Origin: Weissella confusa | GTDB lineage: Bacteria; Bacillota; Bacilli; Lactobacillales; Lactobacillaceae | NCBI GenBank assembly: GCA_041871065.1 | Contig: CP168942.1 | Location: 2,240,893 to 2,304,892, forward strand | Direction: 5' to 3' | Length of the DNA: 64,000 nt | Position numbers and translations under genes: made by a program | Notes under the pieces: model-generated | Databases searched by the model: none | What the model was told of the DNA's origin: nothing | The model's input: the letters and a program-made list of their open reading frames with translations, nothing else | Part shown: piece after piece, positions 1 to 64,000 of the stretch | Numbering within the stretch: the stretch's first letter is position 1 | Layout of the letters: each line of letters opens with the position of its first letter

Positions 1-1776
1 GTTGGTGTACGTCGCAACCGTTGAACGTGCATTCTTACCAACCGGCACCGAATCAACCATCACCACGTTTGCAACACCTGCCGCATCAAGTGACGCCACA
101 CCATCAGGTAGTGGCTGTTGTTCGTTTTGCGCTAGAATACCTGGCACCAACAAATCGAGAATCAACGTTGTCTTACCGGCACCACTCATCCCCGTGACAC
201 TCGTCAATCGGTTCTTAGGAATCCGTGCCCTAACGTTATGCAAATTATTCTTGGCAGTCACCGCGATATCGATGCTACCATCATCAAACAGCGATTCCCG
301 CGGCGCCAATGTTCTGGTCTGAATGTCAGCCGTCCCGTTTAGATAAGGGGCCACCAACGCGTTGGACGTCTTTGCATTACGGGCACTCCCGGTAAACGTC
401 ACCGTCCCACCGTAATCGCCCGAACCAGGGCCAATTTCAATAATATGGTCGCTCGCTCCAATGACACTCATATCGTGATCAACCACGACCAACGTATTAC
501 CTTGTTCCAAAAGCGTTTTGAAAATCGTTAATAGGCCTGCGACGTTGGCTGGGTGCAATCCAACCGTTGGCTCGTCTAGCACATACAATACACCAGTCGT
601 TTCATTGCGAATCGTACGTCCAAGTTGAATACGTTGTAGTTCACCAGTCGAAAGTGTACTTCCGGCACGGGCCAACGTAAGATAATCCAAACCAAGCTTA
701 ATTGGTGCATCTAATAGTTCCAAAAACTCATCAACAAGCTTTTGTCCCATCTTTTGCATCTCGTCTGGCAATGTCGCAGGCAATTCGGCAATAAATACTG
801 CCAGCTCTTCGATGGTGTACTCTGACAGCTCCGCGATGTTCTTGTCTCGTAGTAACTGCGTCAGCAACTTCGGGTTAAAACGCGATCCATGACACGTTGG
901 ACAAGTTTGGAAAGTGTAAAACTGATTCAAGCGTTTGATAGTGCGCTCATTTTTACTGCTCTTCATGCTGTCCTCAATGGCGTTCGTCGCATTTTCAAAC
1001 ACCGCATGATCCATGTGGAACACCTTCCCGCTTTTGCTTGGAATATTAATTTCATATTCATCACGGTCACCATGCAAAACCAAATCCTTTTGGTCATCTG
1101 GCAAATCTTCATATGGAATATCAATATTAATGCCCGCTGCTTCAGCCACCAATGGCATAAACGTACGCCCAGGTGTGCGCCATGAATTCACCGCCCCATC
1201 GCGAATGGTTAATTTTTCATTGATCAGTAACGCTGGATTAATGGTTTGCACCTCACCCGTCCCTTGGCACGTTGGGCATGCGCCAGCCGAGTTAAAAGCG
1301 AAATCTTCGGCGCCATACGGCATGAAATGCACACCACAAACCGGGCAATCCATCCCCGTCATATCAACATCCATTGCAACGGCCAAGGTTGGCCCAATGC
1401 GATGCCCATTTGGACACACCATCGACCCTAAACGAGAAAACATCAAACGTAGCACGTTTAAACTCTCAGTCATCGTTCCAACCGTTGAACGTACGTCTGG
1501 CACCTGTGGACGTTGACGCAGTGCCAAAGCTGATGGCAAATGATGAATACTTGTCACGTCAGCGCGATTCGCCTGTGTAATTCGGCGTCGCGTATAGGTC
1601 GACAAGGCATTCAAATAGCGACGCATCCCCTCACCGTATAGCGTCCCCATCGCCAGCGAACTCTTTCCAGAACCACTGCGCCCAGTAATTCCAGTCATTT
1701 GTCCAAGTGGAATATCCACATCAATATTTTTCAGATTATTAGTTTTTGCACCCCGGACTTCAATCGAAAATGTCAT
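1..1776 (-). CDS. UvrA2-like ABC ATPase, partial (C-terminal part beyond window)
   Basis: The first 592 residues are present and the frame stays open to the window edge. Visible parts are a Walker A (GRSGSGKS, about residues 32-39), a CxxC-X19-CxxC zinc site (about 143-169), an LSTGE ABC signature (about 376), a Walker B with DEPTVGLHP, and the second Walker A (GMSGAGKT, about 530). In E. coli UvrA the zinc module starts near residue 253 and the second Walker A near 640. Both are shifted here by about 110 residues, the size of the UvrB-binding domain. I infer a short UvrA paralogue that cannot load UvrB in the usual way (UvrA2 type), found in repair or drug-tolerance roles. The ATG follows GGGGTGGTAAGAA. 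Family is secure; the subclass is inferred from spacing. Confidence 0.85.
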   Translation of the reverse strand, partial: MTFSIEVRGAKTNNLKNIDVDIPLGQMTGITGRSGSGKSSLAMGTLYGEGMRRYLNALSTYTRRRITQANRADVTSIHHLPSALALRQRPQVPDVRSTVGTMTESLNVLRLMFSRLGSMVCPNGHRIGPTLAVAMDVDMTGMDCPVCGVHFMPYGAEDFAFNSAGACPTCQGTGEVQTINPALLINEKLTIRDGAVNSWRTPGRTFMPLVAEAAGINIDIPYEDLPDDQKDLVLHGDRDEYEINIPSKSGKVFHMDHAVFENATNAIEDSMKSSKNERTIKRLNQFYTFQTCPTCHGSRFNPKLLTQLLRDKNIAELSEYTIEELAVFIAELPATLPDEMQKMGQKLVDEFLELLDAPIKLGLDYLTLARAGSTLSTGELQRIQLGRTIRNETTGVLYVLDEPTVGLHPANVAGLLTIFKTLLEQGNTLVVVDHDMSVIGASDHIIEIGPGSGDYGGTVTFTGSARNAKTSNALVAPYLNGTADIQTRTLAPRESLFDDGSIDIAVTAKNNLHNVRARIPKNRLTSVTGMSGAGKTTLILDLLVPGILAQNEQQPLPDGVASLDAAGVANVVMVDSVPVGKNARSTVATYTN

Positions 1777-1865
1777 TTTCTTACCACCCCTTAGTTGTCG
1801 TGCTCGTTTTCCCTGTTACCTTTCATTGTATCGCTTCAAAGCATGAAAAACAGTTCTCCCCAACT

Positions 1866-1897
1866 GAAAAAGGACGCGCAATTAATTTGCGCGTCCT
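1866..1897 (-). terminator. Terminator of rlmCD-type gene
   Basis: GC-rich hairpin with stem GGACGCGCAA / TTGCGCGTCC, followed on the minus strand by a T-run. It lies just past the methyltransferase stop codon. Confidence 0.8.
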
Positions 1898-1902
1898 CTA
1901 TC

Positions 1903-3384
1903 TTACTTGCTCTTCTTCGTAAACTTAACAATACCTTCCCAACGAGCAGTTTGTGGGAACATATCAATTGATTGGATGTATTCAACATCATAAACACGCG
2001 TCAAGTCGACCAAATCACGGGCCAACGTTGATGCATTACATGACACATACACAAACTTATCTGGTTGTGTTTCCAAAATTGTCCAACGCAATTCTTCATC
2101 CAAACCAGTACGTGGCGGATCAACAACCAAAGCGTCGGCAACCCAGCCTTCGTTTGCCCAGCGTGGAATCAAATCTTCAGCTGCACCTGTGTAGTAGGCA
2201 GCATTCTTAACACCGTTATCAGCCGCATTTTCATTTGCGTCATCGATGGCTTCAGGAACCGTATCCATACCACGCACCTCACCAGCATGATCAGCCAATG
2301 AAATACCGATGGTTCCAACTCCTGAGTAGGCGTCAATCAACTTATCGGCTTGCGTCAAATCAAGCGCTGAGATGGCCTCGTTGTACAAACGTTGCGTTTG
2401 GCGTGGGTTCAATTGCAAGAATGCACGTGGTGACAACTTGAACGTCTTACCGTTAATCGTCTCCGTAATGTACTCACTCCCCCACAACAACTTGGTATCT
2501 TCACCCCAAACAAGTGACGTCTTGTCTGAGTTGATGTTCTGGTGAACAGAAACAACTTCAGGCAATTCCTTGTTGATACGTGCAATCAATTCATCAGCAC
2601 TAGGCAAGTACTTGCCGTTCGTAACAATCGTCAATTGCACATCACCTGTCGTTTCTGACACGCGGGCAATCAACGTCTTAACGATTCCTGAGTTCTTGCG
2701 CTCGTTGTAAATTGGCATGTCCATATCAGCCAAAATATCACGCACCTTACGCACTACCTTCAATGTTGCTGGGTGTTGCGTTGAAACCTTTGGCAAATCA
2801 ACCAAGTCGTGAGAATTACGCTTGTACATTCCCACGGCCAACTTACCGTCAACTTCTCGAACCGGGAATTGCGCCTTGTTACGGTAACCATCTGGGTTTT
2901 CCATACCAATCGTTGGGCGCAAATCAAACTTTTCATATCCTTCAGGCTTGTACTTTTCCAAGGCCTGACGAATCACATCTTGCTTAAATTCTAGTTGGCC
3001 ATCGTAAGACAAGTGCTCCAATTCAAAGCCACCAACTTCTTGGTTATCAACTGGATCAACACGCTTTGGTGAGCGTTGCTTAATCTTACGAACACGCGCT
3101 TCGATGAACTTGTCTGTGACGTTCGTTACAACAACATCAACAACTTCATCAGGAAGTGCTCCTGGAATAAACGTAATCTTACGCTTATAGTAACCAATTC
3201 CTTCACCGTTGATTCCCAATCGCTTGATGGTAATCAACAGCTTGTCACCAACGTTAACTTCGACGTTTTGTTGGTTGCGATTATCACGACGAGGTCCACG
3301 TGTTCCACGTGGAACAAACTTGCCGCGATTTTGATTGTTGCCACCCTTACCTTGGTAAGGACGACGCTTCTTTTCTTCAGCCAT
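1903..3384 (-). CDS. rlmD: 23S rRNA (uracil-C5)-methyltransferase, RlmCD/RumA family
   Basis: A 493-residue SAM-dependent methyltransferase for 23S rRNA uridines (U747 and/or U1939 by homology). It has a basic Gln/Asn/Arg-rich tail (1-40), a TRAM RNA-binding domain (about 43-105), a Rossmann SAM site DAYSGVGTIG, the DPPRTGLD motif, and the catalytic Cys in YVSCNASTLARDL near the C-terminus. The cysteines that hold a [4Fe-4S] cluster in E. coli RumA are missing (GGFELEHLSY instead of GGCxLQHLSY), as in Gram-positive RlmCD. The basic tail contains a perfect parS-type palindrome at 3301-3316. Family certain; which uridine is modified cannot be told from sequence. Confidence 0.93.
   Translation of the reverse strand: MAEEKKRRPYQGKGGNNQNRGKFVPRGTRGPRRDNRNQQNVEVNVGDKLLITIKRLGINGEGIGYYKRKITFIPGALPDEVVDVVVTNVTDKFIEARVRKIKQRSPKRVDPVDNQEVGGFELEHLSYDGQLEFKQDVIRQALEKYKPEGYEKFDLRPTIGMENPDGYRNKAQFPVREVDGKLAVGMYKRNSHDLVDLPKVSTQHPATLKVVRKVRDILADMDMPIYNERKNSGIVKTLIARVSETTGDVQLTIVTNGKYLPSADELIARINKELPEVVSVHQNINSDKTSLVWGEDTKLLWGSEYITETINGKTFKLSPRAFLQLNPRQTQRLYNEAISALDLTQADKLIDAYSGVGTIGISLADHAGEVRGMDTVPEAIDDANENAADNGVKNAAYYTGAAEDLIPRWANEGWVADALVVDPPRTGLDEELRWTILETQPDKFVYVSCNASTLARDLVDLTRVYDVEYIQSIDMFPQTARWEGIVKFTKKSK
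3301..3316. other. parS-type ParB binding site (perfect palindrome)
   Basis: TGTTCCACGTGGAACA is a perfect 16-bp palindrome matching the parS pattern TGTTnCACGTGnAACA. It lies inside the methyltransferase gene and is read there as V-P-R-G-T. Confidence 0.8.
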
Positions 3385-3450
3385 TTCGTTCTACAAAGAC
3401 TTATCGTCTACTCTTTCTATAAGATAGTTCTATTCTAACATGTAGGAAGT

Positions 3451-3489
3451 AAAAATGACCGGTCAGTCCTTCGCGACTAATCGGTCATT
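3451..3489 (-). terminator. Terminator of small membrane protein gene
   Basis: Hairpin with stem ATGACCG / CGGTCAT and an inner AGTC / GACT pairing, then a T-run on the minus strand. It lies downstream of the stop at 3495. Confidence 0.7.
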
Positions 3490-3494
3490 CGTTT

Positions 3495-3824
3495 TTAAAT
3501 TAAGCCACTGTTCAACAACCAGGGCAGCCCATATCCAATCATCAACCCTAAGATAACAACGCCAACCAAACTACCAATAAAATCATGTCGCTTACGACGA
3601 GCAATTGCTTCTGCTTCTTCACGCATTTGTTGTTCAATGATCGGACGCAATTCTGGGTGCTCAATCATCATCACTTGGCGACGGAGTTCGAAGTCTTTTT
3701 GACTCAACTCATTTTGCGTTGCCAACTCTTGCGCTTGTTGCTGCAAAAGCCAATTTTGCTCACGCGTTGCATTAGCCGCATCCTGCACTGCATTAGTGTG
3801 TTGTTGCAATTCATAAGATTCCAT
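3495..3824 (-). CDS. Small tail-anchored membrane protein, unknown function
   Basis: 109 residues from the ATG at 3824, which follows an AGAGGT ribosome site; a TTG start six bases upstream is less likely. Residues 1-75 are Gln/Glu/Ala-rich and charged, probably a helical coiled coil. Residues about 83-105 form one transmembrane helix ending in PWLLNSGLI. The arrangement is a cytoplasmic helix with a C-terminal membrane anchor. I do not recognise the family. It is monocistronic, with its own terminator. Confidence 0.75.
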   Translation of the reverse strand: MESYELQQHTNAVQDAANATREQNWLLQQQAQELATQNELSQKDFELRRQVMMIEHPELRPIIEQQMREEAEAIARRKRHDFIGSLVGVVILGLMIGYGLPWLLNSGLI

Positions 3825-3912
3825 ATTCAACTTACCTCTCTAAAAGTCATAGATATAATACGCTTCTAGAAAGTAAATTGCTGGTTTCCAGCTTGTGAAA
3901 TAGTTAGATAAT

Positions 3913-4686
3913 TTACCCCTCCGATGAGGACATCACTACCCCTAATGAAACCTTATCGACCTTATCAGATGTCTCTAGTTCCTTTAAATCTGCAATGTTT
4001 CCCGTAATAACAACACCAGGGAATTTCGCTGAAGCCAAATTTGGTACCTGCTTTGGCCATGACATTTCCGATTTGAAACGATTATAAGACTTCAAATAAT
4101 ATCGGTAGTCACCCGTTGGATCTTCTTTTCCGATTGGAACACCTACATACTCTGCGTTTCCAGTGGCAATCCCTGACCACAGCCAAGTAACAGCCACGCT
4201 TCCAGGCATCCCCCGTTTAATTTCGTCATAGGTCAACTTCGATTTGAACGTCACCGCAAGCTCAGCAACATCGTCATCACGATATTTCGAAAAGTCAGCT
4301 TTAACAAAGCGCTCCTGTGATTTCCCGTTAAACTGCAATAATCGCTGTCCATTCTCACTATCTCGCCAACTACCATCAGCGAAAAATTGGCTATTTTGCC
4401 TTAACTGATTTCGCCCCATGGCGTTATACAAATAGGTCTGATTCTTCCACTGAATAACTCGGTCCGAAATTTCCTTACTGGCGCGGTAGTCAACCCTCCC
4501 CATGAACCGTCCAATACCAGAAGCAATTAAATAATTCGTCTTAACATTAGGCGTGGTGATAGCTGTCCAATGTTCAACATCCGCCCGCATTAATGCACCC
4601 TGCTTATCAGTGCGATGAAACAAGAACAGCACAACTACACTTCCCACGACAAATACTGCAAAAGCAAATCCAAACACCCTCTTCAT
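3913..4686 (-). CDS. Membrane-anchored protein with Sigma_reg_C-like (anti-sigma C-terminal) domain
   Basis: 257 residues: a short basic start, one transmembrane helix (about 6-24), then an extracytoplasmic domain. The last 130 residues show the pattern AELAVTFKSKLTYDEI, a W-L-W-S-G stretch, and an ending FPGVVITGNIADLKEL...VSLGVV. This resembles the C-terminal domain of Firmicute sigma-factor regulators (Sigma_reg_C). No sigma-factor gene is adjacent, so a role as anti-sigma factor is only a suggestion. The ribosome site is weak. No terminator is obvious after the stop. Confidence 0.7.
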   Translation of the reverse strand: MKRVFGFAFAVFVVGSVVVLFLFHRTDKQGALMRADVEHWTAITTPNVKTNYLIASGIGRFMGRVDYRASKEISDRVIQWKNQTYLYNAMGRNQLRQNSQFFADGSWRDSENGQRLLQFNGKSQERFVKADFSKYRDDDVAELAVTFKSKLTYDEIKRGMPGSVAVTWLWSGIATGNAEYVGVPIGKEDPTGDYRYYLKSYNRFKSEMSWPKQVPNLASAKFPGVVITGNIADLKELETSDKVDKVSLGVVMSSSEG

Positions 4687-4856
4687 ATCCCGACATAATC
4701 CTTGTTCATTAATATTTTGCGCAACATCTTGTTACCTGCATATCTTTCTTGGTATGTCTTTCAATATAGGGGTTTGTCCATTTTTTCACCACTATGAATT
4801 TTTTATATTTTTTAAAATAAATCTCGCGCATGACGGTTAAGACCTTGCGATAACTG

Positions 4857-4884
4857 AAAAGGACCCGCAAAATGCGAGTCCCTA
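4857..4884 (-). terminator. Terminator of LysM/Apf gene
   Basis: Hairpin GGACCCGC / GCGAGTCC with one mismatch, followed by TTTT on the minus strand, just past the Apf-like gene. Confidence 0.7.
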
Positions 4885-4898
4885 AATGAGATTTTATA

Positions 4899-5897
4899 TT
4901 ACCACCAACCGTTAGCAACACGGAATGACACGGCGTTATCGATTGATCCGTAACGCGTCACAGCGTAGTTAACCATACCGGCTGTTTGTTCTGAAACTGA
5001 ACCAGTTCCCCATGATTGCTTGGTTTGACCCAAACCACGGTAACCGTTTGGTGAAACGATATCTGGGTTTCCACCTGATTCAGGCATCACGATGTTTGAC
5101 CACAAAGCATCCGTTCCGCCGGCCGCAATAAATTGATCATAAACTGAACCAGTTGCTGCTGGCGCTGGCGTTTCAGCTGCCACTTCGGCCGTTTGGTAAG
5201 CCGTTGTGACACCTGAGTCCGTCGTTTGCGTGAATGAATCAGCTTGCGTTGGTGCACCGACGTAGTTTGACGCTGGAGCTGCCACGACAGGCGCCTCTGA
5301 TGCTTCTTCGGCAACCGGAGCAACTTCTGATACGTCTGATGCTACCGGTGCCTCTGAGGCTGCTGGCGCTTCTGACACAACAGGTGCTTCAGATACCACT
5401 GGCGCCTCTGACGTCACAACTGGGGCAGCACTTTCAACAACTGGTGCAACCGGCGCTGCTTGGGCAACCAAATTAATCGTTTGACCGATAAAAATTGTGT
5501 CATTCGCCGTCAAACCGTTAATTGCCAATAAATCAGCCAACGTCATGTTGTTTGCTTGGGCAATGGCGAAAAGCGTATCACCATTCTTCACCGTGTATGA
5601 ACCATTTACGCCAACTGGGGCAGCGGTCGTCGTTGCCGTCGCATCTGCATCAGCTCGCACCGGCGTAACCGTTCCGTCACCATTAACCGTCAATGACACA
5701 CCCGTCAAAATGAAGTTTGCGTCTTCAATGTTGTTATCACTAGCAATCTTTTCAACCGTCGTTCCCATTGCATTGGCAATGCTCGTCAACGTATCACCAG
5801 CCTTAACCGTGTATGTATCAGCTGATGCGTTCACACCAACGGCAACCGTTGCGACTCCTGCAGTTGTCATTGCTGTCAAAATTTGTTTATTAATCAT
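4899..5897 (-). CDS. LysM-repeat surface protein with Apf/transglycosylase-like C-terminal domain
   Basis: 332 residues, exported. After an N-terminal signal (ends near ASA, residue 26) come two LysM peptidoglycan-binding modules (about 28-71 and 98-142), a Pro/Ala/Ser/Glu/Val linker (about 145-250) built from APVVSE/APVASD repeats, and a C-terminal domain with VMPESGGNPDIVSPNGYRGL and the ending VANGWW. This layout is that of lactobacillus aggregation-promoting factors, cell-wall proteins with a lysozyme-like fold. The glutamate in PESGGNP is the likely catalytic position if the domain is active. AGGAG precedes the ATG. Confidence 0.88.
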   Translation of the reverse strand: MINKQILTAMTTAGVATVAVGVNASADTYTVKAGDTLTSIANAMGTTVEKIASDNNIEDANFILTGVSLTVNGDGTVTPVRADADATATTTAAPVGVNGSYTVKNGDTLFAIAQANNMTLADLLAINGLTANDTIFIGQTINLVAQAAPVAPVVESAAPVVTSEAPVVSEAPVVSEAPAASEAPVASDVSEVAPVAEEASEAPVVAAPASNYVGAPTQADSFTQTTDSGVTTAYQTAEVAAETPAPAATGSVYDQFIAAGGTDALWSNIVMPESGGNPDIVSPNGYRGLGQTKQSWGTGSVSEQTAGMVNYAVTRYGSIDNAVSFRVANGWW

Positions 5898-6059
5898 TTA
5901 ATGTCTCCTATATTCGTAGAGGCCTACAATCCTACAAAATATCCACTCTCTATGATACCGGTGCATTATTCACAACACGTTACAAAACCTCGCCCTTAAA
6001 CCATTTTTAACTACCATAAGAATTGACTAGGAAACTTTAGAAAGTTATTTTGCAGGCAT

Positions 6060-6100
6060 TAAAAAAATCACTCACAACCAAAATTTTTGGTCATAAGTGA
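6060..6100 (-). terminator. Terminator of amino-acid permease gene
   Basis: Nested inverted repeat TCACT...AGTGA around ACCAAAA/TTTTGGT with a T-run on the minus strand, directly after the stop at 6109. Confidence 0.65.
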
Positions 6101-6108
6101 CATGCCGT

Positions 6109-7386
6109 TTAATGGCGTCGTTGTTCCACGCTGTAAATAATCGTTCCTAATATCGCAAAGCCAATACCAACCAAAACCGTCGTAAACGCAAAGGTTGTAA
6201 ACAAATATGCGACCACCACAATAGTTAGGTAAGTCATCCATTTCCCGCCTGGTAGCTTATAGCCAGTTGGCAATGTCGCATCACCGCGTAGCTTAATCGA
6301 TGAGAAAATTGTTCCTAAGTATTGCACGAAGTCACTCAGCACAATCAGCTTGATTAAAAATAGATAACTACCGCTCAAAATCAAGCCACCTGAGATGGCG
6401 ATTGTTAGCAAGATGGCGCCAACTGGTGCACCGTAGCGATTCAAACGTGAGAATTCACGTGGCAGGAACCCGCGTTCACGGGCCATCGAGGCCAATTCAA
6501 TTGGTGAATTAAATGATGTCGCAATCGCAACACCGATAATCGACAACATCATCCCCGTGATGATAATTGTCCGGCCAACACGGCCCAAAATAACATTAAA
6601 AATGTCCGCGACCGGCAAAGCTGAACCAGCCAAATGATCACCCAAAACTGTCATTGCGACTACTTGCATCAAAACGAAAATCGCTGTCGTAGCTAACATC
6701 ACCGTCGAAATCGCACGTGGCAACATTTTGCCAGGGTTCTTCATCTCTTTGGCTGCGATTGGAATCAGTGAGAATCCAGTAAACATATAGAAGGCATTTC
6801 CAAAGGCGCCTGAGAAATCATGCGCCGGTTTCGCTTGTGCGATTGAGAATTGCGATGTGCTACCCAGCAGCAACCACACAACCGTTGCAATGAACACGGC
6901 TAAAATGACCCCGATTTTTATCAAACTGGACGCATCATCTATGCGACTCGCAATACCTGTACCGAAGTAATTCATGATTCCCAGCAGCAACATAATACCG
7001 ATAGCCAAACTATTATAGACTAACGGCGTCCCAACCGCTGGTACCAGTCCAGTTAACGTTTTTAAAAAGGCCGCCGTTTCAGCACTGATGGTAATTACCC
7101 CAAACAGCCAGCCAAACCAGCCCACCAAAAATCCTGGGTAATGCCCAAAGGCACGCTTGGTGTACACCCACGCACCGCCGTCTTCATCAATTCGCGATGA
7201 CATGACGGCATAATGCATCGCGATTAGCGTCGCTGAAATACCGGCTAATGCGATTGCCAATAAGACGTATTGGCCACCCTGCTTGTACATCGTACTCGGT
7301 AGCAAAAACAGCCCACCACCGATGACACCGTTAATACCTAGCAGTACAACACTCGGGAATCCAATACCTTTTTTGAATTTTTTCAT
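6109..7386 (-). CDS. APC-family amino-acid permease
   Basis: 425 residues with about 12 predicted membrane helices. The start shows the APC signature GINGVIGGGLFLLPSTMY in helix 1. A charged loop near EMKNPGKMLPRAI matches the conserved cytoplasmic loop after helix 6. Substrate cannot be assigned. GGGGGG precedes the ATG. It is monocistronic between its own terminator and a divergent small gene, with no T-box or other leader visible. Confidence 0.87.
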   Translation of the reverse strand: MKKFKKGIGFPSVVLLGINGVIGGGLFLLPSTMYKQGGQYVLLAIALAGISATLIAMHYAVMSSRIDEDGGAWVYTKRAFGHYPGFLVGWFGWLFGVITISAETAAFLKTLTGLVPAVGTPLVYNSLAIGIMLLLGIMNYFGTGIASRIDDASSLIKIGVILAVFIATVVWLLLGSTSQFSIAQAKPAHDFSGAFGNAFYMFTGFSLIPIAAKEMKNPGKMLPRAISTVMLATTAIFVLMQVVAMTVLGDHLAGSALPVADIFNVILGRVGRTIIITGMMLSIIGVAIATSFNSPIELASMARERGFLPREFSRLNRYGAPVGAILLTIAISGGLILSGSYLFLIKLIVLSDFVQYLGTIFSSIKLRGDATLPTGYKLPGGKWMTYLTIVVVAYLFTTFAFTTVLVGIGFAILGTIIYSVEQRRH

Positions 7387-7495
7387 TGTTCAATCCCCCC
7401 TAAGGCCCAGTCTACCTAAATTTCGTGCCTTTTTCATTTACAAGTTGTTAAGGACGAACGATAATGATGGCAACAAAACAAAGGAGGCCACCATC

Positions 7496-7876
7496 ATGAT
7501 GACTTTAGGACAATATGAAACACTTGCATCTGCATATAACAACACGAGTACCATCACGTACCCCATTCCTGCATCATTACCAGTTGGAACTACCGAAGTT
7601 ATCAATGAAGATGGACTTCAAATGAACATCACGAATACCGCAGACGGTGTTACTGAAATTCGTTTTGATGCTGACGCGAATGATCGTCGCTACCCTGGCA
7701 CATTCCAAGGATTCGAGTTCGGTATGCACTGGATGCACCCTTCATTTATCGGCGCCTTTTTGGAAGCCAAGGATAACCACAACCAACACTTCCTTGGTGA
7801 TAACGGCACGGCTGCTTATGACGCTTTCGTCGATTCTGACAACCACCTAACCGTCACACTTACGCCAAGTCACTAA
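7496..7876 (+). CDS. Small hypothetical protein
   Basis: 126 residues from the ATG at 7496, chosen because AAGGAGG lies 8 bases upstream; the open frame itself extends back to 7283. The protein is acidic, has no signal peptide or membrane helix, and contains the aromatic, His-rich stretch FGMHWMHPSFIGAFLEAK. Function is not recognised. It is transcribed away from the permease. Confidence 0.75.
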   Translation: MMTLGQYETLASAYNNTSTITYPIPASLPVGTTEVINEDGLQMNITNTADGVTEIRFDADANDRRYPGTFQGFEFGMHWMHPSFIGAFLEAKDNHNQHFLGDNGTAAYDAFVDSDNHLTVTLTPSH

Positions 7877-7945
7877 CAGTTCAGCGTTGCTTTTAAAGGA
7901 AATTCCCCGTATGCTATCAGAATAATGCTTACGGAGGATTTGCCG

Positions 7946-8716
7946 ATGGCGAGTCGCAAAACACGTCGACAACGACACAATCCAGTTAAAAACCTGATGA
8001 AATGGCTGGCAACCATCATTGTCATCATGCTGTTAGCGGGTGGGGCTTACGTTGGTTACGCCATTCATCAAGCGCCAACCATTACGGATTCAGCCCTCAA
8101 AGCGAATCCCAGTCCCGGGGACAATCAAGTTCATGTCACCTATGACAACATTCCGAACGATTATCGTAATGCGTTGATTTCAACCGAAGATCGCACGTTC
8201 GAAACGAACAACGGTGTCAGCCTAGGTGGGGTATTCAACTTGGTTGTTTCAAACATCAAGGCCCGCTTTGGCGATGGCGTTGCCTGTGGTGGTTCGTCAA
8301 TCACCCAACAACTTGTTAAGTTGACCGTTTTCTCAACTAGCAAGGCGGATCAAACACCAACCCGCAAAATTCAAGAGATTTATCTAGCGCTTCAGTTGAA
8401 CAAAACGCATTCTAAAGCACAAATTTTGGAATACTATGTCAATAAAATTTACGAAGGCCACTACCAATACGGTGCGCAAACAATTGCCTACTACTATTTT
8501 GGTAAGCCTTTGTCTCAATTGACGTTGTCACAAACGGCCATCATCGCCGGTTTGGGTCAAAGTCCATCAAACTTCGACTTGTACAGCAATCCTGAATTGG
8601 TCGAAAAGCGTCGCAACATCGTGCTGGCCGCGATGCTAGATAATGACAAAATTAATCACCATGAATACGAAGATGCGAAGGCAACCAGCGTAACAGCCGG
8701 TTTAATTCCACGCTAA
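7946..8716 (+). CDS. Monofunctional peptidoglycan glycosyltransferase (GT51)
   Basis: 256 residues. The ATG at 7946 sits 8 bases after GGAGG, so the upstream in-frame ATG at 7925 is rejected. After a basic tail and one membrane anchor (about 17-40) comes a GT51 domain with EDRTFETNNG (catalytic Glu), GGSSITQQLVK, and RKIQEIYLALQLN...EYYVNKIYEG, motifs 1-4 of lipid II polymerases. There is no transpeptidase domain, so the protein should polymerise glycan strands but not cross-link them, like MtgA/SgtB. Confidence 0.92.
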   Translation: MASRKTRRQRHNPVKNLMKWLATIIVIMLLAGGAYVGYAIHQAPTITDSALKANPSPGDNQVHVTYDNIPNDYRNALISTEDRTFETNNGVSLGGVFNLVVSNIKARFGDGVACGGSSITQQLVKLTVFSTSKADQTPTRKIQEIYLALQLNKTHSKAQILEYYVNKIYEGHYQYGAQTIAYYYFGKPLSQLTLSQTAIIAGLGQSPSNFDLYSNPELVEKRRNIVLAAMLDNDKINHHEYEDAKATSVTAGLIPR

Positions 8717-8751
8717 AAAACCGCGATGAACCTAAATTCATCGCGGTTTTT
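8715..8751 (+). terminator. Terminator of GT51 gene
   Basis: Stem AACCGCGATGAA / TTCATCGCGGTT followed by a T-run, overlapping the stop codon; possibly also used by the convergent BMP gene. Confidence 0.85.
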
Positions 8752-8762
8752 GTTTACATTAA

Positions 8763-9842
8763 TTAGTTTTCAGGTGTGTCTGGAACCTTGATGTCGCCAG
8801 CAATAATCTTTGCCTTTGCATCTTCAACAGCCTTCTTCTCGTCTGCGTTCAAGTTGTTAGTTGTAACACCAACACCCTTTTCCTTCAAACCGTAGTAGAC
8901 CGTCTTACCACCAGGGAACTTGTCCTTTTGGGCAGCTTCAGTAACCAATTGCACACCACGACCGATTCCAGTCAATGATGATGTCAACGTCAAGTTATCA
9001 GCCTTGCCATCCTTTGTCTTGTAGGCACCCATGTCAGTTTGATCCATGTCGACACCGATAACCCATACCTTATCCTTAGAGTCGGCAGCCAACGTTGCGT
9101 CTTGATCCTTCGCAGCTTGGAAGACACCATTTCCAACACCACCAGCGGCTTGGAAGATGATGTGCTCACCTTGTGCAATCTTAGCCTTCGCAATCGTTTG
9201 TCCCTTGGCAGGGTCTGAGAACGTACCAGCATACGTTGCATCTACCTTGATATTAGGGTCAACTGACTTCACGCCGGCTTGGTAACCAGCCAAGAATGCT
9301 TCGATAACTGGATTCTTCATACCACCAACAAAGCCAACCGTGTCATCGCCCATCGTCTTAGCCTTCGTAGCTGCAGCCACACCAACCAAGTATGATGATT
9401 GCTCTGAACGGAACATTACTGACGCAACGTTCTTGTACTTTGATCCAGCAATTTCGTCAACCAACACAAACTTCGTGTCTGGGTACTTCTTTGAAACAGT
9501 TTGAACTGAGTCCTTAAACGTGTTTCCAATTGCTGCGACAACGTTGTACTTAGCCGTTGCGGCTTGCGTCAATTGCGTGTTGTAATCCGCAACTGTCTTA
9601 GGTTGGAAGTAGTTGTATCCGTTTTGGCCCTTTTCCAAGCCGTTTTCCTTACCCCACTTCTCCAAACCTTCCCAAGCGCTTTGGTTGAAGCCCTTGTCGT
9701 TAACACCGTTCGTGTCTGAAACAACCGCTGCAGTGAACTTATTGCTTGAACCACCGTTGCTTCCTGACGTTGCTGCGTATGCAATTCCTGCAACTGCGAC
9801 AAGTGCCACTCCACCAATAATTAAGTTACGACGTGAAACCAT
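8763..9842 (-). CDS. BMP-family nucleoside-binding protein (ABC transporter substrate-binding), without lipobox Cys
   Basis: 359 residues from the ATG at 9842, which follows GGAGGT. An open frame extends upstream to 9884 but has no ribosome site. The Bmp fold is recognisable: VSDTNGVNDKGFNQSAWEGL near the N-terminus, FVGGMKNPVIEAFLAGYQAG in the middle and VIGVDMDQTDMG. Family members bind purine or other nucleosides for import. BMP proteins normally carry a lipobox Cys; here the N-terminus is a plain hydrophobic segment ending YAATSGSNGG. It stands alone without permease or ATPase genes, divergent from guaA, fitting purine salvage. Confidence 0.88.
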   Translation of the reverse strand: MVSRRNLIIGGVALVAVAGIAYAATSGSNGGSSNKFTAAVVSDTNGVNDKGFNQSAWEGLEKWGKENGLEKGQNGYNYFQPKTVADYNTQLTQAATAKYNVVAAIGNTFKDSVQTVSKKYPDTKFVLVDEIAGSKYKNVASVMFRSEQSSYLVGVAAATKAKTMGDDTVGFVGGMKNPVIEAFLAGYQAGVKSVDPNIKVDATYAGTFSDPAKGQTIAKAKIAQGEHIIFQAAGGVGNGVFQAAKDQDATLAADSKDKVWVIGVDMDQTDMGAYKTKDGKADNLTLTSSLTGIGRGVQLVTEAAQKDKFPGGKTVYYGLKEKGVGVTTNNLNADEKKAVEDAKAKIIAGDIKVPDTPEN

Positions 9843-10119
9843 TTTCCTAATACCTCCAAGTATAAAATCCCTCGACCCGACCACTCGTTTTGCCGGCCAA
9901 AACTGGCCAACTCAGAGTCCATATAAAAATTTAATTTTTACCACTATAAAGGTGTATTTAAGATAATGCAAGGGCTAAGTCATTACAAAAATCATCGGTT
10001 TTGAATTATTAAAAACGATTAACCTGATTATCAACGTATGAACCCTTTAAAATAAGTATTTTTCGTCAATAACTTATTTTTAGTAACTATAATTATGAGA
10101 ACATTGTAATATGTGAACA

Positions 10120-10132
10120 AATTACGAACATT
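10120..10132 (+). promoter_or_regulatory. Putative PurBox (PurR site)
   Basis: AATTACGAACATT matches the lactococcal PurBox consensus AWWWCCGAACWWT at 12 of 13 positions. Two weaker copies (about 10/13) are centred on GAAC at 10099 and 10115. They lie upstream of the guaA promoter and between two purine-related genes. Confidence 0.45.
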
Positions 10133-10146
10133 CCAAAAAGTTATCA

Positions 10147-10174
10147 TTGATAAATATCGACAAGTACGTATAAT
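10147..10174 (+). promoter_or_regulatory. guaA promoter
   Basis: TTGATA, a 16-bp spacer and TATAAT; the predicted start of transcription is about 20 bases before the guaA ATG. Confidence 0.65.
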
Positions 10175-10202
10175 TAGAAACAACTTATTAATGGGGGACA
10201 TT

Positions 10203-11756
10203 ATGGGAAACACACAAGCACACGACAGTATTCTTGTTTTGGACTTTGGATCACAGTACAACCAGCTCATTTCACGACGTATTCGCGAATTGGGTGTGTA
10301 CTCAGAACTAAAGCCCCACACTTTGACGGCAGCCGAGATTAAGGAACTAAATCCTAAGGGACTTATTTTCTCTGGCGGACCAAACTCGGTTTACGAAGAC
10401 GGCGCCTTCACAATTGACCCAGAGGTGTTCAACTTGAACATTCCTATTTTGGGTGTCTGCTACGGTATGCAACTGATGGCGCACGTTTTGCCAGGGGGAA
10501 AAGTTGCACCGGCTAACGATTCAGCTGAATACGGCGAAACTGAAATGGATGTGACGGATGATAGCGCGCTATTGTTCGGCAACACCCCTGAGAAGCAAAC
10601 TGTTTTGATGTCACACGGAGACTATGTTGAACAAGTTCCCGACGGCTTCAAGGCGGTTGCAACGTCAGAAAGCACGCCAATCGCTGCAATGGAAGACACA
10701 TACCACAACTTCTACGGTGTGCAATTCCACGCTGAAGTGCAACACACTGAATACGGGATGCAAATCTTGGAAAACTTCGTCGACAAGGCTGTTCGCGCTG
10801 AGCGTAACTGGTCAATGGATGATTTCATCGACGAGCAAATCAAGCAAATCCGCGAAACGGTCGGCGACAAGAAGGTCTTGTTGGGACTTTCTGGTGGTGT
10901 TGATTCATCAGTCGTTGGTGTGTTGTTGCAACGCGCCATCGGTGACCAATTGACATCAATCTTCGTTGATCACGGTTTGCTGCGTAAGAATGAAGCTGAT
11001 GAAGTAATGGCATCACTTGGTGGTAAGTTCGGTTTGAACATCATCAAGGTCGACGCCCAAGAACGTTTCCTATCAAAGCTTGCCGGGGTTACTGACCCTG
11101 AGCAAAAGCGTAAGATTATCGGAAACGAATTCATCCGCGTATTTGACGAAGAAGCTGCAAAGCTTGATGGTATCGACTTCTTGGCCCAAGGAACGTTGTA
11201 CACGGACGTTATCGAGTCAGGTACTGATACTGCGCAAACAATTAAGTCACACCACAACGTTGGCGGACTGCCTGAAGACATGCAATTCCAATTGATTGAG
11301 CCTTTGAACACGCTCTTCAAGGATGAAGTACGTGCTTTGGGTGAAAAGTTGGGTATGCCACACGAACTTGTTTGGCGCCAACCATTCCCCGGCCCTGGTC
11401 TTGGAATCCGTATTTTGGGTGATGTCACTGAAGACAAGCTTGAAATTGTGCGCGAATCTGACGCTATTTTGCGTGAAGAAATCGCCAAGCACGGCCTAGA
11501 CGGTGAAGTTTGGCAATACTTCACGGTATTGACTGGCGTTCGTTCAGTCGGCGTCATGGGAGACGGTCGTACGTACGACTACACCATTGCCATCCGTGCC
11601 ATTACGTCAGTCGACGGTATGACGGCTGACTTCGCAAAGTTGCCATGGGACATCTTGGAAGAGATTTCTCGCCGCATCGTAAACGAAGTCGACCACATCA
11701 ACCGCGTCGTCTACGACATCACGGCTAAGCCACCGGCAACTGTTGAGTGGGAATAA
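10203..11756 (+). CDS. guaA: GMP synthase (glutamine-hydrolysing)
   Basis: 517 residues, usual family length, converting XMP, ATP and glutamine to GMP. The N-terminal class I amidotransferase has the nucleophile in GVCYGMQ (Cys86) and the [11 protein letters not shown]is/Glu pair. Next come the ATP-pyrophosphatase loop [11 protein letters not shown] (about 230) and the C-terminal dimerisation domain ending [10 protein letters not shown]. The ATG at 10203 follows GGGGGAC; the longer open frame from 10113 overlaps the promoter and is rejected. It is monocistronic and probably under PurR control. Confidence 0.97.
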
Positions 11757-11885
11757 TTTCAAATCAAAAGATAAATCGAGACTACCGATATATCAATGAT
11801 TTTCAACCACACAAACGAATTTAAAACCACTTTATAGAAGTTGGTTCCCTGCTAAATCCCCTACTATTTTATGTGGGGCGAATAT

Positions 11886-11926
11886 ACAGAAAAACGCTTG
11901 GAAATTGCATCCAAGCGTTTTTCTTT
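11886..11926 (+). terminator. Terminator downstream of guaA
   Basis: Stem AAAAACGCTTGGA / TCCAAGCGTTTTT with a T-rich tail, about 130 bases after the stop. Confidence 0.8.
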
Positions 11927-12030
11927 TTACTATTTTCTACTTGTCTGCTCTGTTCCTATGCTGCCAATAATTAATTCAAAAAGAACTTGTATATTAATGA
12001 TTAACACAAGACTAAATTGGAGAAATCTGC

Positions 12031-12504
12031 ATGAAAAAGAAGACAAAAGCAATCATCATATTGGCTATTGCAGCAATGGTCTTAGCGCTGATATTTACTG
12101 TGTTCATACTAATTAAGAATACTAATGACAAGTCACCAGGTTTGAAGTTACAAACTGACTTTGGTCATACGCAGCAAAAAAAGACAAAAGCACCGGCTAT
12201 CAAAATTACAGGTGTTACATCAATTTCTTTTGATGAAACTACAAAAACGAGTTATACGAAGTTGACGAATCCAAAAGGAAATCCGTGCTACTTCAAGTTT
12301 GTGATGAAGATTAAGGAAACCGGGCAGGTTGTTTACGAATCCGATTACGTGAAGCCAGGGAAGACGATTCAAAGTGAAGTTATGACAGCCGACTTGAAAA
12401 AAGGAATCTACGAAGGGGTTTTGGAGATTCAAACACGAGAGTTAGAGAAACCTCATGAATCAATGAATGGTTTAAATACTAACCTTTCGATAATAGTGAA
12501 CTAA
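12031..12504 (+). CDS. Small secreted/membrane-anchored protein of a surface-protein pair
   Basis: 157 residues: a basic start and one membrane segment (about 7-29), then a beta-rich extracytoplasmic domain with NPKGNPCYFKFVMKIKETGQ, a PGKTI turn, KKGIYEG, and an ending MNGLNTNLSIIV. This pattern is common in small lactic acid bacterial surface proteins encoded beside adhesin-like secreted proteins. GGAG precedes the ATG. The next gene starts about 100 bases downstream and encodes such a partner. Function is not established. Confidence 0.75.
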   Translation: MKKKTKAIIILAIAAMVLALIFTVFILIKNTNDKSPGLKLQTDFGHTQQKKTKAPAIKITGVTSISFDETTKTSYTKLTNPKGNPCYFKFVMKIKETGQVVYESDYVKPGKTIQSEVMTADLKKGIYEGVLEIQTRELEKPHESMNGLNTNLSIIVN

Positions 12505-12600
12505 CAAAAGTCCAAATGAATTTTGTTCATAATTGAATGGTAGTCTGAGCTTGAGTTAAAAAGAAATGTACATTAAAGCAGATAAAGATGGAGGGTCACA

Positions 12601-13125
12601 ATGAAAAAAAGAAAAATTTTTACGATGCTTGCCACCACGCTTCTTTCGAGCTCCTTTATGAGTGGTGTGATCTTTGCAACTGACATCAATAGCGCCGGTA
12701 GTTACGAAACAACAGTCATAGATAATAATTCTGACACAGGCGAGTTCTCGCTGACTATTCCATCAGAAGTACAGATGAATGAGCATTTCAGCGTATCGCT
12801 TACAAAAGCAATTTTACCCGACAATAAGACGTTATCAATGCGCGTTAATGACGGTTCAGATTCTGGCGCATTTGATAGTGCCGTATTTCCACTTTATGCT
12901 GCAGATGGTTCACAAGATGGTCAATTCAATGTATTCAAAGGAACTGCGACATTGACCAACCGTGATAATATCTTCACTTACTACTCTGATAATCCTCAAC
13001 CAACAGCTAGTTCTCCAATTACAGTTGATTTGCAACCCAAGCGCGATACAAGTGTTGCTTATACTAAAGATGGTCAACACTCTGGACCAATAACCTTTGT
13101 TGTAAGCTTCGGTACATGGTACTAA
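12601..13125 (+). CDS. Secreted beta-rich adhesin-like protein
   Basis: 174 residues with a clear signal peptide (basic KKRK start, hydrophobic core, cleavage near IFATD). The mature part is rich in Thr, Ser, Asp and Phe, with GEFSLTIPSEVQMNEHF and the ending SGPITFVVSFGTWY. Such pairs of beta-strand patterns are seen in small fimbrial or matrix-like surface proteins of Firmicutes. No sortase motif or membrane anchor follows, so it may assemble or stay non-covalently attached. A strong GGAGGG site lies 5 bases before the ATG. It probably works with the preceding small membrane protein. Confidence 0.75.
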   Translation: MKKRKIFTMLATTLLSSSFMSGVIFATDINSAGSYETTVIDNNSDTGEFSLTIPSEVQMNEHFSVSLTKAILPDNKTLSMRVNDGSDSGAFDSAVFPLYAADGSQDGQFNVFKGTATLTNRDNIFTYYSDNPQPTASSPITVDLQPKRDTSVAYTKDGQHSGPITFVVSFGTWY

Positions 13126-13192
13126 GTCAAGTTGATCTCACTCTCTGAATTTGCGCTCAGAGCGAGTTTATCAATTACTACTAAATCACACA

Positions 13193-13237
13193 AAACCCTG
13201 CATCAAAGTTCGAAAACAACCTTGATGCAGGGCTTTT
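13193..13237. terminator. Bidirectional terminator
   Basis: Stem CCCTGCATCAAG / CTTGATGCAGGG with A- and T-runs on the two flanks, between convergent genes. A weaker hairpin (CTCTCTGA/TCAGAG) lies at about 13137-13169. Confidence 0.8.
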
Positions 13238-13242
13238 AATTA

Positions 13243-14022
13243 TTAATTCTTACGGTTATAAACCAACACAGTTAGCGGTGCAAAGATTGCAACTACCAAT
13301 ACACCAGCGCCTAGTACAATCCAGGCTTGGTTCGACCAAACGCCTTGGTTTAGCATGACACGTGATGCCTTAATGACATATGTTACTGGGTTTAGGTTTA
13401 CCAAAATTTGCATGACATGTGGCAACGTCCTAACTGGTACGAATGCGCTTGATAGGAACGTTAGCAAAAGCATCGTGATTAATGAGACACTTTCGACCAT
13501 CGTTGAACTCTTGGCAACCATACCGTACAAAGCAAATCCCCAGCTCAATGCCCATCCCAAGAACACATCTAGCAACACAACGACAACTACCCAACCAAAT
13601 CCAGCAGTTGGACGCCATCCCATTAGGAAGCCAGTCGTCAATGACGCGATTGCAGCGATAAACAAACGCAAAATATCTGCGAATAGTTGTCCGGCCAATG
13701 GTGCGATGTGGGCGATTGGCAATGACTTCAAACGATCATAAATACCCGAATTCATGTCGTCGCTAATTTGGGTACCAGAACCTGATGCAGCTGAAATCAA
13801 CGCTTGCATGAGAATTCCCGGCACAATCGTTGGCAAATAAGCGTGTACGTTGCCGGCAATCGCCCCACCAAATAGGTAACCAAACATCAACATGAACATC
13901 ACGGGTTGCACAATCACATCCAAAAACTTGTCTGGGTTGTGTAACGTCTTTAGCAAATTACGGTATGCCATCGTGGCCGTGTTTGCAATAATATTTGTCT
14001 TGTGTGCTTGTACATCCATCAT
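13243..14022 (-). CDS. ABC-2 type exporter permease
   Basis: 259 residues with six membrane helices, typical of DrrB/YhhJ-type ABC-2 permeases. It has the cytoplasmic motif SGSGTQISDDMNSGIYDRLK before helix 3 and the ALSWGFALYGMVAKS segment. Encoded directly after its ATPase (23-bp gap) on one transcript. Family partners export drugs, lipids or peptides; the substrate is unknown. Control by the divergent MarR repressor suggests an inducible efflux role. Confidence 0.88.
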   Translation of the reverse strand: MMDVQAHKTNIIANTATMAYRNLLKTLHNPDKFLDVIVQPVMFMLMFGYLFGGAIAGNVHAYLPTIVPGILMQALISAASGSGTQISDDMNSGIYDRLKSLPIAHIAPLAGQLFADILRLFIAAIASLTTGFLMGWRPTAGFGWVVVVVLLDVFLGWALSWGFALYGMVAKSSTMVESVSLITMLLLTFLSSAFVPVRTLPHVMQILVNLNPVTYVIKASRVMLNQGVWSNQAWIVLGAGVLVVAIFAPLTVLVYNRKN

Positions 14023-14045
14023 GATTCTAACCTTCTTAATTTCCC

Positions 14046-14981
14046 TTAATTCTTTCCAACCGTCAAAGCAAAGAACACATCATCCATAGATGGTTGTTCA
14101 ACGGCCATATTCGTCATTGTGAGCCCCGCTGCCGTTAGTTGGCTCAAGATACCTGCAACCTGATTTGTATCGCGTAGTGGCGCTGTGACAGTGTTATTGG
14201 CCACCTTTACTTCTTCGTGCAACGCATCAGTTACGATTTGCTTTGCCCGGTCGGCTTGTTGTGCATCTGTCATTTCCAAACGCAGCTTTGCGCCCCCAAC
14301 TTGGGCCTTTAACTCGGCTGGCGTGCCGAGACTGACCAACTTTCCGTGGTCAATCAACGCGATGCGATCAGCTAATTCATCAGCCTCTTCCAAGTACTGA
14401 GTCGTTAGGACGATTGTTGAGCCTTCTGCGACCAACTCGCGAATGGTATCCCACATTTGCGTACGAGTTCGTGGATCAAGACCCGTTGTCGGTTCGTCCA
14501 AGAAAATGAGCGCTGGCCGTGAAATCAAGCTAACTGCCAAATCCAAACGGCGACGCATACCACCTGAGAAATTCGAAATCGCCTTATCAGCCGATGCAAC
14601 CAATGAAAACTTGTTCAATAATTCTTCCGTACGTTCCTTGGCTTCGCGTCGTGACAAGCCATTCAAGCGTGAGAAAATCATCAAGTTTTCGCGAGCAGAA
14701 ATATCCTCATCAACCGATGCGTATTGACCAGTCAATCCAAACAATGAACGAACGACCTTAGGTTCCTTCTTAACGTCGTGTCCGAAAATTTGAATCGTTC
14801 CTGACGTTGGCTTTAGCAACGTCGTCATCATGCGCAGCGTGGTCGTCTTACCCGCTCCGTTTGGTCCAAGCAAACCGAACACCTCACCACGCTTGATATT
14901 AAATGACACGTTATCAACCGCCGTTTGCGTGCCAAACATCTTAGTCAATCCTTCAATTTCAACTGCATACTCTTCACTCAT
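14046..14981 (-). CDS. ABC-2 exporter ATP-binding protein (DrrA-like)
   Basis: 311 residues. Walker A GPNGAGKTT (about 39-47), Q-loop in LFGLTGQYASVDEDI, signature NFSGGMRRRLD, Walker B LIFLDEPTTGLD, and a DrrA-type C-terminal extension (about 220-311). GLTGQYASVDE is characteristic of the daunorubicin-resistance ATPase family. First gene of a two-gene operon; its promoter is overlapped by three MarR-type operators. Confidence 0.92.
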   Translation of the reverse strand: MSEEYAVEIEGLTKMFGTQTAVDNVSFNIKRGEVFGLLGPNGAGKTTTLRMMTTLLKPTSGTIQIFGHDVKKEPKVVRSLFGLTGQYASVDEDISARENLMIFSRLNGLSRREAKERTEELLNKFSLVASADKAISNFSGGMRRRLDLAVSLISRPALIFLDEPTTGLDPRTRTQMWDTIRELVAEGSTIVLTTQYLEEADELADRIALIDHGKLVSLGTPAELKAQVGGAKLRLEMTDAQQADRAKQIVTDALHEEVKVANNTVTAPLRDTNQVAGILSQLTAAGLTMTNMAVEQPSMDDVFFALTVGKN

Positions 14982-15010
14982 GATATTGCCTTCTTGTTTC
15001 CAAAATTAAT

Positions 15011-15085
15011 TATCAGGGTACCTGACGAAAATAATAATAAGGTACCCTGATTAATATGTCAACAATTTTGTTCAGGTACCCTGTG
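15011..15085. promoter_or_regulatory. Three MarR operators over the divergent ABC/marR promoters
   Basis: Three copies of an 11-bp palindromic core: CAGGGTACCTG (15014-15024), the region GGTACCCTGA (15041-15050) and CAGGTACCCTG (15073-15083). The exporter promoter is TTGACA (15057-15062), a 17-bp spacer and TATTAT (15034-15039), minus strand. The middle operator lies in its spacer, the first just past its start and the third just upstream. The marR promoter, TTCATA-17-TATACT (15094-15122), begins 9 bp after the third. Confidence 0.85.
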
Positions 15086-15157
15086 TATTTTAGTTCATAT
15101 TCGTCACGAACCCTGTTATACTGGCATTAGTAGAAAAATTTAAGGACGGCAAGATAC

Positions 15158-15667
15158 ATGGCTGATTTGATCGAAAAACACCAATTAGCAGCAAAACTAT
15201 TTGAATTTACATCACTTCAGCACTTGGCTGATGAACAAGTTGAACGTCACTCACCCGTTTTCCGTGGGCAAAATAAAGTACTGGTTGCATTAAGTGAAGG
15301 CGATAATATTTCTCAAAAGGACCTCGCTGAGCGCTTGGACATGAGTGTGCAATCAACAGCTGAATTCGTCGCTAAGCTAGTTAAAAAGGACTTTGTCACT
15401 AAGACAAAGTCCCCAACTGATGGTCGTATTCAATTAATTCAGCTCACTGATAAAGGTCGCCATGAAGCCGAAAAGAGCTTATTTTACATCCCTGAGTATC
15501 TCGACTATCTAAGCCCTGAAGAATGGACGCAACTCGCAGCGATGCTAGACAAGATGAACGATGGTATCCGTGATAACTTGAAGCTTGATGGTATTCAAAA
15601 CCTCGGTACCCGAATCATGCTGAGCCAGTTGGATCGCAAGACTGAAATCGACAAGAATGATAAGTAA
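15158..15667 (+). CDS. MarR-family transcriptional regulator
   Basis: 169 residues. The winged-helix core is visible as ISQKDLAERLDMSVQSTAEFVAKLVKKDFVTKTKSPTDGRIQLIQLTDKGR, which contains the recognition helix and the wing Asp-Gly-Arg. Divergently transcribed from the ABC exporter and almost surely its repressor, since three matching palindromes cover the shared promoter region. AAGGA precedes the ATG. Confidence 0.92.
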   Translation: MADLIEKHQLAAKLFEFTSLQHLADEQVERHSPVFRGQNKVLVALSEGDNISQKDLAERLDMSVQSTAEFVAKLVKKDFVTKTKSPTDGRIQLIQLTDKGRHEAEKSLFYIPEYLDYLSPEEWTQLAAMLDKMNDGIRDNLKLDGIQNLGTRIMLSQLDRKTEIDKNDK

Positions 15668-15669
15668 TG

Positions 15670-15700
15670 AAAACCACGTTGGAAAATCCAACGTGGTTTT
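15670..15700 (+). terminator. Terminator of marR
   Basis: Stem AAAACCACGTTGGA / TCCAACGTGGTTTT at the stop codon, immediately followed by a parS-like site. Confidence 0.85.
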
Positions 15701-15702
15701 GT

Positions 15703-15718
15703 TGTTTCACATGGAACA
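15703..15718. other. Degenerate parS-like site
   Basis: TGTTTCACATGGAACA differs from the parS pattern only at the centre (CACATG for CACGTG). Intergenic. Confidence 0.4.
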
Positions 15719-15786
15719 TGTCAAACGATATCCGCCTTCATCAGTTATCGTTTAATAAATCACTACACCATCTCGTTATACAACAA

Positions 15787-17913
15787 CTAAGCTACGCCAA
15801 ATTCATTTTCTGCCATTTCATAGGCGTCTATAATTTCTGATTCTGATATAGATTCTCGTTGCCGTAAAACAGATATTACTGCTTCAGAAATCAATTCCTC
15901 GCGAGCATAAAGTCGCGCATCCCCAGATGCAAACATATCTTTCAACCAACTGCTCATCTTTTTATTTTGGAAGGTCATTTCAATCACCTGACTAAACTCC
16001 TCTTGCGAAAATCCAGTAGGCATAACAACATCAATGAATTCTTCCTTAAAAATTTCGAACATTTCTTTTGCATCATCTTCGATAAAATTATCCATCACTT
16101 TTTTCGCTACGGTGCTAGCCGCCAGACCACCAGCTGCAGCTCCAATAAACGTCCCAACAACAGGTATGACACTTCCGACCGCAGCACCCGCTGCAACACC
16201 TCCGGCAATTGAGGCAGCTCCAACTACTGAATTTTTAACAAGCTGTCCTACCGAAATTCGACCACGGAGAGAATCAACGATTGATGGACCAAATGTAATT
16301 GCAACCACTGCAACACCACCGGCATATTTTCCAACCGCTTCTGGATTAAATCCAACCTGTCTCCCCAGAGTAGTCATAGCTAATTTTGAAGCGTACCTAT
16401 TTACAACCTCACTCTTGGCTGTCTGAGAAGCAAACACAATAATTCCCGTTGATATTGCCCCGGTTCTAAGGGCCGCATACCCAGCTTGCTTAACGGCTAC
16501 ATTTTGTTCTTGACCGTTCCATCTTGCAACTGCATACTGCATAACAAACGAAATTCCCGCTGCTGGTAACGAAAGTTGTACCGCATTCATTGTATCTACA
16601 TACAATGATTCAATCGTTCCCGCCTTAACAACGTTCGCATAAAAATTAGTGCTATATGGCCCCTTTTTCACCAACATTTTTGCATCTGCAGGATTGGTAT
16701 GCCCTGGTACTTTACCATTTTCGATTTTATTACGCATATATTCCAAGGACTTTGCATATTGATCTTTAGGTACTTCAGTAGGCATATCTCCATAACTATA
16801 TTCGCCATGGTCGAATGCAAGTTTTATGCTATTCGTTCCACCTTTAATTGACGTTTTTACCTGAACTTGATTACCAAAGCTCAATCTATCTACACCGTGT
16901 TTGGCATTATCTTGTCCTTTCAAAACTGAATCTGTTAAGTAGCCTCCATCGTGGACACTATTAGCATACTCCGCACCAACACCATACCCACGAGGCCCAT
17001 TCACCATTTGGTTTGTTTGAATATTATGCAGGTTATAATTTGATACCGTACCAGAAAGAGTGTTTAGCCCACTTGAAATCCGCTTTCCTTCTTCATCGAT
17101 TTGAATATTTAAATCTGCTTTTCGAGCTTCATTATTTACAAAATCCAACTTAGCTTCCTGACTGATTAAATCATTAGACGATTCTTCAATCTCTGTATTC
17201 TCAGCAATCTTATCAAATAACCCTGTATACAAATCACGAGTAAATCCAGATTCAATCAAGTCGTTTAAATTAATCACTAATGATTCAAAATCAACATTTA
17301 CAAAATAACCAATAGGCGTAGTGAAAATCTTACTTCCGTAGTTAACAGAAAATGTCTCATCATTTTCAATTTCTACATTCCACATACCAGAATATGGAAT
17401 CCATACTGATTCTACAGTGTCTTGACCAGTTTTTTCATTTATTCCAGTCTGTTGAGAAAACCCCATTCCTCGAGACGTCACTACTGCACCAAACTCTCGT
17501 AGTTGCGACTCAATCAAGCTCATAATTGGACTATAAGCTAGAACTTCGCCACCCTGATCATCAAATGAACTCAAAAAATATTCCGCCCGTCCATACGGAA
17601 TATCATCTCCTTGACATTGGAAGCTATCAGCAATTTTCTCAAAAGAATCATCCAAAGAGTCTAATGTATATGTTGACTGAGCATCACGTGCCAACCACTT
17701 TTTGAATTGCCGCTTCCGTTTAGATTCGCCATCATTCATCCCAATAATTGCAAGTATAATGAACACAGTCGTAGCAATCGCAAATAACTTTGGATAAACA
17801 ATGAAACCCCGAATATAAATCACAATATCTATTAATACCAAAACACCTGCCATCTTGTCGCTAACTTTGTTTGCTATATATAAAATCAAAATGACAAAAA
17901 ATAAATACCCCAT
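15787..17913 (-). CDS. Large membrane protein of unknown function with glycine-zipper segment
   Basis: 708 residues. Two or three membrane helices lie at the N-terminus (about 2-62), followed by a soluble region (about 65-290) containing YSPIMSLIESQLREFGA. A conserved-looking block (about 296-420) has NQMVNGPRGYGVGAEYAN, GADRL-like HGVDRLSFGNQVQVKT, VPKDQYAKSLEYMRNKIENG and a GTIESL motif. Then come hydrophobic segments and a Gly/Ala/Val zipper (about 560-605) ending KKVMDNFIEDDAKEMFEIF. I recall similar blocks in scattered uncharacterised bacterial proteins but no known function. Base composition looks more AT-rich than its neighbours, suggesting transfer. GGAG precedes the ATG. Confidence 0.8.
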   Translation of the reverse strand: MGYLFFVILILYIANKVSDKMAGVLVLIDIVIYIRGFIVYPKLFAIATTVFIILAIIGMNDGESKRKRQFKKWLARDAQSTYTLDSLDDSFEKIADSFQCQGDDIPYGRAEYFLSSFDDQGGEVLAYSPIMSLIESQLREFGAVVTSRGMGFSQQTGINEKTGQDTVESVWIPYSGMWNVEIENDETFSVNYGSKIFTTPIGYFVNVDFESLVINLNDLIESGFTRDLYTGLFDKIAENTEIEESSNDLISQEAKLDFVNNEARKADLNIQIDEEGKRISSGLNTLSGTVSNYNLHNIQTNQMVNGPRGYGVGAEYANSVHDGGYLTDSVLKGQDNAKHGVDRLSFGNQVQVKTSIKGGTNSIKLAFDHGEYSYGDMPTEVPKDQYAKSLEYMRNKIENGKVPGHTNPADAKMLVKKGPYSTNFYANVVKAGTIESLYVDTMNAVQLSLPAAGISFVMQYAVARWNGQEQNVAVKQAGYAALRTGAISTGIIVFASQTAKSEVVNRYASKLAMTTLGRQVGFNPEAVGKYAGGVAVVAITFGPSIVDSLRGRISVGQLVKNSVVGAASIAGGVAAGAAVGSVIPVVGTFIGAAAGGLAASTVAKKVMDNFIEDDAKEMFEIFKEEFIDVVMPTGFSQEEFSQVIEMTFQNKKMSSWLKDMFASGDARLYAREELISEAVISVLRQRESISESEIIDAYEMAENEFGVA

Positions 17914-18301
17914 AACTGATCTCCTATACCCACGTTAGTCATAGTTCTTGTATCCACACAACATCGCAAACTCAGCAAATATCTACACAAAAGCAATCGA
18001 TATCTAGGAACTAAAAACATTTAATATCAATCCACAAAATTGGGAACAATATTGTGGTTTAAAAGCACAAATTAATATACCAATCCAAACTGAAAATTTC
18101 CCCACAGAATTACACACAAATCGTACCACCGAAGGAGTTTCCCTTACCAATAAAAACACTTTTTCACAGCTTCGTAGCACCAGCGCTTCACCATGAAAAT
18201 TTTGCGCCACCAAAATCGCCTTTTCGATACATCATTTCAATCACCTCGTCTTACTTGATGACACAAGTATAGGAATTGCGTGCGAAATTATTTGTCGTTT
18301 A

Positions 18302-18340
18302 ATCAAAAAGAGCCAAACGACTTTCAAATCGCTTGGCTCT
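18302..18340 (-). terminator. Orphan minus-strand terminator hairpin
   Basis: Stem AGAGCCAA / TTGGCTCT around a partly paired ACGA/TCGC, followed by a T-run on the minus strand. No gene lies upstream of it on that strand. Confidence 0.55.
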
Positions 18341-18511
18341 ACTGATTGATTCATTTTGGCAGGTGATTTTAGCATGAAAACCAATAATTACTAGACTACC
18401 ATTTATTTTTTTCGTCATTATAATGATAGATATACCAACGGAAGGAGAGACATTTACAACTGAATATTACCAATGTTGTCGTGAACAGATTATATAAAGC
18501 AGACTGAGAAT

Positions 18512-18607
18512 GTCGGAGGTTTTTTGACCTCCGACGTGACCAAGTCGCCCTTATCAGGTGCGTCTTTGGTCTAAAACGCCTGACTGAAGTCAGGTGTTTT
18601 AGACCAA
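18512..18607 (+). ncRNA. Structured leader or small RNA candidate
   Basis: Two strong hairpins: a perfect 9-bp stem GTCGGAGGT / ACCTCCGAC (18512-18535), and a 19-bp stem with one G-U type mismatch from TTGGTC (18566) to GACCAA (18607). GACCAA at 18537-18542 could also pair with the left arm of the second hairpin, so alternative folds exist. It ends 31 bases before the next ATG. No match to a riboswitch class known to me. Confidence 0.45.
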
Positions 18608-18638
18608 CAGCTGCTGTGACAAATCAAGGAGCATACTG

Positions 18639-18911
18639 ATGAACGAAAATATTTACACACAACTTGTCGCTGATTTTGCTGCAGCTAACGGCTTCACCTT
18701 TTACCAAGGTGCGCAAGCTAGCCCAGCACTCATTCGCAACTGGGAAAACGGTTCGCTGAAGATCCACTTTGTTTCCTATGGGAATGATGGTCAAACTGCA
18801 AGCTGGCATTTCATTAACGAGGGGTTCAGCCATCCAGTTTCTCACAAGGGCACTGGTATTGATGAATTAACTGATTGGATCAACAATACAATCACACCTC
18901 AACTTGCTTAA
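18639..18911 (+). CDS. Small hypothetical protein
   Basis: 90 residues, soluble, with alternating aromatic and polar residues (KIHFVSYGNDGQTASWHFINEGF) suggesting a small alpha/beta fold. AAGGAG lies 8 bases before the ATG. The structured leader upstream hints at post-transcriptional control. Family not recognised. Confidence 0.7.
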   Translation: MNENIYTQLVADFAAANGFTFYQGAQASPALIRNWENGSLKIHFVSYGNDGQTASWHFINEGFSHPVSHKGTGIDELTDWINNTITPQLA

Positions 18912-18998
18912 AGATTCACGGAAGCGGTCAAACTTGACCACTTTCCCCAAACATATGGTAAAATCACCTGCCGTTTTTAAAACGATACATATTCGCCA

Positions 18999-19015
18999 AC
19001 GTTCCACGTGAAACA
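18999..19015. other. parS-type site
   Basis: cGTTCCACGTGAAACA at 19000-19015 matches the parS pattern at 15 of 16 positions (first base C for T). Intergenic. Confidence 0.7.
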
Positions 19016-19043
19016 TTGGCACCTAAATTGACATACATATAAC

Positions 19044-19087
19044 AAATCAGCCATCCCCCAACACAAGTTGGGAGATGGCTGATTTTT
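19044..19087 (-). terminator. Terminator of S9 peptidase gene
   Basis: Long stem AAATCAGCCATC / GATGGCTGATTT with an inner CCCAAC/GTTGGG pairing and T-runs on both sides. Confidence 0.85.
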
Positions 19088-19089
19088 CA

Positions 19090-20961
19090 TTATTTAAGCG
19101 TCTTATTTAACCATTCAAACATGACAGTCAGTCGCGCATCGCGTAAGTTCGGTAACCCATTACGCGATACACCGTGCCATGATTGCGGGAAACGTACCAT
19201 TTCAACCGGCGTATCCGTTAACGTCTTCACCGCCGTGAAATACATTTCCGTTTGCGCAATTGGTGTCCGTAAATCATATTCACCATGCATCATTAGTAGT
19301 GGTGTTTTAACCGCTCCAGCGTACGTAATTGGCGAGCGCTTAATCAATTCTGCTCGACCAGCTTCCGTATATGGCGTTGTCCCCATTTCGTCAGCGACAA
19401 AGTTATACCCAATGTCACTGGCACCTGTTAGATGTAGCCACTCTGTTACTGGTCGTTGTGAAACAGCCGCTTGGAATCGATCAGTATGACCAATGGCCCA
19501 AGTCGTCATAAAGCCACCATACGACCCACCAATAATGATTTGTCGGGTCGCATCAATCTTATCCGCATAACGTTTAATAGCCCTATCTAAGCCCGCTAAT
19601 ACATCCCGATAATCTTGTTCACCATAATGGTTTACTACTGCATTGATAAACGCTTGGCCGTATGTTGTTGAACCATGCGGATTCGTAAAGACAACGTTGT
19701 AGCCCGCTTCCGCAAAGCGTTGGAATTCCCAGAAGAACGCATCCCCATAAGCGCCATGAGGACCACCGTGAACATATAGCACAACTGGTGCTGGCTCCTC
19801 TGAATGCGCTGGTAAGAACCACCCATCCACATCCGAACCGTCTTCACTAGCAAACGTGAATTTTTCAGCTGCCGTAAACGACAACGTCGGATTAGCATCA
19901 TAACGCACCGTTTGTTCATGCGTGTCTAAATCGACTGTAATCAAACTGCTTGGGTGACGCGTATCTTGTTGCGCAATCACCAATTCACGATCAACAATCG
20001 TAAAATCAGTTAGCAGTTGCGGCTCATCAAGCAGTCGCGTAATCTTGCCAGCTACCGTTCCTTGATATAGACGCGTGTGTCCGTGGTAGCCAGTTTCAAA
20101 GATGTACGTTTCTGAATCCAACCAACGCACATGGCGTCCTTGCCCCTGCACGATGACATCAGAATTGGGTTCTGCCAACAATTCTTCGTCATCAAAAGCC
20201 AATCGTACTTGATGACCATCATAATAATGCAGGCTTACTGCACGTCGATTAGGATATTGATTATCGTTGCCAAGAACCAAAATTTGCGTTGCATCTGGTG
20301 CAATTGTCGCTTCATAAACCTGTGCCAAATTCGTGGGCACTGTGGTTTGCGTCTTAGTTTCAAAATCAATCGTGCGTAATTCTGAACGATATTCGTGAGC
20401 GTCCTCATCATTCGTTTGCACAATAATGACCGCCTGCGTATCAGTCGCATCTGCAACCTTAACCGGCAACGAGAACGTGCCCAATAAACGCGTCACCCCT
20501 GAAGCCGTGGCTTGATAAATCTCAAAGCGACGTTGCTCATCAATAAAGCCCACGCCGTCATCTTTATAATGGCGCTTCGTATAATATCGCACCGTTGGTC
20601 GCTCACTGACGGCATTAAACGATGCTTGTGTTTCAACTTGAACAGCAAACACAACACCCGCCCCATCAGGTGTTGGCACAAAACTCGTGATGGAATCACT
20701 TTGATGCGTTAATTGCACCGTTTCGCCAGCAACAGAACGGCGGTATAGTTGCCCATCATGCTGATAGAAAATAGCCTGTGTCGTTCCTTGCAAATCGGTT
20801 GCGTCATTCACCAACGTGGTCGTATCCGTCTCATTCACAACCACCACATTCGTTTGATAACGATTCCCAATTTCGTCCGCGACACTTTCCGTCGCATATA
20901 GCGTTTGACCAACAATCGTTGGACGTGCGATTCCCCTGATGTTTCCTAGTGCTGTTACCAT
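19090..20961 (-). CDS. S9-family serine peptidase (acylaminoacyl/prolyl oligopeptidase type)
   Basis: 623 residues. The N-terminal two thirds form a beta-propeller-like domain with repeated FxxDG and Trp/Tyr-rich strands. The C-terminal alpha/beta-hydrolase has the nucleophile in GGSYGGF (Ser480), the acid in HGEYDLRTP (Asp563) and the base in SWHGVSRNG (His596), a complete triad. The oxyanion motif YVHGGPHGAYGD is present. There is no signal peptide, so it should act in the cytoplasm on small peptides. GAGGGGG precedes the ATG. It lies downstream of metQ with a short gap and might be co-transcribed. Confidence 0.93.
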   Translation of the reverse strand: MVTALGNIRGIARPTIVGQTLYATESVADEIGNRYQTNVVVVNETDTTTLVNDATDLQGTTQAIFYQHDGQLYRRSVAGETVQLTHQSDSITSFVPTPDGAGVVFAVQVETQASFNAVSERPTVRYYTKRHYKDDGVGFIDEQRRFEIYQATASGVTRLLGTFSLPVKVADATDTQAVIIVQTNDEDAHEYRSELRTIDFETKTQTTVPTNLAQVYEATIAPDATQILVLGNDNQYPNRRAVSLHYYDGHQVRLAFDDEELLAEPNSDVIVQGQGRHVRWLDSETYIFETGYHGHTRLYQGTVAGKITRLLDEPQLLTDFTIVDRELVIAQQDTRHPSSLITVDLDTHEQTVRYDANPTLSFTAAEKFTFASEDGSDVDGWFLPAHSEEPAPVVLYVHGGPHGAYGDAFFWEFQRFAEAGYNVVFTNPHGSTTYGQAFINAVVNHYGEQDYRDVLAGLDRAIKRYADKIDATRQIIIGGSYGGFMTTWAIGHTDRFQAAVSQRPVTEWLHLTGASDIGYNFVADEMGTTPYTEAGRAELIKRSPITYAGAVKTPLLMMHGEYDLRTPIAQTEMYFTAVKTLTDTPVEMVRFPQSWHGVSRNGLPNLRDARLTVMFEWLNKTLK

Positions 20962-20984
20962 TCAAATCCCCCTCGATTTTTTGA

Positions 20985-21878
20985 TTAGTTTGATGATGCA
21001 GATGACGCGTCGCTAGCCGTATCGGCCGTCACAACCGTAGCCTTAGGGGCACCCTTCCAAGCTGCGATTTCCGTACCGTTGTTGTGGTCGTTGATGTATT
21101 GCCCAACTTCCTTCGTTTGGTATGACTTTACCAAAGCCTTAATATACCACTTCTTAGCATCGTCATGACGCGCTGCAATAATGTTCACCCATTGGTGTGA
21201 TTGCTTGTTGTTTGCATTCCAAACGTAGATGGCTGAGTTCGGGTTGCGACCAGCTGCTTCAACGAATGTAGCTGAAATAACGGCGGCATCAACTGAATTC
21301 AAGCTAGCCAACGTTTGATCCGCTGCCAATTCCTTCACGTGCAAATTCTTAGAACTTGAAACGATGTCACGAACAGTTGGGCTTGTGACACCTGCCTTAA
21401 TCTTAATCAAGCCAGCTGCTTGCAACAAGAACAAGGCACGCGCTTCATTGGTTGGGTCATTAGCAACCGCAATCGTCCCACCGTCTGGAATGTCCTTCAC
21501 TGACTTGTACTTATCTGAGTACAAGCGACCAGGTCCCAAAACCGTCTCACCAACTGGTTGCAAGTCTGCCTTGTGCGCCTTATTCCAATCTGACAAGAAA
21601 GCGTAGTGTTGGAAGGCATTTGCATCAATATTGCCTTGCTTCAAAGCCGCGTTTGGTTGGTTGAAGTCCGTAAAGGTAATCAACTTAATCTTGATACCGC
21701 GCTTCTCACCATTCTTCTTAACAATGTTCCAAACGGCTTGATCCGTCTTAGATGGTGAATTGATTCCCACCTTCACCGTCTTCAATTCCTTTGCTGATGC
21801 CACAACTGATGTTGCTGGGATAACTGCGCCGGCCACTGCCAATGTCAAAACTGCACTTGTAATAATCTTCTTGCTCAT
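20985..21878 (-). CDS. metQ: MetQ/NlpA-family methionine-binding protein, without lipobox Cys
   Basis: 297 residues from the ATG at 21878 (10 bases after GGAG); a GTG nine bases upstream overlaps the ribosome site. The NlpA fold shows VKVGINSPSKTDQAVWNIV, DFNQPNAALKQGNIDANAFQH, IAVANDPTNEARAL and the ending KGAPKATVV. The family feeds D/L-methionine to MetNI. A methionine T-box controls it, supporting the substrate. Members normally have a lipobox Cys; here the signal sequence ends in VVASAKE with no Cys, so the protein may be cleaved by signal peptidase I. MetN and MetI are not in this window. Confidence 0.9.
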   Translation of the reverse strand: MSKKIITSAVLTLAVAGAVIPATSVVASAKELKTVKVGINSPSKTDQAVWNIVKKNGEKRGIKIKLITFTDFNQPNAALKQGNIDANAFQHYAFLSDWNKAHKADLQPVGETVLGPGRLYSDKYKSVKDIPDGGTIAVANDPTNEARALFLLQAAGLIKIKAGVTSPTVRDIVSSSKNLHVKELAADQTLASLNSVDAAVISATFVEAAGRNPNSAIYVWNANNKQSHQWVNIIAARHDDAKKWYIKALVKSYQTKEVGQYINDHNNGTEIAAWKGAPKATVVTADTASDASSASSN

Positions 21879-21944
21879 AATTTCCACTCTCCGTTTAAAC
21901 CCAATTTATTAACCTATCTTTGATGGCTGTTTATTTGGCCGAAT

Positions 21945-22265
21945 AAACAAAAAACCGGGGACCGTGTCTTATGACACAATCCCCGGGACGAAATGACTCG
22001 TGTTACCACCCAGTTTTCTTATTCAGTCACCCGAATAAGCTTACACGTACGCCTTCAAGCCGGACTAGTCGACAGCCGCCGGAAATACGTTGGCGCTATA
22101 ACGGGCGCACCCGGTAACCACTTACAGAACCTGCTCGCAGTCACACACTAACTCAGAGACCATTTTCACGATTTGCCAATCACTAGCTTTCACCAAACGC
22201 TAGCTCTCTGCAGATTTTTCAATCGCTACTACATCTCGTCTTCGTTGATGTGATTATGATATGCT
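21945..22265 (-). promoter_or_regulatory. T-box riboswitch, methionine specifier
   Basis: Complete T-box leader. Stem I carries the AGAGAGC bulge and GGTGAAAGC loop. The specifier loop reads GAAAATGG, giving ATG (complement of 22161-22163). The T-box motif GGGTGGTAACACG is the complement of 22000-22012. The terminator has the stem CCGGGGAT...GTCCCCGG followed by six Ts (21950-21986). Uncharged tRNA-Met should allow read-through into metQ. Confidence 0.92.
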
Positions 22266-22311
22266 CATACTTTTAATTTGTCAACAACTTTTATAATTAT
22301 TTTCTAATCTA

Positions 22312-22348
22312 ACAAAAATAGGGTGCTCAGCAACTGCCGAGCACCCTA
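22312..22348 (-). terminator. Terminator of EgtU-type operon
   Basis: Stem AGGGTGCTC / GAGCACCCT followed by ATTTTTG on the minus strand, just past the stop at 22355. Confidence 0.85.
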
Positions 22349-22354
22349 CTAAGT

Positions 22355-23884
22355 TTAATCTATCAAGCCATGCTGCTTCAAATAATCACGGGCAACATCC
22401 CCAGCCTTTTTATGCTGAACCGTTACTTCATAATTCATTTGAATCATATCATCTTCTGAAATCTTACCAGCCAACTTATTCAAGCTCTTCTTAATGCTTG
22501 GATACTTCTGCAATGTCGCATCGTTAACCAACGGTGCACCTTGGTAAGGTGGGAAGAATCGCTTATCGTCTTTCAACGACACCAAATCATCCTGCTTCAA
22601 TTGCGGATCAGTCGTATAAGCATCCGTTACATCAACTTGCTTATTGGCAACCGCCTCATAACGCAAACTTGATTCCATCGTGACGACCTTACTGAAGTTC
22701 AAGTCGTACGCCTTTTGCAAACCAGGATAACCATCGGACAACTTGGCGAAATCCGGGTCGAACCCAGCTGCAAATTGGGCATCAACCTTCTTCAAATCAG
22801 ACGTCGTTTTCAAATCGTACTTCTTAGCATCCGCCTTACGGACCGCCAAAGCGTACGTGTTTTGATACTTCATCGGTTGCAAATAATCCAAGTTATTCTG
22901 TTGCTTCAACAGCTTCTTACCACGCTCATAAGCCGTGACGGGGTCATGTGGAATATGACCATCTGTCTTAACCAATGATTGCAAAACCGTTCCGGTAAAC
23001 TCAGGATAAATATCAACCTGACCACTCTTCAACGCCTTATACAAGAAGGTTGTCCCACCAAAATTAGGCTTTAGTTGCACCTTCAAACGTGGATTATCTT
23101 CCTGAATCAAATCCTTGTACATGTTAATTAGAATTTCAGGCTCACCACCTAATTTTCCAGCAATCGTAATCGTACCGGCTGGTTGGACAATCGCACGATA
23201 ACCGGCAACGCCACCAAATATTACAATCAAACTCGCAATCACAATGCCGATGCGCTTTAGTGACAGCTTACTTAGTAGCTTAATGCCCCAAGAAAAGACC
23301 AACGCTAACAAGGCTGACAAAATGGCACCCAACAACAATTCAGCGTTGTTATTGGTTTGAATGCCCAACATGATGAAGGTTCCTAAACCACCGCCACCAA
23401 TCAACGCCGCCAAGGTTGCGGTTCCGATAATCATTACCATCGCAATGCGTAACCCTGACATAATCATTGGCATCGCTAGTGGTAACTGAACGCGGAACAG
23501 CTTGAATCGCTTAGATAGTCCAAACGCATCAGCTGCTTCCAATAATGTTGGATCAATCCCTGTCAAACCGGCATAAGCGTTTTGAAAAATTGGCATAATC
23601 GCATACAACACCAACGCAATGACTGACGGCACGATACCGATACCCACAAACGGAATTAACGCCCCTAGAATTGCCAAACTCGGAATCGTTTGAATGACCC
23701 CGGCAATTTGGAGCACCCACTCACCAGCACGGCGATGATTCATCAAACCGATAGCCAGTGGCAGGGCAATGATTGCTGCAATCACAATCGCTAGCAAAGA
23801 AAGCAGTACGTGTTCACGCAGCGCCGTCAATATATCGCCAGATTGTGTTGTCAGCATGTGTAACATATCTGCTAACATCCCCAC
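22355..23884 (-). CDS. egtUBC: ABC permease fused to substrate-binding domain (EgtUBC / OpuC type)
   Basis: 509 residues. Residues about 1-215 form a six-helix permease with the EAA-like loop LLEAADAFGLSKRFKLFRVQLP. After a further membrane helix (about 212-230) comes an extracytoplasmic binding domain (about 235-509) with GKLGGEPEILINMYKDLI, KPNFGGTTFLYKALKSGQVD, IYPEFTGT, TDAYTTDPQL and FPPYQGAP. The sequence is close in my memory to pneumococcal EgtUC, an ergothioneine importer; glycine betaine/choline systems share this layout, so substrate needs testing. The start is probably the GTG at 23884 or the ATG two codons later. Partner ATPase is immediately upstream. Confidence 0.85.
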   Translation of the reverse strand: MGMLADMLHMLTTQSGDILTALREHVLLSLLAIVIAAIIALPLAIGLMNHRRAGEWVLQIAGVIQTIPSLAILGALIPFVGIGIVPSVIALVLYAIMPIFQNAYAGLTGIDPTLLEAADAFGLSKRFKLFRVQLPLAMPMIMSGLRIAMVMIIGTATLAALIGGGGLGTFIMLGIQTNNNAELLLGAILSALLALVFSWGIKLLSKLSLKRIGIVIASLIVIFGGVAGYRAIVQPAGTITIAGKLGGEPEILINMYKDLIQEDNPRLKVQLKPNFGGTTFLYKALKSGQVDIYPEFTGTVLQSLVKTDGHIPHDPVTAYERGKKLLKQQNNLDYLQPMKYQNTYALAVRKADAKKYDLKTTSDLKKVDAQFAAGFDPDFAKLSDGYPGLQKAYDLNFSKVVTMESSLRYEAVANKQVDVTDAYTTDPQLKQDDLVSLKDDKRFFPPYQGAPLVNDATLQKYPSIKKSLNKLAGKISEDDMIQMNYEVTVQHKKAGDVARDYLKQHGLID

Positions 23885-23896
23885 ACTCTACTTTCT

Positions 23897-24823
23897 CTAA
23901 AACGCAGCCAAATACTGCAACAAATCTTGCACCGTTAACTTGGTTGTCCCATTAATGACCACAGCTGAATGATTAACCAATTGCTTCGATAATTCAGCCA
24001 AGTAATCGGTTGCTTGTAGCTGTGGCTCGTCACCTATTTCGGTGATTGGTTCACCAAAACCAGCATCCAAAATGGCTTGAATCATGGTTGCTGGACGCTC
24101 GCTAAACATTGCTTCGACCAGCTCATTTGCTGGGTGCGTCGTGACTTCCGTTGGTGTGCCAACTTGTTGCAAAACGCCATCATACATCACACCAATGCGG
24201 TTTCCTAGGCGCGTTGCTTCACTCATATCGTGCGTCACAAAAAGAATGGTGGTGTGCAAATCTGCGTGCAATTCCAACACCAAATCTTGTAGAGAACGAC
24301 GTGACAATGGATCCAAAGCACTAAACGGCTCATCCATCAAAATGATATCTGGCTTTGACGCCAACGCACGGACAATCCCAACACGTTGCTGTTCACCGCC
24401 TGAAAGCTCGTTTGGCATGCGGTTCGCATATTGTTCTGCTGGCAGCCCGACTCGATTCAACAATTCGTATACGCGTTGTTGACGCTGTTCTAGCGGTACG
24501 CCAGCTGCTTCCAACTGAATACCGGCATTTTGAAAAATCGTCATATTCGGGAACAAAGCCGAGTTTTGGGGCACATAGCCAATCCCACGACGCAGTTCAA
24601 CCAAGTCGTAGTCAATCGCACGCTTACCACGTACGTACGTATCACCGTCAGTCGGCTCAACCAATCGGTTAATCATCTTCATTGACGTGGTTTTCCCACT
24701 ACCACTTGGGCCAACTAAGACAAATAATTCACCGTCAGCAATATCCAACGTTAGGTTCGAGACCGCTGGCTTACCTTGATAAATTTTCGAGATATTGCGA
24801 AATTCAATCACGTCTCTCACCAT
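23897..24823 (-). CDS. egtUA: ABC transporter ATP-binding protein (EgtUA / OpuCA type)
   Basis: 308 residues. Walker A GPSGSGKTTSMKM (about 38-50), Q-loop in GYVPQNSALFPNMT, signature ELSGGEQQRVGIVRAL, Walker B IILMDEPFSALDPLSR, H-loop FVTHDMSEA, then a C-terminal extension of about 70 residues without an obvious pair of CBS domains. The stop lies 12 bases before the permease fusion, so the two genes form one operon. An ATG and a GTG stand side by side at the start (24823/24820). It energises import by the fused permease. Confidence 0.9.
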   Translation of the reverse strand: MVRDVIEFRNISKIYQGKPAVSNLTLDIADGELFVLVGPSGSGKTTSMKMINRLVEPTDGDTYVRGKRAIDYDLVELRRGIGYVPQNSALFPNMTIFQNAGIQLEAAGVPLEQRQQRVYELLNRVGLPAEQYANRMPNELSGGEQQRVGIVRALASKPDIILMDEPFSALDPLSRRSLQDLVLELHADLHTTILFVTHDMSEATRLGNRIGVMYDGVLQQVGTPTEVTTHPANELVEAMFSERPATMIQAILDAGFGEPITEIGDEPQLQATDYLAELSKQLVNHSAVVINGTTKLTVQDLLQYLAAF

Positions 24824-24898
24824 TCCTTACTTTTTGTTATCGTTGCCATATTAACGCCATTTGCCCAGATTAGCCAGACACTAGTCCGAAAAACAGAA

Positions 24899-24921
24899 AG
24901 CCTGAAACTTAATTTCAGGCT
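24899..24921 (-). terminator. Terminator of SAM-riboswitch operon
   Basis: Stem AGCCTGAAA / TTTCAGGCT with T-rich sequence following on the minus strand, between the hydrolase and the EgtU operon. Confidence 0.7.
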
Positions 24922-24927
24922 CTCCAT

Positions 24928-25518
24928 CTATTTTGCTTCAGAAATTGCCGTCTTTACTTCTGCGACCGTACGAATTTTCCCTAAGCGTGGGAAAATCACC
25001 TCTACCGAAGCGTTGTGACCTTGCTCCGTACGATCCGTCATAGCTTCTGGCACAAACACGAGGTTGTAGCCACGTTGGGCTGCTTCACGGGCTGTTGTAT
25101 CAACGCCAATTGATGTCGCAATACCCGTCAAAATAATCGTGTCAATGCCACGGCGACGCAATTGCACATCCAAATCAGTGCCATAAAATGCACCCCAGTT
25201 GTGCTTGTTCACAACAATCACGTTCTCAGCTGTTTCGTCAGCCGCAATATCCAATGACAGGTGGGTTGCCTCAGCTGACAATGGTTGCGCTGGTGTGTAT
25301 GGTGCATCGGTCACAGGATTAAATCCTTCTGCGCCATCATTCTTAACACGTACCAACACAATTTGAGCTGCCGTATTCTTCAAAGCTGACGCCAACTCGT
25401 TGTTGCGTGCCACCAATTGTTCCGGTGTATTTGGGGTTGCTTCACCCTTAAACACAATCCCATCTTGTACGTCAATCACAACCAAAGCTGTGCGTGCCAA
25501 ATCAAGTGCCAAGTCCAT
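24928..25518 (-). CDS. Isochorismatase-fold cysteine-hydrolase homologue lacking the catalytic Cys
   Basis: 196 residues. The fold is clear: ALVVIDVQDGI (catalytic Asp region), VVNKHNWGAFYGTDLD (catalytic Lys), and the nucleophile elbow TGIATSIGVDTTAREA. The position normally held by Cys in TGxxTxxCV is Gly here. Active nicotinamidases and isochorismatases need that Cys or use a variant mechanism, so the reaction is uncertain. GAGG precedes the ATG. It follows the 145-residue unknown gene by 56 bases and probably shares its SAM riboswitch. Confidence 0.88.
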   Translation of the reverse strand: MDLALDLARTALVVIDVQDGIVFKGEATPNTPEQLVARNNELASALKNTAAQIVLVRVKNDGAEGFNPVTDAPYTPAQPLSAEATHLSLDIAADETAENVIVVNKHNWGAFYGTDLDVQLRRRGIDTIILTGIATSIGVDTTAREAAQRGYNLVFVPEAMTDRTEQGHNASVEVIFPRLGKIRTVAEVKTAISEAK

Positions 25519-25574
25519 CTCAAAACCTCATCTCATGCTTTCGTATTAGTGAACTAAGCTTACACCAGTTTGAT

Positions 25575-26012
25575 TTAGTCCGGCAACTTTCGATATTCCG
25601 TTCCACGTGAAACATCATTTAAATGTGCCCGGCGACGTGCCGTTTTTTCTGCCTCCGCTAATTCTTCCTCACTGAACAATCCCAACAAGAAACGGCGACG
25701 ATAATCAAGTGATTCTTGTTGTTCAACGATGCGTTCCTCAATCTCAACCAATGACTCAGCTGCTTCTTGAACTGCCGTTTTGGCTGGTTCCTTTGATGCC
25801 TTGGAACTGAAAATTTCTGGATGTTCATCCACAAATTTGCGTGCTAAAGCATCATTCTGCTGCGCACGATTCCACAATTGACCAATTTTGAGATTGTTGG
25901 CCATTGCGCCATAAGCACCAGCAGCAGGGTGGTGCCCCCGCGAACTGCTGACTGCCATCATCAATCCTAACGTTGACGTCTTCTGAATCTTCTCTACATC
26001 AATCACACCCAT
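25575..26012 (-). CDS. Unknown protein controlled by a SAM-I riboswitch
   Basis: 145 residues from the ATG at 26012; alternatives at 26024 or further upstream are possible, with AGGATGG as ribosome site. The protein is charged and helical, with VSSSRGHHPAAGAYGAMANN near the N-terminus, KFVDEHPEIF and a long Glu/Arg-rich coiled-coil-like part (about 75-130). There is no membrane helix or signal. Function is not recognised, but the riboswitch terminator ends 35 bases upstream, so expression should rise when SAM is low. Its 3' end contains a parS-type site (25599-25614) read as V-S-R-G-T. Confidence 0.75.
   Translation of the reverse strand: MGVIDVEKIQKTSTLGLMMAVSSSRGHHPAAGAYGAMANNLKIGQLWNRAQQNDALARKFVDEHPEIFSSKASKEPAKTAVQEAAESLVEIEERIVEQQESLDYRRRFLLGLFSEEELAEAEKTARRRAHLNDVSRGTEYRKLPD
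25599..25614. other. parS-type site
   Basis: CGTTCCACGTGAAACA matches the parS pattern at 15 of 16 positions. It lies inside the preceding minus-strand gene. Confidence 0.7.
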
Positions 26013-26045
26013 TACGAGTACCATCCTAAAAATATTTTTGCATAG

Positions 26046-26193
26046 CAAAAACGACACCTACAAAACCAGTAGGTGCCGTTATCATTAGCACCTATCCGTT
26101 ACCAGTGGAGCACCTTGCATTGCTGTAGGTTGCTGTCGGGTCATCGTGTGGTATCACTCGCCGAACTCTTGATAGGTTATCGTATTCGTATGT
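26046..26193 (-). promoter_or_regulatory. SAM-I (S-box) riboswitch with terminator platform
   Basis: Aptamer 26090-26178. P1 pairs ACCTATC with GATAGGT and is followed by the canonical AAGAG. Conserved motifs follow in order: GATGACCCGACAGCAACC, then AAGGTGCT pairing back on AACCT (P3), then TCC/GGA (P4). The 3' P1 strand (TAGGTGC) can pair with GCACCTA as antiterminator, while GCACCTAC / GTAGGTGTC plus a T-run (26047-26076) forms the terminator. High SAM should stop transcription. Classification is from motif order and pairing; I could not run a covariance model. Confidence 0.87.
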
Positions 26194-26199
26194 GGCTTT

Positions 26200-26228
26200 A
26201 GAATACATGATTGCCATTTTTCCGTCAA
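26200..26228 (-). promoter_or_regulatory. Promoter of SAM-riboswitch operon
   Basis: TTGACG, a 17-bp spacer and TATTCT on the minus strand; predicted start near 26193. Confidence 0.7.
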
Positions 26229-26285
26229 CACTTTTGTTTGGCAGCTGTGGTAAACTGACACCAAAAGCATCTGGAGGAACCAATT

Positions 26286-26789
26286 ATGAAAGTATCCGTA
26301 ACGCTTGATAATCAAGGCTTGTTGCCTGATAAGTATGCCAAGTTTGCACCAGCGGAATATCGTTTAGAAGATAATCCCGTTGTTAATTTTCCAATCGCCG
26401 TTAGCGACGTGCCAGCCGGTACTGAAACACTCGCGATTGCATTCATTGATTATGACGCAATCCCAGTTGGGGGATTCCCTTGGATTCACTGGACAGTCGC
26501 AAACCTCCCTGTGGGTGATGTACCAGAAAACCTAGCGACATCTGACGCGCCATTTGTCCCTGGTACGAACTCAATGTACAGTATTTTCAAGCACAGTAAG
26601 CCTGAAATTACGCAATCATACATTGGTCCAATGCCACCTGATCAAACACACGATTACACATTAACGGTTTACGCCGTTGATACAACGCTAGATTTGACGC
26701 CCGGCTATTTCTTTAACGAACTTCGTAAAGACTTAGTCGGTCACGTTTTGGCAGAAGCCAGTGTCGAATTGCCAGCTCGAAGCGAATAA
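26286..26789 (+). CDS. YbhB/YbcL-family (PEBP-like) protein
   Basis: 167 residues, phosphatidylethanolamine-binding-protein fold. Family motifs are AIAFIDYDAIPVGGFPWIHWTVANLP and YIGPMPPDQTHDYTLTVYAVD, around the anion-binding pocket. Cellular role in bacteria is unclear. GGAGG lies 8 bases before the ATG. Divergent from the SAM-riboswitch operon. Confidence 0.9.
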   Translation: MKVSVTLDNQGLLPDKYAKFAPAEYRLEDNPVVNFPIAVSDVPAGTETLAIAFIDYDAIPVGGFPWIHWTVANLPVGDVPENLATSDAPFVPGTNSMYSIFKHSKPEITQSYIGPMPPDQTHDYTLTVYAVDTTLDLTPGYFFNELRKDLVGHVLAEASVELPARSE

Positions 26790-26791
26790 CG

Positions 26792-26832
26792 AAAAACGGC
26801 TGTTGCTCAATATATGAGCAACAGCCGTTTTA
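26792..26832. terminator. Bidirectional terminator
   Basis: Stem AAAACGGCTGTTGCTCA / TGAGCAACAGCCGTTTT between convergent genes. Confidence 0.9.
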
Positions 26833-26836
26833 ATTA

Positions 26837-27934
26837 TTAAATTCCAAAAATCACCAGCAAAATTGCTGCCATGACGAAGTTCACAACCATGAACAACTTC
26901 ATGAATGACTTAGATGAGTCTGGTTCAATTTGACGGAACACACGGAATCCAATCAAGTTGGCCATTGATGCAACCACCGTTCCCAATCCACCGATGTTTG
27001 ATCCAATAAATAATTCACGCGCATGATCGGTGAATGTTGAAATCAAAATCGTTGATGGCACGTTTGAGATGAATTGACTCAAGAAGAACGTTCCGAATAG
27101 GACGTGTGACTTGGTGTCAAACAACGAGCTGACCAATTCACGGATAACTTCAATGTGCGCCAAATTATTCGTCGCAATGAAGAAGAAAAAGAACGTGACT
27201 AGCAAGCCAAAGTCGACCATCTTGAACATTGAGCGGTTGTAAATGAAAAACGCAACCAGAATCAATGGCACAACAACGTTAAATGGCGTCCAGCCGAAGA
27301 TTGTAGCAACCAAGATAAGCCCGGTAATCGCCAAAAATACAAGTGAGCCATGATTTAGCTTATCAGCTGGCTTCAACTTGATTTCCAACGGCGTCGCACG
27401 TACGAATCGCGTAATGATGAACATCAAAACCAATGAAGCCAACGTCAATGACACTGACCACTTGAAGAATTGTCCGACGCTAACGTGATAGAACCCGTAC
27501 ATGTACAAGTTTTGTGACTTACCAAACGGGAATAAGATAGCCCCTGAATTGGCCGCCATAATAACCAACGTTGACCCGATAATCTTCAATCGAACTGACA
27601 GATCCTTGGCCAATCGTAGATAGATTGGCATCAACGTCAAAATGGCAATATCGTTTGATAGGAACATCGCTCCGAAGAACGATAGGAATGTGACAGAAGT
27701 CATCAGCGTTCGCGCATGGTGACTACGGCTGACCAACCAAACTGAGACAGCGTGCAACACGCCTGCTCGTTCCAAAAAGCCAACCCAAATCATCATCGAC
27801 ATCAAACTGAAAATAGTATGCCAATTAACAGCCCCGAAATCAGGTGTTACAAAGAAAGACGTCCCAACAGCAAGTAACATACTAACCGTGAACATGACGT
27901 CATCTTTTAGATACGTAAATACACGCTTAATCAT
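26837..27934 (-). CDS. ArsB/NhaD-superfamily ion transporter
   Basis: 365 residues with about ten membrane helices. Motifs typical of the ion-transporter superfamily are visible: SMMIWVGFLERAGVL, a re-entrant-type FLSNDIAILTLMPI, ANSGAILFPFGKSQNLYM and the second FLSQFISNVPSTIL. These two Asn/Asp-containing half-helices are the substrate sites in ArsB, DASS and NhaD proteins. Length is somewhat short for the family. The ion or organic acid carried is unknown. It overlaps the preceding small gene by 8 bases, implying coupled translation. Confidence 0.82.
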   Translation of the reverse strand: MIKRVFTYLKDDVMFTVSMLLAVGTSFFVTPDFGAVNWHTIFSLMSMMIWVGFLERAGVLHAVSVWLVSRSHHARTLMTSVTFLSFFGAMFLSNDIAILTLMPIYLRLAKDLSVRLKIIGSTLVIMAANSGAILFPFGKSQNLYMYGFYHVSVGQFFKWSVSLTLASLVLMFIITRFVRATPLEIKLKPADKLNHGSLVFLAITGLILVATIFGWTPFNVVVPLILVAFFIYNRSMFKMVDFGLLVTFFFFFIATNNLAHIEVIRELVSSLFDTKSHVLFGTFFLSQFISNVPSTILISTFTDHARELFIGSNIGGLGTVVASMANLIGFRVFRQIEPDSSKSFMKLFMVVNFVMAAILLVIFGI

Positions 27935-28112
27935 TTGCTTGCTTCGCTTTCTCTTCTAATACTTTTCCGTTCGCATTTGCTAGCCGAATCATTTCATATG
28001 CTTTCGCTGCCATAAGTGCTGTTAGGCCTGCGGAAATTACCATCGCAGGAACCATAGCAACTGCCAAGCTCCCCGTCGTTAATTGACGGTCAGCTTGTGT
28101 GTGATGTGACAT
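27927..28112 (-). CDS. Small membrane protein coupled to ion transporter
   Basis: 61 residues with one strongly hydrophobic helix (about 14-40) and a charged tail (LEEKAKQAND). GGAG precedes the ATG, and the stop overlaps the transporter start by 8 bases. It may be a subunit or regulator of that transporter; this is inference from position only. Confidence 0.7.
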   Translation of the reverse strand: MSHHTQADRQLTTGSLAVAMVPAMVISAGLTALMAAKAYEMIRLANANGKVLEEKAKQAND

Positions 28113-28197
28113 GATGTCATCTCCTCCAAATAGAAAAACTCAACTTATCTATTATCAAGAAATCTTAACGATTTAGCAAACATTGAAATGTAACATA

Positions 28198-28229
28198 AAA
28201 CCCCGCGAAACATAGGTTTCGCGGGGTTA
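28198..28229 (-). terminator. Terminator of VTT-domain gene
   Basis: Stem CCCCGCGAAAC / GTTTCGCGGGG with TTTTA on the minus strand, about 135 bases past the VTT gene stop. Confidence 0.8.
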
Positions 28230-28363
28230 ATTGTTTAAAGTCGTACAAGGACAAATGTCTGTTTATTAATATCCGGTCATTGCCGAACTTCACTTGTAAC
28301 TAACGCATAAAAAGTTAGGAATAACGCCGTAATAATCTTTACAATTATTATGTCTCAAATACG

Positions 28364-28960
28364 CTACTTGCCAACAAAATTCATTAGCCAATCAGCACCG
28401 TAAAGCATCCCCAAACTATACGCAAGTATTGAAAGTGGCTTTCCGAGCAAAATGATCAATGTAAATTCTCGCCAAGTCATTTTCGTCAAACTAGTCAAAA
28501 GAACCAATGCATCGTCCGGTGCGACTGGTGCAAAAATAAGCAGCGCAAACGTAATGTGCCAGCCTTTTGAATCCAATCGATGCATGTATTTGTCCAAGGT
28601 CGCCTCACTGACAAAAATATCAATGATGCGGTGACCAAAGCGCCTTCCTAAGGCAAACAGTGCCAGAGATCCTAATACAATACCAATATAATTGTACAAG
28701 AATCCCCACCAAGGCCCGAACATCAACACACCGGCAGCTAACGATACACCACCTGGTAACACTGGAATGACCACTTGGATAATCTGAATCAAAATAAAAA
28801 CAATTGGCGCCAAAATTCCGTATCCTTTTAGCAATTCAATTAAGACTTTTGAATTACTAAAAGCGCCCATCTGATAAAGTTTAAAAATCGCCCAAATCGT
28901 TAGTAAGATACCAATAACTGACAGGCCCTTTAAAATCCATTTTACGTGATATACCTTCAT
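28364..28960 (-). CDS. TVP38/TMEM64 (VTT/DedA superfamily) membrane protein
   Basis: 198 residues with about five membrane segments. Family marks are VIPVLPGGVSLAAGVLMFGPWWGFLYNYIGIVLGS (re-entrant loop with Pro-Gly), ALGRRFGHRI and FAPVAPDDALVLLTSLTKM. DedA-superfamily proteins recycle undecaprenyl phosphate or scramble lipids; for TVP38-type members in bacteria the role is less clear. The window also encodes a DUF368 protein (46379-47209), the other known polyprenyl-phosphate carrier family. Confidence 0.88.
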   Translation of the reverse strand: MKVYHVKWILKGLSVIGILLTIWAIFKLYQMGAFSNSKVLIELLKGYGILAPIVFILIQIIQVVIPVLPGGVSLAAGVLMFGPWWGFLYNYIGIVLGSLALFALGRRFGHRIIDIFVSEATLDKYMHRLDSKGWHITFALLIFAPVAPDDALVLLTSLTKMTWREFTLIILLGKPLSILAYSLGMLYGADWLMNFVGK

Positions 28961-29122
28961 GACCTTCCCCCCAGAATTAAATTAAACCATGTTTTCGTGG
29001 CTTTTTCATGACTCAGTTTCCATTATTCGATTATCAGCCATTCTTTCATCAGAAATATGGGGTATACTGCAAGTAATCAATCGAAAAGTATAACAACGTT
29101 ACCTTTGGGGGAGGATAAATCA

Positions 29123-29812
29123 ATGTTAGCTGTTCTAAATTTTAAAAACTTAGTGGATTTTGAACTTCAAAAGCAATTTCTAAGCGATTTGGATAATGCC
29201 GAAGTTCAAGTTGACTTAAAAATCGCGCCAACGCTGCCTGTTGATAATGACCACGATAAGTTTGAAGTCATTAGTCAAAATTTGACGATTAAAGAACGTA
29301 CTGTGGGTGAAATTTCACCTAGTGTCTTGCGTTCACTTGGTATCACGACGAGTTTCATCGGCCACTTGGAACGTCGTAAGTCACTTAACGAAGGCTTGCT
29401 AATCGTTCGCAAGCGTCTCGAAAACGCTTTGGAAAATGATATTAAGCCAATCATTTCAGTCGGCCAATACAGTAATTTGGAAATGGTCACTGAAGAACTA
29501 GATATTTTGCTTTTGGATCAAAAGATTACGAAGCCAATCATCATCGCGTATGAATCATTGGCTTCTACCGAAATGGGTCGCGCCCTTTATTCAATCGATG
29601 AAATTCGCGACGTCCACAACACCATTCGTGCTTTCATGAAAAGCAATTACCCAGCCATTGATTACCAATTGATTCTGGGTGGTCACATGGATGAAGTTGG
29701 TTCACCAATTGCCAGTGCCATCGGTTATGACGGTGTCCTAATTGGTGATCGTTACCACACACTCGAAGCATTCCAACCCGTGTTGGATGTGCTAAACAAC
29801 CTCAGCCGATAA
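29123..29812 (+). CDS. Divergent triosephosphate isomerase-like protein
   Basis: 229 residues from the ATG at 29123, after GGGGGAGG; the open frame back to 29057 is not needed. It follows the TIM-barrel plan. The catalytic positions look kept: Asn and Lys in LNFKN (usual NWKMN), His in IGHLERR (usual IGHSERR) and Glu in AYESLASTEMG (usual AYEPxWAIGTG). Loop 6 and the phosphate-binding GGS/GG motifs are changed (GGHMDEVGSP, GVLIGDRYH). This is probably a paralogue of tpiA rather than the glycolytic enzyme; whether it isomerises a triose phosphate is unknown. Confidence 0.8.
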   Translation: MLAVLNFKNLVDFELQKQFLSDLDNAEVQVDLKIAPTLPVDNDHDKFEVISQNLTIKERTVGEISPSVLRSLGITTSFIGHLERRKSLNEGLLIVRKRLENALENDIKPIISVGQYSNLEMVTEELDILLLDQKITKPIIIAYESLASTEMGRALYSIDEIRDVHNTIRAFMKSNYPAIDYQLILGGHMDEVGSPIASAIGYDGVLIGDRYHTLEAFQPVLDVLNNLSR

Positions 29813-29852
29813 AAATAAAAACCAGGATGCGCAGACATCCTGGTTTTTATTT
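29813..29852 (+). terminator. Terminator of TIM-like gene
   Basis: Stem AAAACCAGGATG / CATCCTGGTTTT followed by a T-run at the stop codon. Confidence 0.88.
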
Positions 29853-30185
29853 TTTAGAGAGAGTATTGAGTGAGTAGAAATATTTGAAAATATTTCCCGT
29901 AACAAAATCATCTGTGCAGATTCACTTGTGATCACACAATTATCGCCTTCGCAGATAGGCACCATTGTCATTCACTTGAATTTGAACAAACCCCAAAAAG
30001 TCACTGACTTTAATTGTTTGGTTACAAGTTTGGCTCCCGCAGAAGAGCACGCTTGAACAACTGGCAAAGATAATATAGCGTCCCTTTTCTCTTGCACATC
30101 ATTTCTATTACGCTATTTATAATAACGGCTCCCCGTGAGGTTTGCTTGTTATTTTTTTGTTTTTTTTAACAATAAAAAAAACGTT
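29853..30185. other. Intergenic stretch without recognised gene
   Basis: About 330 bp. I see a perfect inverted repeat GAAATATTT-GA-AAATATTTC (about 29877-29897) and a T-rich tract with TTGTTA/TAACAA arms at 30145-30170. No open frame with a ribosome site and no known RNA motif was found. Confidence 0.5.
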
Positions 30186-31712
30186 TTAGTTTGCAGGGAA
30201 CCGTAGCTTAACACCACGCTCTTTTTCAAACTTTTCTGCCTTCAACTCGCTTAAGCGACGACGCAATTGTTCAAAGTCTAATGACGTTGGCATCGTTGGC
30301 CAGATAAACGTATTTTCTTCTGGAATCTGCGCATGATTAATGTCAGAAATCAAAATATCGGTATCATCATCGATGAATTCAGATACTTCGACGTTCATGG
30401 CTCGTAATCCGAGCAACATATCGGTCAAAATGGCCTCAAGCCCAAATTGATAGTTAATATCAATCGCAACCTTAATCTTTGGAAAAACACGGTGCATATC
30501 AAACACCGATGCAAAGCCAACGTACAAAATTTCAAAATACGCATTTCGCGCTGCCGTCACATCAAGATGACGACGCTCCGCAATATCATCAATCAGGTTC
30601 AACGTAAAATCAGCCATTAGTGGGAATTGTTCATACGCTGCATCGAAACGCACTACCATTTGACGATCATCACTTGTCGGACTAACCACCGCCCCAATCA
30701 ACGTACCGAAGAACACTTCTCGAATAAGATCGCGTTCACGTGCCGTTAATTGATAACCGAAGAAGTCATCATAATGACGGTCAACCAAGCGAATAAATCC
30801 TTCAATCATCCCCGCTGCTGATGGCGTCAAATTTTCATATCGGCCAACTTCGTAACCAACGTCAATTGAGAATAACGCAATCAGTGCGTAACGCGCCTCA
30901 CGATGTAATTGTTCATCTGTAATGTCCGGCACGCGCAACTTCACTTGCTGTTCAAAATATGCAATGAGGCGTTGTGACTTGTCGTTTAGCTGGTCATTTG
31001 GCAACAACAAATCATCAATTGCATCATCTTCCACAAAATGCCCTAATTGTAGGCGTTCAAGCCAAATCGCAGTTGAAAATCGCAACGCAATACGCTTACT
31101 CTGACGAATTTTGGTCTCTTCAGGTGAAATGATTTTAATAATCGCTTTAATCGCTTGATTTGATAACGCCAACTCTTCATCCGAAAACGGAAAAATGCGA
31201 TCCGCAAAGTACTTTACGAAGAGGCGGAAGTACACTGCGCGTATTTCTGCTTCATTCCCAGCCAAGGTATAATCCTGCGTAATTTTAATACCGTGCTGTT
31301 CAAAGAATTCGTCGAGTTGCAACTTTCCATTACGCGCTGAAGAAACTGTCGTTAAATTGCGAACAGCAAAATCTTCATAAGAATGCATCGTTTCGTTAAA
31401 CGTCTCGCGCATCAATTGCCATGGAATTGATTGACGCATGTAATGCAATGCAAAGACGTTCGAATCCACGTTGCGATTCCGCGTTAACTCAATCATTTTT
31501 TCATCTGCTGACAACCTGAAAAACGATGGTTCCTCACCGTAAAACTCCTGCATATCGTCAACTAAGCCACGAATTGTCGACAGCACCATATACTTTGACC
31601 AGTCAAAGTATTCTTGGACCATCTTAAGCGGCAATTTAATCTCCGGCCGCGAAACCAAGTAGCGTAATAACTCTACTTTTTGGCGGTCCTTTTTCTCAAT
31701 CATCCACTCCAT
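30186..31712 (-). CDS. Mga-family-like helix-turn-helix regulator
   Basis: 508 residues, the usual length of Mga/AtxA-type virulence-class regulators. The N-terminus holds a helix-turn-helix (KVELLRYLVSRPEIKLPLKMVQEYFDWSKYMVLSTIRGL). The long middle part resembles Mga helical/PRD-like regions (HYMRQSIPWQLMRETFNE, YARDLIREVFFG-like LTARERDLIREVFFG). The C-terminus (about 400-500) looks EIIB-like, with IKVAIDINYQFGLEAILTDML. No PTS gene is adjacent and its target is unknown. Confidence 0.8.
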   Translation of the reverse strand: MEWMIEKKDRQKVELLRYLVSRPEIKLPLKMVQEYFDWSKYMVLSTIRGLVDDMQEFYGEEPSFFRLSADEKMIELTRNRNVDSNVFALHYMRQSIPWQLMRETFNETMHSYEDFAVRNLTTVSSARNGKLQLDEFFEQHGIKITQDYTLAGNEAEIRAVYFRLFVKYFADRIFPFSDEELALSNQAIKAIIKIISPEETKIRQSKRIALRFSTAIWLERLQLGHFVEDDAIDDLLLPNDQLNDKSQRLIAYFEQQVKLRVPDITDEQLHREARYALIALFSIDVGYEVGRYENLTPSAAGMIEGFIRLVDRHYDDFFGYQLTARERDLIREVFFGTLIGAVVSPTSDDRQMVVRFDAAYEQFPLMADFTLNLIDDIAERRHLDVTAARNAYFEILYVGFASVFDMHRVFPKIKVAIDINYQFGLEAILTDMLLGLRAMNVEVSEFIDDDTDILISDINHAQIPEENTFIWPTMPTSLDFEQLRRRLSELKAEKFEKERGVKLRFPAN

Positions 31713-31790
31713 ATTTTCTCACCCTAAAAAAATTCGTTATTAACTAAATATACAACCTCTGACATCGAATGTCATTTAATCCTCCTAAAT

Positions 31791-31822
31791 AAAAAACTGT
31801 TCACGCGAAGATGAACAGTTTT
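31791..31822 (-). terminator. Terminator of MFS gene
   Basis: Stem AAAACTGTTCA / TGAACAGTTTT downstream of the stop at 31834. Confidence 0.8.
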
Positions 31823-31833
31823 GTGGAGTAAAT

Positions 31834-33246
31834 TTACTTAACTTTGTGAGTTAGCATAAATGCCGGGACAATCATCAAGACAACAAAGACCGTGCCCCAG
31901 GCAAATGCATATTGGTATGCACCCAACAATTGAGCTGTTTGAACAATGTGATGTGCACTAACAAAGCCGGCAACCAACGTGGCTAGGACAGCTGAACCAA
32001 AAGCTGATCCAACTTGTTGAAACAAGTTAGACCCCAATGATGCCTTACCGGAATCAGCACGTTCGATGCCAACATATGCATCAGCTTGAATGGCTGACTT
32101 AACCGCCGCACCACCGACACCACGAACAAACATCACAACGGCGATTAACCAGTAAGCCGTCTTGGCATCAAAAAATACAAATGGCAACGTACTAATAATA
32201 GTAAGTACTGTACCCACAATGACAACCGAACGAGCACCAAGCGTATCAATTAGCTTACCAATTGTTCCACGTGAAACTAGCATACCGACACTCTGTGGAA
32301 TGAGTGATACCGCAGCCATAATGACGCTTTCGCCACGAACATCTTGGAAAAAGAGGGGCAACAAAATCATTGGGCCGCTAGTGATAAAGCCGGCTAGTAG
32401 GTTTCCTAGCATGGCACCTGAAAAATTGCGGTGCTTGAAAAGACGAAGGGGCAACACTGCCGTATTTGGATAACGCCAAGCATACAACAAGTACCCGATT
32501 AAAATAACGATTGTCACCGCACCAAAGCCAACCGTTAGATGGTTGTTAAACGATCCGGTCGTGCTGGCTTGCACCGTACCATAAACAAACGTTACTGAAA
32601 GTGCGACTAACAGTCCAACACCAAAGCCATCAAAAGTAGCAGATGGATTTTTAGGCGCAATCGCTGGCACCTTCTTATATAGCATCAATGCTGAGATTAA
32701 AACAATTGGCACATTAATGAAGAAAATCCAGCGCCATGAAATCAATTGGACAATCAATCCACCGATAATTGGTCCGGCCATTGGACCTAATGTCATAGGT
32801 ACACCGATAATCGACATCACGCGACCCATTTTGTCACCGCCAAATAAATCAACTAGCAGCGTGAACATAACCGGCATAATCATACCAGCCGCAAATCCTT
32901 GCACAATGCGCAATGCAATCAACATTTCAACATTACCTGATAGGCCAGCAAGCAGTGACGCAACACCAAATGCGATTTCTGACCAGAAATAGACCATCTT
33001 GCCGGAAAAACGATCAACTAGCCAACTTGAAAATGGCACGGCAGCACCCATCGCTAGAATAAAGCCAGTAACTGTCCACTGAATCAGTGCCAGGCTGGTA
33101 CCAAAATCAATGCGCAGTTGATTAACAGCAATATTCACCATCGTTGAGTCCAACATAGGCGCCATCGCACCAAGGACTAGCAACCACGCAATGCTAACCA
33201 AATTAGCCGGTAGCGGTTCAGCTTGCATCGTCTTTGAATGGAACAT
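31834..33246 (-). CDS. MFS multidrug exporter (DHA2, 14-helix type)
   Basis: 470 residues with 13-14 membrane helices. DHA2 motifs are MLDSTMVNIAVNQLRIDFG near the start, LVDRFSGKMVYF (motif A variant) and GRVMSIIGVPMTLGPMAGPIIGGLIV (motif C, antiporter). A drug/proton exporter is expected. A MarR-type regulator gene precedes it on the same strand. Includes a parS-type site at 32263-32278, read as V-S-R-G-T. Confidence 0.9.
   Translation of the reverse strand: MFHSKTMQAEPLPANLVSIAWLLVLGAMAPMLDSTMVNIAVNQLRIDFGTSLALIQWTVTGFILAMGAAVPFSSWLVDRFSGKMVYFWSEIAFGVASLLAGLSGNVEMLIALRIVQGFAAGMIMPVMFTLLVDLFGGDKMGRVMSIIGVPMTLGPMAGPIIGGLIVQLISWRWIFFINVPIVLISALMLYKKVPAIAPKNPSATFDGFGVGLLVALSVTFVYGTVQASTTGSFNNHLTVGFGAVTIVILIGYLLYAWRYPNTAVLPLRLFKHRNFSGAMLGNLLAGFITSGPMILLPLFFQDVRGESVIMAAVSLIPQSVGMLVSRGTIGKLIDTLGARSVVIVGTVLTIISTLPFVFFDAKTAYWLIAVVMFVRGVGGAAVKSAIQADAYVGIERADSGKASLGSNLFQQVGSAFGSAVLATLVAGFVSAHHIVQTAQLLGAYQYAFAWGTVFVVLMIVPAFMLTHKVK
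32263..32278. other. parS-type site
   Basis: TGTTCCACGTGAAACT matches the parS pattern at 15 of 16 positions (last base). Inside the MFS gene. Confidence 0.7.
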
Positions 33247-33337
33247 ATAGATAAAACCTCGTTAAATTGTTATGAGCAAGAATCGTCGATTTATTCAACT
33301 CTTCTTTTTGTTTCCTTGTCAACAAAATAAGAGCGAT

Positions 33338-33373
33338 AAAAAAACTGCAACTCGTTTAAAACCAGTTGCAGCT
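33338..33373 (-). terminator. Terminator between marR-type gene and MFS gene
   Basis: Stem GCTGCAACTGG / partial GAGTTGCAG arms and a long T-run on the minus strand after the MarR stop. Confidence 0.65.
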
Positions 33374-33380
33374 CACGTCA

Positions 33381-33842
33381 TTATTCTTTTGTTTTCGCTA
33401 TTTCTGCATCCAAAAATTGGCTGTAGGTTTGGGCAAACGCAATCATCTTATCAATGTCTGCTGAGCTCACCGCATCGAACACCGGCTTGTCCCGATCGAA
33501 AAATTTATTGTTCAACGACTCATGAACTTCATTCACTTCGCGCCCCTTGTCGGTCAGCGTAAAGTAACGTTCTTTTTTGTTTTCAGGCTTCTTATAATCA
33601 GTAATTAGCCCTTTTTCAATCATCTTATTCGTTATTTTTGTAATTGCACCACGCGTCATATCAGAATATTCCGCCAATTTTGTGACGTTTGCATCGTCTG
33701 GATGATTCGCAATGAACTCTAGTGTCTCCACTTCTGGGTGACGATAATCAGCAAGTTTTTCACTCATCTTCGATTGATTCAATCCGACTAACTTGCTCAT
33801 TAATGACATATAACTCTGAATGAAAACGCGTTGTTGGTCCAT
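33381..33842 (-). CDS. MarR-family transcriptional regulator
   Basis: 153 residues. The winged helix is visible in NVTKLAEYSDMTRGAITKITNKMIEKGLITDYKKPENKKERYFTLTDKGREV. It stands divergent to an NAD(P)H-flavin reductase gene and upstream of a multidrug exporter, so it likely senses oxidative or xenobiotic compounds. A long imperfect palindrome covers its own promoter and ribosome site, suggesting autoregulation. Confidence 0.9.
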   Translation of the reverse strand: MDQQRVFIQSYMSLMSKLVGLNQSKMSEKLADYRHPEVETLEFIANHPDDANVTKLAEYSDMTRGAITKITNKMIEKGLITDYKKPENKKERYFTLTDKGREVNEVHESLNNKFFDRDKPVFDAVSSADIDKMIAFAQTYSQFLDAEIAKTKE

Positions 33843-33845
33843 AAC

Positions 33846-33896
33846 AAAACCCTCCTATACTACTTTCATTATAGGTGGGTTTTGTTTCCGCATCAA
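33846..33896 (-). promoter_or_regulatory. Promoter and operator palindrome of marR-type gene
   Basis: TTGATG (complement of 33891-33896), 17-bp spacer and TATAAT (complement of 33868-33873). Inverted repeat AAAACCCTCCTATA (33846-33859) / TATAGGTGGGTTTT (33870-33883) with one mismatch spans the -10 box and the ribosome site GGAGGG. Confidence 0.75.
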
Positions 33897-33993
33897 CAAA
33901 CATCTGCCAAATAATGGCTATCATTTTGGTTTTCATCGTTCCTGCTGTAAACTTGAACACAGTAATTTTCAATTAACGTAGGAGAAAAGATTT

Positions 33994-34530
33994 ATGAAAT
34001 ACGTTGCAATTGTGGGTAGTAACAGCAAGAACTCATTAAACCGTGTCTTAGCTAACTTTTTGACCAAGCGTTATGGTTCTGATGACCTATCAATTGATGT
34101 TCTTTCTATCAATAACTTGCCATTTTACAGTGTGGATGATGAACTGACGCCTTCACCAGAAGTTGTCGCGTTCAAGCAAGCTGTTAAAGAGGCCGATGGT
34201 GTCATCTGGTTGACGCCTGAGTACAACCACTCAATTCCAGGGGTCCTAAAGAACGCCATCGACTGGTTGTCACGTGTCGACAAGGTCATGATCAACAAGC
34301 CATCATTAATCATGGGTACCACACCTGGATTTTTGGGAACAGTTTATGCGCAAATGCACTTGCGCGATATTTTGTTTGCCCTACAGTCACCCGTTTTGAT
34401 GGGTAATGATACGCTAGTTGGTGCCGGTCACCAAAAGTTGAGTGGCGCAGATGACGTCACTGATGAAAGTACAATTGCCTGGTTGGATACGGTCATGCCA
34501 AACTTTAAGGCATTCGTCGAATCTCACTAA
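33994..34530 (+). CDS. NADPH-dependent FMN reductase family protein
   Basis: 178 residues, flavodoxin-like fold. FMN phosphate loop VGSNSKNSLNRVLA near the N-terminus, WLTPEYNHSIPGVLKNAIDWLSR (the family hallmark PEYN-SIPG-LKNAIDW) and MGTTPGFLGT. A quinone/azo/chromate-type reductase is likely. Divergent from the MarR gene, so probably its target. GTAGGAG precedes the ATG. Confidence 0.92.
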   Translation: MKYVAIVGSNSKNSLNRVLANFLTKRYGSDDLSIDVLSINNLPFYSVDDELTPSPEVVAFKQAVKEADGVIWLTPEYNHSIPGVLKNAIDWLSRVDKVMINKPSLIMGTTPGFLGTVYAQMHLRDILFALQSPVLMGNDTLVGAGHQKLSGADDVTDESTIAWLDTVMPNFKAFVESH

Positions 34531-34534
34531 AACA

Positions 34535-34576
34535 AATGGGCAGGGATACCAAAATTGGTAGCCCTGCCCATTTTTG
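34535..34576. terminator. Bidirectional terminator
   Basis: Stem AATGGGCAGGG / CCCTGCCCATT between convergent genes; its right edge touches a degenerate parS-like site. Confidence 0.85.
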
Positions 34577-34590
34577 TTTCACATGAACCA
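34575..34590. other. Degenerate parS-like site
   Basis: TGTTTCACATGAACCA has two differences from the parS pattern. It directly follows a terminator, as does the site at 15703. Confidence 0.3.
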
Positions 34591-34596
34591 GTGTTA

Positions 34597-35904
34597 TTAA
34601 TGATTAGTTTGTAGCACGTAAATGAAGCCGATGAAGACAACTGCTAGTGCATACATAATTGGGTGAACCTTCTTGCCACGACCAGTAACGATCATCAAGA
34701 ATGGGTACACGATAAATCCAATGGCAATTCCATCTGAAATTGAGTAAGCCAATGGCATCCCAATAACTGTCAAGAATGACGCAGCAGCAATTGGGAAATC
34801 TTCCCAGTTAACAGCAGCAAGATTTCCAGCCATCAACACACCTACTACAATCAAAGCTGGGGCCGTCACGTGAGACGTCACAACCACCAACAATGGTGAG
34901 AAGAACAATGCCAACAAGAAGAAGAATCCTGTAAACACTGATGTCATTCCTGAACGACCACCAACAGCAATTCCAGTTGATGATTCAACGAACGCCGTTG
35001 TAGGTGACGTTCCCAACAAGGCACCACCCAGCATTCCGATTGAGTCAGCCATCAAAGCCTTACCAGCACGTGGCAATTCGTTGTTGACCAAGAACCCACC
35101 AGAGCGAGCGATTCCAACCAATGAGCCAGCCGTGTCAAAGAATGCCACGAGCAAGAACGTTAGAATAACCGGAATCATCTGCATTGTGAACACGTCATGC
35201 AAACCGAAGATGGCTTGTCCAAACGTCGGTGCCAAACTTGGCACACCAGCAACAATACCAGATGGTGCAGGAATCAAACCTGTTACCAATCCAACGATTG
35301 ATGTAATCACGATACCAATAAAGATGGCACCTGGAATCTTACGTGCGAACAACGCAAAACTGACCAAGACACCGAAAATCATTAGCATCACTTGTGGATT
35401 ACTCCAGTCACCCCAACCAATAATCGTTGACTTGTTGGCCGCGACAATCCCACCGTCGACCATTCCGATCATGGCAATAAACAAACCGATACCACCCGCA
35501 ATAGCAGCCTTCAAATCAGCTGGAATGGCGTTGATAATCGTTTCGCGAATGCGGAGAACTGTCAAAATCCAGAAAATAACACCGGCGACGAATACGCCTG
35601 CCAATGCCGTTTGCCATTTAACGCCCATTCCGATTACCACACTGTAAGCAAAGAAGGCGTTCACACCAAGTCCCGGTGCAATGGCGAAAGGATAACGTGC
35701 AACGGCACCCATAAAGATGGTTGCAATCGCTGCGATTAATCCAGTTGCCGTAAACACGGCCCCTTTATCCATCCCCGCAGCACCCAAAACAGATGGGTTA
35801 ACGAAGAGAATGTAGGCCATTGAAACGAACGTTGTCGCACCGGCCAAAAATTCCGTGCGCATCGTCGTCCCAAGTTCAGACAACTTGAAGTAGCGTTCAA
35901 ACAT
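34597..35904 (-). CDS. NCS2-family purine (guanine/hypoxanthine) permease
   Basis: 435 residues from the ATG at 35904, which follows AAGGAG; the longer frame to 35934 is rejected. About 12-14 helices with AzgA/PbuG-type motifs: TTFVSMAYILFVNPSVL, APGLGVNAFFAYSVV, FFDTAGSLVGIARSGG and SPTTAFVESSTGIAVGGRSG. Proton-driven import of guanine, hypoxanthine or adenine is expected. No purine riboswitch is visible in the 150-bp leader. Confidence 0.93.
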   Translation of the reverse strand: MFERYFKLSELGTTMRTEFLAGATTFVSMAYILFVNPSVLGAAGMDKGAVFTATGLIAAIATIFMGAVARYPFAIAPGLGVNAFFAYSVVIGMGVKWQTALAGVFVAGVIFWILTVLRIRETIINAIPADLKAAIAGGIGLFIAMIGMVDGGIVAANKSTIIGWGDWSNPQVMLMIFGVLVSFALFARKIPGAIFIGIVITSIVGLVTGLIPAPSGIVAGVPSLAPTFGQAIFGLHDVFTMQMIPVILTFLLVAFFDTAGSLVGIARSGGFLVNNELPRAGKALMADSIGMLGGALLGTSPTTAFVESSTGIAVGGRSGMTSVFTGFFFLLALFFSPLLVVVTSHVTAPALIVVGVLMAGNLAAVNWEDFPIAAASFLTVIGMPLAYSISDGIAIGFIVYPFLMIVTGRGKKVHPIMYALAVVFIGFIYVLQTNH

Positions 35905-36002
35905 GAAGCAAAACTCCTTATAAAATGTATTCACTTTTCTAAAAACAACTTAACTATTGTCGCACATTAAAACGATTAACACAAAGGTTTTGCAAACAAT
36001 AA

Positions 36003-36027
36003 ATAAAAAGAGGCCGAAAACGACCTC
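36003..36027 (-). terminator. Terminator of DUF805 gene
   Basis: Stem AGAGG / CCTCT with inner GTCG/CGGC-type pairing and TTTTTATT on the minus strand. Confidence 0.6.
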
Positions 36028-36060
36028 TAAACACGAACATTATCTCTATTTTTCCGAACG

Positions 36061-36399
36061 TTAACGATTTCCGAATTGCTTCGTTGGAATAAATCCGAAT
36101 ACAAAGCTCACAATATCGAAAATAATCGCAACGATACTCCAAAGCACAACGTGTTCAACACCAGTGTCACGCACGCGACGCACAATTAGTGACCACATTG
36201 GAATAATAATCAATGCACCAAATACAACTGTGGCGATACCAAACGGCGCCGTCCACCAGTGACTACTTTGTGTCCCTGCTAGCATTCCAAGAACCGCCAC
36301 AATCACAATGTTGATAATGTATGGCCACCAAAACTCTGATCGCGTTGAACGTCCTGAAAAGTTAAAATAGTTACGCCAAAAAGCGCCATAAGCACCCAT
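36061..36399 (-). CDS. DUF805 membrane protein
   Basis: 112 residues with three to four helices. The start YGAFWRNYFNFSGRSTRSEFWW and the loop RRVRDTG are the DUF805 signature. Function is not known. AGGGGG precedes the ATG. Confidence 0.9.
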   Translation of the reverse strand: MGAYGAFWRNYFNFSGRSTRSEFWWPYIINIVIVAVLGMLAGTQSSHWWTAPFGIATVVFGALIIIPMWSLIVRRVRDTGVEHVVLWSIVAIIFDIVSFVFGFIPTKQFGNR

Positions 36400-36539
36400 A
36401 ATTAAGTCCCCCTATATAATAATTTCTCCACTTGTAACATTATTGTAACATAACCTCGTCAATTAACCTTCTAAAAAGTCCTGACAGTCGTTTTGTTCAT
36501 TAACACATACTGTTAGAATAGAGAAAGAGGTGAATGACG

Positions 36540-37220
36540 ATGTACAACGAAAACGGACAGCTGCGCAATTTAAGCAGTCGTGAAACAGGACTTTATTTTA
36601 TTGCTGGCTTGCTCTTTAACGCTGTCGGTAACGGCTTAACTGTTGCCACCAACATGGGTTCAGCGCCCTGGACGGCATCTGCAGCCAATCTAGCCAACGC
36701 AACCGGCCTATCAATCAGTGTGTTTTTGTTTGCATACGGGTTTATCGCTGCGATTCTTAGTTGCATGCTTTTGAAGAGCATCGACTGGCCACGCGTGATT
36801 GGTAATTTACTATTCGTCTTGACGTTTAGTATCATTATCGGCTTTGTCTCATCATTCTTTGTCGCACAAGGCATCGGTGATTTACCAATGTCCACCCGCT
36901 TGTTGATTGATTTAATTGCAATCGTTTCAGTCGGTTGTGGGGTTTCAATCACCCAGCGTTTGCAATTCATTTTGCATCCCCTAGATGACCTAACAAATCT
37001 AACGCGTTTCATGTTCTTCAAGGGAAACGCCGGTGTCGCGCAAATTGTTAATTTCGCCATTCCGATGGTCATCTCAATGGCTGTTTGGGCCTTTACTGGA
37101 AACCTGGTAGCGGTTAACATCGGAACCTTGGTCTCATTCTTTTTCCAAGGAGTCGTTATCGGTTATGCCGATAAAATTGTTTTTAGCCACTTGGATCACA
37201 AATTAAAGTTAAATAACTAG
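36540..37220 (+). CDS. YczE/YitT-like integral membrane protein
   Basis: 226 residues from the ATG at 36540 (an ATG two codons earlier is also possible; AAAGAGGTG fits the later one better). Five to six helices, with FNAVGNGLTVATNMGSAPWTA near the start, as in YczE proteins. Family members sit near surfactin-type or transport genes; function is unknown. Confidence 0.8.
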   Translation: MYNENGQLRNLSSRETGLYFIAGLLFNAVGNGLTVATNMGSAPWTASAANLANATGLSISVFLFAYGFIAAILSCMLLKSIDWPRVIGNLLFVLTFSIIIGFVSSFFVAQGIGDLPMSTRLLIDLIAIVSVGCGVSITQRLQFILHPLDDLTNLTRFMFFKGNAGVAQIVNFAIPMVISMAVWAFTGNLVAVNIGTLVSFFFQGVVIGYADKIVFSHLDHKLKLNN

Positions 37221-37263
37221 TTGACACTAACCGGTTTGTCCGTATGATTAGTATCAACAAATC

Positions 37264-37297
37264 AACGCCGATTTGTTCTGTCAAATCGGCGTTTTAA
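37264..37297 (+). terminator. Terminator of YczE-like gene
   Basis: Stem AACGCCGATTTG / CAAATCGGCGTT followed by TT runs. Confidence 0.8.
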
Positions 37298-37328
37298 TTT
37301 CCGCACCCATAAAGAGGAGACGCCCACG

Positions 37329-38390
37329 ATGCACCCTGAAACGCTTGTATCACCGCGCCGTAATTGGCAAGATTTCACTTTGAACGTCTTAAATGGTAAT
37401 AGCCTCGGCATTATCATCGCTTTGTTGCCACCTGCTTTAACGAGCCAGGTCTTATTACTTTTCGGCCAACATCCTTGGGTTCGCCTCATCACCATGATGA
37501 CGAATGTCTCACAAAGCATGTTGCCAATTATTGCTGCGTTTGCGGTCGGTTATTTCCTCCGACTCAGTACGTTAGCGTCCGCCTCAATCGGTCTAGCGAG
37601 CGTCGTCTCAGCCGGTGTAGTGACGATTAATCCGAACAACACCTATACCCTAGCCGGTACCGGCGCGATTTTGAACATTATGCTCGTCACGTTCATTTCA
37701 GCTTTGCTCGTGATTGTGTTGGAACCTCGACTCGGACAACTAAAAATTATTTTCTTGCCCACTATCACGTTGTTGATTGGTGGTGGCATCGGATTAGCGA
37801 CTTTGCCTTGGATGATTCGCATCCAAAATGCAGTCGGCAATGTTGTCGCGGTGGCAACCCACCTTTCACCATTGCCGATGGGCGTCTTCCTAGGACTGGC
37901 GTTTGCAGCCTTGATTGTTTCACCTATTTCATCAGTTGGGATTGCGACTGCGCTTGGCATCGCTGGCGTCGGATCTGGTGCGGCAAACGCTGGAATCGTG
38001 GCTGGTGCGCTAACATTAGCCTGGATGAGCGCTTCGGTCAATCCAATCGGCGGCACAATTGCCCATGTTATCGGCTCACCAAAAATTCAAATGGCCAATA
38101 TGTTGCGCAAACCATTATTATTCATTTCAGTCATGATTGCTGCCGGAATCACTGGTGGTGTCGCAACACTCTTGTCAATCAAAGGAACACCGTTTTCAGC
38201 TGGTTTTGGCGCATCTGGCCTAATTGGCCCCCTAACCGCCTTGCAAGCCTCTGACGGCGCCTATATTTGGTTGAGACTGCTTGGTGCATATATCATCGCC
38301 CCTGTTATCTCAGCCTGGTTAATGAACGTGTTTTTCGTTAAGAAAACTAGCCTCATTCAGCCTGAACGTGATTTAAAAATTCCATTGTAA
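37329..38390 (+). CDS. Orphan PTS EIIC-type permease (PTS_EIIC_2 family)
   Basis: 353 residues, about nine to ten helices, rich in Gly/Ala. Recognisable parts are LNGNSLGIIIALLPPAL, GVVTINPNNTYTLAGTGAI and PISSVGIATALGIAGVGSGAANAG. This family lacks EIIA/EIIB domains and is often encoded alone, and none are adjacent here. The substrate is unknown. GAGGAG precedes the ATG. Confidence 0.85.
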   Translation: MHPETLVSPRRNWQDFTLNVLNGNSLGIIIALLPPALTSQVLLLFGQHPWVRLITMMTNVSQSMLPIIAAFAVGYFLRLSTLASASIGLASVVSAGVVTINPNNTYTLAGTGAILNIMLVTFISALLVIVLEPRLGQLKIIFLPTITLLIGGGIGLATLPWMIRIQNAVGNVVAVATHLSPLPMGVFLGLAFAALIVSPISSVGIATALGIAGVGSGAANAGIVAGALTLAWMSASVNPIGGTIAHVIGSPKIQMANMLRKPLLFISVMIAAGITGGVATLLSIKGTPFSAGFGASGLIGPLTALQASDGAYIWLRLLGAYIIAPVISAWLMNVFFVKKTSLIQPERDLKIPL

Positions 38391-38393
38391 ACA

Positions 38394-38427
38394 CAAAAAC
38401 GGTAGAACCTTGGGTTCTACCGTTTTT
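38394..38427. terminator. Bidirectional terminator
   Basis: Stem AAAACGGTAGAACC / GGTTCTACCGTTTT between convergent genes. Confidence 0.88.
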
Positions 38428-38437
38428 TCATATCAGA

Positions 38438-39193
38438 TTATACTGTGACAGCAACTGCTGCCTTACGACGCTTGGCAATTTCCCATGGTGTGTACATAAT
38501 CACCCACAACAACGCCAACAGCGACAGCACGACGGTGATGTACAAACCGCCGTGACCAAACGCTTGTTGCAAAGGCTCCAACGGTGATCCTGGCGCTGCA
38601 ACGTTTAGGAAGAAGAAGTTCGTTCCCAATTGCCCATTTACCCAAATGACAAACGGCACGACAACCACCAAGAATAATACTGGACGCCACAACTCACGCC
38701 AGTTTGGCACCATTTCACCACTGACCATCAACATCATTGGATAGGCAATCAACAATGCGTGGATCAAGAAGCTTTGTAATGCCCATTGATTCATAATTGG
38801 ATAGTAAGCCCAATCTGGGAATATTTCAGCCGCAAAGGCACCCCAAATCGTCAAACTATACAAGATTTCGCGGGTGGTTTTGTTAGGATGGATGGCATCC
38901 ACCGCAATCATCATCAACCCAAAGCCACACAAATGCAGCGGCAACAAACTTGGTTCCCATTGACCAGTCACAGCCAAATAGAAATCCTTAAATAATTCCA
39001 TCGTCCAAATGGCAATCGCAATCCCCCAACGTATGTGGCGACGACGACTGTCAGTTGCTGCAATATAATAGCGGACAATATAATAAATCAAACCCGCCAT
39101 CAGCAAAAGCATTGTGCCGTGCGTCAATGAAAATTGACCAAACCCAATGCCCGTTGGAATCGATGGTTCATAAGTGAAATAATACTTAAACAT
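38438..39193 (-). CDS. YwaF/TMEM164-like membrane protein (TIGR02206 type)
   Basis: 251 residues, seven helices. The motif LPLHLCGFGLMMIAVDAI and TIWGAFAAEIFPDWAYYPIMNQWALQSFLIHALL are typical of YwaF-type proteins; the conserved LHLCGF Cys is present, and eukaryotic TMEM164 homologues are acyltransferases through such a Cys. The bacterial role is unknown. AAGGGG precedes the ATG. Confidence 0.87.
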   Translation of the reverse strand: MFKYYFTYEPSIPTGIGFGQFSLTHGTMLLLMAGLIYYIVRYYIAATDSRRRHIRWGIAIAIWTMELFKDFYLAVTGQWEPSLLPLHLCGFGLMMIAVDAIHPNKTTREILYSLTIWGAFAAEIFPDWAYYPIMNQWALQSFLIHALLIAYPMMLMVSGEMVPNWRELWRPVLFLVVVVPFVIWVNGQLGTNFFFLNVAAPGSPLEPLQQAFGHGGLYITVVLSLLALLWVIMYTPWEIAKRRKAAVAVTV

Positions 39194-39291
39194 CCGGTTC
39201 CCCTTCGAATAAAAAATAGCTGAATAATTCCGTTACATAGCAATTTAAGCTATGATATTACATAAGATTAATCGAAAATTAGGGAGAAACA

Positions 39292-39990
39292 ATGAAGACC
39301 TACGCAATTGTCGGAAACCAGTTCGAGGGCCTCTACACCAAGCCATGGTCTGAGGTTCAAAAGTACACCCACACAAAGCCAGCACCAAAGTACAAGGGCT
39401 TTGCAACGCGCGCTGAAGCACAAGCCTGGTTTGATGATCAAACTGGCGCTTCAGGTGATTTATCACGTAAATACGAAACAGCTTACGATGGTAAATTTGA
39501 TGCAAAAAATGAATATTATTACATCTTCACGGACGGTGGTAGTCGCAATACAGGCAATGTAGCTGGTGGCCACGTGCGTCCAACTGACAAAGCCGCTTGG
39601 GCGATTGCTATTTATCGTGGCTCAGATATGCAGACACCAGTCTTCTCAGACAGTGGCGCTTTTTACGGTCGCACGAACAACGAAATGGAAATCCTTGGTC
39701 TAATCAACGCGCTTTTGCAGATGGCCAAAGTTTCTGAGCCAGTCACGATTGTCAGCGATTCAAAGTACGTCCTAGATACCGTTACGGATTGGATGTACAA
39801 CTGGCAATCAAAGGGTTGGCGCAAAGCTTCCGGCGAAATCGCTAATTTAACTGCTTGGCAACAAGTCTATGATTTGGTGCAACAAGTAAAGGATCGTTTG
39901 TCATTCATCTGGGTGAAGGGTCACGCAACCAGTGCAGGTAACATTCTGGTAGACAAATTGCTTAACGAAGCAATGGATAATCTCAAATAA
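39292..39990 (+). CDS. rnhA: Ribonuclease HI with N-terminal hybrid-binding domain
   Basis: 232 residues. Residues 1-50 form the caulimovirus-type RNA/DNA hybrid-binding domain (YAIVGNQFEGLYTKPWSEV, YKGFATRAEAQAWF). The RNase H fold (about 73-232) keeps the acidic set Asp81 (FTDGGS), Glu133 (NNEMEI), Asp156 (SDSKYV) and Asp221 (NILVDKL), and the WVKGH loop. It removes RNA from hybrids, for example R-loops and primers. Monocistronic, AGGGAG before the ATG. Confidence 0.94.
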   Translation: MKTYAIVGNQFEGLYTKPWSEVQKYTHTKPAPKYKGFATRAEAQAWFDDQTGASGDLSRKYETAYDGKFDAKNEYYYIFTDGGSRNTGNVAGGHVRPTDKAAWAIAIYRGSDMQTPVFSDSGAFYGRTNNEMEILGLINALLQMAKVSEPVTIVSDSKYVLDTVTDWMYNWQSKGWRKASGEIANLTAWQQVYDLVQQVKDRLSFIWVKGHATSAGNILVDKLLNEAMDNLK

Positions 39991-39996
39991 TTGCTA

Positions 39997-40027
39997 AATC
40001 ATCGTCATTTTTGACGGTGATTTTTTA
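39997..40027 (+). terminator. Terminator of rnhA
   Basis: Stem ATCATCGTCA / TGACGGTGAT with a loop of Ts and a following T-run. Confidence 0.8.
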
Positions 40028-40062
40028 TTTCTGGTCACCCTGAGCCCTTGATATTACTGTTT

Positions 40063-40124
40063 TGTGAAAACATTCACTACCACCTTTATAAAATCTAAAC
40101 CTTTTGTTGTGATAACTTTCACAA
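40063..40124. promoter_or_regulatory. Two CRP/FNR-like palindromes
   Basis: TGTGA-AAACAT-TCACT (40063-40078) and TGTGA-TAACTT-TCACA (40108-40123) have CRP-type half-sites with the 6-bp spacing and lie 45 bp apart. They sit between the rnhA terminator and the 3' end of the next gene. Confidence 0.35.
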
Positions 40125-40131
40125 ATAACTT

Positions 40132-40431
40132 TTAGTTGTTTGTATCATACATTAGACAGGTGCTTTTGACTGTGTCTTCAGCCGCCAATTTACCTACTGT
40201 TACTGGCAACTTTTGCAGCGTTTTTTCTTTAAAATCACCGGTTTCGGTTAGTACACCGACACTTTTCAACGTATAAAAGGCGCCATATAGCTTGATCAAT
40301 CGCTTCATCTTGGCAACAATCTGTTCATCAGCCCCTAAAACATCGAATCCAGATCGTTCTTTTGGTTGTTCACCATCATATACAGTGCATGATACCCGTT
40401 GTGCGCCAACTTTAAATACCATATATGCCAT
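40132..40431 (-). CDS. Small hypothetical protein
   Basis: 99 residues from the ATG at 40431 (AAGGAGG upstream; the frame to 40467 overlaps that site and is rejected). Beta-rich start MAYMVFKVGAQRVSCTVYDG, then a basic helix QIVAKMKRLIKLYGAFYTLKS. Soluble. Family not recognised. A palindrome TTTGTGAACTTCACAAA lies 77-93 bases upstream. Confidence 0.7.
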   Translation of the reverse strand: MAYMVFKVGAQRVSCTVYDGEQPKERSGFDVLGADEQIVAKMKRLIKLYGAFYTLKSVGVLTETGDFKEKTLQKLPVTVGKLAAEDTVKSTCLMYDTNN

Positions 40432-40507
40432 GATTATTCCTCCTTGAGCTTCGATGCGAACAAACATTTAACTTCATCTTTAAATTTTAAATCAACAATG
40501 TTGCTGG

Positions 40508-40524
40508 TTTGTGAACTTCACAAA
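40508..40524 (-). promoter_or_regulatory. Palindrome upstream of the 99-residue gene
   Basis: TTTGTGAA-C-TTCACAAA is a perfect 17-bp palindrome, sharing the TGTGA half-site with the pair at 40063 and 40108. Confidence 0.4.
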
Positions 40525-40566
40525 GTCGTTTTTTGAACGTCAAGCTGTAGGAAGATTTTTGTATAC

Positions 40567-40611
40567 AAAAATACGTTTCAATATGCATAATTTTGCATAT
40601 TGAAACGTATT
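40567..40611 (-). terminator. Terminator of HAD gene
   Basis: Perfect inverted repeat ATACGTTTCAATATGCA / TGCATATTGAAACGTAT with a T-run on the minus strand. Confidence 0.8.
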
Positions 40612-40620
40612 GCCGTCTTA

Positions 40621-41445
40621 TTATTTATTTAATAAATTTTCCAAAGTCGTTAAAACTCCGTCATGGTTATTATCAGCATCCGCAACAGGGTAGGTCGCAA
40701 TTAACGTTTTATCACCATTTGGCATCGCAAATGGACGCTTCGCTTTTGCCAACATTTCGGCATCATTCAAACCATCACCAAAGGCAACTAAATCTTGCTC
40801 CAAATCAAGGCCATAATGCTTCGCAACATAAGCCAATCCATTCGCTTTATTAACATCCGGCGCCACAATATCAACTGAGCCATACCCTGATGTCGTCACG
40901 TGAGCGCGATCACCCAACGCTTCACGCGCAGCAGCAATGAAATCCATCATTTGATGCTCGGCATACGTAATTGTCACCTTCAAAATTGGTTCGTGAATCT
41001 CATCTAACGAATCAATCATCTTAACATTTGAAAACATCATCAAGACCAATGATTGATGAGCCAGGTTCAAACGACCTTGATCACGCAACATGTAAACTGC
41101 CTCATGCCCAGTGAATAGGGCACCTTGGCGTGGATCGAACGGCAAATCGGCGACAACTTGCATCATCGTTTCAACCTCTGCTACAGATAGGCCAGATACG
41201 TTTAACAATTCACCGTTGGCTGTTCGAACGACTGCACCATTGTCGGCCACAACATCATAACGCCCAACAAATGGCTTAAATTGCTTATGAATTTGCTCTT
41301 CATCACGACCACTCGCAATCACAAAGTGCCCACCGGTCGCTTCGAGACGCTTTAATATTTGGTCGAAAAAGTCCTCGTTAATCCTTTTTGTATCACTCAA
41401 AAACGTCCCATCTAAGTCCGTTGCTACCAAATCAACTTTCGTCAT
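40621..41445 (-). CDS. Cof-type HAD-superfamily phosphatase
   Basis: 274 residues. HAD motif I ATDLDGTFL (nucleophile Asp), motif II VIASGRD, motif III Lys in DVNKANGLAYVAKHYG and motif IV VAFGDGLNDAEML, with a C2B cap between. Cof-type enzymes dephosphorylate sugar phosphates, nucleotides or FMN; substrate is open. GGGGGAAA precedes the ATG. Confidence 0.92.
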   Translation of the reverse strand: MTKVDLVATDLDGTFLSDTKRINEDFFDQILKRLEATGGHFVIASGRDEEQIHKQFKPFVGRYDVVADNGAVVRTANGELLNVSGLSVAEVETMMQVVADLPFDPRQGALFTGHEAVYMLRDQGRLNLAHQSLVLMMFSNVKMIDSLDEIHEPILKVTITYAEHQMMDFIAAAREALGDRAHVTTSGYGSVDIVAPDVNKANGLAYVAKHYGLDLEQDLVAFGDGLNDAEMLAKAKRPFAMPNGDKTLIATYPVADADNNHDGVLTTLENLLNK

Positions 41446-41500
41446 GATTTCCCCCGTTAGTAATTCCTATGTTTAAGACTATTGTATCCAGAATGCACAC

Positions 41501-41530
41501 AAAAAGCACCGACAAACATTGTCGGTGCTC
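41501..41530 (-). terminator. Terminator of ktrB
   Basis: Stem AGCACCGACAA / TTGTCGGTGCT with a T-run on the minus strand. Confidence 0.85.
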
Positions 41531-41535
41531 AATTT

Positions 41536-42879
41536 TTAACCAATGATGATTTCTTCAGTTGGGTATTGGAAACTCGTTGGCTTTTCACGAATGTTCATGA
41601 CTGAGAACATAACCGTGTACAAACCAACACGGCCGATGAACATCACAATCATGATGACGATCTTACCAAAATCGGTTAGGTGAGGGGTGAGCCCCATCGA
41701 GAAACCAGTTGTTGAAAAGGCTGAAATAACTTCGAAGACGATGTATTCAAGCCCTTCGCCCTTAGGAATTGCTTCCGTGATGGTTAACAACAATGACACG
41801 CCAATCACAAATACGCTGGAAATAACAGCCAACATCATCGCTTTAATCACAATCTTTTGACTAAAGCGACGACCACCGAAATTAACCGTTTCTTGGCCTC
41901 TGAGGGCTGCCATTGACTGCAACCACAAAATACCAAGCGTCGTTGTTTTAATACCACCAGAGGTTGATCCTGGCGTTCCACCGACGAACATTAACAGCAT
42001 GATGATCATTAAGCCGGCTGCTGAAATCGAACTAAGTGGCACAACTTCAAGTCCTGCCGTTCTGGGGACAACTGCCAAGAACAGTGTATCCATCACACGA
42101 TGACCAATTGAAGTCGAGTTAGCCAACGGCGCCAATACTTTTTCAGTAAACAAGAAGAACAAGAAGCCGAGTCCCGTTAGCCATGCTGAAACGTGTAGTG
42201 CGACGCGGGTGTGCAAACTCAAGCGACGCTGCTTGTGGAACAACAGCAAATCGCGCCAAACCAGGAATCCAAGTGAACCAGCTGAAATTAACAACATCCA
42301 AACCAATAAAATGTATGGATCGTTGCGTAAGAAGAATACTGGTTCATCAAAAAATGTAAATCCAGCATTACCGAACGCCGAAATTGATGATGCAATACTC
42401 AAATAGATACCGTGCGTCCAGCCGAAGCGGGGAATAAAGTCCGGCATCATCAAAGCAGCGCCAATGACTTGGATGATGGCAGATAGCGAGAAGACGTACT
42501 GCAGCACGCTCTTAACATCCGCTAAATTGCGCAGATTCAACGCTTGTTGCGCCATCAAACGGGCTTTCAAATCCATGCGCTGCCCGGTAATTGCAAATAG
42601 CAAAACCGCAAACGTCATAAATCCAAGTGCGCCGATTTCAATCATAATCAATAAAATGATCTGACCAAACAATGACCAAGTGGTTGCTGTGTTCACAACG
42701 GTCAAACCTGTAATTGCAGTTGCCGACACAGCTGTGAATAACGCATCCATAAAACTAATATGAACACCTTGTTGATGCGAAATTGGTAATGTCAAAATCA
42801 AGGCGCCAGCAAAGATAATTGCCAAAAAACCTAACGTTAAGACTTGTGGCGGTGTTAAACCACTGAATCGTTTTTTCAT
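41536..42879 (-). CDS. ktrB: KtrB/TrkH-family potassium channel subunit
   Basis: 447 residues from the ATG at 42879 (GGGGGA upstream); the open frame to 43101 runs into DnaA-box DNA and is rejected. Four M1-P-M2 repeats are visible through their pore loops: TAITGLTV, FGNAGFTFF, PRTAGLEVV and FSTTGFSMGL, where Gly lines the selectivity filter. Takes up K+ with the gating ring KtrA, whose gene is 7.4 kb away (50290-50958). Confidence 0.93.
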   Translation of the reverse strand: MKKRFSGLTPPQVLTLGFLAIIFAGALILTLPISHQQGVHISFMDALFTAVSATAITGLTVVNTATTWSLFGQIILLIMIEIGALGFMTFAVLLFAITGQRMDLKARLMAQQALNLRNLADVKSVLQYVFSLSAIIQVIGAALMMPDFIPRFGWTHGIYLSIASSISAFGNAGFTFFDEPVFFLRNDPYILLVWMLLISAGSLGFLVWRDLLLFHKQRRLSLHTRVALHVSAWLTGLGFLFFLFTEKVLAPLANSTSIGHRVMDTLFLAVVPRTAGLEVVPLSSISAAGLMIIMLLMFVGGTPGSTSGGIKTTTLGILWLQSMAALRGQETVNFGGRRFSQKIVIKAMMLAVISSVFVIGVSLLLTITEAIPKGEGLEYIVFEVISAFSTTGFSMGLTPHLTDFGKIVIMIVMFIGRVGLYTVMFSVMNIREKPTSFQYPTEEIIIG

Positions 42880-43612
42880 AATATTAAGTATCCCCCAACT
42901 TGATTTATTATACAGGATGCGTGATGAAGGTTTTACACAGAATTTTGTGGATAAATATGGGATAACCGCACTCTTTTCCCCACAACCTGTGGAAAACTTG
43001 TGGATAAAATGGCCATTTGTGCAATGAAACCCACTATCTACGGGGGAAAAGTCAGTGTGGAAAACCTGTGCGAAACTAATTGTTACATGCAATACCCCCA
43101 AATCTGGGCATTTCTAAACAATTGTTAAGTTTAACCTTAATTTAATTCGGTGATTTTAGCGACTTTCTGAATTCACATGCCGAAATGTACGCCTTTTATC
43201 GGTAAATATCACAATTTTCATGTAAATAATGCTAAATTATCCTGTTTTCCGAATATTACAAACTTACATCCTTTTCATACTTTGTATTCGATTATTTCAG
43301 GCAAAAATAGGGTGTGCAAAACTGTTTTTACTCCAGAATTTTTTGTGGCTTAAATTGTGAAAAATTATGATCAAATGCCGAGTTTCTAGCGTTTCCAGAG
43401 TTATCCACACGATTTTTACCCATCTGTGGATAAATGTGGATAACTATCCACGTAAACCCTATGAATCTTTGATATAATAACGTTTGTAGCCAATTCACAA
43501 CCTGTTAGTAACATGTGGAAAAGGTAGTAATTGCAATTTGTTTAAACAGTTATCCACAACTGTTAAAAACTATGATGAAATCAATAAATTTCTTAAGAAA
43601 GGTTTAAGACGG
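42880..43612. other. DnaA-box cluster with AT-rich tract, next to rlmH (origin-like)
   Basis: Six perfect DnaA boxes TTATCCACA: complement strand at 42946-42954, 42999-43007, 43425-43433 and 43435-43443; plus strand at 43401-43409 and 43550-43558. They flank a roughly 250-bp AT-rich tract (about 43110-43370). Near matches include CTATCCACG at 43444. No gene lies here. It is 20 kb from the dnaA-linked oriC and could titrate DnaA or act as an accessory origin. Confidence 0.75.
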
Positions 43613-44092
43613 ATGAATATTAAAATCATTGGTGTCGGAAAATTGAAAGAAAAATACCTGAAAGATGGTATTGCAGAATACGCAAAACGTTTGCAAAAGT
43701 TTGCAAAGTTCGAAATAATCGAGGTTCCTGACGAAAAAGCGCCCGAACAATTGTCACAGGCCCAAATGGACCAAGTTATGGGCAAAGAAGGTGAACGAAT
43801 CCTATCAAAGATTAAAGATAAGGAATACGTTTTCGCCTTAGCCATCAAGGGAAACGAACGTAGTAGTGAAGAACTTGCTGCTGAAATCGATAAGTTGGCG
43901 CTTCGTGGTGATTCAGACATCACTTTCGTCATCGGTGGTTCACTCGGTTTAGCGCCTGAAGTATTGCAACGCGCCAATACCCAAATTAGTTTTGGGCGTT
44001 TTACGTTGCCACACCAATTGATGCGCCTGGTTTTGACTGAGCAGATTTATCGTGCGTTTATGATTAACGCTCACAGCCCATATCACAAGTAA
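43613..44092 (+). CDS. rlmH: 23S rRNA (pseudouridine1915-N3)-methyltransferase
   Basis: 159 residues, usual length, from the ATG at 43613; the frame from 43538 overlaps a DnaA box and is rejected. SPOUT fold with [15 protein letters not shown], the trefoil-knot SAM site FVIGGSLGL and the C-terminal [34 protein letters not shown] (hallmark LMR-EQIYRA-YHK). Methylates pseudouridine 1915 in helix 69. Often found near the origin in Firmicutes. Confidence 0.97.
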
Positions 44093-44107
44093 TTTAAGGA
44101 ATTATTC

Positions 44108-44608
44108 ATGCCCGAAAAAATCACGATTACCTTATCCGAAGAAACAGCCAATGCATTGCCTGACTTACTTGGTACAACCGACTTAGCTGACGGAATCGCG
44201 AAGCACCTGGCAGCCTTGGTTACAAACACTAGTGGTCCAAAAAAATCTGCAAAAGTGCAACATCGTTTTAAGCAAGCTTTTGCAGATGTGCCATTCTTCG
44301 TTGACTACAATGGCGCAAAGGCAACCGTGACTTGGCGCAAGCGTGATGAAATGATCATCGCCGCTGGTGCAACGTTGCAAACTGATATGCCACTAAATAA
44401 GGATGGCTCAGTTGGATTTGCACAACGATTCGCCCTAACATTACGTGAAGAACACGCAGATGCCATTTCTAATGGTCACACTACCAAGGATGTGATTTTG
44501 AAGAGCGCTAATGAAGTTGGCCATTTTTTGTATTTTGCCGGTACAAATACCTGGCTTCAATTAAAAGATAATCAGGGCAAAACTTTAGACGAACTTTCTC
44601 GCGCTTAG
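44108..44608 (+). CDS. Hypothetical protein downstream of rlmH
   Basis: 166 residues, starting 15 bases after rlmH, so probably co-transcribed. Soluble and alpha/beta, with PEKITITLSEETANALPDLL at the start and ALTLREEHADAISNGHTT later. No catalytic motif is apparent and I do not recognise the family. Confidence 0.75.
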   Translation: MPEKITITLSEETANALPDLLGTTDLADGIAKHLAALVTNTSGPKKSAKVQHRFKQAFADVPFFVDYNGAKATVTWRKRDEMIIAAGATLQTDMPLNKDGSVGFAQRFALTLREEHADAISNGHTTKDVILKSANEVGHFLYFAGTNTWLQLKDNQGKTLDELSRA

Positions 44609-44610
44609 AC

Positions 44611-44652
44611 CAAAAAATAGACGAATCGTAATTGCGATTCGTCTATTTTTTT
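44611..44652 (+). terminator. Terminator of rlmH operon
   Basis: Stem AAATAGACGAATCG / CGATTCGTCTATTT followed by a T-run. Confidence 0.88.
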
Positions 44653-44811
44653 GATGTTTTTTCGTTAACTACATTGGAACTTATTAAAGCTTAAACCGGT
44701 GCTTCTTTAAATTCGATTTTTAACTGTGGTGCCAAATTTCTCGTTAGTGATTTTCGGGGCAATATGGTTTAATTGCACATATCTTTAGAATCGGGAAAGT
44801 AGGGTGGGCTT

Positions 44812-45532
44812 ATGGACGAAACTTACACATTCAAACGGGGTGTACTAGACGCTGCGCCAACTATGCTAGGTTATTTGAGCATTGGGTTAACGGTTGGGAT
44901 TCTAGGCGTTAGTGCGCATTTGCCGATTTGGTTCATTGTTGGTATGTCGATTTTTGTTTATGCCGGTAGTGCCCAATTTTTAATGACCAGTTTGGTTGCT
45001 TCCGTGGCACCAGTTTCCGCGATTACTTCTCTAGTCTTTCTAGTTAACGCACGTCACTTATTGATGTCGTTATCCGTGGCGCAAAAATTTAGTCATCAAT
45101 CATTGCCATCAGCGATTGGTATGGGATCCCTGCTAACCGACGAGTCTTATGGTGTATTTGCTAGCAATCATACAAATAAATCCAAGTATCACGGTTGGTT
45201 GGCAGCATGGTGTAAACATCGCGTCATATCTAGCGTGGATTGTCGCAACCTTCGTCGGCGCTTTTTTCGGTCAGTTCATTCCAAATCCACAACAATTCGG
45301 CTTGGATTTTGCATTAGTCGCGATGTTTGCGGCCCTTTGGTATTTTCAAATCGATACCGCCAAGGTCGTCACAACTCGCCGTTTAATCATCACAACTGTT
45401 GGCAGCACGATTTTGATTTATCTAATCATGGCACCATTCGTTGGTAGTGCAAGCGCAGTGCTGATTGCTACTGTGGTTGCTGCCGGACTAAGTGCATATT
45501 TAAATGCTAAACGCCCAGGAGGTTTCGTATGA
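44812..45532 (+). pseudogene. azlC: azlC branched-chain amino-acid exporter subunit, frameshifted
   Basis: AzlC homology is split over two frames. The first (from 44812) gives the N-terminal half, with LGYLSIGLTVGILGVSAHLP, YAGSAQFLMTSLVA, NARHLLMSLSVA and SLLTDESYGVF. Around 45195-45215 the correct reading moves to the next frame (+1), continuing HGVNIASYLAWIVATFVGAF and GLDFALVAMFAALWYFQID to 45532. The shift equals one extra base, and there is no homopolymer there that would suggest a typical sequencing error. Either a recent pseudogene or a sequence error. azlD overlaps the end by 4 bases. Confidence 0.85.
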
Positions 45533-45846
45533 CAAGTTATTACGTCATTGTGCTGATTACTGCCGGATTAGTTACCTGGTTGCCTCGTATCTCACCGTTT
45601 GTATTGGTCCGGTTTGGTAAATTACCAAATTGGCTCCAATCATTTTTAGCATTCATTCCGCTAAGCCTGATGACAGCTTTATTTTTTGAAAATCTAGTTG
45701 TGATTAAAACAGGACAACTCCCTGGCATTAATTGGCTAGCCGTTTTCGCAACGATTCCAACATTGCTTACAATTTGGCGAACGAAATCCATTATGTGGAC
45801 GGTATTAGTCGGTATCATAAGTATGGCTATTTTGCGTGCCATTTAA
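45529..45846 (+). CDS. azlD: AzlD-family branched-chain amino-acid transport protein
   Basis: 105 residues with three to four helices; GLVTWLPRISPFVLV and LAFIPLSLMTALFFENL are AzlD hallmarks. AzlD works with AzlC to export branched-chain amino acids and analogues. Start overlaps azlC by ATGA, so translation normally depends on azlC; the azlC frameshift may lower its expression. Confidence 0.9.
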   Translation: MTSYYVIVLITAGLVTWLPRISPFVLVRFGKLPNWLQSFLAFIPLSLMTALFFENLVVIKTGQLPGINWLAVFATIPTLLTIWRTKSIMWTVLVGIISMAILRAI

Positions 45847-45879
45847 AAAGCAGGCGGATTTAGTGTCCGCCTGCTTTTA
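45845..45879. terminator. Bidirectional terminator
   Basis: Stem AAAAGCAGGCGGA / TCCGCCTGCTTTT between convergent genes. Confidence 0.88.
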
Positions 45880-46233
45880 TAATTTGCAATTCAGTGTTAT
45901 TTCTTGATCTGCTTGCTTCAAAAATGCGACAAACGCTTCGGCATCAACTGCCGCTGCTAAATGCACATAATGTTTGTCCATCTTTTTCAGCAATTCATAT
46001 GGCAACACGAGTCGTTTATCTTCAATGTCATAGTATAAGTTGCCCGGTACTAAATCACGTGTCGTCAAATCATCAGATGAAAAAGCTTCTGCCAAGTCAC
46101 CTTCGTACAAGCGACCATAATGATCTAACATCGTGACTTTCAGTTTCTTTTTACTCACTAATTCATCAATCACCTGGCTATCTGCCAGTTCAAATTCAAA
46201 ACTATCTAAATTTAAATACATGGTCACATTCAT
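45877..46233 (-). CDS. Small hypothetical protein
   Basis: 118 residues from the ATG at 46233, after GAGGTAA; the frame to 46290 is not supported by a ribosome site. Acidic, soluble, with NVTMYLNLDSFEFELADSQV and a PYELLKKMDKHYVHLAAAVDAEAFVAFLKQ helix. Function not recognised. Confidence 0.72.
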   Translation of the reverse strand: MNVTMYLNLDSFEFELADSQVIDELVSKKKLKVTMLDHYGRLYEGDLAEAFSSDDLTTRDLVPGNLYYDIEDKRLVLPYELLKKMDKHYVHLAAAVDAEAFVAFLKQADQEITLNCKL

Positions 46234-46338
46234 AATGTTTACCTCATTCACTATCAGTATTAAGTGACGTGATTGTAGCACCGTTAGCAACTAGTTACCG
46301 TTGTGCCAGCTTGAAGTCCGAATTCCTTAACCTTTTTT

Positions 46339-46376
46339 GAAAAAAGCGGTCGCATATTCTCGTGCGACCGCTTTAT
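46339..46376 (-). terminator. Terminator of DUF368 gene
   Basis: Stem AAAGCGGTCGCA / TGCGACCGCTTT with T-runs on both sides. Confidence 0.85.
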
Positions 46377-46378
46377 CT

Positions 46379-47209
46379 TTATTTCGTATTCATCTTATCT
46401 TCCAAACGACTCATCCACCAACCAAGCCACGTTCCAAGTGCTAGCAATAACACTGAAATGACAACGTGAATAATTGTAAAGTCGTTAAAATCATTCGGCA
46501 CAATCATGATTGTTGATGCTAAAACAATTCCAAAAATACCGTGAAATAATTTAGCATACGCAACCTTGAAAATGTAAGCCATGAACTTTGATAGTAGGGC
46601 AATGATGGCAAACAATCCAATGATAATTGGCACCAAAACACTTAAGTCACCATGCTTAATACCATCACTCATACCTTTGTATAAGCCCAAGTAAATCAAG
46701 AAATTAGATGGGCTAAGACCGGGCACAATCAATCCAAGGCCGATTAAAGCACCTGCCAAAATCCAAGCACCAAAACTTGGTTCAATTTCTGAAAAGAGTG
46801 GGGCACCAAATAGCAAAAATGCCAACATCGCAACAAATGCCACAATCATAATCACCACATCGACTTTGGTACGTCCTTCCTTGGCAGCGTCACGCCACAA
46901 AGACGGCAAAGTCCCAACGATTGCCCCCACAAAGAACCAAAGGGCCACGCTTTCGTGCTTACCAAGTACGAAACTAATCGCAAATGATAGCGCAAAAATA
47001 CCTAAAATTGCGCCGATACCAACTGGCAAGAAAAAGAAAATATTTTCCTTCAGACGCTTAAATGGGTGCGCCAAGAAGTTGATAATTCGCTCATATAATC
47101 CAAATACAGCAGCTAATGCGCCACCACTAATACCGGGTAGGATAAACCCAGATCCAATCAGTGCACCTTTAACAGCACGGAAGATCCAATCTCCTGGTTG
47201 TTTTTGCAT
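46379..47209 (-). CDS. DUF368 (PopT-type) polyprenyl-phosphate transporter
   Basis: 276 residues, about eight helices. The N-terminal ALIGSGFILPGISGGALAAVFGLYE and the internal repeat ALIGLGLIVPGLSPSNFLIYLGLYKG are the paired PG-S motifs of DUF368. Members of this family and of DedA flip undecaprenyl phosphate back across the membrane for cell-wall synthesis (established for PopT/UptA). GAGG precedes the ATG. Monocistronic. Confidence 0.93.
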   Translation of the reverse strand: MQKQPGDWIFRAVKGALIGSGFILPGISGGALAAVFGLYERIINFLAHPFKRLKENIFFFLPVGIGAILGIFALSFAISFVLGKHESVALWFFVGAIVGTLPSLWRDAAKEGRTKVDVVIMIVAFVAMLAFLLFGAPLFSEIEPSFGAWILAGALIGLGLIVPGLSPSNFLIYLGLYKGMSDGIKHGDLSVLVPIIIGLFAIIALLSKFMAYIFKVAYAKLFHGIFGIVLASTIMIVPNDFNDFTIIHVVISVLLLALGTWLGWWMSRLEDKMNTK

Positions 47210-47378
47210 GTCGAAACCTCATGAATTTCATTTGATACTATCAATTCTAACTGAGCCCCACAGCGACAACAAGCTGACTGGCTAATCTGTTGTCATCTTG
47301 ATAACTAATCGACATCATATTTCGGCCAGAATAGCCTATTATGTAAGAAACAACCCTTTTATTCTGAGGAGAATACTT

Positions 47379-47897
47379 ATGACGACTTATACCCGTCGTG
47401 CGCGTTTGTCAGATTTAGACGCCATTAGCACAATTATTGACCATGCGATTGCCTTTTTGGCCGAGCAAGATTCACCACAATGGCAACATGGGGATGGACC
47501 TTCTCGTTCAGAATTTGAAACAGCTATTGCTGAAGGCATTGCTTACGTGCAAGTTTATGAAGGTAAGGTATCCGGCATCGCCAAGTTGATTCCTGGACCA
47601 GAAGGACCTTATGAAGAAATCGATGGTTCATGGGCAGGGGATGCCACGCAATATATGACGATTCACCGTGTGGGGATGGACGGCACCATTCGTGGTAAGG
47701 GCCTTGCCCAACAATTCCTACAAGATTTGCTGGTTATTTCTTTGGAGCACGGCTTTAATGATATTCGCATGGATACATACCCTAAGAATGTGATTATGCA
47801 AAAAGTGATGACGAACCTTGGCTTCGATTATCGTGGCATGGTTGAAATGCCAGTTCCTCACGGTGAGCGTATGGCTTACCAACTCATTCTGGACTAG
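47379..47897 (+). CDS. GNAT-family N-acetyltransferase
   Basis: 172 residues from the ATG at 47379, after GAGGAGAA; the frame from 47298 lacks a ribosome site. GNAT core with IHRVGMDGTIRGKGLAQQFL (acetyl-CoA loop R/Q-x-x-G-x-G/A) and MDTYPKNVIMQKVMTNLGF. Substrate unknown. Confidence 0.9.
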   Translation: MTTYTRRARLSDLDAISTIIDHAIAFLAEQDSPQWQHGDGPSRSEFETAIAEGIAYVQVYEGKVSGIAKLIPGPEGPYEEIDGSWAGDATQYMTIHRVGMDGTIRGKGLAQQFLQDLLVISLEHGFNDIRMDTYPKNVIMQKVMTNLGFDYRGMVEMPVPHGERMAYQLILD

Positions 47898-47962
47898 CCC
47901 TTTTGCAACCACTATTTTAATTTTCTGTGCTATTATTTGCACAAGAAAATGAGGTGGTAACA

Positions 47963-48580
47963 ATGACAAATGTACTAGTACTTGGTGCAACGGGAAACGT
48001 CGCACAGTATTTTATCGATAATTTTGAAAACGACGCGCCAAACGATATGCAATTGACATTGTTAGCGCGTCGTCCACGTGGCCTAACGCGTGACCAACAA
48101 AACAGCTACCAAGTCTTTCCTGGTGACATGTATGAATCAGAAAGCTTGGTCGATGCTGTCCGTGATGCCGATATTATCGTCAGCTTCGTCGGATCATCAC
48201 CAATGCCAACGTACGCGCAAGCACTATTGGATGCGATTGACCAATCTGGTACAGATGTACAACGTATTTTGTGGTTAGGTGCCGGTGGCATGAACCAAGA
48301 AACAACTGGTCGTGAAGGTGAACTTTGGAAGGCAATGCCTGGTTACTTCAGCCAGCAACGCCAAGCCGGTGAAATGCTGATGAATTCACCATTCGATACT
48401 ACAGTTATCAGTCCTGTTATGTTCCATGGTGGCGCAGCCGGAAAGGCAATTATCACAGATAGTCACGAAAAGACGCCTGCGCAAACTGTTTCACGTGAAA
48501 CAGTTGCTCTTGTCTACTTGGAAGCCTTGCTACAAGATAAGTGGCACAATCAAATGATTACCGTTGGTGATCGTAAATAA
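47963..48580 (+). CDS. NAD(P)-binding Rossmann (SDR/NmrA-like) oxidoreductase
   Basis: 205 residues from the ATG at 47963, 4 bases after GAGGTGGTAACA. Dinucleotide site VLVLGATGNVAQ, then DADIIVSFVGSSP and LWLGAGGMNQE. Atypical short dehydrogenase of the NAD(P)H-binding family, perhaps quinone-reductase-like. Its 3' part contains a perfect parS (48487-48502), read as V-S-R-E-T. Confidence 0.87.
   Translation: MTNVLVLGATGNVAQYFIDNFENDAPNDMQLTLLARRPRGLTRDQQNSYQVFPGDMYESESLVDAVRDADIIVSFVGSSPMPTYAQALLDAIDQSGTDVQRILWLGAGGMNQETTGREGELWKAMPGYFSQQRQAGEMLMNSPFDTTVISPVMFHGGAAGKAIITDSHEKTPAQTVSRETVALVYLEALLQDKWHNQMITVGDRK
48487..48502. other. parS site, perfect
   Basis: TGTTTCACGTGAAACA, identical to the classical parS; the palindrome extends to ACTGTTTCACGTGAAACAGT. 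Confidence 0.9.
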
Positions 48581-48583
48581 GCA

Positions 48584-48622
48584 AAAAAATTGGCAGCTCG
48601 CAAACGCGAACTGCCAATTTTT
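48584..48622. terminator. Bidirectional terminator
   Basis: Stem AAATTGGCAG / CTGCCAATTT with an inner CTCGC/GCGA pairing and A/T-runs. Confidence 0.82.
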
Positions 48623-48627
48623 ATTTT

Positions 48628-49992
48628 TTACAATGTTTGTTGCTTACGCTTTGACCAAAATGTGTAACCAGCAATCATCAAAATGAAGAAGATGATTGTG
48701 GCAATAACTGAGACTTGCGTTGCAGGATCCAAAACCAAGATAACCAAAACTGCCAAGAAGAAGGCAATCGTCAAATAGCTCGTTGCCGGGAACAATGGCA
48801 TCTTGTATGGATTAGTTTCTGATGCTGTCGTCTTCTTGTACTTGATGTGCGCCAACATAATCAAAATCCAAACGAAGATAAAGCTAATTGTTGCCACACC
48901 AGTAATCAAAACGAAGATTTGTGATGGGAAGAAGTAGTTCAACAACACAACCGCCAAGAAGATGATTGATGATGCCAACATACCAGTTACCGGCACCATG
49001 TTCTTAGAAATCTTTGCCAATGAGTGTGGTGCTTGCTTGTTCTTTGACAACACATACAACGTACGTGATGTTGAGAAGATAGCTGAGTTAGCAGCTGACA
49101 ATGCTGACGTTAGCACAACGAAGTTAACCAAATCAGCGGCAAACTTAATTCCCATACCAGCGAACACTTGCACGAAAGGTGATTGTGATGTGTTGATGTC
49201 ATTCCAAGGATAGATTGCCATGATAATTGCAACCGCACCAACGTAGAACAAACCAACACGAACTGGAACGGCGTTGATTGCCTTTGGCAAATCACGCTCT
49301 GGGTTTTCCGTTTCACCAGCAGTCAAACCAACCATTTCAATTCCAGTAAAGGCGAAGATAACCATTGGGAATGCCATCAAGAATCCTGAGAAACCTGTGG
49401 CGAAGAAGCCACCATGGTCAACCAAGTTCGCAAAGCTTGCTGTGTGACCACCAGTGTGGAAACCAGTTGCAATCAAGCCAAGACCTGCAACAATCAACGC
49501 GATAATTGCAACAACCTTAATCGAGGCAAATCCTGATTCCAATTCACCGAACCAGCGAACGTTCACCAAGTTCAATGCTACCAAGACCACGACCACAATT
49601 AGTGGCGTTAACCATTGCGGTAGGAAGGGGAACCAGTAACGCAGATATATTCCCGTTGCCGTTAAGTCCGCCATCGCCAAGCTGGCCCAACTCAACCAGT
49701 AGGCCCAACCGATGGCAAATTCCCATTTATCACCAAGATATTCACGAACGAAATCAATGAATGATCGCATCTTAGTATTTGATAGTAACAATTCACCAAC
49801 CGCTCGCATCATCAAGTAAGCAAAGATACCTGTGATAATGTACGCCAAGATAAGTGATGGACCAGCGGCCTTGATTGCCGTTCCTGATCCCAAGAACAAT
49901 CCCGTTCCGATGGCACCACCAATGGCGATCATCTGAATGTGCCGGGACTTCAAACCACGTGATAATTCACGTTGCTCATTTTGATTTTCCAT
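48628..49992 (-). CDS. APC (AAT-type) amino-acid permease under T-box control
   Basis: 454 residues, 12 helices. AAT-family signature GLKSRHIQMIAIGGAIGTGLFLGSG in helix 1 and FTGIEMVGLTAGETENPERDLPKA in the loop after helix 6. Substrate class is neutral amino acids; the T-box leader implies an aminoacyl-tRNA-sensed substrate, with glycine as my best reading of the specifier. Confidence 0.92.
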   Translation of the reverse strand: MENQNEQRELSRGLKSRHIQMIAIGGAIGTGLFLGSGTAIKAAGPSLILAYIITGIFAYLMMRAVGELLLSNTKMRSFIDFVREYLGDKWEFAIGWAYWLSWASLAMADLTATGIYLRYWFPFLPQWLTPLIVVVVLVALNLVNVRWFGELESGFASIKVVAIIALIVAGLGLIATGFHTGGHTASFANLVDHGGFFATGFSGFLMAFPMVIFAFTGIEMVGLTAGETENPERDLPKAINAVPVRVGLFYVGAVAIIMAIYPWNDINTSQSPFVQVFAGMGIKFAADLVNFVVLTSALSAANSAIFSTSRTLYVLSKNKQAPHSLAKISKNMVPVTGMLASSIIFLAVVLLNYFFPSQIFVLITGVATISFIFVWILIMLAHIKYKKTTASETNPYKMPLFPATSYLTIAFFLAVLVILVLDPATQVSVIATIIFFILMIAGYTFWSKRKQQTL

Positions 49993-50004
49993 AATAAACC
50001 CTCA

Positions 50005-50265
50005 CTGCATGGGGTATAAAAAAAGTCCCCATGCCAAATTAAATTTGACATAGGGACGTTCATTAACGCGGTTCCACCCTAATTCTCAATCGATGATGAC
50101 TGAGCAACTTAATTACGGTCAATTGAAAATCTCTCCAAAAGCGCCATCCCCAACGTTAACACACTCGCTTTCACCAACCGCGAGCTCTCTTAAGTCGTTA
50201 ACTTTAGCTGAGAACCTCTTTCTTCATCAAGACGTCAATTAATAATGTTAACTATAATAACTTCT
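50005..50265 (-). promoter_or_regulatory. T-box riboswitch upstream of amino-acid permease
   Basis: Canonical T-box AGGGTGGAACCGCG (complement of 50067-50080), stem I with AAGAGAGC and GGTTGGTGAAAGC, and a terminator (50018-50057) GTCCCTATGTCAAATT / AATTTGGCATGGGGAC plus seven Ts. In the specifier loop the best-placed codon is GGC (complement of 50143-50145), though ATG or GCG are adjacent alternatives. Confidence 0.9.
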
Positions 50266-50289
50266 TATTTATTAGTCAAGCTTTCCGGC

Positions 50290-50958
50290 TTACTTCACCT
50301 TTTCAACGAGTGATTCAAAGTGCTTCACATCAACGCTCTCACCAACCACTGTAAGCACATCACCGATTTGGATCATTTCTGATGATTCCGGTGCCACGAC
50401 TACGCGTCCTTGTGACTTAATCGCAATCACATTCAATCCGTAGTTCTTACGAATATTCAATTCTGAAATTGTCTTATTCGCAAACTTCAAATTCGCAATC
50501 TTGATTTCACCCAATGAGTGCTTATCACCCAAATCAATGTAGTTAATCAAGTTTGGTGTCATGATTTGTTCAGCCAAACGTTGCGCCATTTCGTGTTCAG
50601 GTCGTACCACCTGGTCAGCACCAACCTTATCTAGCACGCGAGCGTGCAAGTTGTTTTCGGCCTTAGCAACCACGTGACGAACACCCATATCCTTCAACAA
50701 AATCGTTGTCAAAATTGAGGCTTGTTGATTGTGCCCAATCGCAACAATCACGTGATCAAAACTAGGTAGGTCCAAATCACGCAACGCATCTTCGTCTTGG
50801 GCATCGGCAATCACGGCGTGGGTTGCGACGTCCATGTAGTTTTCAACCAAAGCTGGATTGTTATCAATCGCAAGTACTTCTTGATCGGCCGCAATTAGAG
50901 ATTCAAGTAATGAACCACCAAATCTTCCTAACCCAATGACCGCAAATGTTTGTTTCAT
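50290..50958 (-). CDS. ktrA: KtrA/TrkA-type potassium uptake regulator
   Basis: 222 residues, the usual length. RCK-N Rossmann motif VIGLGRFGGSLLESL (about 6-20) with the acidic residue in LAIDNNP, and an RCK-C domain (about 140-222). It forms the cytoplasmic gating ring of KtrAB and in Gram-positives also binds c-di-AMP through RCK-C. The channel gene ktrB lies at 41536-42879. Confidence 0.93.
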   Translation of the reverse strand: MKQTFAVIGLGRFGGSLLESLIAADQEVLAIDNNPALVENYMDVATHAVIADAQDEDALRDLDLPSFDHVIVAIGHNQQASILTTILLKDMGVRHVVAKAENNLHARVLDKVGADQVVRPEHEMAQRLAEQIMTPNLINYIDLGDKHSLGEIKIANLKFANKTISELNIRKNYGLNVIAIKSQGRVVVAPESSEMIQIGDVLTVVGESVDVKHFESLVEKVK

Positions 50959-51038
50959 ACCTAATAACCATTCCCCAAATATTTTTATGTTTTAATTTTA
51001 ACACTTACACACACAATTCCTAAACTTCGGAATTAAAC

Positions 51039-51068
51039 TTGCATTAAATCTTACTATCTGCATAGAAT
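51039..51068 (+). promoter_or_regulatory. Promoter of first NEAT gene
   Basis: TTGCAT, 18-bp spacer and TAGAAT. The -10 context CTGCATAGAATG is repeated exactly at the second NEAT gene promoter. An inverted repeat AAAGTT/AACTTT follows at 51074-51093. Confidence 0.6.
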
Positions 51069-51160
51069 GGTTAAAGTTTAATTGTGAACTTTCTGTGAAT
51101 TTTCGCAATCGCTATTATTTCGGGGATTTATTTTATTTTTTTAGGAGAACGATATCAAGT

Positions 51161-53347
51161 ATGAGTAACTTATCACGTACTGCTTCATTGTTTTCGACAG
51201 CCGTCTTGGGTGGCATGCTGTTGACGACATCGATTAACAGCGTTGCAACCATTGCATACGCTGCTGAAACGACAGCAGTTACTAGCACATCTAACGAGAC
51301 AACCACCGACGCTATTATCACTGCCGAAGTGCCCATGGAAGCCAGTGACAATATGGATAAATTCTTTAACGCAACTGCCAAGTTAGCCGTTAAAGGGTCT
51401 ACAACTGACGTCACTATTTCTTTCAAAGATTCAGTAACTAGCATGTTGGCTATGATTCCAGAGCTCACGTTCGACGGCATCACGCTACCAGTTAACGGGC
51501 AACAAGCCATTACATTCACCATTCCCACTGATGATTTGAAACCAACATCAGGCTCAAGTGTGACATTAGCATCTTTCACTAGTGTGCCAATGAGTCCCCA
51601 CAAGGGATACAAGTCAAACCTCACATTTGATTTGTCATCGCTTCTGCCAAGTTCATCACTTAAGACCGGTTCTTATGATTTGCCGATTTCTGCCGATAAC
51701 AAAATGGATACATGGTTCGACAAGAGCTTCTCAACAAAGATTGGTTGGTTAACCTCTCAAGTAACTGTTAGCTACCAAGAATCAAAGCAAGCAATGCTTG
51801 GTATGATTCCGTCACTAACTTTTGACAACATTACCAAGTCGGTGAACGGCCAACGAATGATTACTTTCGATATTCCAACTAAGGATTTAAATCCTGATGC
51901 TAATGGTATTGCAAAAATTGCTTCATTTACATCCGTTCCAATGAGTCCTTCAAGGGGATATGCATCAACATTGTCATTTAACATGACCAGCGCAATGGGT
52001 GAATCCGGCGCAACTGATCCAGTTGCACCAGAAGTGCCAACGACACCAGAACAACCAGATAATCCTAGCGAATCTAATCCTGAAAAGCCGAGTCAAACAG
52101 CACTAAAGAATGGTGTTTACTCAGTACCATTAACCAACTACAAGACTGGCACAACGACTGCTTCAAGCATGAACAATTACCTGAAGACACCAGCGACAGT
52201 CACTGTTAAGAATGGTCAGGCAACTATCGATATCGAAACAAGTAACGCTTCTATCATGGGGATGATGTCTAACTATCGCTTTAACGGTATTAAAGCAACT
52301 GCATCTGGTAACCACTGGTTGGTGACGCTACCCGTTACCGACTTGAACAAGACAGTTGCAACGAGTATGACGATTTCAATGAATGGTACGGTCATTGAAC
52401 AGCCTCAAGCCGACATGGTATTTGATGTTGAAAAAGCAGTTCGCCTCGGCGACGTGCCAACAGATACAAAGCCAGTGACGCCATCAACTCCTGAAAAGCC
52501 AGCAGGTGATACGCCAGTTGCAACTCCTGATACATCAAACGATGTTGCGCAAGATGCAACCCACGCTTTGAGTATTTTACAAGGTGATAAGAACGAAAGC
52601 TCAATGGCCGCAACCTATATTCTGCCAACGATTAAGCTAAGTAAAAACGCTGATGGCACATACTACGCTTATCTAACAACGCACACCCCAGCGATGATGG
52701 GACAAAATCCAATTCGCTTTAACGATAGTAAGCACGCTGCTAAGTTAATGTGCACCAATCTGGTGAACGGTTACTACCAATCGGTTTTCCGTCTAACGCT
52801 AAGCGCATCAGAAATTGGGTCACCAATTTTGACTAACATTCACGTGCAATTCACATCACCAATCGTTTATAACGAAAACTATGAGATTCGTCTGGTTATC
52901 GGTGATCAATTATCTGGCGATACATCAGTTAACAACCAAAATAATGATCAAACTCAAAACGAAATTACAGATACAGTGATTGTTCCACGTGAAACAGAGG
53001 CAACGACAACGACTTTTGATCCTGCGCCAGCTGCATTCACTGCTGTAGCTTCATCGGTACCAATGGCAGCCACACCTTTGGCGACAACTCGTTTAGTTGC
53101 GTCACCTCAAACTGTCGTTACGCCACAAACAGCAACATCTGATAAGAAAATCAAGCTAGCACCCGCTCAAACGAAGCAGGTTGCCAACAACAAAGATGAA
53201 AAAACTGCTACCAAGGTCACAGAACCAAAAGCACCTAAGCAATCTAAAATTGCACGCGCAGCAATGATTGGCGCTGGTGTTGCGATTACTGCTGCAGTTG
53301 GATTTGTTGGTGCCTCTCTTGCACTTAACATTTTCAAACGTCAATAA
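51161..53347 (+). CDS. Multi-NEAT surface protein (heme acquisition), 728 residues
   Basis: Start ATG at 51161 after TTAGGAG with an unusually long 13-base gap; the frame from 51095 is rejected. Signal peptide (1-35), two NEAT-like domains without the heme motif (about 59-165, 167-283), a third (about 315-430), then a complete NEAT domain (about 467-585) with SMAATYIL and Y-N-E-N-Y, the SxxxxY and YxxxY heme features. A Pro/Thr linker and a C-terminal membrane helix (about 702-724) ending NIFKRQ follow. No LPXTG motif, so it is membrane-anchored. First gene of the heme locus; contains a perfect parS (52981). Confidence 0.85.
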   Translation: MSNLSRTASLFSTAVLGGMLLTTSINSVATIAYAAETTAVTSTSNETTTDAIITAEVPMEASDNMDKFFNATAKLAVKGSTTDVTISFKDSVTSMLAMIPELTFDGITLPVNGQQAITFTIPTDDLKPTSGSSVTLASFTSVPMSPHKGYKSNLTFDLSSLLPSSSLKTGSYDLPISADNKMDTWFDKSFSTKIGWLTSQVTVSYQESKQAMLGMIPSLTFDNITKSVNGQRMITFDIPTKDLNPDANGIAKIASFTSVPMSPSRGYASTLSFNMTSAMGESGATDPVAPEVPTTPEQPDNPSESNPEKPSQTALKNGVYSVPLTNYKTGTTTASSMNNYLKTPATVTVKNGQATIDIETSNASIMGMMSNYRFNGIKATASGNHWLVTLPVTDLNKTVATSMTISMNGTVIEQPQADMVFDVEKAVRLGDVPTDTKPVTPSTPEKPAGDTPVATPDTSNDVAQDATHALSILQGDKNESSMAATYILPTIKLSKNADGTYYAYLTTHTPAMMGQNPIRFNDSKHAAKLMCTNLVNGYYQSVFRLTLSASEIGSPILTNIHVQFTSPIVYNENYEIRLVIGDQLSGDTSVNNQNNDQTQNEITDTVIVPRETEATTTTFDPAPAAFTAVASSVPMAATPLATTRLVASPQTVVTPQTATSDKKIKLAPAQTKQVANNKDEKTATKVTEPKAPKQSKIARAAMIGAGVAITAAVGFVGASLALNIFKRQ
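52981..52996. other. parS site, perfect
   Basis: TGTTCCACGTGAAACA matches the Bacillus parS consensus; read as V-P-R-E-T within the NEAT gene. Confidence 0.87.
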
Positions 53348-53473
53348 CACTTAAAATCGCGACTACACAAGTTGAAACAGCAACTTACGACTGCTAATAA
53401 TTATTTGCTTTTCGTTGTATCTTAAAAAAATAACCTACCCATTAGAAAACACTCCTAAACCTTGGAGCCTTCC

Positions 53474-53503
53474 TTGTTTCTAGTAGAAATTTCTGCATAG
53501 AAT
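53474..53503 (+). promoter_or_regulatory. Promoter of second NEAT gene
   Basis: TTGTTT, 18-bp spacer and TAGAAT, with the same CTGCATAGAATG context and spacing as the first NEAT gene. Confidence 0.6.
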
Positions 53504-53591
53504 GACCTATGTTACGACATTCATCTTATTCGAATGCCCGTAACAAGCACACGTGGAAGTGTATTTTCAGGTTAGGAGATATGTATTTATC

Positions 53592-56500
53592 ATGCATCAT
53601 TTATCACGAACGGTAATGTTATTTTCAACAATTATTCTGGGCGGAATTGCGTTGACAACATCCTTTGATGGCAAAACCAACTCAGAAACTATCTTTGCAT
53701 CAGAAGTCTTGCAAAAAACTTCAACATCATCATCCGCTACTAATTTAAAACCGGGTGTTTATGACGTTACTGCATATAACTATAAGACAGGTGGCGCCTA
53801 CGAACCTGGTACGGTACCTACGCAAGGAAATAACGGTACTGAATCCAAATTCGCTAAATATTTTGATTCAAAACAGCAAGTCACAATTAACAACGATGGA
53901 ATGGCAACGATAACATTCCATTTGGATTCAAAAAAAATCGGCCTAAGTTCCTTATACCGTTATCAAGTTGGACCAAATTTAGTTCAAGCTACTTTCAATA
54001 AGAATAATAATACTTACACTGTTACGTTGCCCACTAGCCAATTGAATGGTGTCATCAAAACATTGATTCTTTTTTCAACCGCTGACGCAAACGGTTTTCA
54101 AGAGAGCCATTCAAAAGTAACGCCTGAATCATCTGACCTATACTTTGATTGGTCTTCAGCAACAAAAACTGCTAACGACACAAAAAATAACGGGGCGGTT
54201 ACTGATAATTCACACATATTGAAAGACGGTACATATGAAGTGCCACTTAAAACATATGCAATTGATGAAACACGTGAATCTGCCTTGAAACCTTATCTAA
54301 GTCCTTCAGCAACTGTCACAGTGAAGAACGGTCAAGCCACACTGGATATTGTTGAAGACTCAAAAGGATTGAATCAAGCATCTCTCGGCGATTTTAGTTT
54401 TAATGGGTACGCTGCAAAGCACGACAAAAACCATTGGACGGTAACGTTACCAGTTGCAATGCTAAATCATCACATAACGTCCCACGTTAACATTATGTTA
54501 GGTGGTTCATTTGTGTTTATGAGTCCAACTTTTGATCTCTCGCTTGATATTCAAAAGTACCTTGATGCTACTGAACATGCACCAAATACTAACGATGAAA
54601 AGAATAATTCTTCAACATCACCAGATAAAAAGCCCGATGCACCAACAACGCCTGTTAGTGAAGAGACACATGAGTTAAGCATTCTACAAGATCCAAAAAG
54701 TGAGAACAAAGGTAAGCCATCAGTAGCTGCACAATACCTGTTGCACACTATTAAATTGGTTAAAAATTCGGATGGTTCTTATTATGCCTATATAACGACT
54801 AATACCCCAAAAACTATGGGTAACGCACCAATTACATTTACGGACACGCAACATGAACCTAAGGTAGTTAGTACGACATTAGTCAATGATAACTATCAAT
54901 CAGTTATTCGTCTTAAGCTATCAGCTTCAGAAATTTCAGCGCCGATTTTAGCAAATATACATGTCAAATTTACGATTCAGGGAGTAATGACCTACGATCA
55001 CCCTTACGTTATTCAGCTTGTCATTGGTAAATCATCCGATGCTGATAGCTCTAAGAGTTCTTCAATGAGTAGTAGTAGTTCTTCTAGTTCTGAAAAGGCT
55101 AAAAGTTCGTCCGCTTCTTCTAAGAACAGTAGCTCTTCTAGTTCCGAAAAGGCTAAAAGCTCTTCCGAATCTTCTAAGATTAGTAGCTCTTCTAGTTCTG
55201 AAAAGGCCAAGAGCTCTTCCGAATCTTCTAAGATCAGTAGCTCTTCTAGTTCCGAAAAGGCTAAGAGCTCTTCCGAATCTTCTAAGATTAGTAGCTCTTC
55301 TAGTTCCGAAAAGGCTAAAAGCTCTTCCGAATCTTCTAAGACCAGCTCAAGTAGCGCCAAAAGTTCTTCTACAACGCCTGTAAAGAAACCTGATGCGCCA
55401 ACGAAACCCGTAAACGAAGAAACGCGGAGCCTAACCGTTCTACAAGCCGACAGTGATAAACCCTCAATGGCTGGGAAGTACATGATCAACACTGTTAAGT
55501 TAACGAAGAATTCAAATGGTTCTTACTATGCATACTTTACGACAAACACGCCAGCAAACATGGGAGAAACCCCCGTTACGTTTACTGACATGGCTCACCA
55601 TTCAGAAGTGATTAGTAATACATTGATTAATGGTTTTTATCAATCAGTTGTACGTCTCACGTTGTCACCTTCTGAAATTTCATCACCAATTTCAACAAAC
55701 ATACATGTTATCGTTCCTGGAATTAATTACAACAACCTTTATGTTATTCGACTAGTTATTGGTGATACCGCAATTTCTAACATTGATGATTCTAAGAATT
55801 CATCTAGCTCTGATAAGCCAAAGAAGCCTTCCGATTCAGATCAACCTAAGATTTCTAGTTCGGAGAGTTCTAAGAACTCTTCTCAATCTTCTAAGATTAG
55901 TAGTTCTTCTAGTTCCGAAAAGCCTAAGAGCTCTTCTCAATCTTCTAAGATTAGCAGCTCTTCTAGCTCCGAAAAGGCCAAGAACTCTTCCGAATCTTCT
56001 AAGATTAGCAACTCTTCTAGCTCCGAAAAGGCCAAGAACTCTTCCGAATCTTCTAAGATTAGCAACTCTTCTAGCTCCGAAAAGGCCAAGAACTCTTCTC
56101 AATCTTCTAAGACCAGCTCAAGTAGCGCCAAAAGTTCGTCTACAACGCCTGTAAAGAAACCCGATGGGCCAACGAAACCAGTCACTTCAGAAACACGTAA
56201 CCTACGCATTCTACAAGATAAGTCCGACAAGTCTTCAATGGCTGCTAAGTACATCCTAGATACTGTGAAGTTGGATGAGAATACTAATGGTTCTTACTAT
56301 GCATACGTGACAACACACACGCCAGCCATGATGGGGAAGCAGCCTATCACGTTCACAGACACACAACGTACCGCTAAATTCATGAGTACAAAGTTAATCA
56401 ATGGCTACTACCAATCTGTTATCCGCATCAAGTTGTCGGCATCAGAACTGGCAGCGCCTATTTTGACTCATATCCACGTCGAATTTAAGCAACCAATAGC

Positions 56501-57716
56501 TTACAACGATACGTACGGTATACGCCTAGTTATTGCTTCATCTGCAAACGACAGTTCAAAGAGTTCTTCCGAGTCTTCTAAGAGCAGCAGTTCTTCTAGT
56601 TCCGAAAAGCCTAAGAGCTCTTCTCAATCTTCTAAGACCAACAGCTCTTCTAGTTCTGAAAAGGCTAAGGGTTCTTCTCAATCTTCTAAGATTAGCAGTT
56701 CTTCTAGTTCTGAAAAGACCAATAGTTCGTCTGAGTCTTCTAATACCAGCAACTCTTCTAGCTCTGAAAATGCTAAGAGTTCTTCCGAGTCTTCTAAGAC
56801 TAATAGTTCATCTAGCTCCGAGAACACTAAGAGTTCTTCTACAACGCCTATTACGAAGCCTGACACACCAAAGACAGATATCACAGAGGAAATGCGTAGT
56901 TTAACTATTCTGCAATCCGATAATGACAAGCCTTCAATGGCCGCCACCTACATGTTGCCAACAATTAAGTTAGTCAAAAATGCAGATGGATCTTACTTTG
57001 CTTTCATTACAACGCATACGCCAGAAATGATGGGGCAATCGCCTATTACTTTCAATGATGCAGCACACGATGCCAAGGTTATCAGTACCGAATTGGACAG
57101 CGGTTTCTACCAATCAGTTGTCCGTCTAACATTGTCACCATCAGAATTATCAGCGCCAATTATCACTAATATTCACGTGGCGTTTACACAACCAATGCCT
57201 TACGACAACTACTACAGCATTCGCTTGGTTATTGGTGATAATACGGCCACAACTTCTACAACACAAACAAGTAATAGTGTGGCTGATAATACGCCAACGG
57301 TTGTAGCACCGGATACTGCCATTAGTACCACGGGTATGTCTAACAACACAATGGCATCCAGCGCATCTACAAGTAAAGCGCCCGTCGATACAAATTCCGT
57401 AACCACTGCGCCGGCGGTTGTAATGCCACAATCAGCTGTTAAGACGCCACAACACACAGTAGTGACCACAAACCAAGCTCAATCAGCAACTCAAAAGAGC
57501 ACATCCGAGAAAAAGCAACACAAAATTCACGTCGCACAAAAGCAACTGCCAGCCACCAATAGTTCTAGCCATCATTCAAACGTTAAGGTGACGGCGGAAC
57601 ATTCTAATATGAGTGCCGTTATGATTGCCATCGGCGCTTCAATTGCAACAGCTATTGGCTTTATCGGCACATCGCTCGCCTTAAATATTTGGAGAAAGCA
57701 CAATAATAATGATTAA
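53592..57716 (+). CDS. Giant six-NEAT heme-binding surface protein, 1374 residues
   Basis: ATG at 53592, 13 bases after TTAGGAG. The signal peptide resembles that of the upstream NEAT protein (LSRT...LFST), indicating duplication. Two N-terminal NEAT-like domains (about 52-200 and 210-328) lack YxxxY. Four heme-type NEAT domains follow (about 359-478, 611-726, 867-983, 1101-1217), each with S-[MV]-A-x-x-Y and a closing YxxxY (Y-D-H-P-Y, Y-N-N-L-Y, Y-N-D-T-Y, Y-D-N-Y-Y). Three Ser-rich linkers of 18-residue repeats separate them. C-terminal helix (about 1347-1367), no LPXTG; LPATN lies too far upstream. Likely captures heme and passes it to the Shp-like protein. Confidence 0.88.
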   Translation: MHHLSRTVMLFSTIILGGIALTTSFDGKTNSETIFASEVLQKTSTSSSATNLKPGVYDVTAYNYKTGGAYEPGTVPTQGNNGTESKFAKYFDSKQQVTINNDGMATITFHLDSKKIGLSSLYRYQVGPNLVQATFNKNNNTYTVTLPTSQLNGVIKTLILFSTADANGFQESHSKVTPESSDLYFDWSSATKTANDTKNNGAVTDNSHILKDGTYEVPLKTYAIDETRESALKPYLSPSATVTVKNGQATLDIVEDSKGLNQASLGDFSFNGYAAKHDKNHWTVTLPVAMLNHHITSHVNIMLGGSFVFMSPTFDLSLDIQKYLDATEHAPNTNDEKNNSSTSPDKKPDAPTTPVSEETHELSILQDPKSENKGKPSVAAQYLLHTIKLVKNSDGSYYAYITTNTPKTMGNAPITFTDTQHEPKVVSTTLVNDNYQSVIRLKLSASEISAPILANIHVKFTIQGVMTYDHPYVIQLVIGKSSDADSSKSSSMSSSSSSSSEKAKSSSASSKNSSSSSSEKAKSSSESSKISSSSSSEKAKSSSESSKISSSSSSEKAKSSSESSKISSSSSSEKAKSSSESSKTSSSSAKSSSTTPVKKPDAPTKPVNEETRSLTVLQADSDKPSMAGKYMINTVKLTKNSNGSYYAYFTTNTPANMGETPVTFTDMAHHSEVISNTLINGFYQSVVRLTLSPSEISSPISTNIHVIVPGINYNNLYVIRLVIGDTAISNIDDSKNSSSSDKPKKPSDSDQPKISSSESSKNSSQSSKISSSSSSEKPKSSSQSSKISSSSSSEKAKNSSESSKISNSSSSEKAKNSSESSKISNSSSSEKAKNSSQSSKTSSSSAKSSSTTPVKKPDGPTKPVTSETRNLRILQDKSDKSSMAAKYILDTVKLDENTNGSYYAYVTTHTPAMMGKQPITFTDTQRTAKFMSTKLINGYYQSVIRIKLSASELAAPILTHIHVEFKQPIAYNDTYGIRLVIASSANDSSKSSSESSKSSSSSSSEKPKSSSQSSKTNSSSSSEKAKGSSQSSKISSSSSSEKTNSSSESSNTSNSSSSENAKSSSESSKTNSSSSSENTKSSSTTPITKPDTPKTDITEEMRSLTILQSDNDKPSMAATYMLPTIKLVKNADGSYFAFITTHTPEMMGQSPITFNDAAHDAKVISTELDSGFYQSVVRLTLSPSELSAPIITNIHVAFTQPMPYDNYYSIRLVIGDNTATTSTTQTSNSVADNTPTVVAPDTAISTTGMSNNTMASSASTSKAPVDTNSVTTAPAVVMPQSAVKTPQHTVVTTNQAQSATQKSTSEKKQHKIHVAQKQLPATNSSSHHSNVKVTAEHSNMSAVMIAIGASIATAIGFIGTSLALNIWRKHNNND
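55042..55380 (+). repeat. 54-bp tandem repeat array 1 (Ser-rich linker)
   Basis: About five copies of an 18-codon unit encoding ISSSSSSEKAKSSSESSK, nearly identical at DNA level. Part of the giant NEAT gene. Confidence 0.9.
55786..56140 (+). repeat. 54-bp tandem repeat array 2 (Ser-rich linker)
   Basis: About four copies of the same unit, with Asn and Gln substitutions (EKAKNSSESSKISNSSSS). Confidence 0.9.
56550..56845 (+). repeat. 54-bp tandem repeat array 3 (Ser-rich linker)
   Basis: About five more diverged copies (EKPKSSSQSSKTNSSSSS, EKTNSSSESSNTSNSSSS). Confidence 0.88.
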
Positions 57717-58491
57717 AAAAATATTGATTACCGTCGCGCTTAGCTTAACGACAATTCTAACGCCAACATATTTTGGATCTGCAGATAGTTACACTGTACC
57801 GATGCAAGTTTTAGAGAACGGTACAAATAAAACGTCGTATGCGGCGGCCTATTTTGCTGGTTCGGCAACCGTTACACCCAGTGATGACGGTTATTCAATC
57901 ACATCAACGATTACAACTGATACAAGTTTAGGTAATTATCCGGTCCAGATGCTGAGCGTTGATGGTGGTGGTGTTTCAATCGCCAAGAGTCAAGCGGGAA
58001 ATAATCAAACAATCACTTATACTTTCCGCACAAACGACCTAAGCGCCCGTCACAATGCCAATATTCGCGTCGATGTTGATAATATCAACTATCACCACAA
58101 TTACACGGTTGGGTTAGTTGTTGATGGATCAACTGTTCCGGCGCCACAGCAAGCGACAGTTGCTTCGTCATCTGTTGCACAGCACAGTGCTACTACTTCA
58201 AGCGCTTCCAGCACATCAACCCAATCAAGTGTAACGAGTGAATCAGTTTCGACTGATAGTTCGGCGATTACATCAAACAATGCTTCATCAACAACTTCAA
58301 CAAGTAGCGAAGCCTCAACTTCAGCAAATGTTAGTGATAAGAAAAAAGTTCCTGCGACTAAGAAAGAGGTCACACCTCAAACGGACACAGCGACTAGTGA
58401 AACACCTTTGCCAATTGCAGCGATTATCGGTGGTGGATTAGTGATCGGCATTGCCGGGGCAGTTGCGCTAAATCTACTAAAGAAGAAGTAA
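57709..58491 (+). CDS. Shp-like single-NEAT membrane-anchored heme protein
   Basis: 260 residues: signal peptide (1-26), one NEAT domain (about 27-145) with TSYAAAYF and Y-H-H-N-Y, a Ser/Thr linker, and a C-terminal membrane helix (about 236-256) ending NLLKKK. Layout equals streptococcal Shp, which relays heme from Shr to HtsA. Overlaps the giant NEAT gene by 8 bases and is followed 3 bases later by the binding-protein gene, so translation is coupled. Confidence 0.88.
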   Translation: MIKKILITVALSLTTILTPTYFGSADSYTVPMQVLENGTNKTSYAAAYFAGSATVTPSDDGYSITSTITTDTSLGNYPVQMLSVDGGGVSIAKSQAGNNQTITYTFRTNDLSARHNANIRVDVDNINYHHNYTVGLVVDGSTVPAPQQATVASSSVAQHSATTSSASSTSTQSSVTSESVSTDSSAITSNNASSTTSTSSEASTSANVSDKKKVPATKKEVTPQTDTATSETPLPIAAIIGGGLVIGIAGAVALNLLKKK

Positions 58492-58494
58492 GCC

Positions 58495-59364
58495 ATGTCA
58501 AAAAAACAACTAACTGGATTAAGTATCCTATTCATTATTTTGGTAATACTAGCTGGCGGTTGGGTATGGTTAGTGACGCAAAAGGACGGACATACAGCGT
58601 CATCCCCAACAAAACGGATAATCGTCACTACAAATGCGCAAGCCCAAGTGTTTGATAAATTAACCATCCCCTTAGTTGGGGTGCCCACACCTGGTGAGCA
58701 ACAAACACTGCCAAAACGGTATGCCAAGTTGCCTGAAGTTGGTAATCACGTTGCACCTAATCTGGAAAAAATGTCGTCACTAAAACCTGATGTGGTCTAC
58801 CTAGATAGCGCATTAGTTGATGACTACCAACAAAAGTTAGCCAGCGATCATATCGCGACGCAGACATTGGATTTTTCAACACTTGATGCATTAAAAAGCA
58901 GCATTACCACGGTCGGCGAACAATACAATAAGCAAACTGAAGCAAAGCAACTAGTTAAACAATTGACCATTAAACCCGTTAAATTAGCATCCCGACCAAA
59001 AGTTGCACTACTCATGGGAATGCCGGGTGGTTCATTCTTGGTTGGCACCCAACACAGCTATGTCGGTGATTTAATTACTAAAGCGGGTGGGGATGTCATT
59101 GGGGCAGGTGACTCAGCGTATACGAACTTGAACGCTGAACAAATCGCATCCGAGAACCCTGATGTCATCATTACCATGGCGCATGCAATGCCCGACAATG
59201 TTTTCAAAAGTTTTGATGCTCTATTTGCCCAAAACAATTGGCAGGCTATTAATGCTGTGAAAAACGGGCACGTCTATCAAGCCAAAGAACCTATTTTTGG
59301 TATGACAGCCAATCTCAATGCGCCAAAAGCATTCGATCAACTCAAAACTTGGTTAGGAAATTAA
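58495..59364 (+). CDS. IsdE/HtsA-like heme-binding protein, without lipobox Cys
   Basis: 289 residues. N-terminal membrane helix (about 7-27) with no Cys (LAGGWVW), so an uncleaved anchor rather than a lipoprotein. The class III fold shows LPLVGVP-like IPLVGVPTPG, LPKRYAKLPEVGNHVAPNLEKMSSLKPD, MGMPGGSFLVG and the AHAMP motif that holds the heme His in IsdE. The axial Met of IsdE (GNPM) is Val here (GNHV), although a Met lies in LEKM. Delivers heme to the permease that follows. Confidence 0.88.
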   Translation: MSKKQLTGLSILFIILVILAGGWVWLVTQKDGHTASSPTKRIIVTTNAQAQVFDKLTIPLVGVPTPGEQQTLPKRYAKLPEVGNHVAPNLEKMSSLKPDVVYLDSALVDDYQQKLASDHIATQTLDFSTLDALKSSITTVGEQYNKQTEAKQLVKQLTIKPVKLASRPKVALLMGMPGGSFLVGTQHSYVGDLITKAGGDVIGAGDSAYTNLNAEQIASENPDVIITMAHAMPDNVFKSFDALFAQNNWQAINAVKNGHVYQAKEPIFGMTANLNAPKAFDQLKTWLGN

Positions 59365-59375
59365 AGGGGCTGCCT

Positions 59376-60299
59376 ATGAAACATCTTTATAATTGGGTGC
59401 TAGTTGGTTTGCTAATCATCAGCGTTGTCATCGCTTTGATGGTTGGTAGCACTGGCCTGCCAGTCTTTTCAAATAATGACGCATGGCACCTCATCCTGGC
59501 TTACCGACTGCCACGCATTATCGTGAGTATTATTGGTGGCGCCATTATCGGCACCAGTGGTTTGTTACTACAACTTGTCTTACGTAATCGATTTGTCGAT
59601 GCCTCGATTTTAGGCATGATGAACGGTAGTCAGTTTTTCACAACAGGTGCGTTGGTTTTAATCCCAAGCGTACTAGCCAATAATGTTATTGTCGGGGCAC
59701 TTACCGGCATCATTATCATGATCGGTTGGCGCCTCGTGATGCCGACTAATCGTGGTAATTTACAGCTCATTTTGATTGGCATTGCAACCGCGATGACATT
59801 TCAAGCGGGCACAAACATTGCCAGTGAAGGATTCGGCCTGCCATTACCTACACTCAGCACCGTCACTTGGTTGCAAGTTGTCCAACTAGCCATCAGTGGG
59901 TTAGTTGGCAGTATCTTATTACTCTTGGTTTGGCATCATTTAAAGTATTTCGCGTTGTCATCGCAGCAAGTTCGTCTGCTGGGAATCAACGAATCACGCA
60001 CAATGTGGTTTGTCATAATCGCCATTGGTATTTGGATTGGCGCTTTAACTAGCTTGATTGGCGTCGTCTTTTTCTTAGGGGCAATTCTGCCACAAATCGC
60101 TCGGTTAATGTCACCAAAAGCGAAATCACAACAGCTAATTGGTTCGACTGCTTTGTGGGGTAGCTTATTATTATTAAACGCTGATACCATCGCCCGAACG
60201 ATTTTAGCGCCGAAAGAATTGTCGACCAGCGCCGTCTTGCTCGCAATTAGTGGGCCATTATTCGTTCTAATGCTCATTCGAGGTGGTCGCCATGCTTAA
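59376..60299 (+). CDS. FecCD-type heme ABC permease (IsdF/HtsB-like)
   Basis: 307 residues from the ATG at 59376 (11 bases after the previous stop). About nine to ten helices; LPRIIVSIIGGAIIGTSGLLLQLVLRN (FecCD signature) and GAILPQIARLM near the C-terminus. Length and order after IsdE-like gene support heme import. Overlaps the ATPase gene by 8 bases. Confidence 0.9.
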   Translation: MKHLYNWVLVGLLIISVVIALMVGSTGLPVFSNNDAWHLILAYRLPRIIVSIIGGAIIGTSGLLLQLVLRNRFVDASILGMMNGSQFFTTGALVLIPSVLANNVIVGALTGIIIMIGWRLVMPTNRGNLQLILIGIATAMTFQAGTNIASEGFGLPLPTLSTVTWLQVVQLAISGLVGSILLLLVWHHLKYFALSSQQVRLLGINESRTMWFVIIAIGIWIGALTSLIGVVFFLGAILPQIARLMSPKAKSQQLIGSTALWGSLLLLNADTIARTILAPKELSTSAVLLAISGPLFVLMLIRGGRHA

Positions 60300-60975
60300 A
60301 TTTAATCAAGTTTCATTCAATCGCAATGATAAACGTATTCTGAATGATATTTCAGCATCACTTGAACCCAATCGCATTACGACATTGATTGGTCCAAATG
60401 GAGCTGGAAAAACAACCTTGTTGCAATTAATAACCGATGACCTAAAGCCATCGGCTGGATTTATCACGGAACGACCAAAGAAGATCGCGTTACTCGCACA
60501 AAAAAACGAGCTGTTTGAACCGCTGACAGTACGCGATCTTTTAACGATTAAACAACCGGATTTGGATGAGCGTATTATCAACGACTTACAACTCGAAGCG
60601 TTACTTGATCAAAATATGATGTCGCTATCTGGTGGCCAACAGCAACTCGCTTGGCTAGCCTTTGTCCTGCATCAAGCACCAGATTTACTGATTCTTGATG
60701 AGCCAACCACTTATTTGGATTTACAATACCAGCAAATCTTTCTAAAAACGTTGCAGCGTGTCCAAAAAGAACGCCAATTGACAGTGATTATGGTTCTGCA
60801 TGACTTAAATCAAGCCTTTGCTTACAGTGATGCCATTTGGTTGCTTAACAAATCGGGCGAATTGTTAACAGCTGATAAGCAAACTTTGCTAGATGAGGCC
60901 AAACTTTCTGTGGCGTTCCAAACGCCACTCAAAATTGTGTCTGTGGATGACCAAACGTTAATCTTACCGATATAA
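60292..60975 (+). CDS. Heme ABC transporter ATPase (FepC/HtsC-like)
   Basis: 227 residues from the ATG at 60292, after GAGGTGG. Walker A GPNGAGKTTLLQL, signature LSGGQQQLAWLA, Walker B LLILDEPTTYLD and H-loop VLHDLNQAF. Last gene of the heme operon, followed by a terminator. Confidence 0.93.
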   Translation: MLKFNQVSFNRNDKRILNDISASLEPNRITTLIGPNGAGKTTLLQLITDDLKPSAGFITERPKKIALLAQKNELFEPLTVRDLLTIKQPDLDERIINDLQLEALLDQNMMSLSGGQQQLAWLAFVLHQAPDLLILDEPTTYLDLQYQQIFLKTLQRVQKERQLTVIMVLHDLNQAFAYSDAIWLLNKSGELLTADKQTLLDEAKLSVAFQTPLKIVSVDDQTLILPI

Positions 60976-61009
60976 AAAAATGCGACTAGCACTTAGCTAG
61001 TCGCATTTT
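60974..61009. terminator. Bidirectional terminator, heme operon / lepB
   Basis: Stem AAAATGCGACTAGC / GCTAGTCGCATTTT with A/T-runs between convergent genes. Confidence 0.88.
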
Positions 61010-61012
61010 TCA

Positions 61013-61630
61013 TTACTTCTCAAAGAATGTCTTCCATTGTGTGTTAATGTTAGCCTTCTTTTCTGCGTTACCCCAGAATGGCACCTTCACAACACCCAAA
61101 ACCTTGTCTTCGCTGACAAATCCCCAATAACGTGAGTCGTTTGAGACTGTACGGTGATCACCAAGGACAAAGTATTGTCCCTTTGGCACCTTAACCGTCT
61201 TTTGACGTTGCCAACCCATGTGGTCACCAAGTTCAGTCAAGCTTGACCAGTTACCAACGTTGTTAACCGTATTTGTTGCCGTTTGCTCAGATTCAGGAAT
61301 GAAATCTTGATCAACAACCTTGCCGTTAACCTTGATAACACCATTCACAGCGCTAACTGTGTCACCAGGCATACCAATTACACGCTTAACGTAATCCTTG
61401 TGACCATCAACTTCTGGATCTTCACCATAAGCATCAAATACCACGACACTTCCTCGGTGAACTTTGTCTGGCTTCAAGACAAATACACGTTCGTTGTTAG
61501 TCAAATTTGGCTCCATTGAAGTTCCGTCAACACGGACCAACGTAAACCAGTAAGACTTAATCAAGAGCGCAATAATTAATCCGATAGCAATCGGAATAAC
61601 CCAAGACATAATCTCGCGAAATGCTTTCAT
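61013..61630 (-). CDS. lepB: Signal peptidase I
   Basis: 205 residues from the ATG at 61630 (AGGAGAACACCC). One N-terminal membrane anchor (about 9-28), catalytic Ser38 in GTSMEPNL, general base Lys82 in DYVKRVIGMPGD, and LGDHRTVSNDSR. It removes signal peptides outside the membrane, including those of the surface proteins encoded in this window. Confidence 0.95.
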   Translation of the reverse strand: MKAFREIMSWVIPIAIGLIIALLIKSYWFTLVRVDGTSMEPNLTNNERVFVLKPDKVHRGSVVVFDAYGEDPEVDGHKDYVKRVIGMPGDTVSAVNGVIKVNGKVVDQDFIPESEQTATNTVNNVGNWSSLTELGDHMGWQRQKTVKVPKGQYFVLGDHRTVSNDSRYWGFVSEDKVLGVVKVPFWGNAEKKANINTQWKTFFEK

Positions 61631-61752
61631 GGGTGTTCTCCTATCATATATGTTTCTTATCCCTAAGTTTAGCACACCTACCGGGAAAATTTGTTCTAAT
61701 AACAAGCGCCTTTACAAAACGTTCAGATTTTTTCAAGTTTCATTCACTGGTA

Positions 61753-61786
61753 CAAAAAAAGACACCGCAATAATTGCGATGTCTTT
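61753..61786 (-). terminator. Terminator of yidC
   Basis: Stem AAAGACA / TGTCTTT with GCAAT/ATTGC inner pairing, after the yidC stop. Confidence 0.75.
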
Positions 61787-61791
61787 AATGA

Positions 61792-62625
61792 TTAACGCTT
61801 GTGACTGCGCTTTGCCTTACGGATTGCACGTTCACGATCCTTTTCGGCACGCTTCTTAGCTTCACGCTCACGACGAATTTCAAATGGGTTTTGAATCGTC
61901 CATGTTTGTGCAACTTGGAAGGCATTTGAAACCACCCAGTACAATGACAAGGCTGATGGCACATTAATGGCAAAAATGAAGATCATGATTGGCATAATGT
62001 ACGTCATTGACGTTGTCATGCTGTTCTTTTCAGGTTGTCCCATCATCACAAGGTATGATGAAGCAAACGTGAATAGGGCAGCCAAAATTGGCAAAATGAA
62101 CAAGTGGTCGTGTTGACCAAGTTGGGCCCACAAGAAAGTTCCCGTTTCCAATTGATTCGTCGTACGAATAGCCGTATACAAAGCAATCAAAATTGGCATT
62201 TGAACAATCAAAGGCAAGAAGCTAGCAAATGGATTTACACCAGCTTCCTTATATAGGGCGCTTTGCTCAGCTTGCATTGCAGCCATTGACTCAGTATCAC
62301 GATTTGGATACTTGGCTTGGATAGCCTTCAAGGCAGGGGCAACTTCTTGCATCTTACGCATTGATTGTGTTTGATAAACCATCAAAGGCAAAATCAAAAG
62401 ACGAATCAAAATCGTAAAGGCGATAATTCCCAAACCATAGTTATTACCGAACCAAGCTGACACACCCAAAATTGAGCGTGAGAAGTTGGCGATGATAACA
62501 CCATGCCAGAAACCAGTTCCTGAAACCGAACCCTTAAACATCACACCGGCAATAATCATGATGACTAAAGCGATAGCTGCGGTAACTGTAGAACGCGTTG
62601 AAAATACTTTCTTAGCAGACTGCAT
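61792..62625 (-). CDS. yidC: Membrane insertase YidC/OxaA, without lipobox Cys
   Basis: 277 residues from the ATG at 62625 (TGGAGA upstream). Five helices with the conserved groove Arg in FTILIRLLILPLM, PILIALYTAIR, and a basic Arg/Lys-rich tail that binds ribosomes. Firmicute YidC proteins usually begin with a lipobox Cys; here the segment reads IMIIAGVMFKG without Cys. Gene order with rnpA-rpmH is standard. Confidence 0.95.
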   Translation of the reverse strand: MQSAKKVFSTRSTVTAAIALVIMIIAGVMFKGSVSGTGFWHGVIIANFSRSILGVSAWFGNNYGLGIIAFTILIRLLILPLMVYQTQSMRKMQEVAPALKAIQAKYPNRDTESMAAMQAEQSALYKEAGVNPFASFLPLIVQMPILIALYTAIRTTNQLETGTFLWAQLGQHDHLFILPILAALFTFASSYLVMMGQPEKNSMTTSMTYIMPIMIFIFAINVPSALSLYWVVSNAFQVAQTWTIQNPFEIRREREAKKRAEKDRERAIRKAKRSHKR

Positions 62626-62653
62626 CGATTTTCTCCATATAATATGTGGTTTT

Positions 62654-63010
62654 TTATTTTTCGTCCTGATCGACAAACAAATTTGCCAACTTGAAGACGT
62701 GTTCCAAATTCTTCTTGATGATCGCCATGTCTTGGTCATGAGCTGATGGACGGGCAATCACTAGGATATCGACATCTTGGCGCAAGTTTGGCTTAAATTC
62801 CAAAACGCTTTGACGAATACGACGCTTAACCCATACACGCTCATGACCACGCAACCCAACCTTCTTAGAAATAGAAATTCCCAAGCGGAAGTGGGTTGGT
62901 TGTTCACGCTCCATCGTGTAAACAATAAACATTTTGTTTGCGACCGAGCGATGTTGATCGAAGACTAATTGGAAATCAGCTTCCTTTTTAACACGGTAAC
63001 TCTTACGCAT
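62654..63010 (-). CDS. rnpA: Ribonuclease P protein component
   Basis: 118 residues from the ATG at 63010. The start RKSYRVKKEADFQLVF and the RNR-type motif VWVKRRIRQSVLEF are diagnostic, here with KRRIR. Assists the RNase P RNA in tRNA 5' maturation. Lies between rpmH and yidC as usual. Confidence 0.96.
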   Translation of the reverse strand: MRKSYRVKKEADFQLVFDQHRSVANKMFIVYTMEREQPTHFRLGISISKKVGLRGHERVWVKRRIRQSVLEFKPNLRQDVDILVIARPSAHDQDMAIIKKNLEHVFKLANLFVDQDEK

Positions 63011-63118
63011 ATGTTTGCTCCAGACTTTTTTGAAGACAATAGAAAACGCGTGATTCAGCCAAAATGGCCGAACCACGCGCGATCGTTATCAGTAATCCTA
63101 ATAGAAGGCCTGACCTAA

Positions 63119-63253
63119 TTAGGCTGACAATACCTTGCGGCCCTTTTGGCGGCGACGTGCTAGCACCTTACGTCCGTTGCTAGTGCTCATGCGCTTACGG
63201 AAGCCGTGTACACGCTCGCGGTGACGCTTCTTAGGTTGGTATGTACGCTTCAT
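63119..63253 (-). CDS. rpmH: Ribosomal protein bL34
   Basis: 44 residues, [20 protein letters not shown] start and [12 protein letters not shown] end, fully typical. ATG at 63253 with GGAGGTG upstream. Transcribed away from oriC. Confidence 0.98.
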
Positions 63254-64000
63254 GTGAATACACCTCCCATTCGTAGTTAGATTTGGCCTGCGGTTGGCAA
63301 GGCCAAACCACAATTCGTATTTCAGTTTATCACGTAACTATCTACTTAGCAAGCTTTCTAAAGCACTTTATTTATTTTTAATAACTATTAAGAAAAGCAG
63401 CTTACAAATAGTTTATCTAAAATTCACAGATCCGCCGTCAAATTCTAAAGTGCTTAACAAATTCTTTAAAAATTTTAAATTTAAAGCGTGTACGAGTTTT
63501 CCAGAACCTAACGGAGCGTTATGTTGATAAAAATCACGAATGTAACAGCCTGTTAGTTTAGTTTTCCCCAATATCCACATTTTTTCCACAATCTCCACAT
63601 GGTTGTATAATTTATCCAGTACCCCCTTGTGAATATGTGGAAAACTCCTGAAAACCTTGCCTCGTATGCACTGGCTTTTGCACAAATCCTTGTAAATAAC
63701 TCAAAATAAGCTAGTTTATCCACAGATTTCCACAGAATCGCCGTTTTTCAAATTCACACCAAGTTGATAACCTAAATTTAGATTTCCACAGGGTGTGAAT
63801 ATCACAAAATGTTATTGAAAATTGCGGTAACCCTTGATACATAGGCAATATTACTTGTGGAAAACTTATCCACAACCTGCTAAAATGGAATTTGTCGAAT
63901 TGCGTCTTAATTATTTCATTAATTTTGACGAACGTATTGTGGAAAACTTTCCACCCAAAGATTCCGATACCGTTATTTGTTATTTAAGGAGGTCGTCCAA
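63254..64000. other. oriC region upstream of dnaA
   Basis: AT-rich 747 bp between rpmH and dnaA. Two perfect DnaA boxes TTATCCACA (63716-63724, 63866-63874) and many one- or two-mismatch copies, for example TTTCCACAG (twice near 63730 and 63785), TGTGGAAAA near 63637 and ATATCCACA at 63571. AAGGAGG at 63986-63992 puts the dnaA ATG at about 64001, just outside. Confidence 0.92.

What the first reader, a model, noticed from the sequence alone, without database searches (positions are those of the whole stretch)
51161..60975. Heme-acquisition locus combining multi-NEAT proteins with Shp/HtsABC-like relay, anchored without sortase motifs
Six genes in order: NEAT(x4), NEAT(x6), Shp-like NEAT, IsdE/HtsA-like, permease, ATPase. 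Six domains keep both the S-x-x-x-Y helix and YxxxY heme motif; five N-terminal domains lack YxxxY and may bind hemoproteins. All three surface proteins end in a plain membrane helix instead of LPXTG, unlike Isd systems and like Shr/Shp. Such a full system in a lactic acid bacterium that needs exogenous heme for respiration is notable and fits a newly acquired or lineage-specific system.
Basis: partly seen in the sequence, partly recalled or inferred. Interest (0 to 1): 0.78.

Follow-up and report, generated by a model that had tools for sequence, protein, structure and literature searches.

The report
Lipoprotein-free heme-capture system in Weissella
A food-associated bacterium carries a six-gene system that probably takes heme from its surroundings and hands it inward for respiration; it is built from known NEAT and transporter parts, but its outer parts are held by protein helices, apparently because this bacterial lineage has lost the usual way of attaching proteins with a lipid.

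Summary
The six genes are real: two multi-NEAT proteins, a single-NEAT protein, an IsdE/HupD-like binding protein, a FecCD permease and an ATPase. All eleven domains are NEAT or NEAT-like; the first two rest mainly on structure prediction. The window is from the Weissella confusa clade. 'Newly acquired' is not supported: in 14 of 17 NEAT-bearing Weissella relatives the locus lies near the same trkA gene. Of 27 Weissella genomes, 18 of 21 with cydA have NEAT, against 0 of 6 without, so the likely role is supplying intact heme to cytochrome bd. (1) The binding protein has no lipobox. Full-length Lgt was found in 0 of 27 Weissella genomes, LspA in 2 of 27; 0 of 20 sampled Weissella amino-acid binding proteins have a lipobox, against 16 of 16 from Lgt-bearing genera. 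The lineage seems to have lost lipoproteins. (2) IsdE's axial Met78 is replaced; a His one residue earlier is conserved (GNH[VI], 40 of 40 nearest), suggesting His/His heme ligation, untested. Corrections: the helix motif is S-x4-Y, and the second protein has an LPATN, though too far from its helix for a normal sortase signal. New variant of a known kind.

The parts
51161..53347 (+). neatA: surface protein, 728 aa, four NEAT or NEAT-like domains, C-terminal membrane helix
51329..51649 (+). domain A1, divergent NEAT-like, no YxxxY
51674..52000 (+). domain A2, divergent NEAT-like, no YxxxY
52103..52444 (+). domain A3, NEAT without YxxxY
52556..52912 (+). domain A4, NEAT with S-x4-Y and YxxxY
53249..53341 (+). 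C-terminal membrane helix of neatA, no LPXTG
53592..57716 (+). neatB: surface protein, 1374 aa, six NEAT domains with Ser-rich linkers, C-terminal membrane helix
53745..54167 (+). domain B1, NEAT without YxxxY
54219..54566 (+). domain B2, NEAT without YxxxY
54663..55037 (+). domain B3, NEAT with YxxxY
55419..55772 (+). domain B4, NEAT with YxxxY
56190..56546 (+). domain B5, NEAT with YxxxY
56889..57245 (+). domain B6, NEAT with YxxxY
57546..57560 (+). LPATN in neatB, 17 mostly polar residues before the helix: not a canonical sortase signal
58495..59364 (+). IsdE/HupD-like binding protein, 289 aa, N-terminal hydrophobic helix without a lipobox
58747..58752 (+). His85-Val86: Val aligns with the Met taken as axial Met78 of IsdE; the His before it is conserved
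59182..59184 (+). His230, aligns with the His taken as axial His229 of IsdE
59376..60299 (+). FecCD-type permease
60292..60975 (+). ABC ATPase
60976..61010 (+). 15-pair stem with T tail: likely terminator of the transcript
51076..51089 (+). GTTTAATTGTGAAC, candidate operator downstream of the presumed -10, conserved in relatives

Best explanation
A surface-to-cytoplasm heme relay. The two long NEAT proteins reach into the cell wall: their YxxxY domains bind heme, and their N-terminal domains without YxxxY probably dock on hemoproteins or other heme carriers. The small NEAT protein at the membrane passes heme to the IsdE-like protein, which delivers it to the FecCD permease and ATPase. The heme is used intact, mainly by cytochrome bd. 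Because the Weissella lineage appears to lack lipoprotein processing, the binding protein is held by an N-terminal helix; the NEAT proteins are held by C-terminal helices, so every outer part is anchored by a protein helix. Shown here: domains, gene order, missing lipobox, conservation, co-occurrence with cydA, no Lgt found. Inferred: heme binding, direction of transfer, use of heme, membrane topology.
For: Families; NEAT fold of A1-A4. Conserved gene set near trkA in 14 of 17 NEAT-bearing Weissella relatives. NEAT against cydA in 27 Weissella genomes: 18 with both, 0 NEAT only, 3 cydA only, 6 neither; Fisher p 0.0003, not corrected for kinship. cydABCD in this genome (cydA by Pfam, the others read by eye). 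No Fur-family match, no catalase match, and the ABM protein nearest to B. subtilis YhgC/HmoB matches it only weakly (E 0.0086-0.013): these fit use of intact heme. Lgt full length 0 of 27, LspA 2 of 27, lipobox 0 of 20 Weissella against 16 of 16 Lgt-bearing.
Against: No binding or growth data. Three Weissella genomes have cydA without NEAT (G006, G007, G009), so NEAT is not required for cytochrome bd. G003, counted as having both, is a scrambled assembly. An ABM protein of 179 aa and one of 110 aa exist and could still degrade heme. G028 has Lgt yet its IsdE-like protein also lacks a lipobox, so the link between Lgt loss and anchor change is not strict. Both Lgt searches missed the B. subtilis control genome.
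Confidence: 0.8

Rival explanations
1. The locus takes up heme mainly as an iron source, as Isd does, with a heme-degrading ABM enzyme releasing iron in the cytoplasm.
For: Two ABM-family matches in the genome; one weakly resembles B. subtilis YhgC/HmoB (E 0.0086-0.013).
Against: No Fur-family match in the genome. The ABM genes are not in the locus, and ABM matches also occur in genomes without NEAT (G001, G007, G025). NEAT was not seen without cydA in the 27 Weissella genomes.
Confidence: 0.15
2. The locus handles another porphyrin, for example coproporphyrin or coproheme, that the ferrochelatase could process.
For: A ferrochelatase gene is present and the reading frames around it show no other heme-synthesis gene by eye; the IsdE-like protein has a changed axial position.
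Against: Ferrochelatase was found in only 6 of 27 Weissella genomes while NEAT was found in 18 of 27 (the two sets differ by one genome); the NEAT heme motifs are standard.
Confidence: 0.08
3. The long NEAT proteins are mainly adhesins and heme binding is secondary.
For: Long Ser-rich linkers and five domains without heme motif; faster divergence of the surface proteins (dN/dS 0.14-0.33 against 0.06-0.08 for the importer genes, pairs window-L032 and window-L041).
Against: Conserved gene set with a heme-type importer and co-occurrence with cydA.
Confidence: 0.1

Closest known systems
Listeria Hbp2/Hbp1/HupDGC
   Same: Multi-NEAT protein, small NEAT protein, HupD-like binding protein, permease, ATPase (gene set recalled). 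HupD (Lmo2184, 5joq) is the top solved match to the binding protein (E 2.9e-51), and Hbp2-N2 (4myp) the top sequence match to neatA (E 8.9e-6; named Hbp2).
   Different: Listeria uses sortase B anchoring and a lipoprotein HupD (recalled); here helices only, and the axial Met is replaced. An order-level relative (G052) with a similar set keeps NPKT/NPKS-type C-termini and a lipobox-like N-end.
Streptococcus pyogenes Shr/Shp/HtsABC
   Same: C-terminal membrane helices instead of LPXTG; long receptor, small membrane NEAT protein, binding protein, permease, ATPase (recalled).
   Different: C1 has a Tyr-pair heme motif, not two Met (Shp ligands recalled); in neatA and neatB the Pfam scan shows only NEAT over its cut-off.
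Staphylococcus aureus Isd
   Same: NEAT domains; IsdE-like protein (2q8p, E 3.7e-51).
   Different: No sortase signal next to the helices, no Fur-family match in the genome, no IsdG gene in the locus, the IsdE Met not kept.
Lactobacillales NEAT cluster of PMC4143258 (passages read)
   Same: That survey already reports 50 Lactobacillales NEAT domains, including L. coryniformis.
   Different: Its main text has no occurrence of Weissella or Leuconostoc; its supplementary tables were not available here.

Membership tests
NEAT domain proteins (PF05031) | Match to PF05031 over its cut-off | tested here: met
   All three proteins over 32.8 bits
NEAT domain proteins (PF05031) | NEAT fold in A1 and A2 | tested here: met
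Heme-binding NEAT | Ser in the 3-10 helix and YxxxY in strand 8 (features recalled) | tested here: met
   6 of 11 domains
Heme-binding NEAT | Heme bound in vitro | not testable with these tools
   none
IsdE equivalog (TIGR03659) | Score over the curated cut-off | tested here: not met
   259.9 against 298.65 bits: IsdE-like, not filed as IsdE
IsdE equivalog (TIGR03659) | Axial Met78 and His229 (recalled) | tested here: not met
   His kept (His230); Met position is Val86 with His85 before it
Gram-positive lipoprotein | Lipobox cysteine after the hydrophobic stretch | tested here: not met
   LAGGW in the window protein
Isd system | Sortase-signal anchoring of NEAT proteins | tested here: not met
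   No motif next to the helix; LPATN 17 residues before it in neatB
Isd system | Fur regulation | tested here: not met
   No FUR-family match in the genome; the control rang in 13 of 14 genomes
Shp | Bis-Met heme ligation (recalled) | tested here: not met
   C1 has YHHNY and S-x4-Y

The most novel reading that the evidence does not exclude
The Weissella lineage, and probably most of the former Leuconostocaceae, has discarded bacterial lipoprotein biogenesis. Its importers were rebuilt with helix-anchored or secreted binding proteins, and the heme relay is a clear case: every outer component is held by a protein helix, and its IsdE-like protein switched from Met/His to His/His heme ligation.
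Probability: 0.4. Interest if true: 0.75.

Novelty: new variant of a known kind. Interest (0 to 1): 0.58.

Why it matters
Lgt and LspA are usual in Firmicutes (recalled; here both in 30 of 33 non-Weissella genomes of the order). A fermented-food genus that does without them would be a natural test of what lipid anchoring is for, and of how a cell without lipoproteins looks to Toll-like receptor 2. The heme relay would show how a pathway whose known versions use a lipid-anchored binding protein can run on protein helices, and offers an unusual heme site to study. It also gives a concrete candidate for how lactic acid bacteria obtain heme for respiration.

Tried and rejected
Newly acquired island: not supported; same chromosomal neighbours in 14 of 17 relatives. 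Diversifying selection on the surface proteins: dN/dS is under 1 in every comparison that gave a value; surface proteins diverge faster than trkA and the amino-acid permease gene, but dS is raised too (0.38-0.92 in the locus against 0.16-0.45 in those two genes, L041 and L032), so old or recombined alleles are as likely. The neatB rows against L032 and L039 compare non-orthologous genes and were not used; neatA against L041 covers only 336 residues. IsdG-type enzyme in the locus: none; the ABM proteins elsewhere are weak candidates. Shared operator with cyd: the 14-base site is not found in the cyd region above chance, and with up to two mismatches it is not clearly enriched in the window (6 against a mean of 3.6; 13 of 100 shuffles reach 6). 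Catalase as the main heme client: present in 13 of 17 NEAT-bearing against 2 of 9 NEAT-less Weissella genomes, p 0.013 (G060 and G026 left out, as each was in only one of the two searches), but not found in this genome.

Prior reports of lipoprotein loss: listings seen were 3 of 3 papers, 2 of 2, 0, 15 of 142, 10 of 568, 10 of 14; none of the titles or abstract openings states it. Passages of PMC5020093 list Weissella and Leuconostoc among genera with homologues of two staphylococcal lipoproteins, which is homology and says nothing of a lipobox; passages of PMC5817068 and PMC7530257 say nothing on the point. PMC3017865 (passages read) tabulates very few lipid-anchored proteins in L. citreum (0.06%), L. 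mesenteroides (0.1%) and O. oeni (0.12%) against 1.1-1.5% in the L. lactis, S. thermophilus and P. pentosaceus rows seen; it has no occurrence of Lgt. Weissella heme use: 25 of 50 papers listed and 12 of 50, none titled for heme uptake by Weissella; PMC2696406 (passages read) lists W. cibaria and W. halotolerans among strains used, result not seen.
Full report
What is there. Six genes on the plus strand, 51161-60975. Pfam: NEAT in the first three, Peripla_BP_2, FecCD and ABC_tran in the rest. neatB overlaps the small NEAT gene by 8 bases, which is 3 bases from the binding-protein gene; the permease gene follows after 11 bases and overlaps the ATPase gene, so these five are probably one transcript ending at the 15-pair terminator-like stem at 60976-61010. 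neatA is separated from neatB by 244 bases and may have its own promoter. The named records found are Weissella confusa and W. cibaria (5 loci, best 98%); the public protein database already names such products 'NEAT domain-containing protein [Weissella ...]'.

Anchors. The three NEAT proteins end in a hydrophobic stretch and a short basic tail. The genome has four sortase matches, so missing signals are not for lack of the enzyme. neatB holds LPATN (LPTTN in L041) 56 residues before its end, with 17 mostly polar residues before the helix, unlike a normal sorting signal. One Weissella relative, G018, has a NEAT protein with LPTTA close before its helix (L036), and an order-level relative, G052, has NPKT/NPKS-type C-termini. 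So sortase use varies around this group.

The binding protein. Nearest solved relatives are Listeria HupD (2.9e-51) and IsdE (3.7e-51). In the IsdE alignment, by my count, chain residues Met49 and His200 become 78 and 229 with one common offset of 29, which fits the axial ligands as I recall them; they fall on Val86 and His230. His85 lies just before Val86. In 61 aligned sequences, the window and the 39 nearest (P0069-P0107) all read GNHV or GNHI; P0108 and P0109 (the latter named Paenibacillus IsdE) read GNPM; the other 19 are more distant and mostly read otherwise. By locus, the intact Weissella copies read GNH[VI], G018 reads GDHV, and G028 and G052 keep Met. The lipobox is absent: LAGG-W in the window. 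A pattern flagged three of the 39 (P0092, P0102, P0107); in the first two, and in other copies with a Cys near residue 12, the Cys lies before or inside the hydrophobic stretch; P0107 could be a real lipobox; four entries look cut or mis-started at the N-end (P0090, P0094, P0100, P0104).

Why no lipobox. TIGR00544 (Lgt) and PF01252 (LspA) were searched in 60 genomes (this one and 59 relatives). Weissella: full-length Lgt 0 of 27, three with fragments (G012, G019, G024); LspA 2 of 27 (G012, G024). In G024 the LspA gene lies beside a transposase, a MerR-type regulator and a cadmium-resistance-like gene, which I read by eye as a mobile element. Other genera of the family: 7 of 10 have both; G027, G032 and G033 have neither. 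Order: 23 of 23 have both. G032 is probably Convivina: its small NEAT protein is 100% identical over 93% of its length to one from C. praedatoris. As a second test I fetched 40 regions with SBP_bac_3 proteins, picked from the best-scoring rows and not at random: 41 ORFs, one of them without its N-end and set aside. Lipobox: 0 of 20 Weissella, 0 of 4 from G027 and G032, 16 of 16 from Lgt-bearing genera (L071, whose start is uncertain, was rechecked). YidC in this window and in the intact relatives examined likewise shows no cysteine around the hydrophobic stretch (IIAGVMF here; that YidC is often a lipoprotein is recalled). Some Weissella binding proteins have what look like ordinary cleavable signal peptides (L070), others an uncleaved helix (L069). 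Against: both Lgt searches missed the B. subtilis control, and G028 has Lgt but an IsdE-like protein without lipobox.

Role. Among 27 Weissella genomes NEAT occurs in 18, all with cydA; 3 have cydA only, 6 have neither; G003, counted in both, is a scrambled and 66% complete assembly. The cydABCD genes lie together here. No catalase and no Fur-family protein were found here. Ferrochelatase is present, its neighbours showing no other heme gene by eye; the rest of the pathway and menaquinone synthesis were not searched. This favours use of intact heme by cytochrome bd over iron extraction.

History. trkA and the amino-acid permease gene lie on one side of the locus in 14 of 17 NEAT-bearing Weissella relatives, and lepB and yidC on the other in 11; in the 16-18 kb fetched for G018, G020 and G026 none of them was found. 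trkA and the permease are 98.7-100% identical between this genome and G013 or G023, while neatA is 67-82%, the small NEAT protein 68-79% and the binding protein 90-91% identical. Gene content varies: G013 and G021 have one long NEAT protein, this genome two.

Regulation. Upstream of neatA a near-palindrome GTTYAATTRTGAAC follows the presumed -10 and is exact in 8 of the 11 upstream regions compared (this window and 7 relatives; 11 was a chosen part of the loci held); L041 and L032 differ by one base, L039 by more. It is a candidate operator, no more.

Literature. PMC4143258 (passages) reports Lactobacillales NEAT domains; PMC10745875 (passages) reports NEAT proteins in Periweissella motility loci and is the only library paper found with both 'Weissella' and 'NEAT domain'. 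PMC3017865 (passages) tabulates near-zero lipid-anchored proteins in Leuconostoc and Oenococcus, which supports the lipoprotein-loss reading and means part of it is already in print as numbers.

Noticed in passing
whole genome; Weissella relatives G001-G026, also G027, G032, G033: No full-length Lgt found in 27 of 27 Weissella genomes and LspA in only 2 of 27; sampled amino-acid binding proteins have no lipobox.
   Followed up: partly
L027 and L047 (W. confusa FS54, JACSZT010000002.1; G003): Public contig reads as about 200-base pieces in reversed order with each piece's strand kept; cydA, catalase and the NEAT locus show it. Probably an assembly artefact; left as is.
   Followed up: partly
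L024 (JQAY01000002.1) and L025 (JAAOED010000001.1): Two records both labelled W. confusa DSM 20196 carry different NEAT loci, so one label may be wrong.
   Followed up: no
L041:7340-9238 (G023): neatA is split into two ORFs by an in-frame stop in this relative.
   Followed up: no
window 61792-62757, minus strand: YidC N-terminus has IIAGVMF with no cysteine where a lipobox might be expected.
   Followed up: partly
G000:C1:1094799-1095713 (L062): Ferrochelatase gene next to an NRAMP-like transporter gene, no other heme-synthesis gene seen nearby by eye; found in 6 of 27 Weissella genomes.
   Followed up: no
G000:C1:1490878-1491066 (L060): 179-aa ABM protein, weak relative of B. subtilis YhgC/HmoB, a candidate heme-degrading enzyme.
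   Followed up: partly
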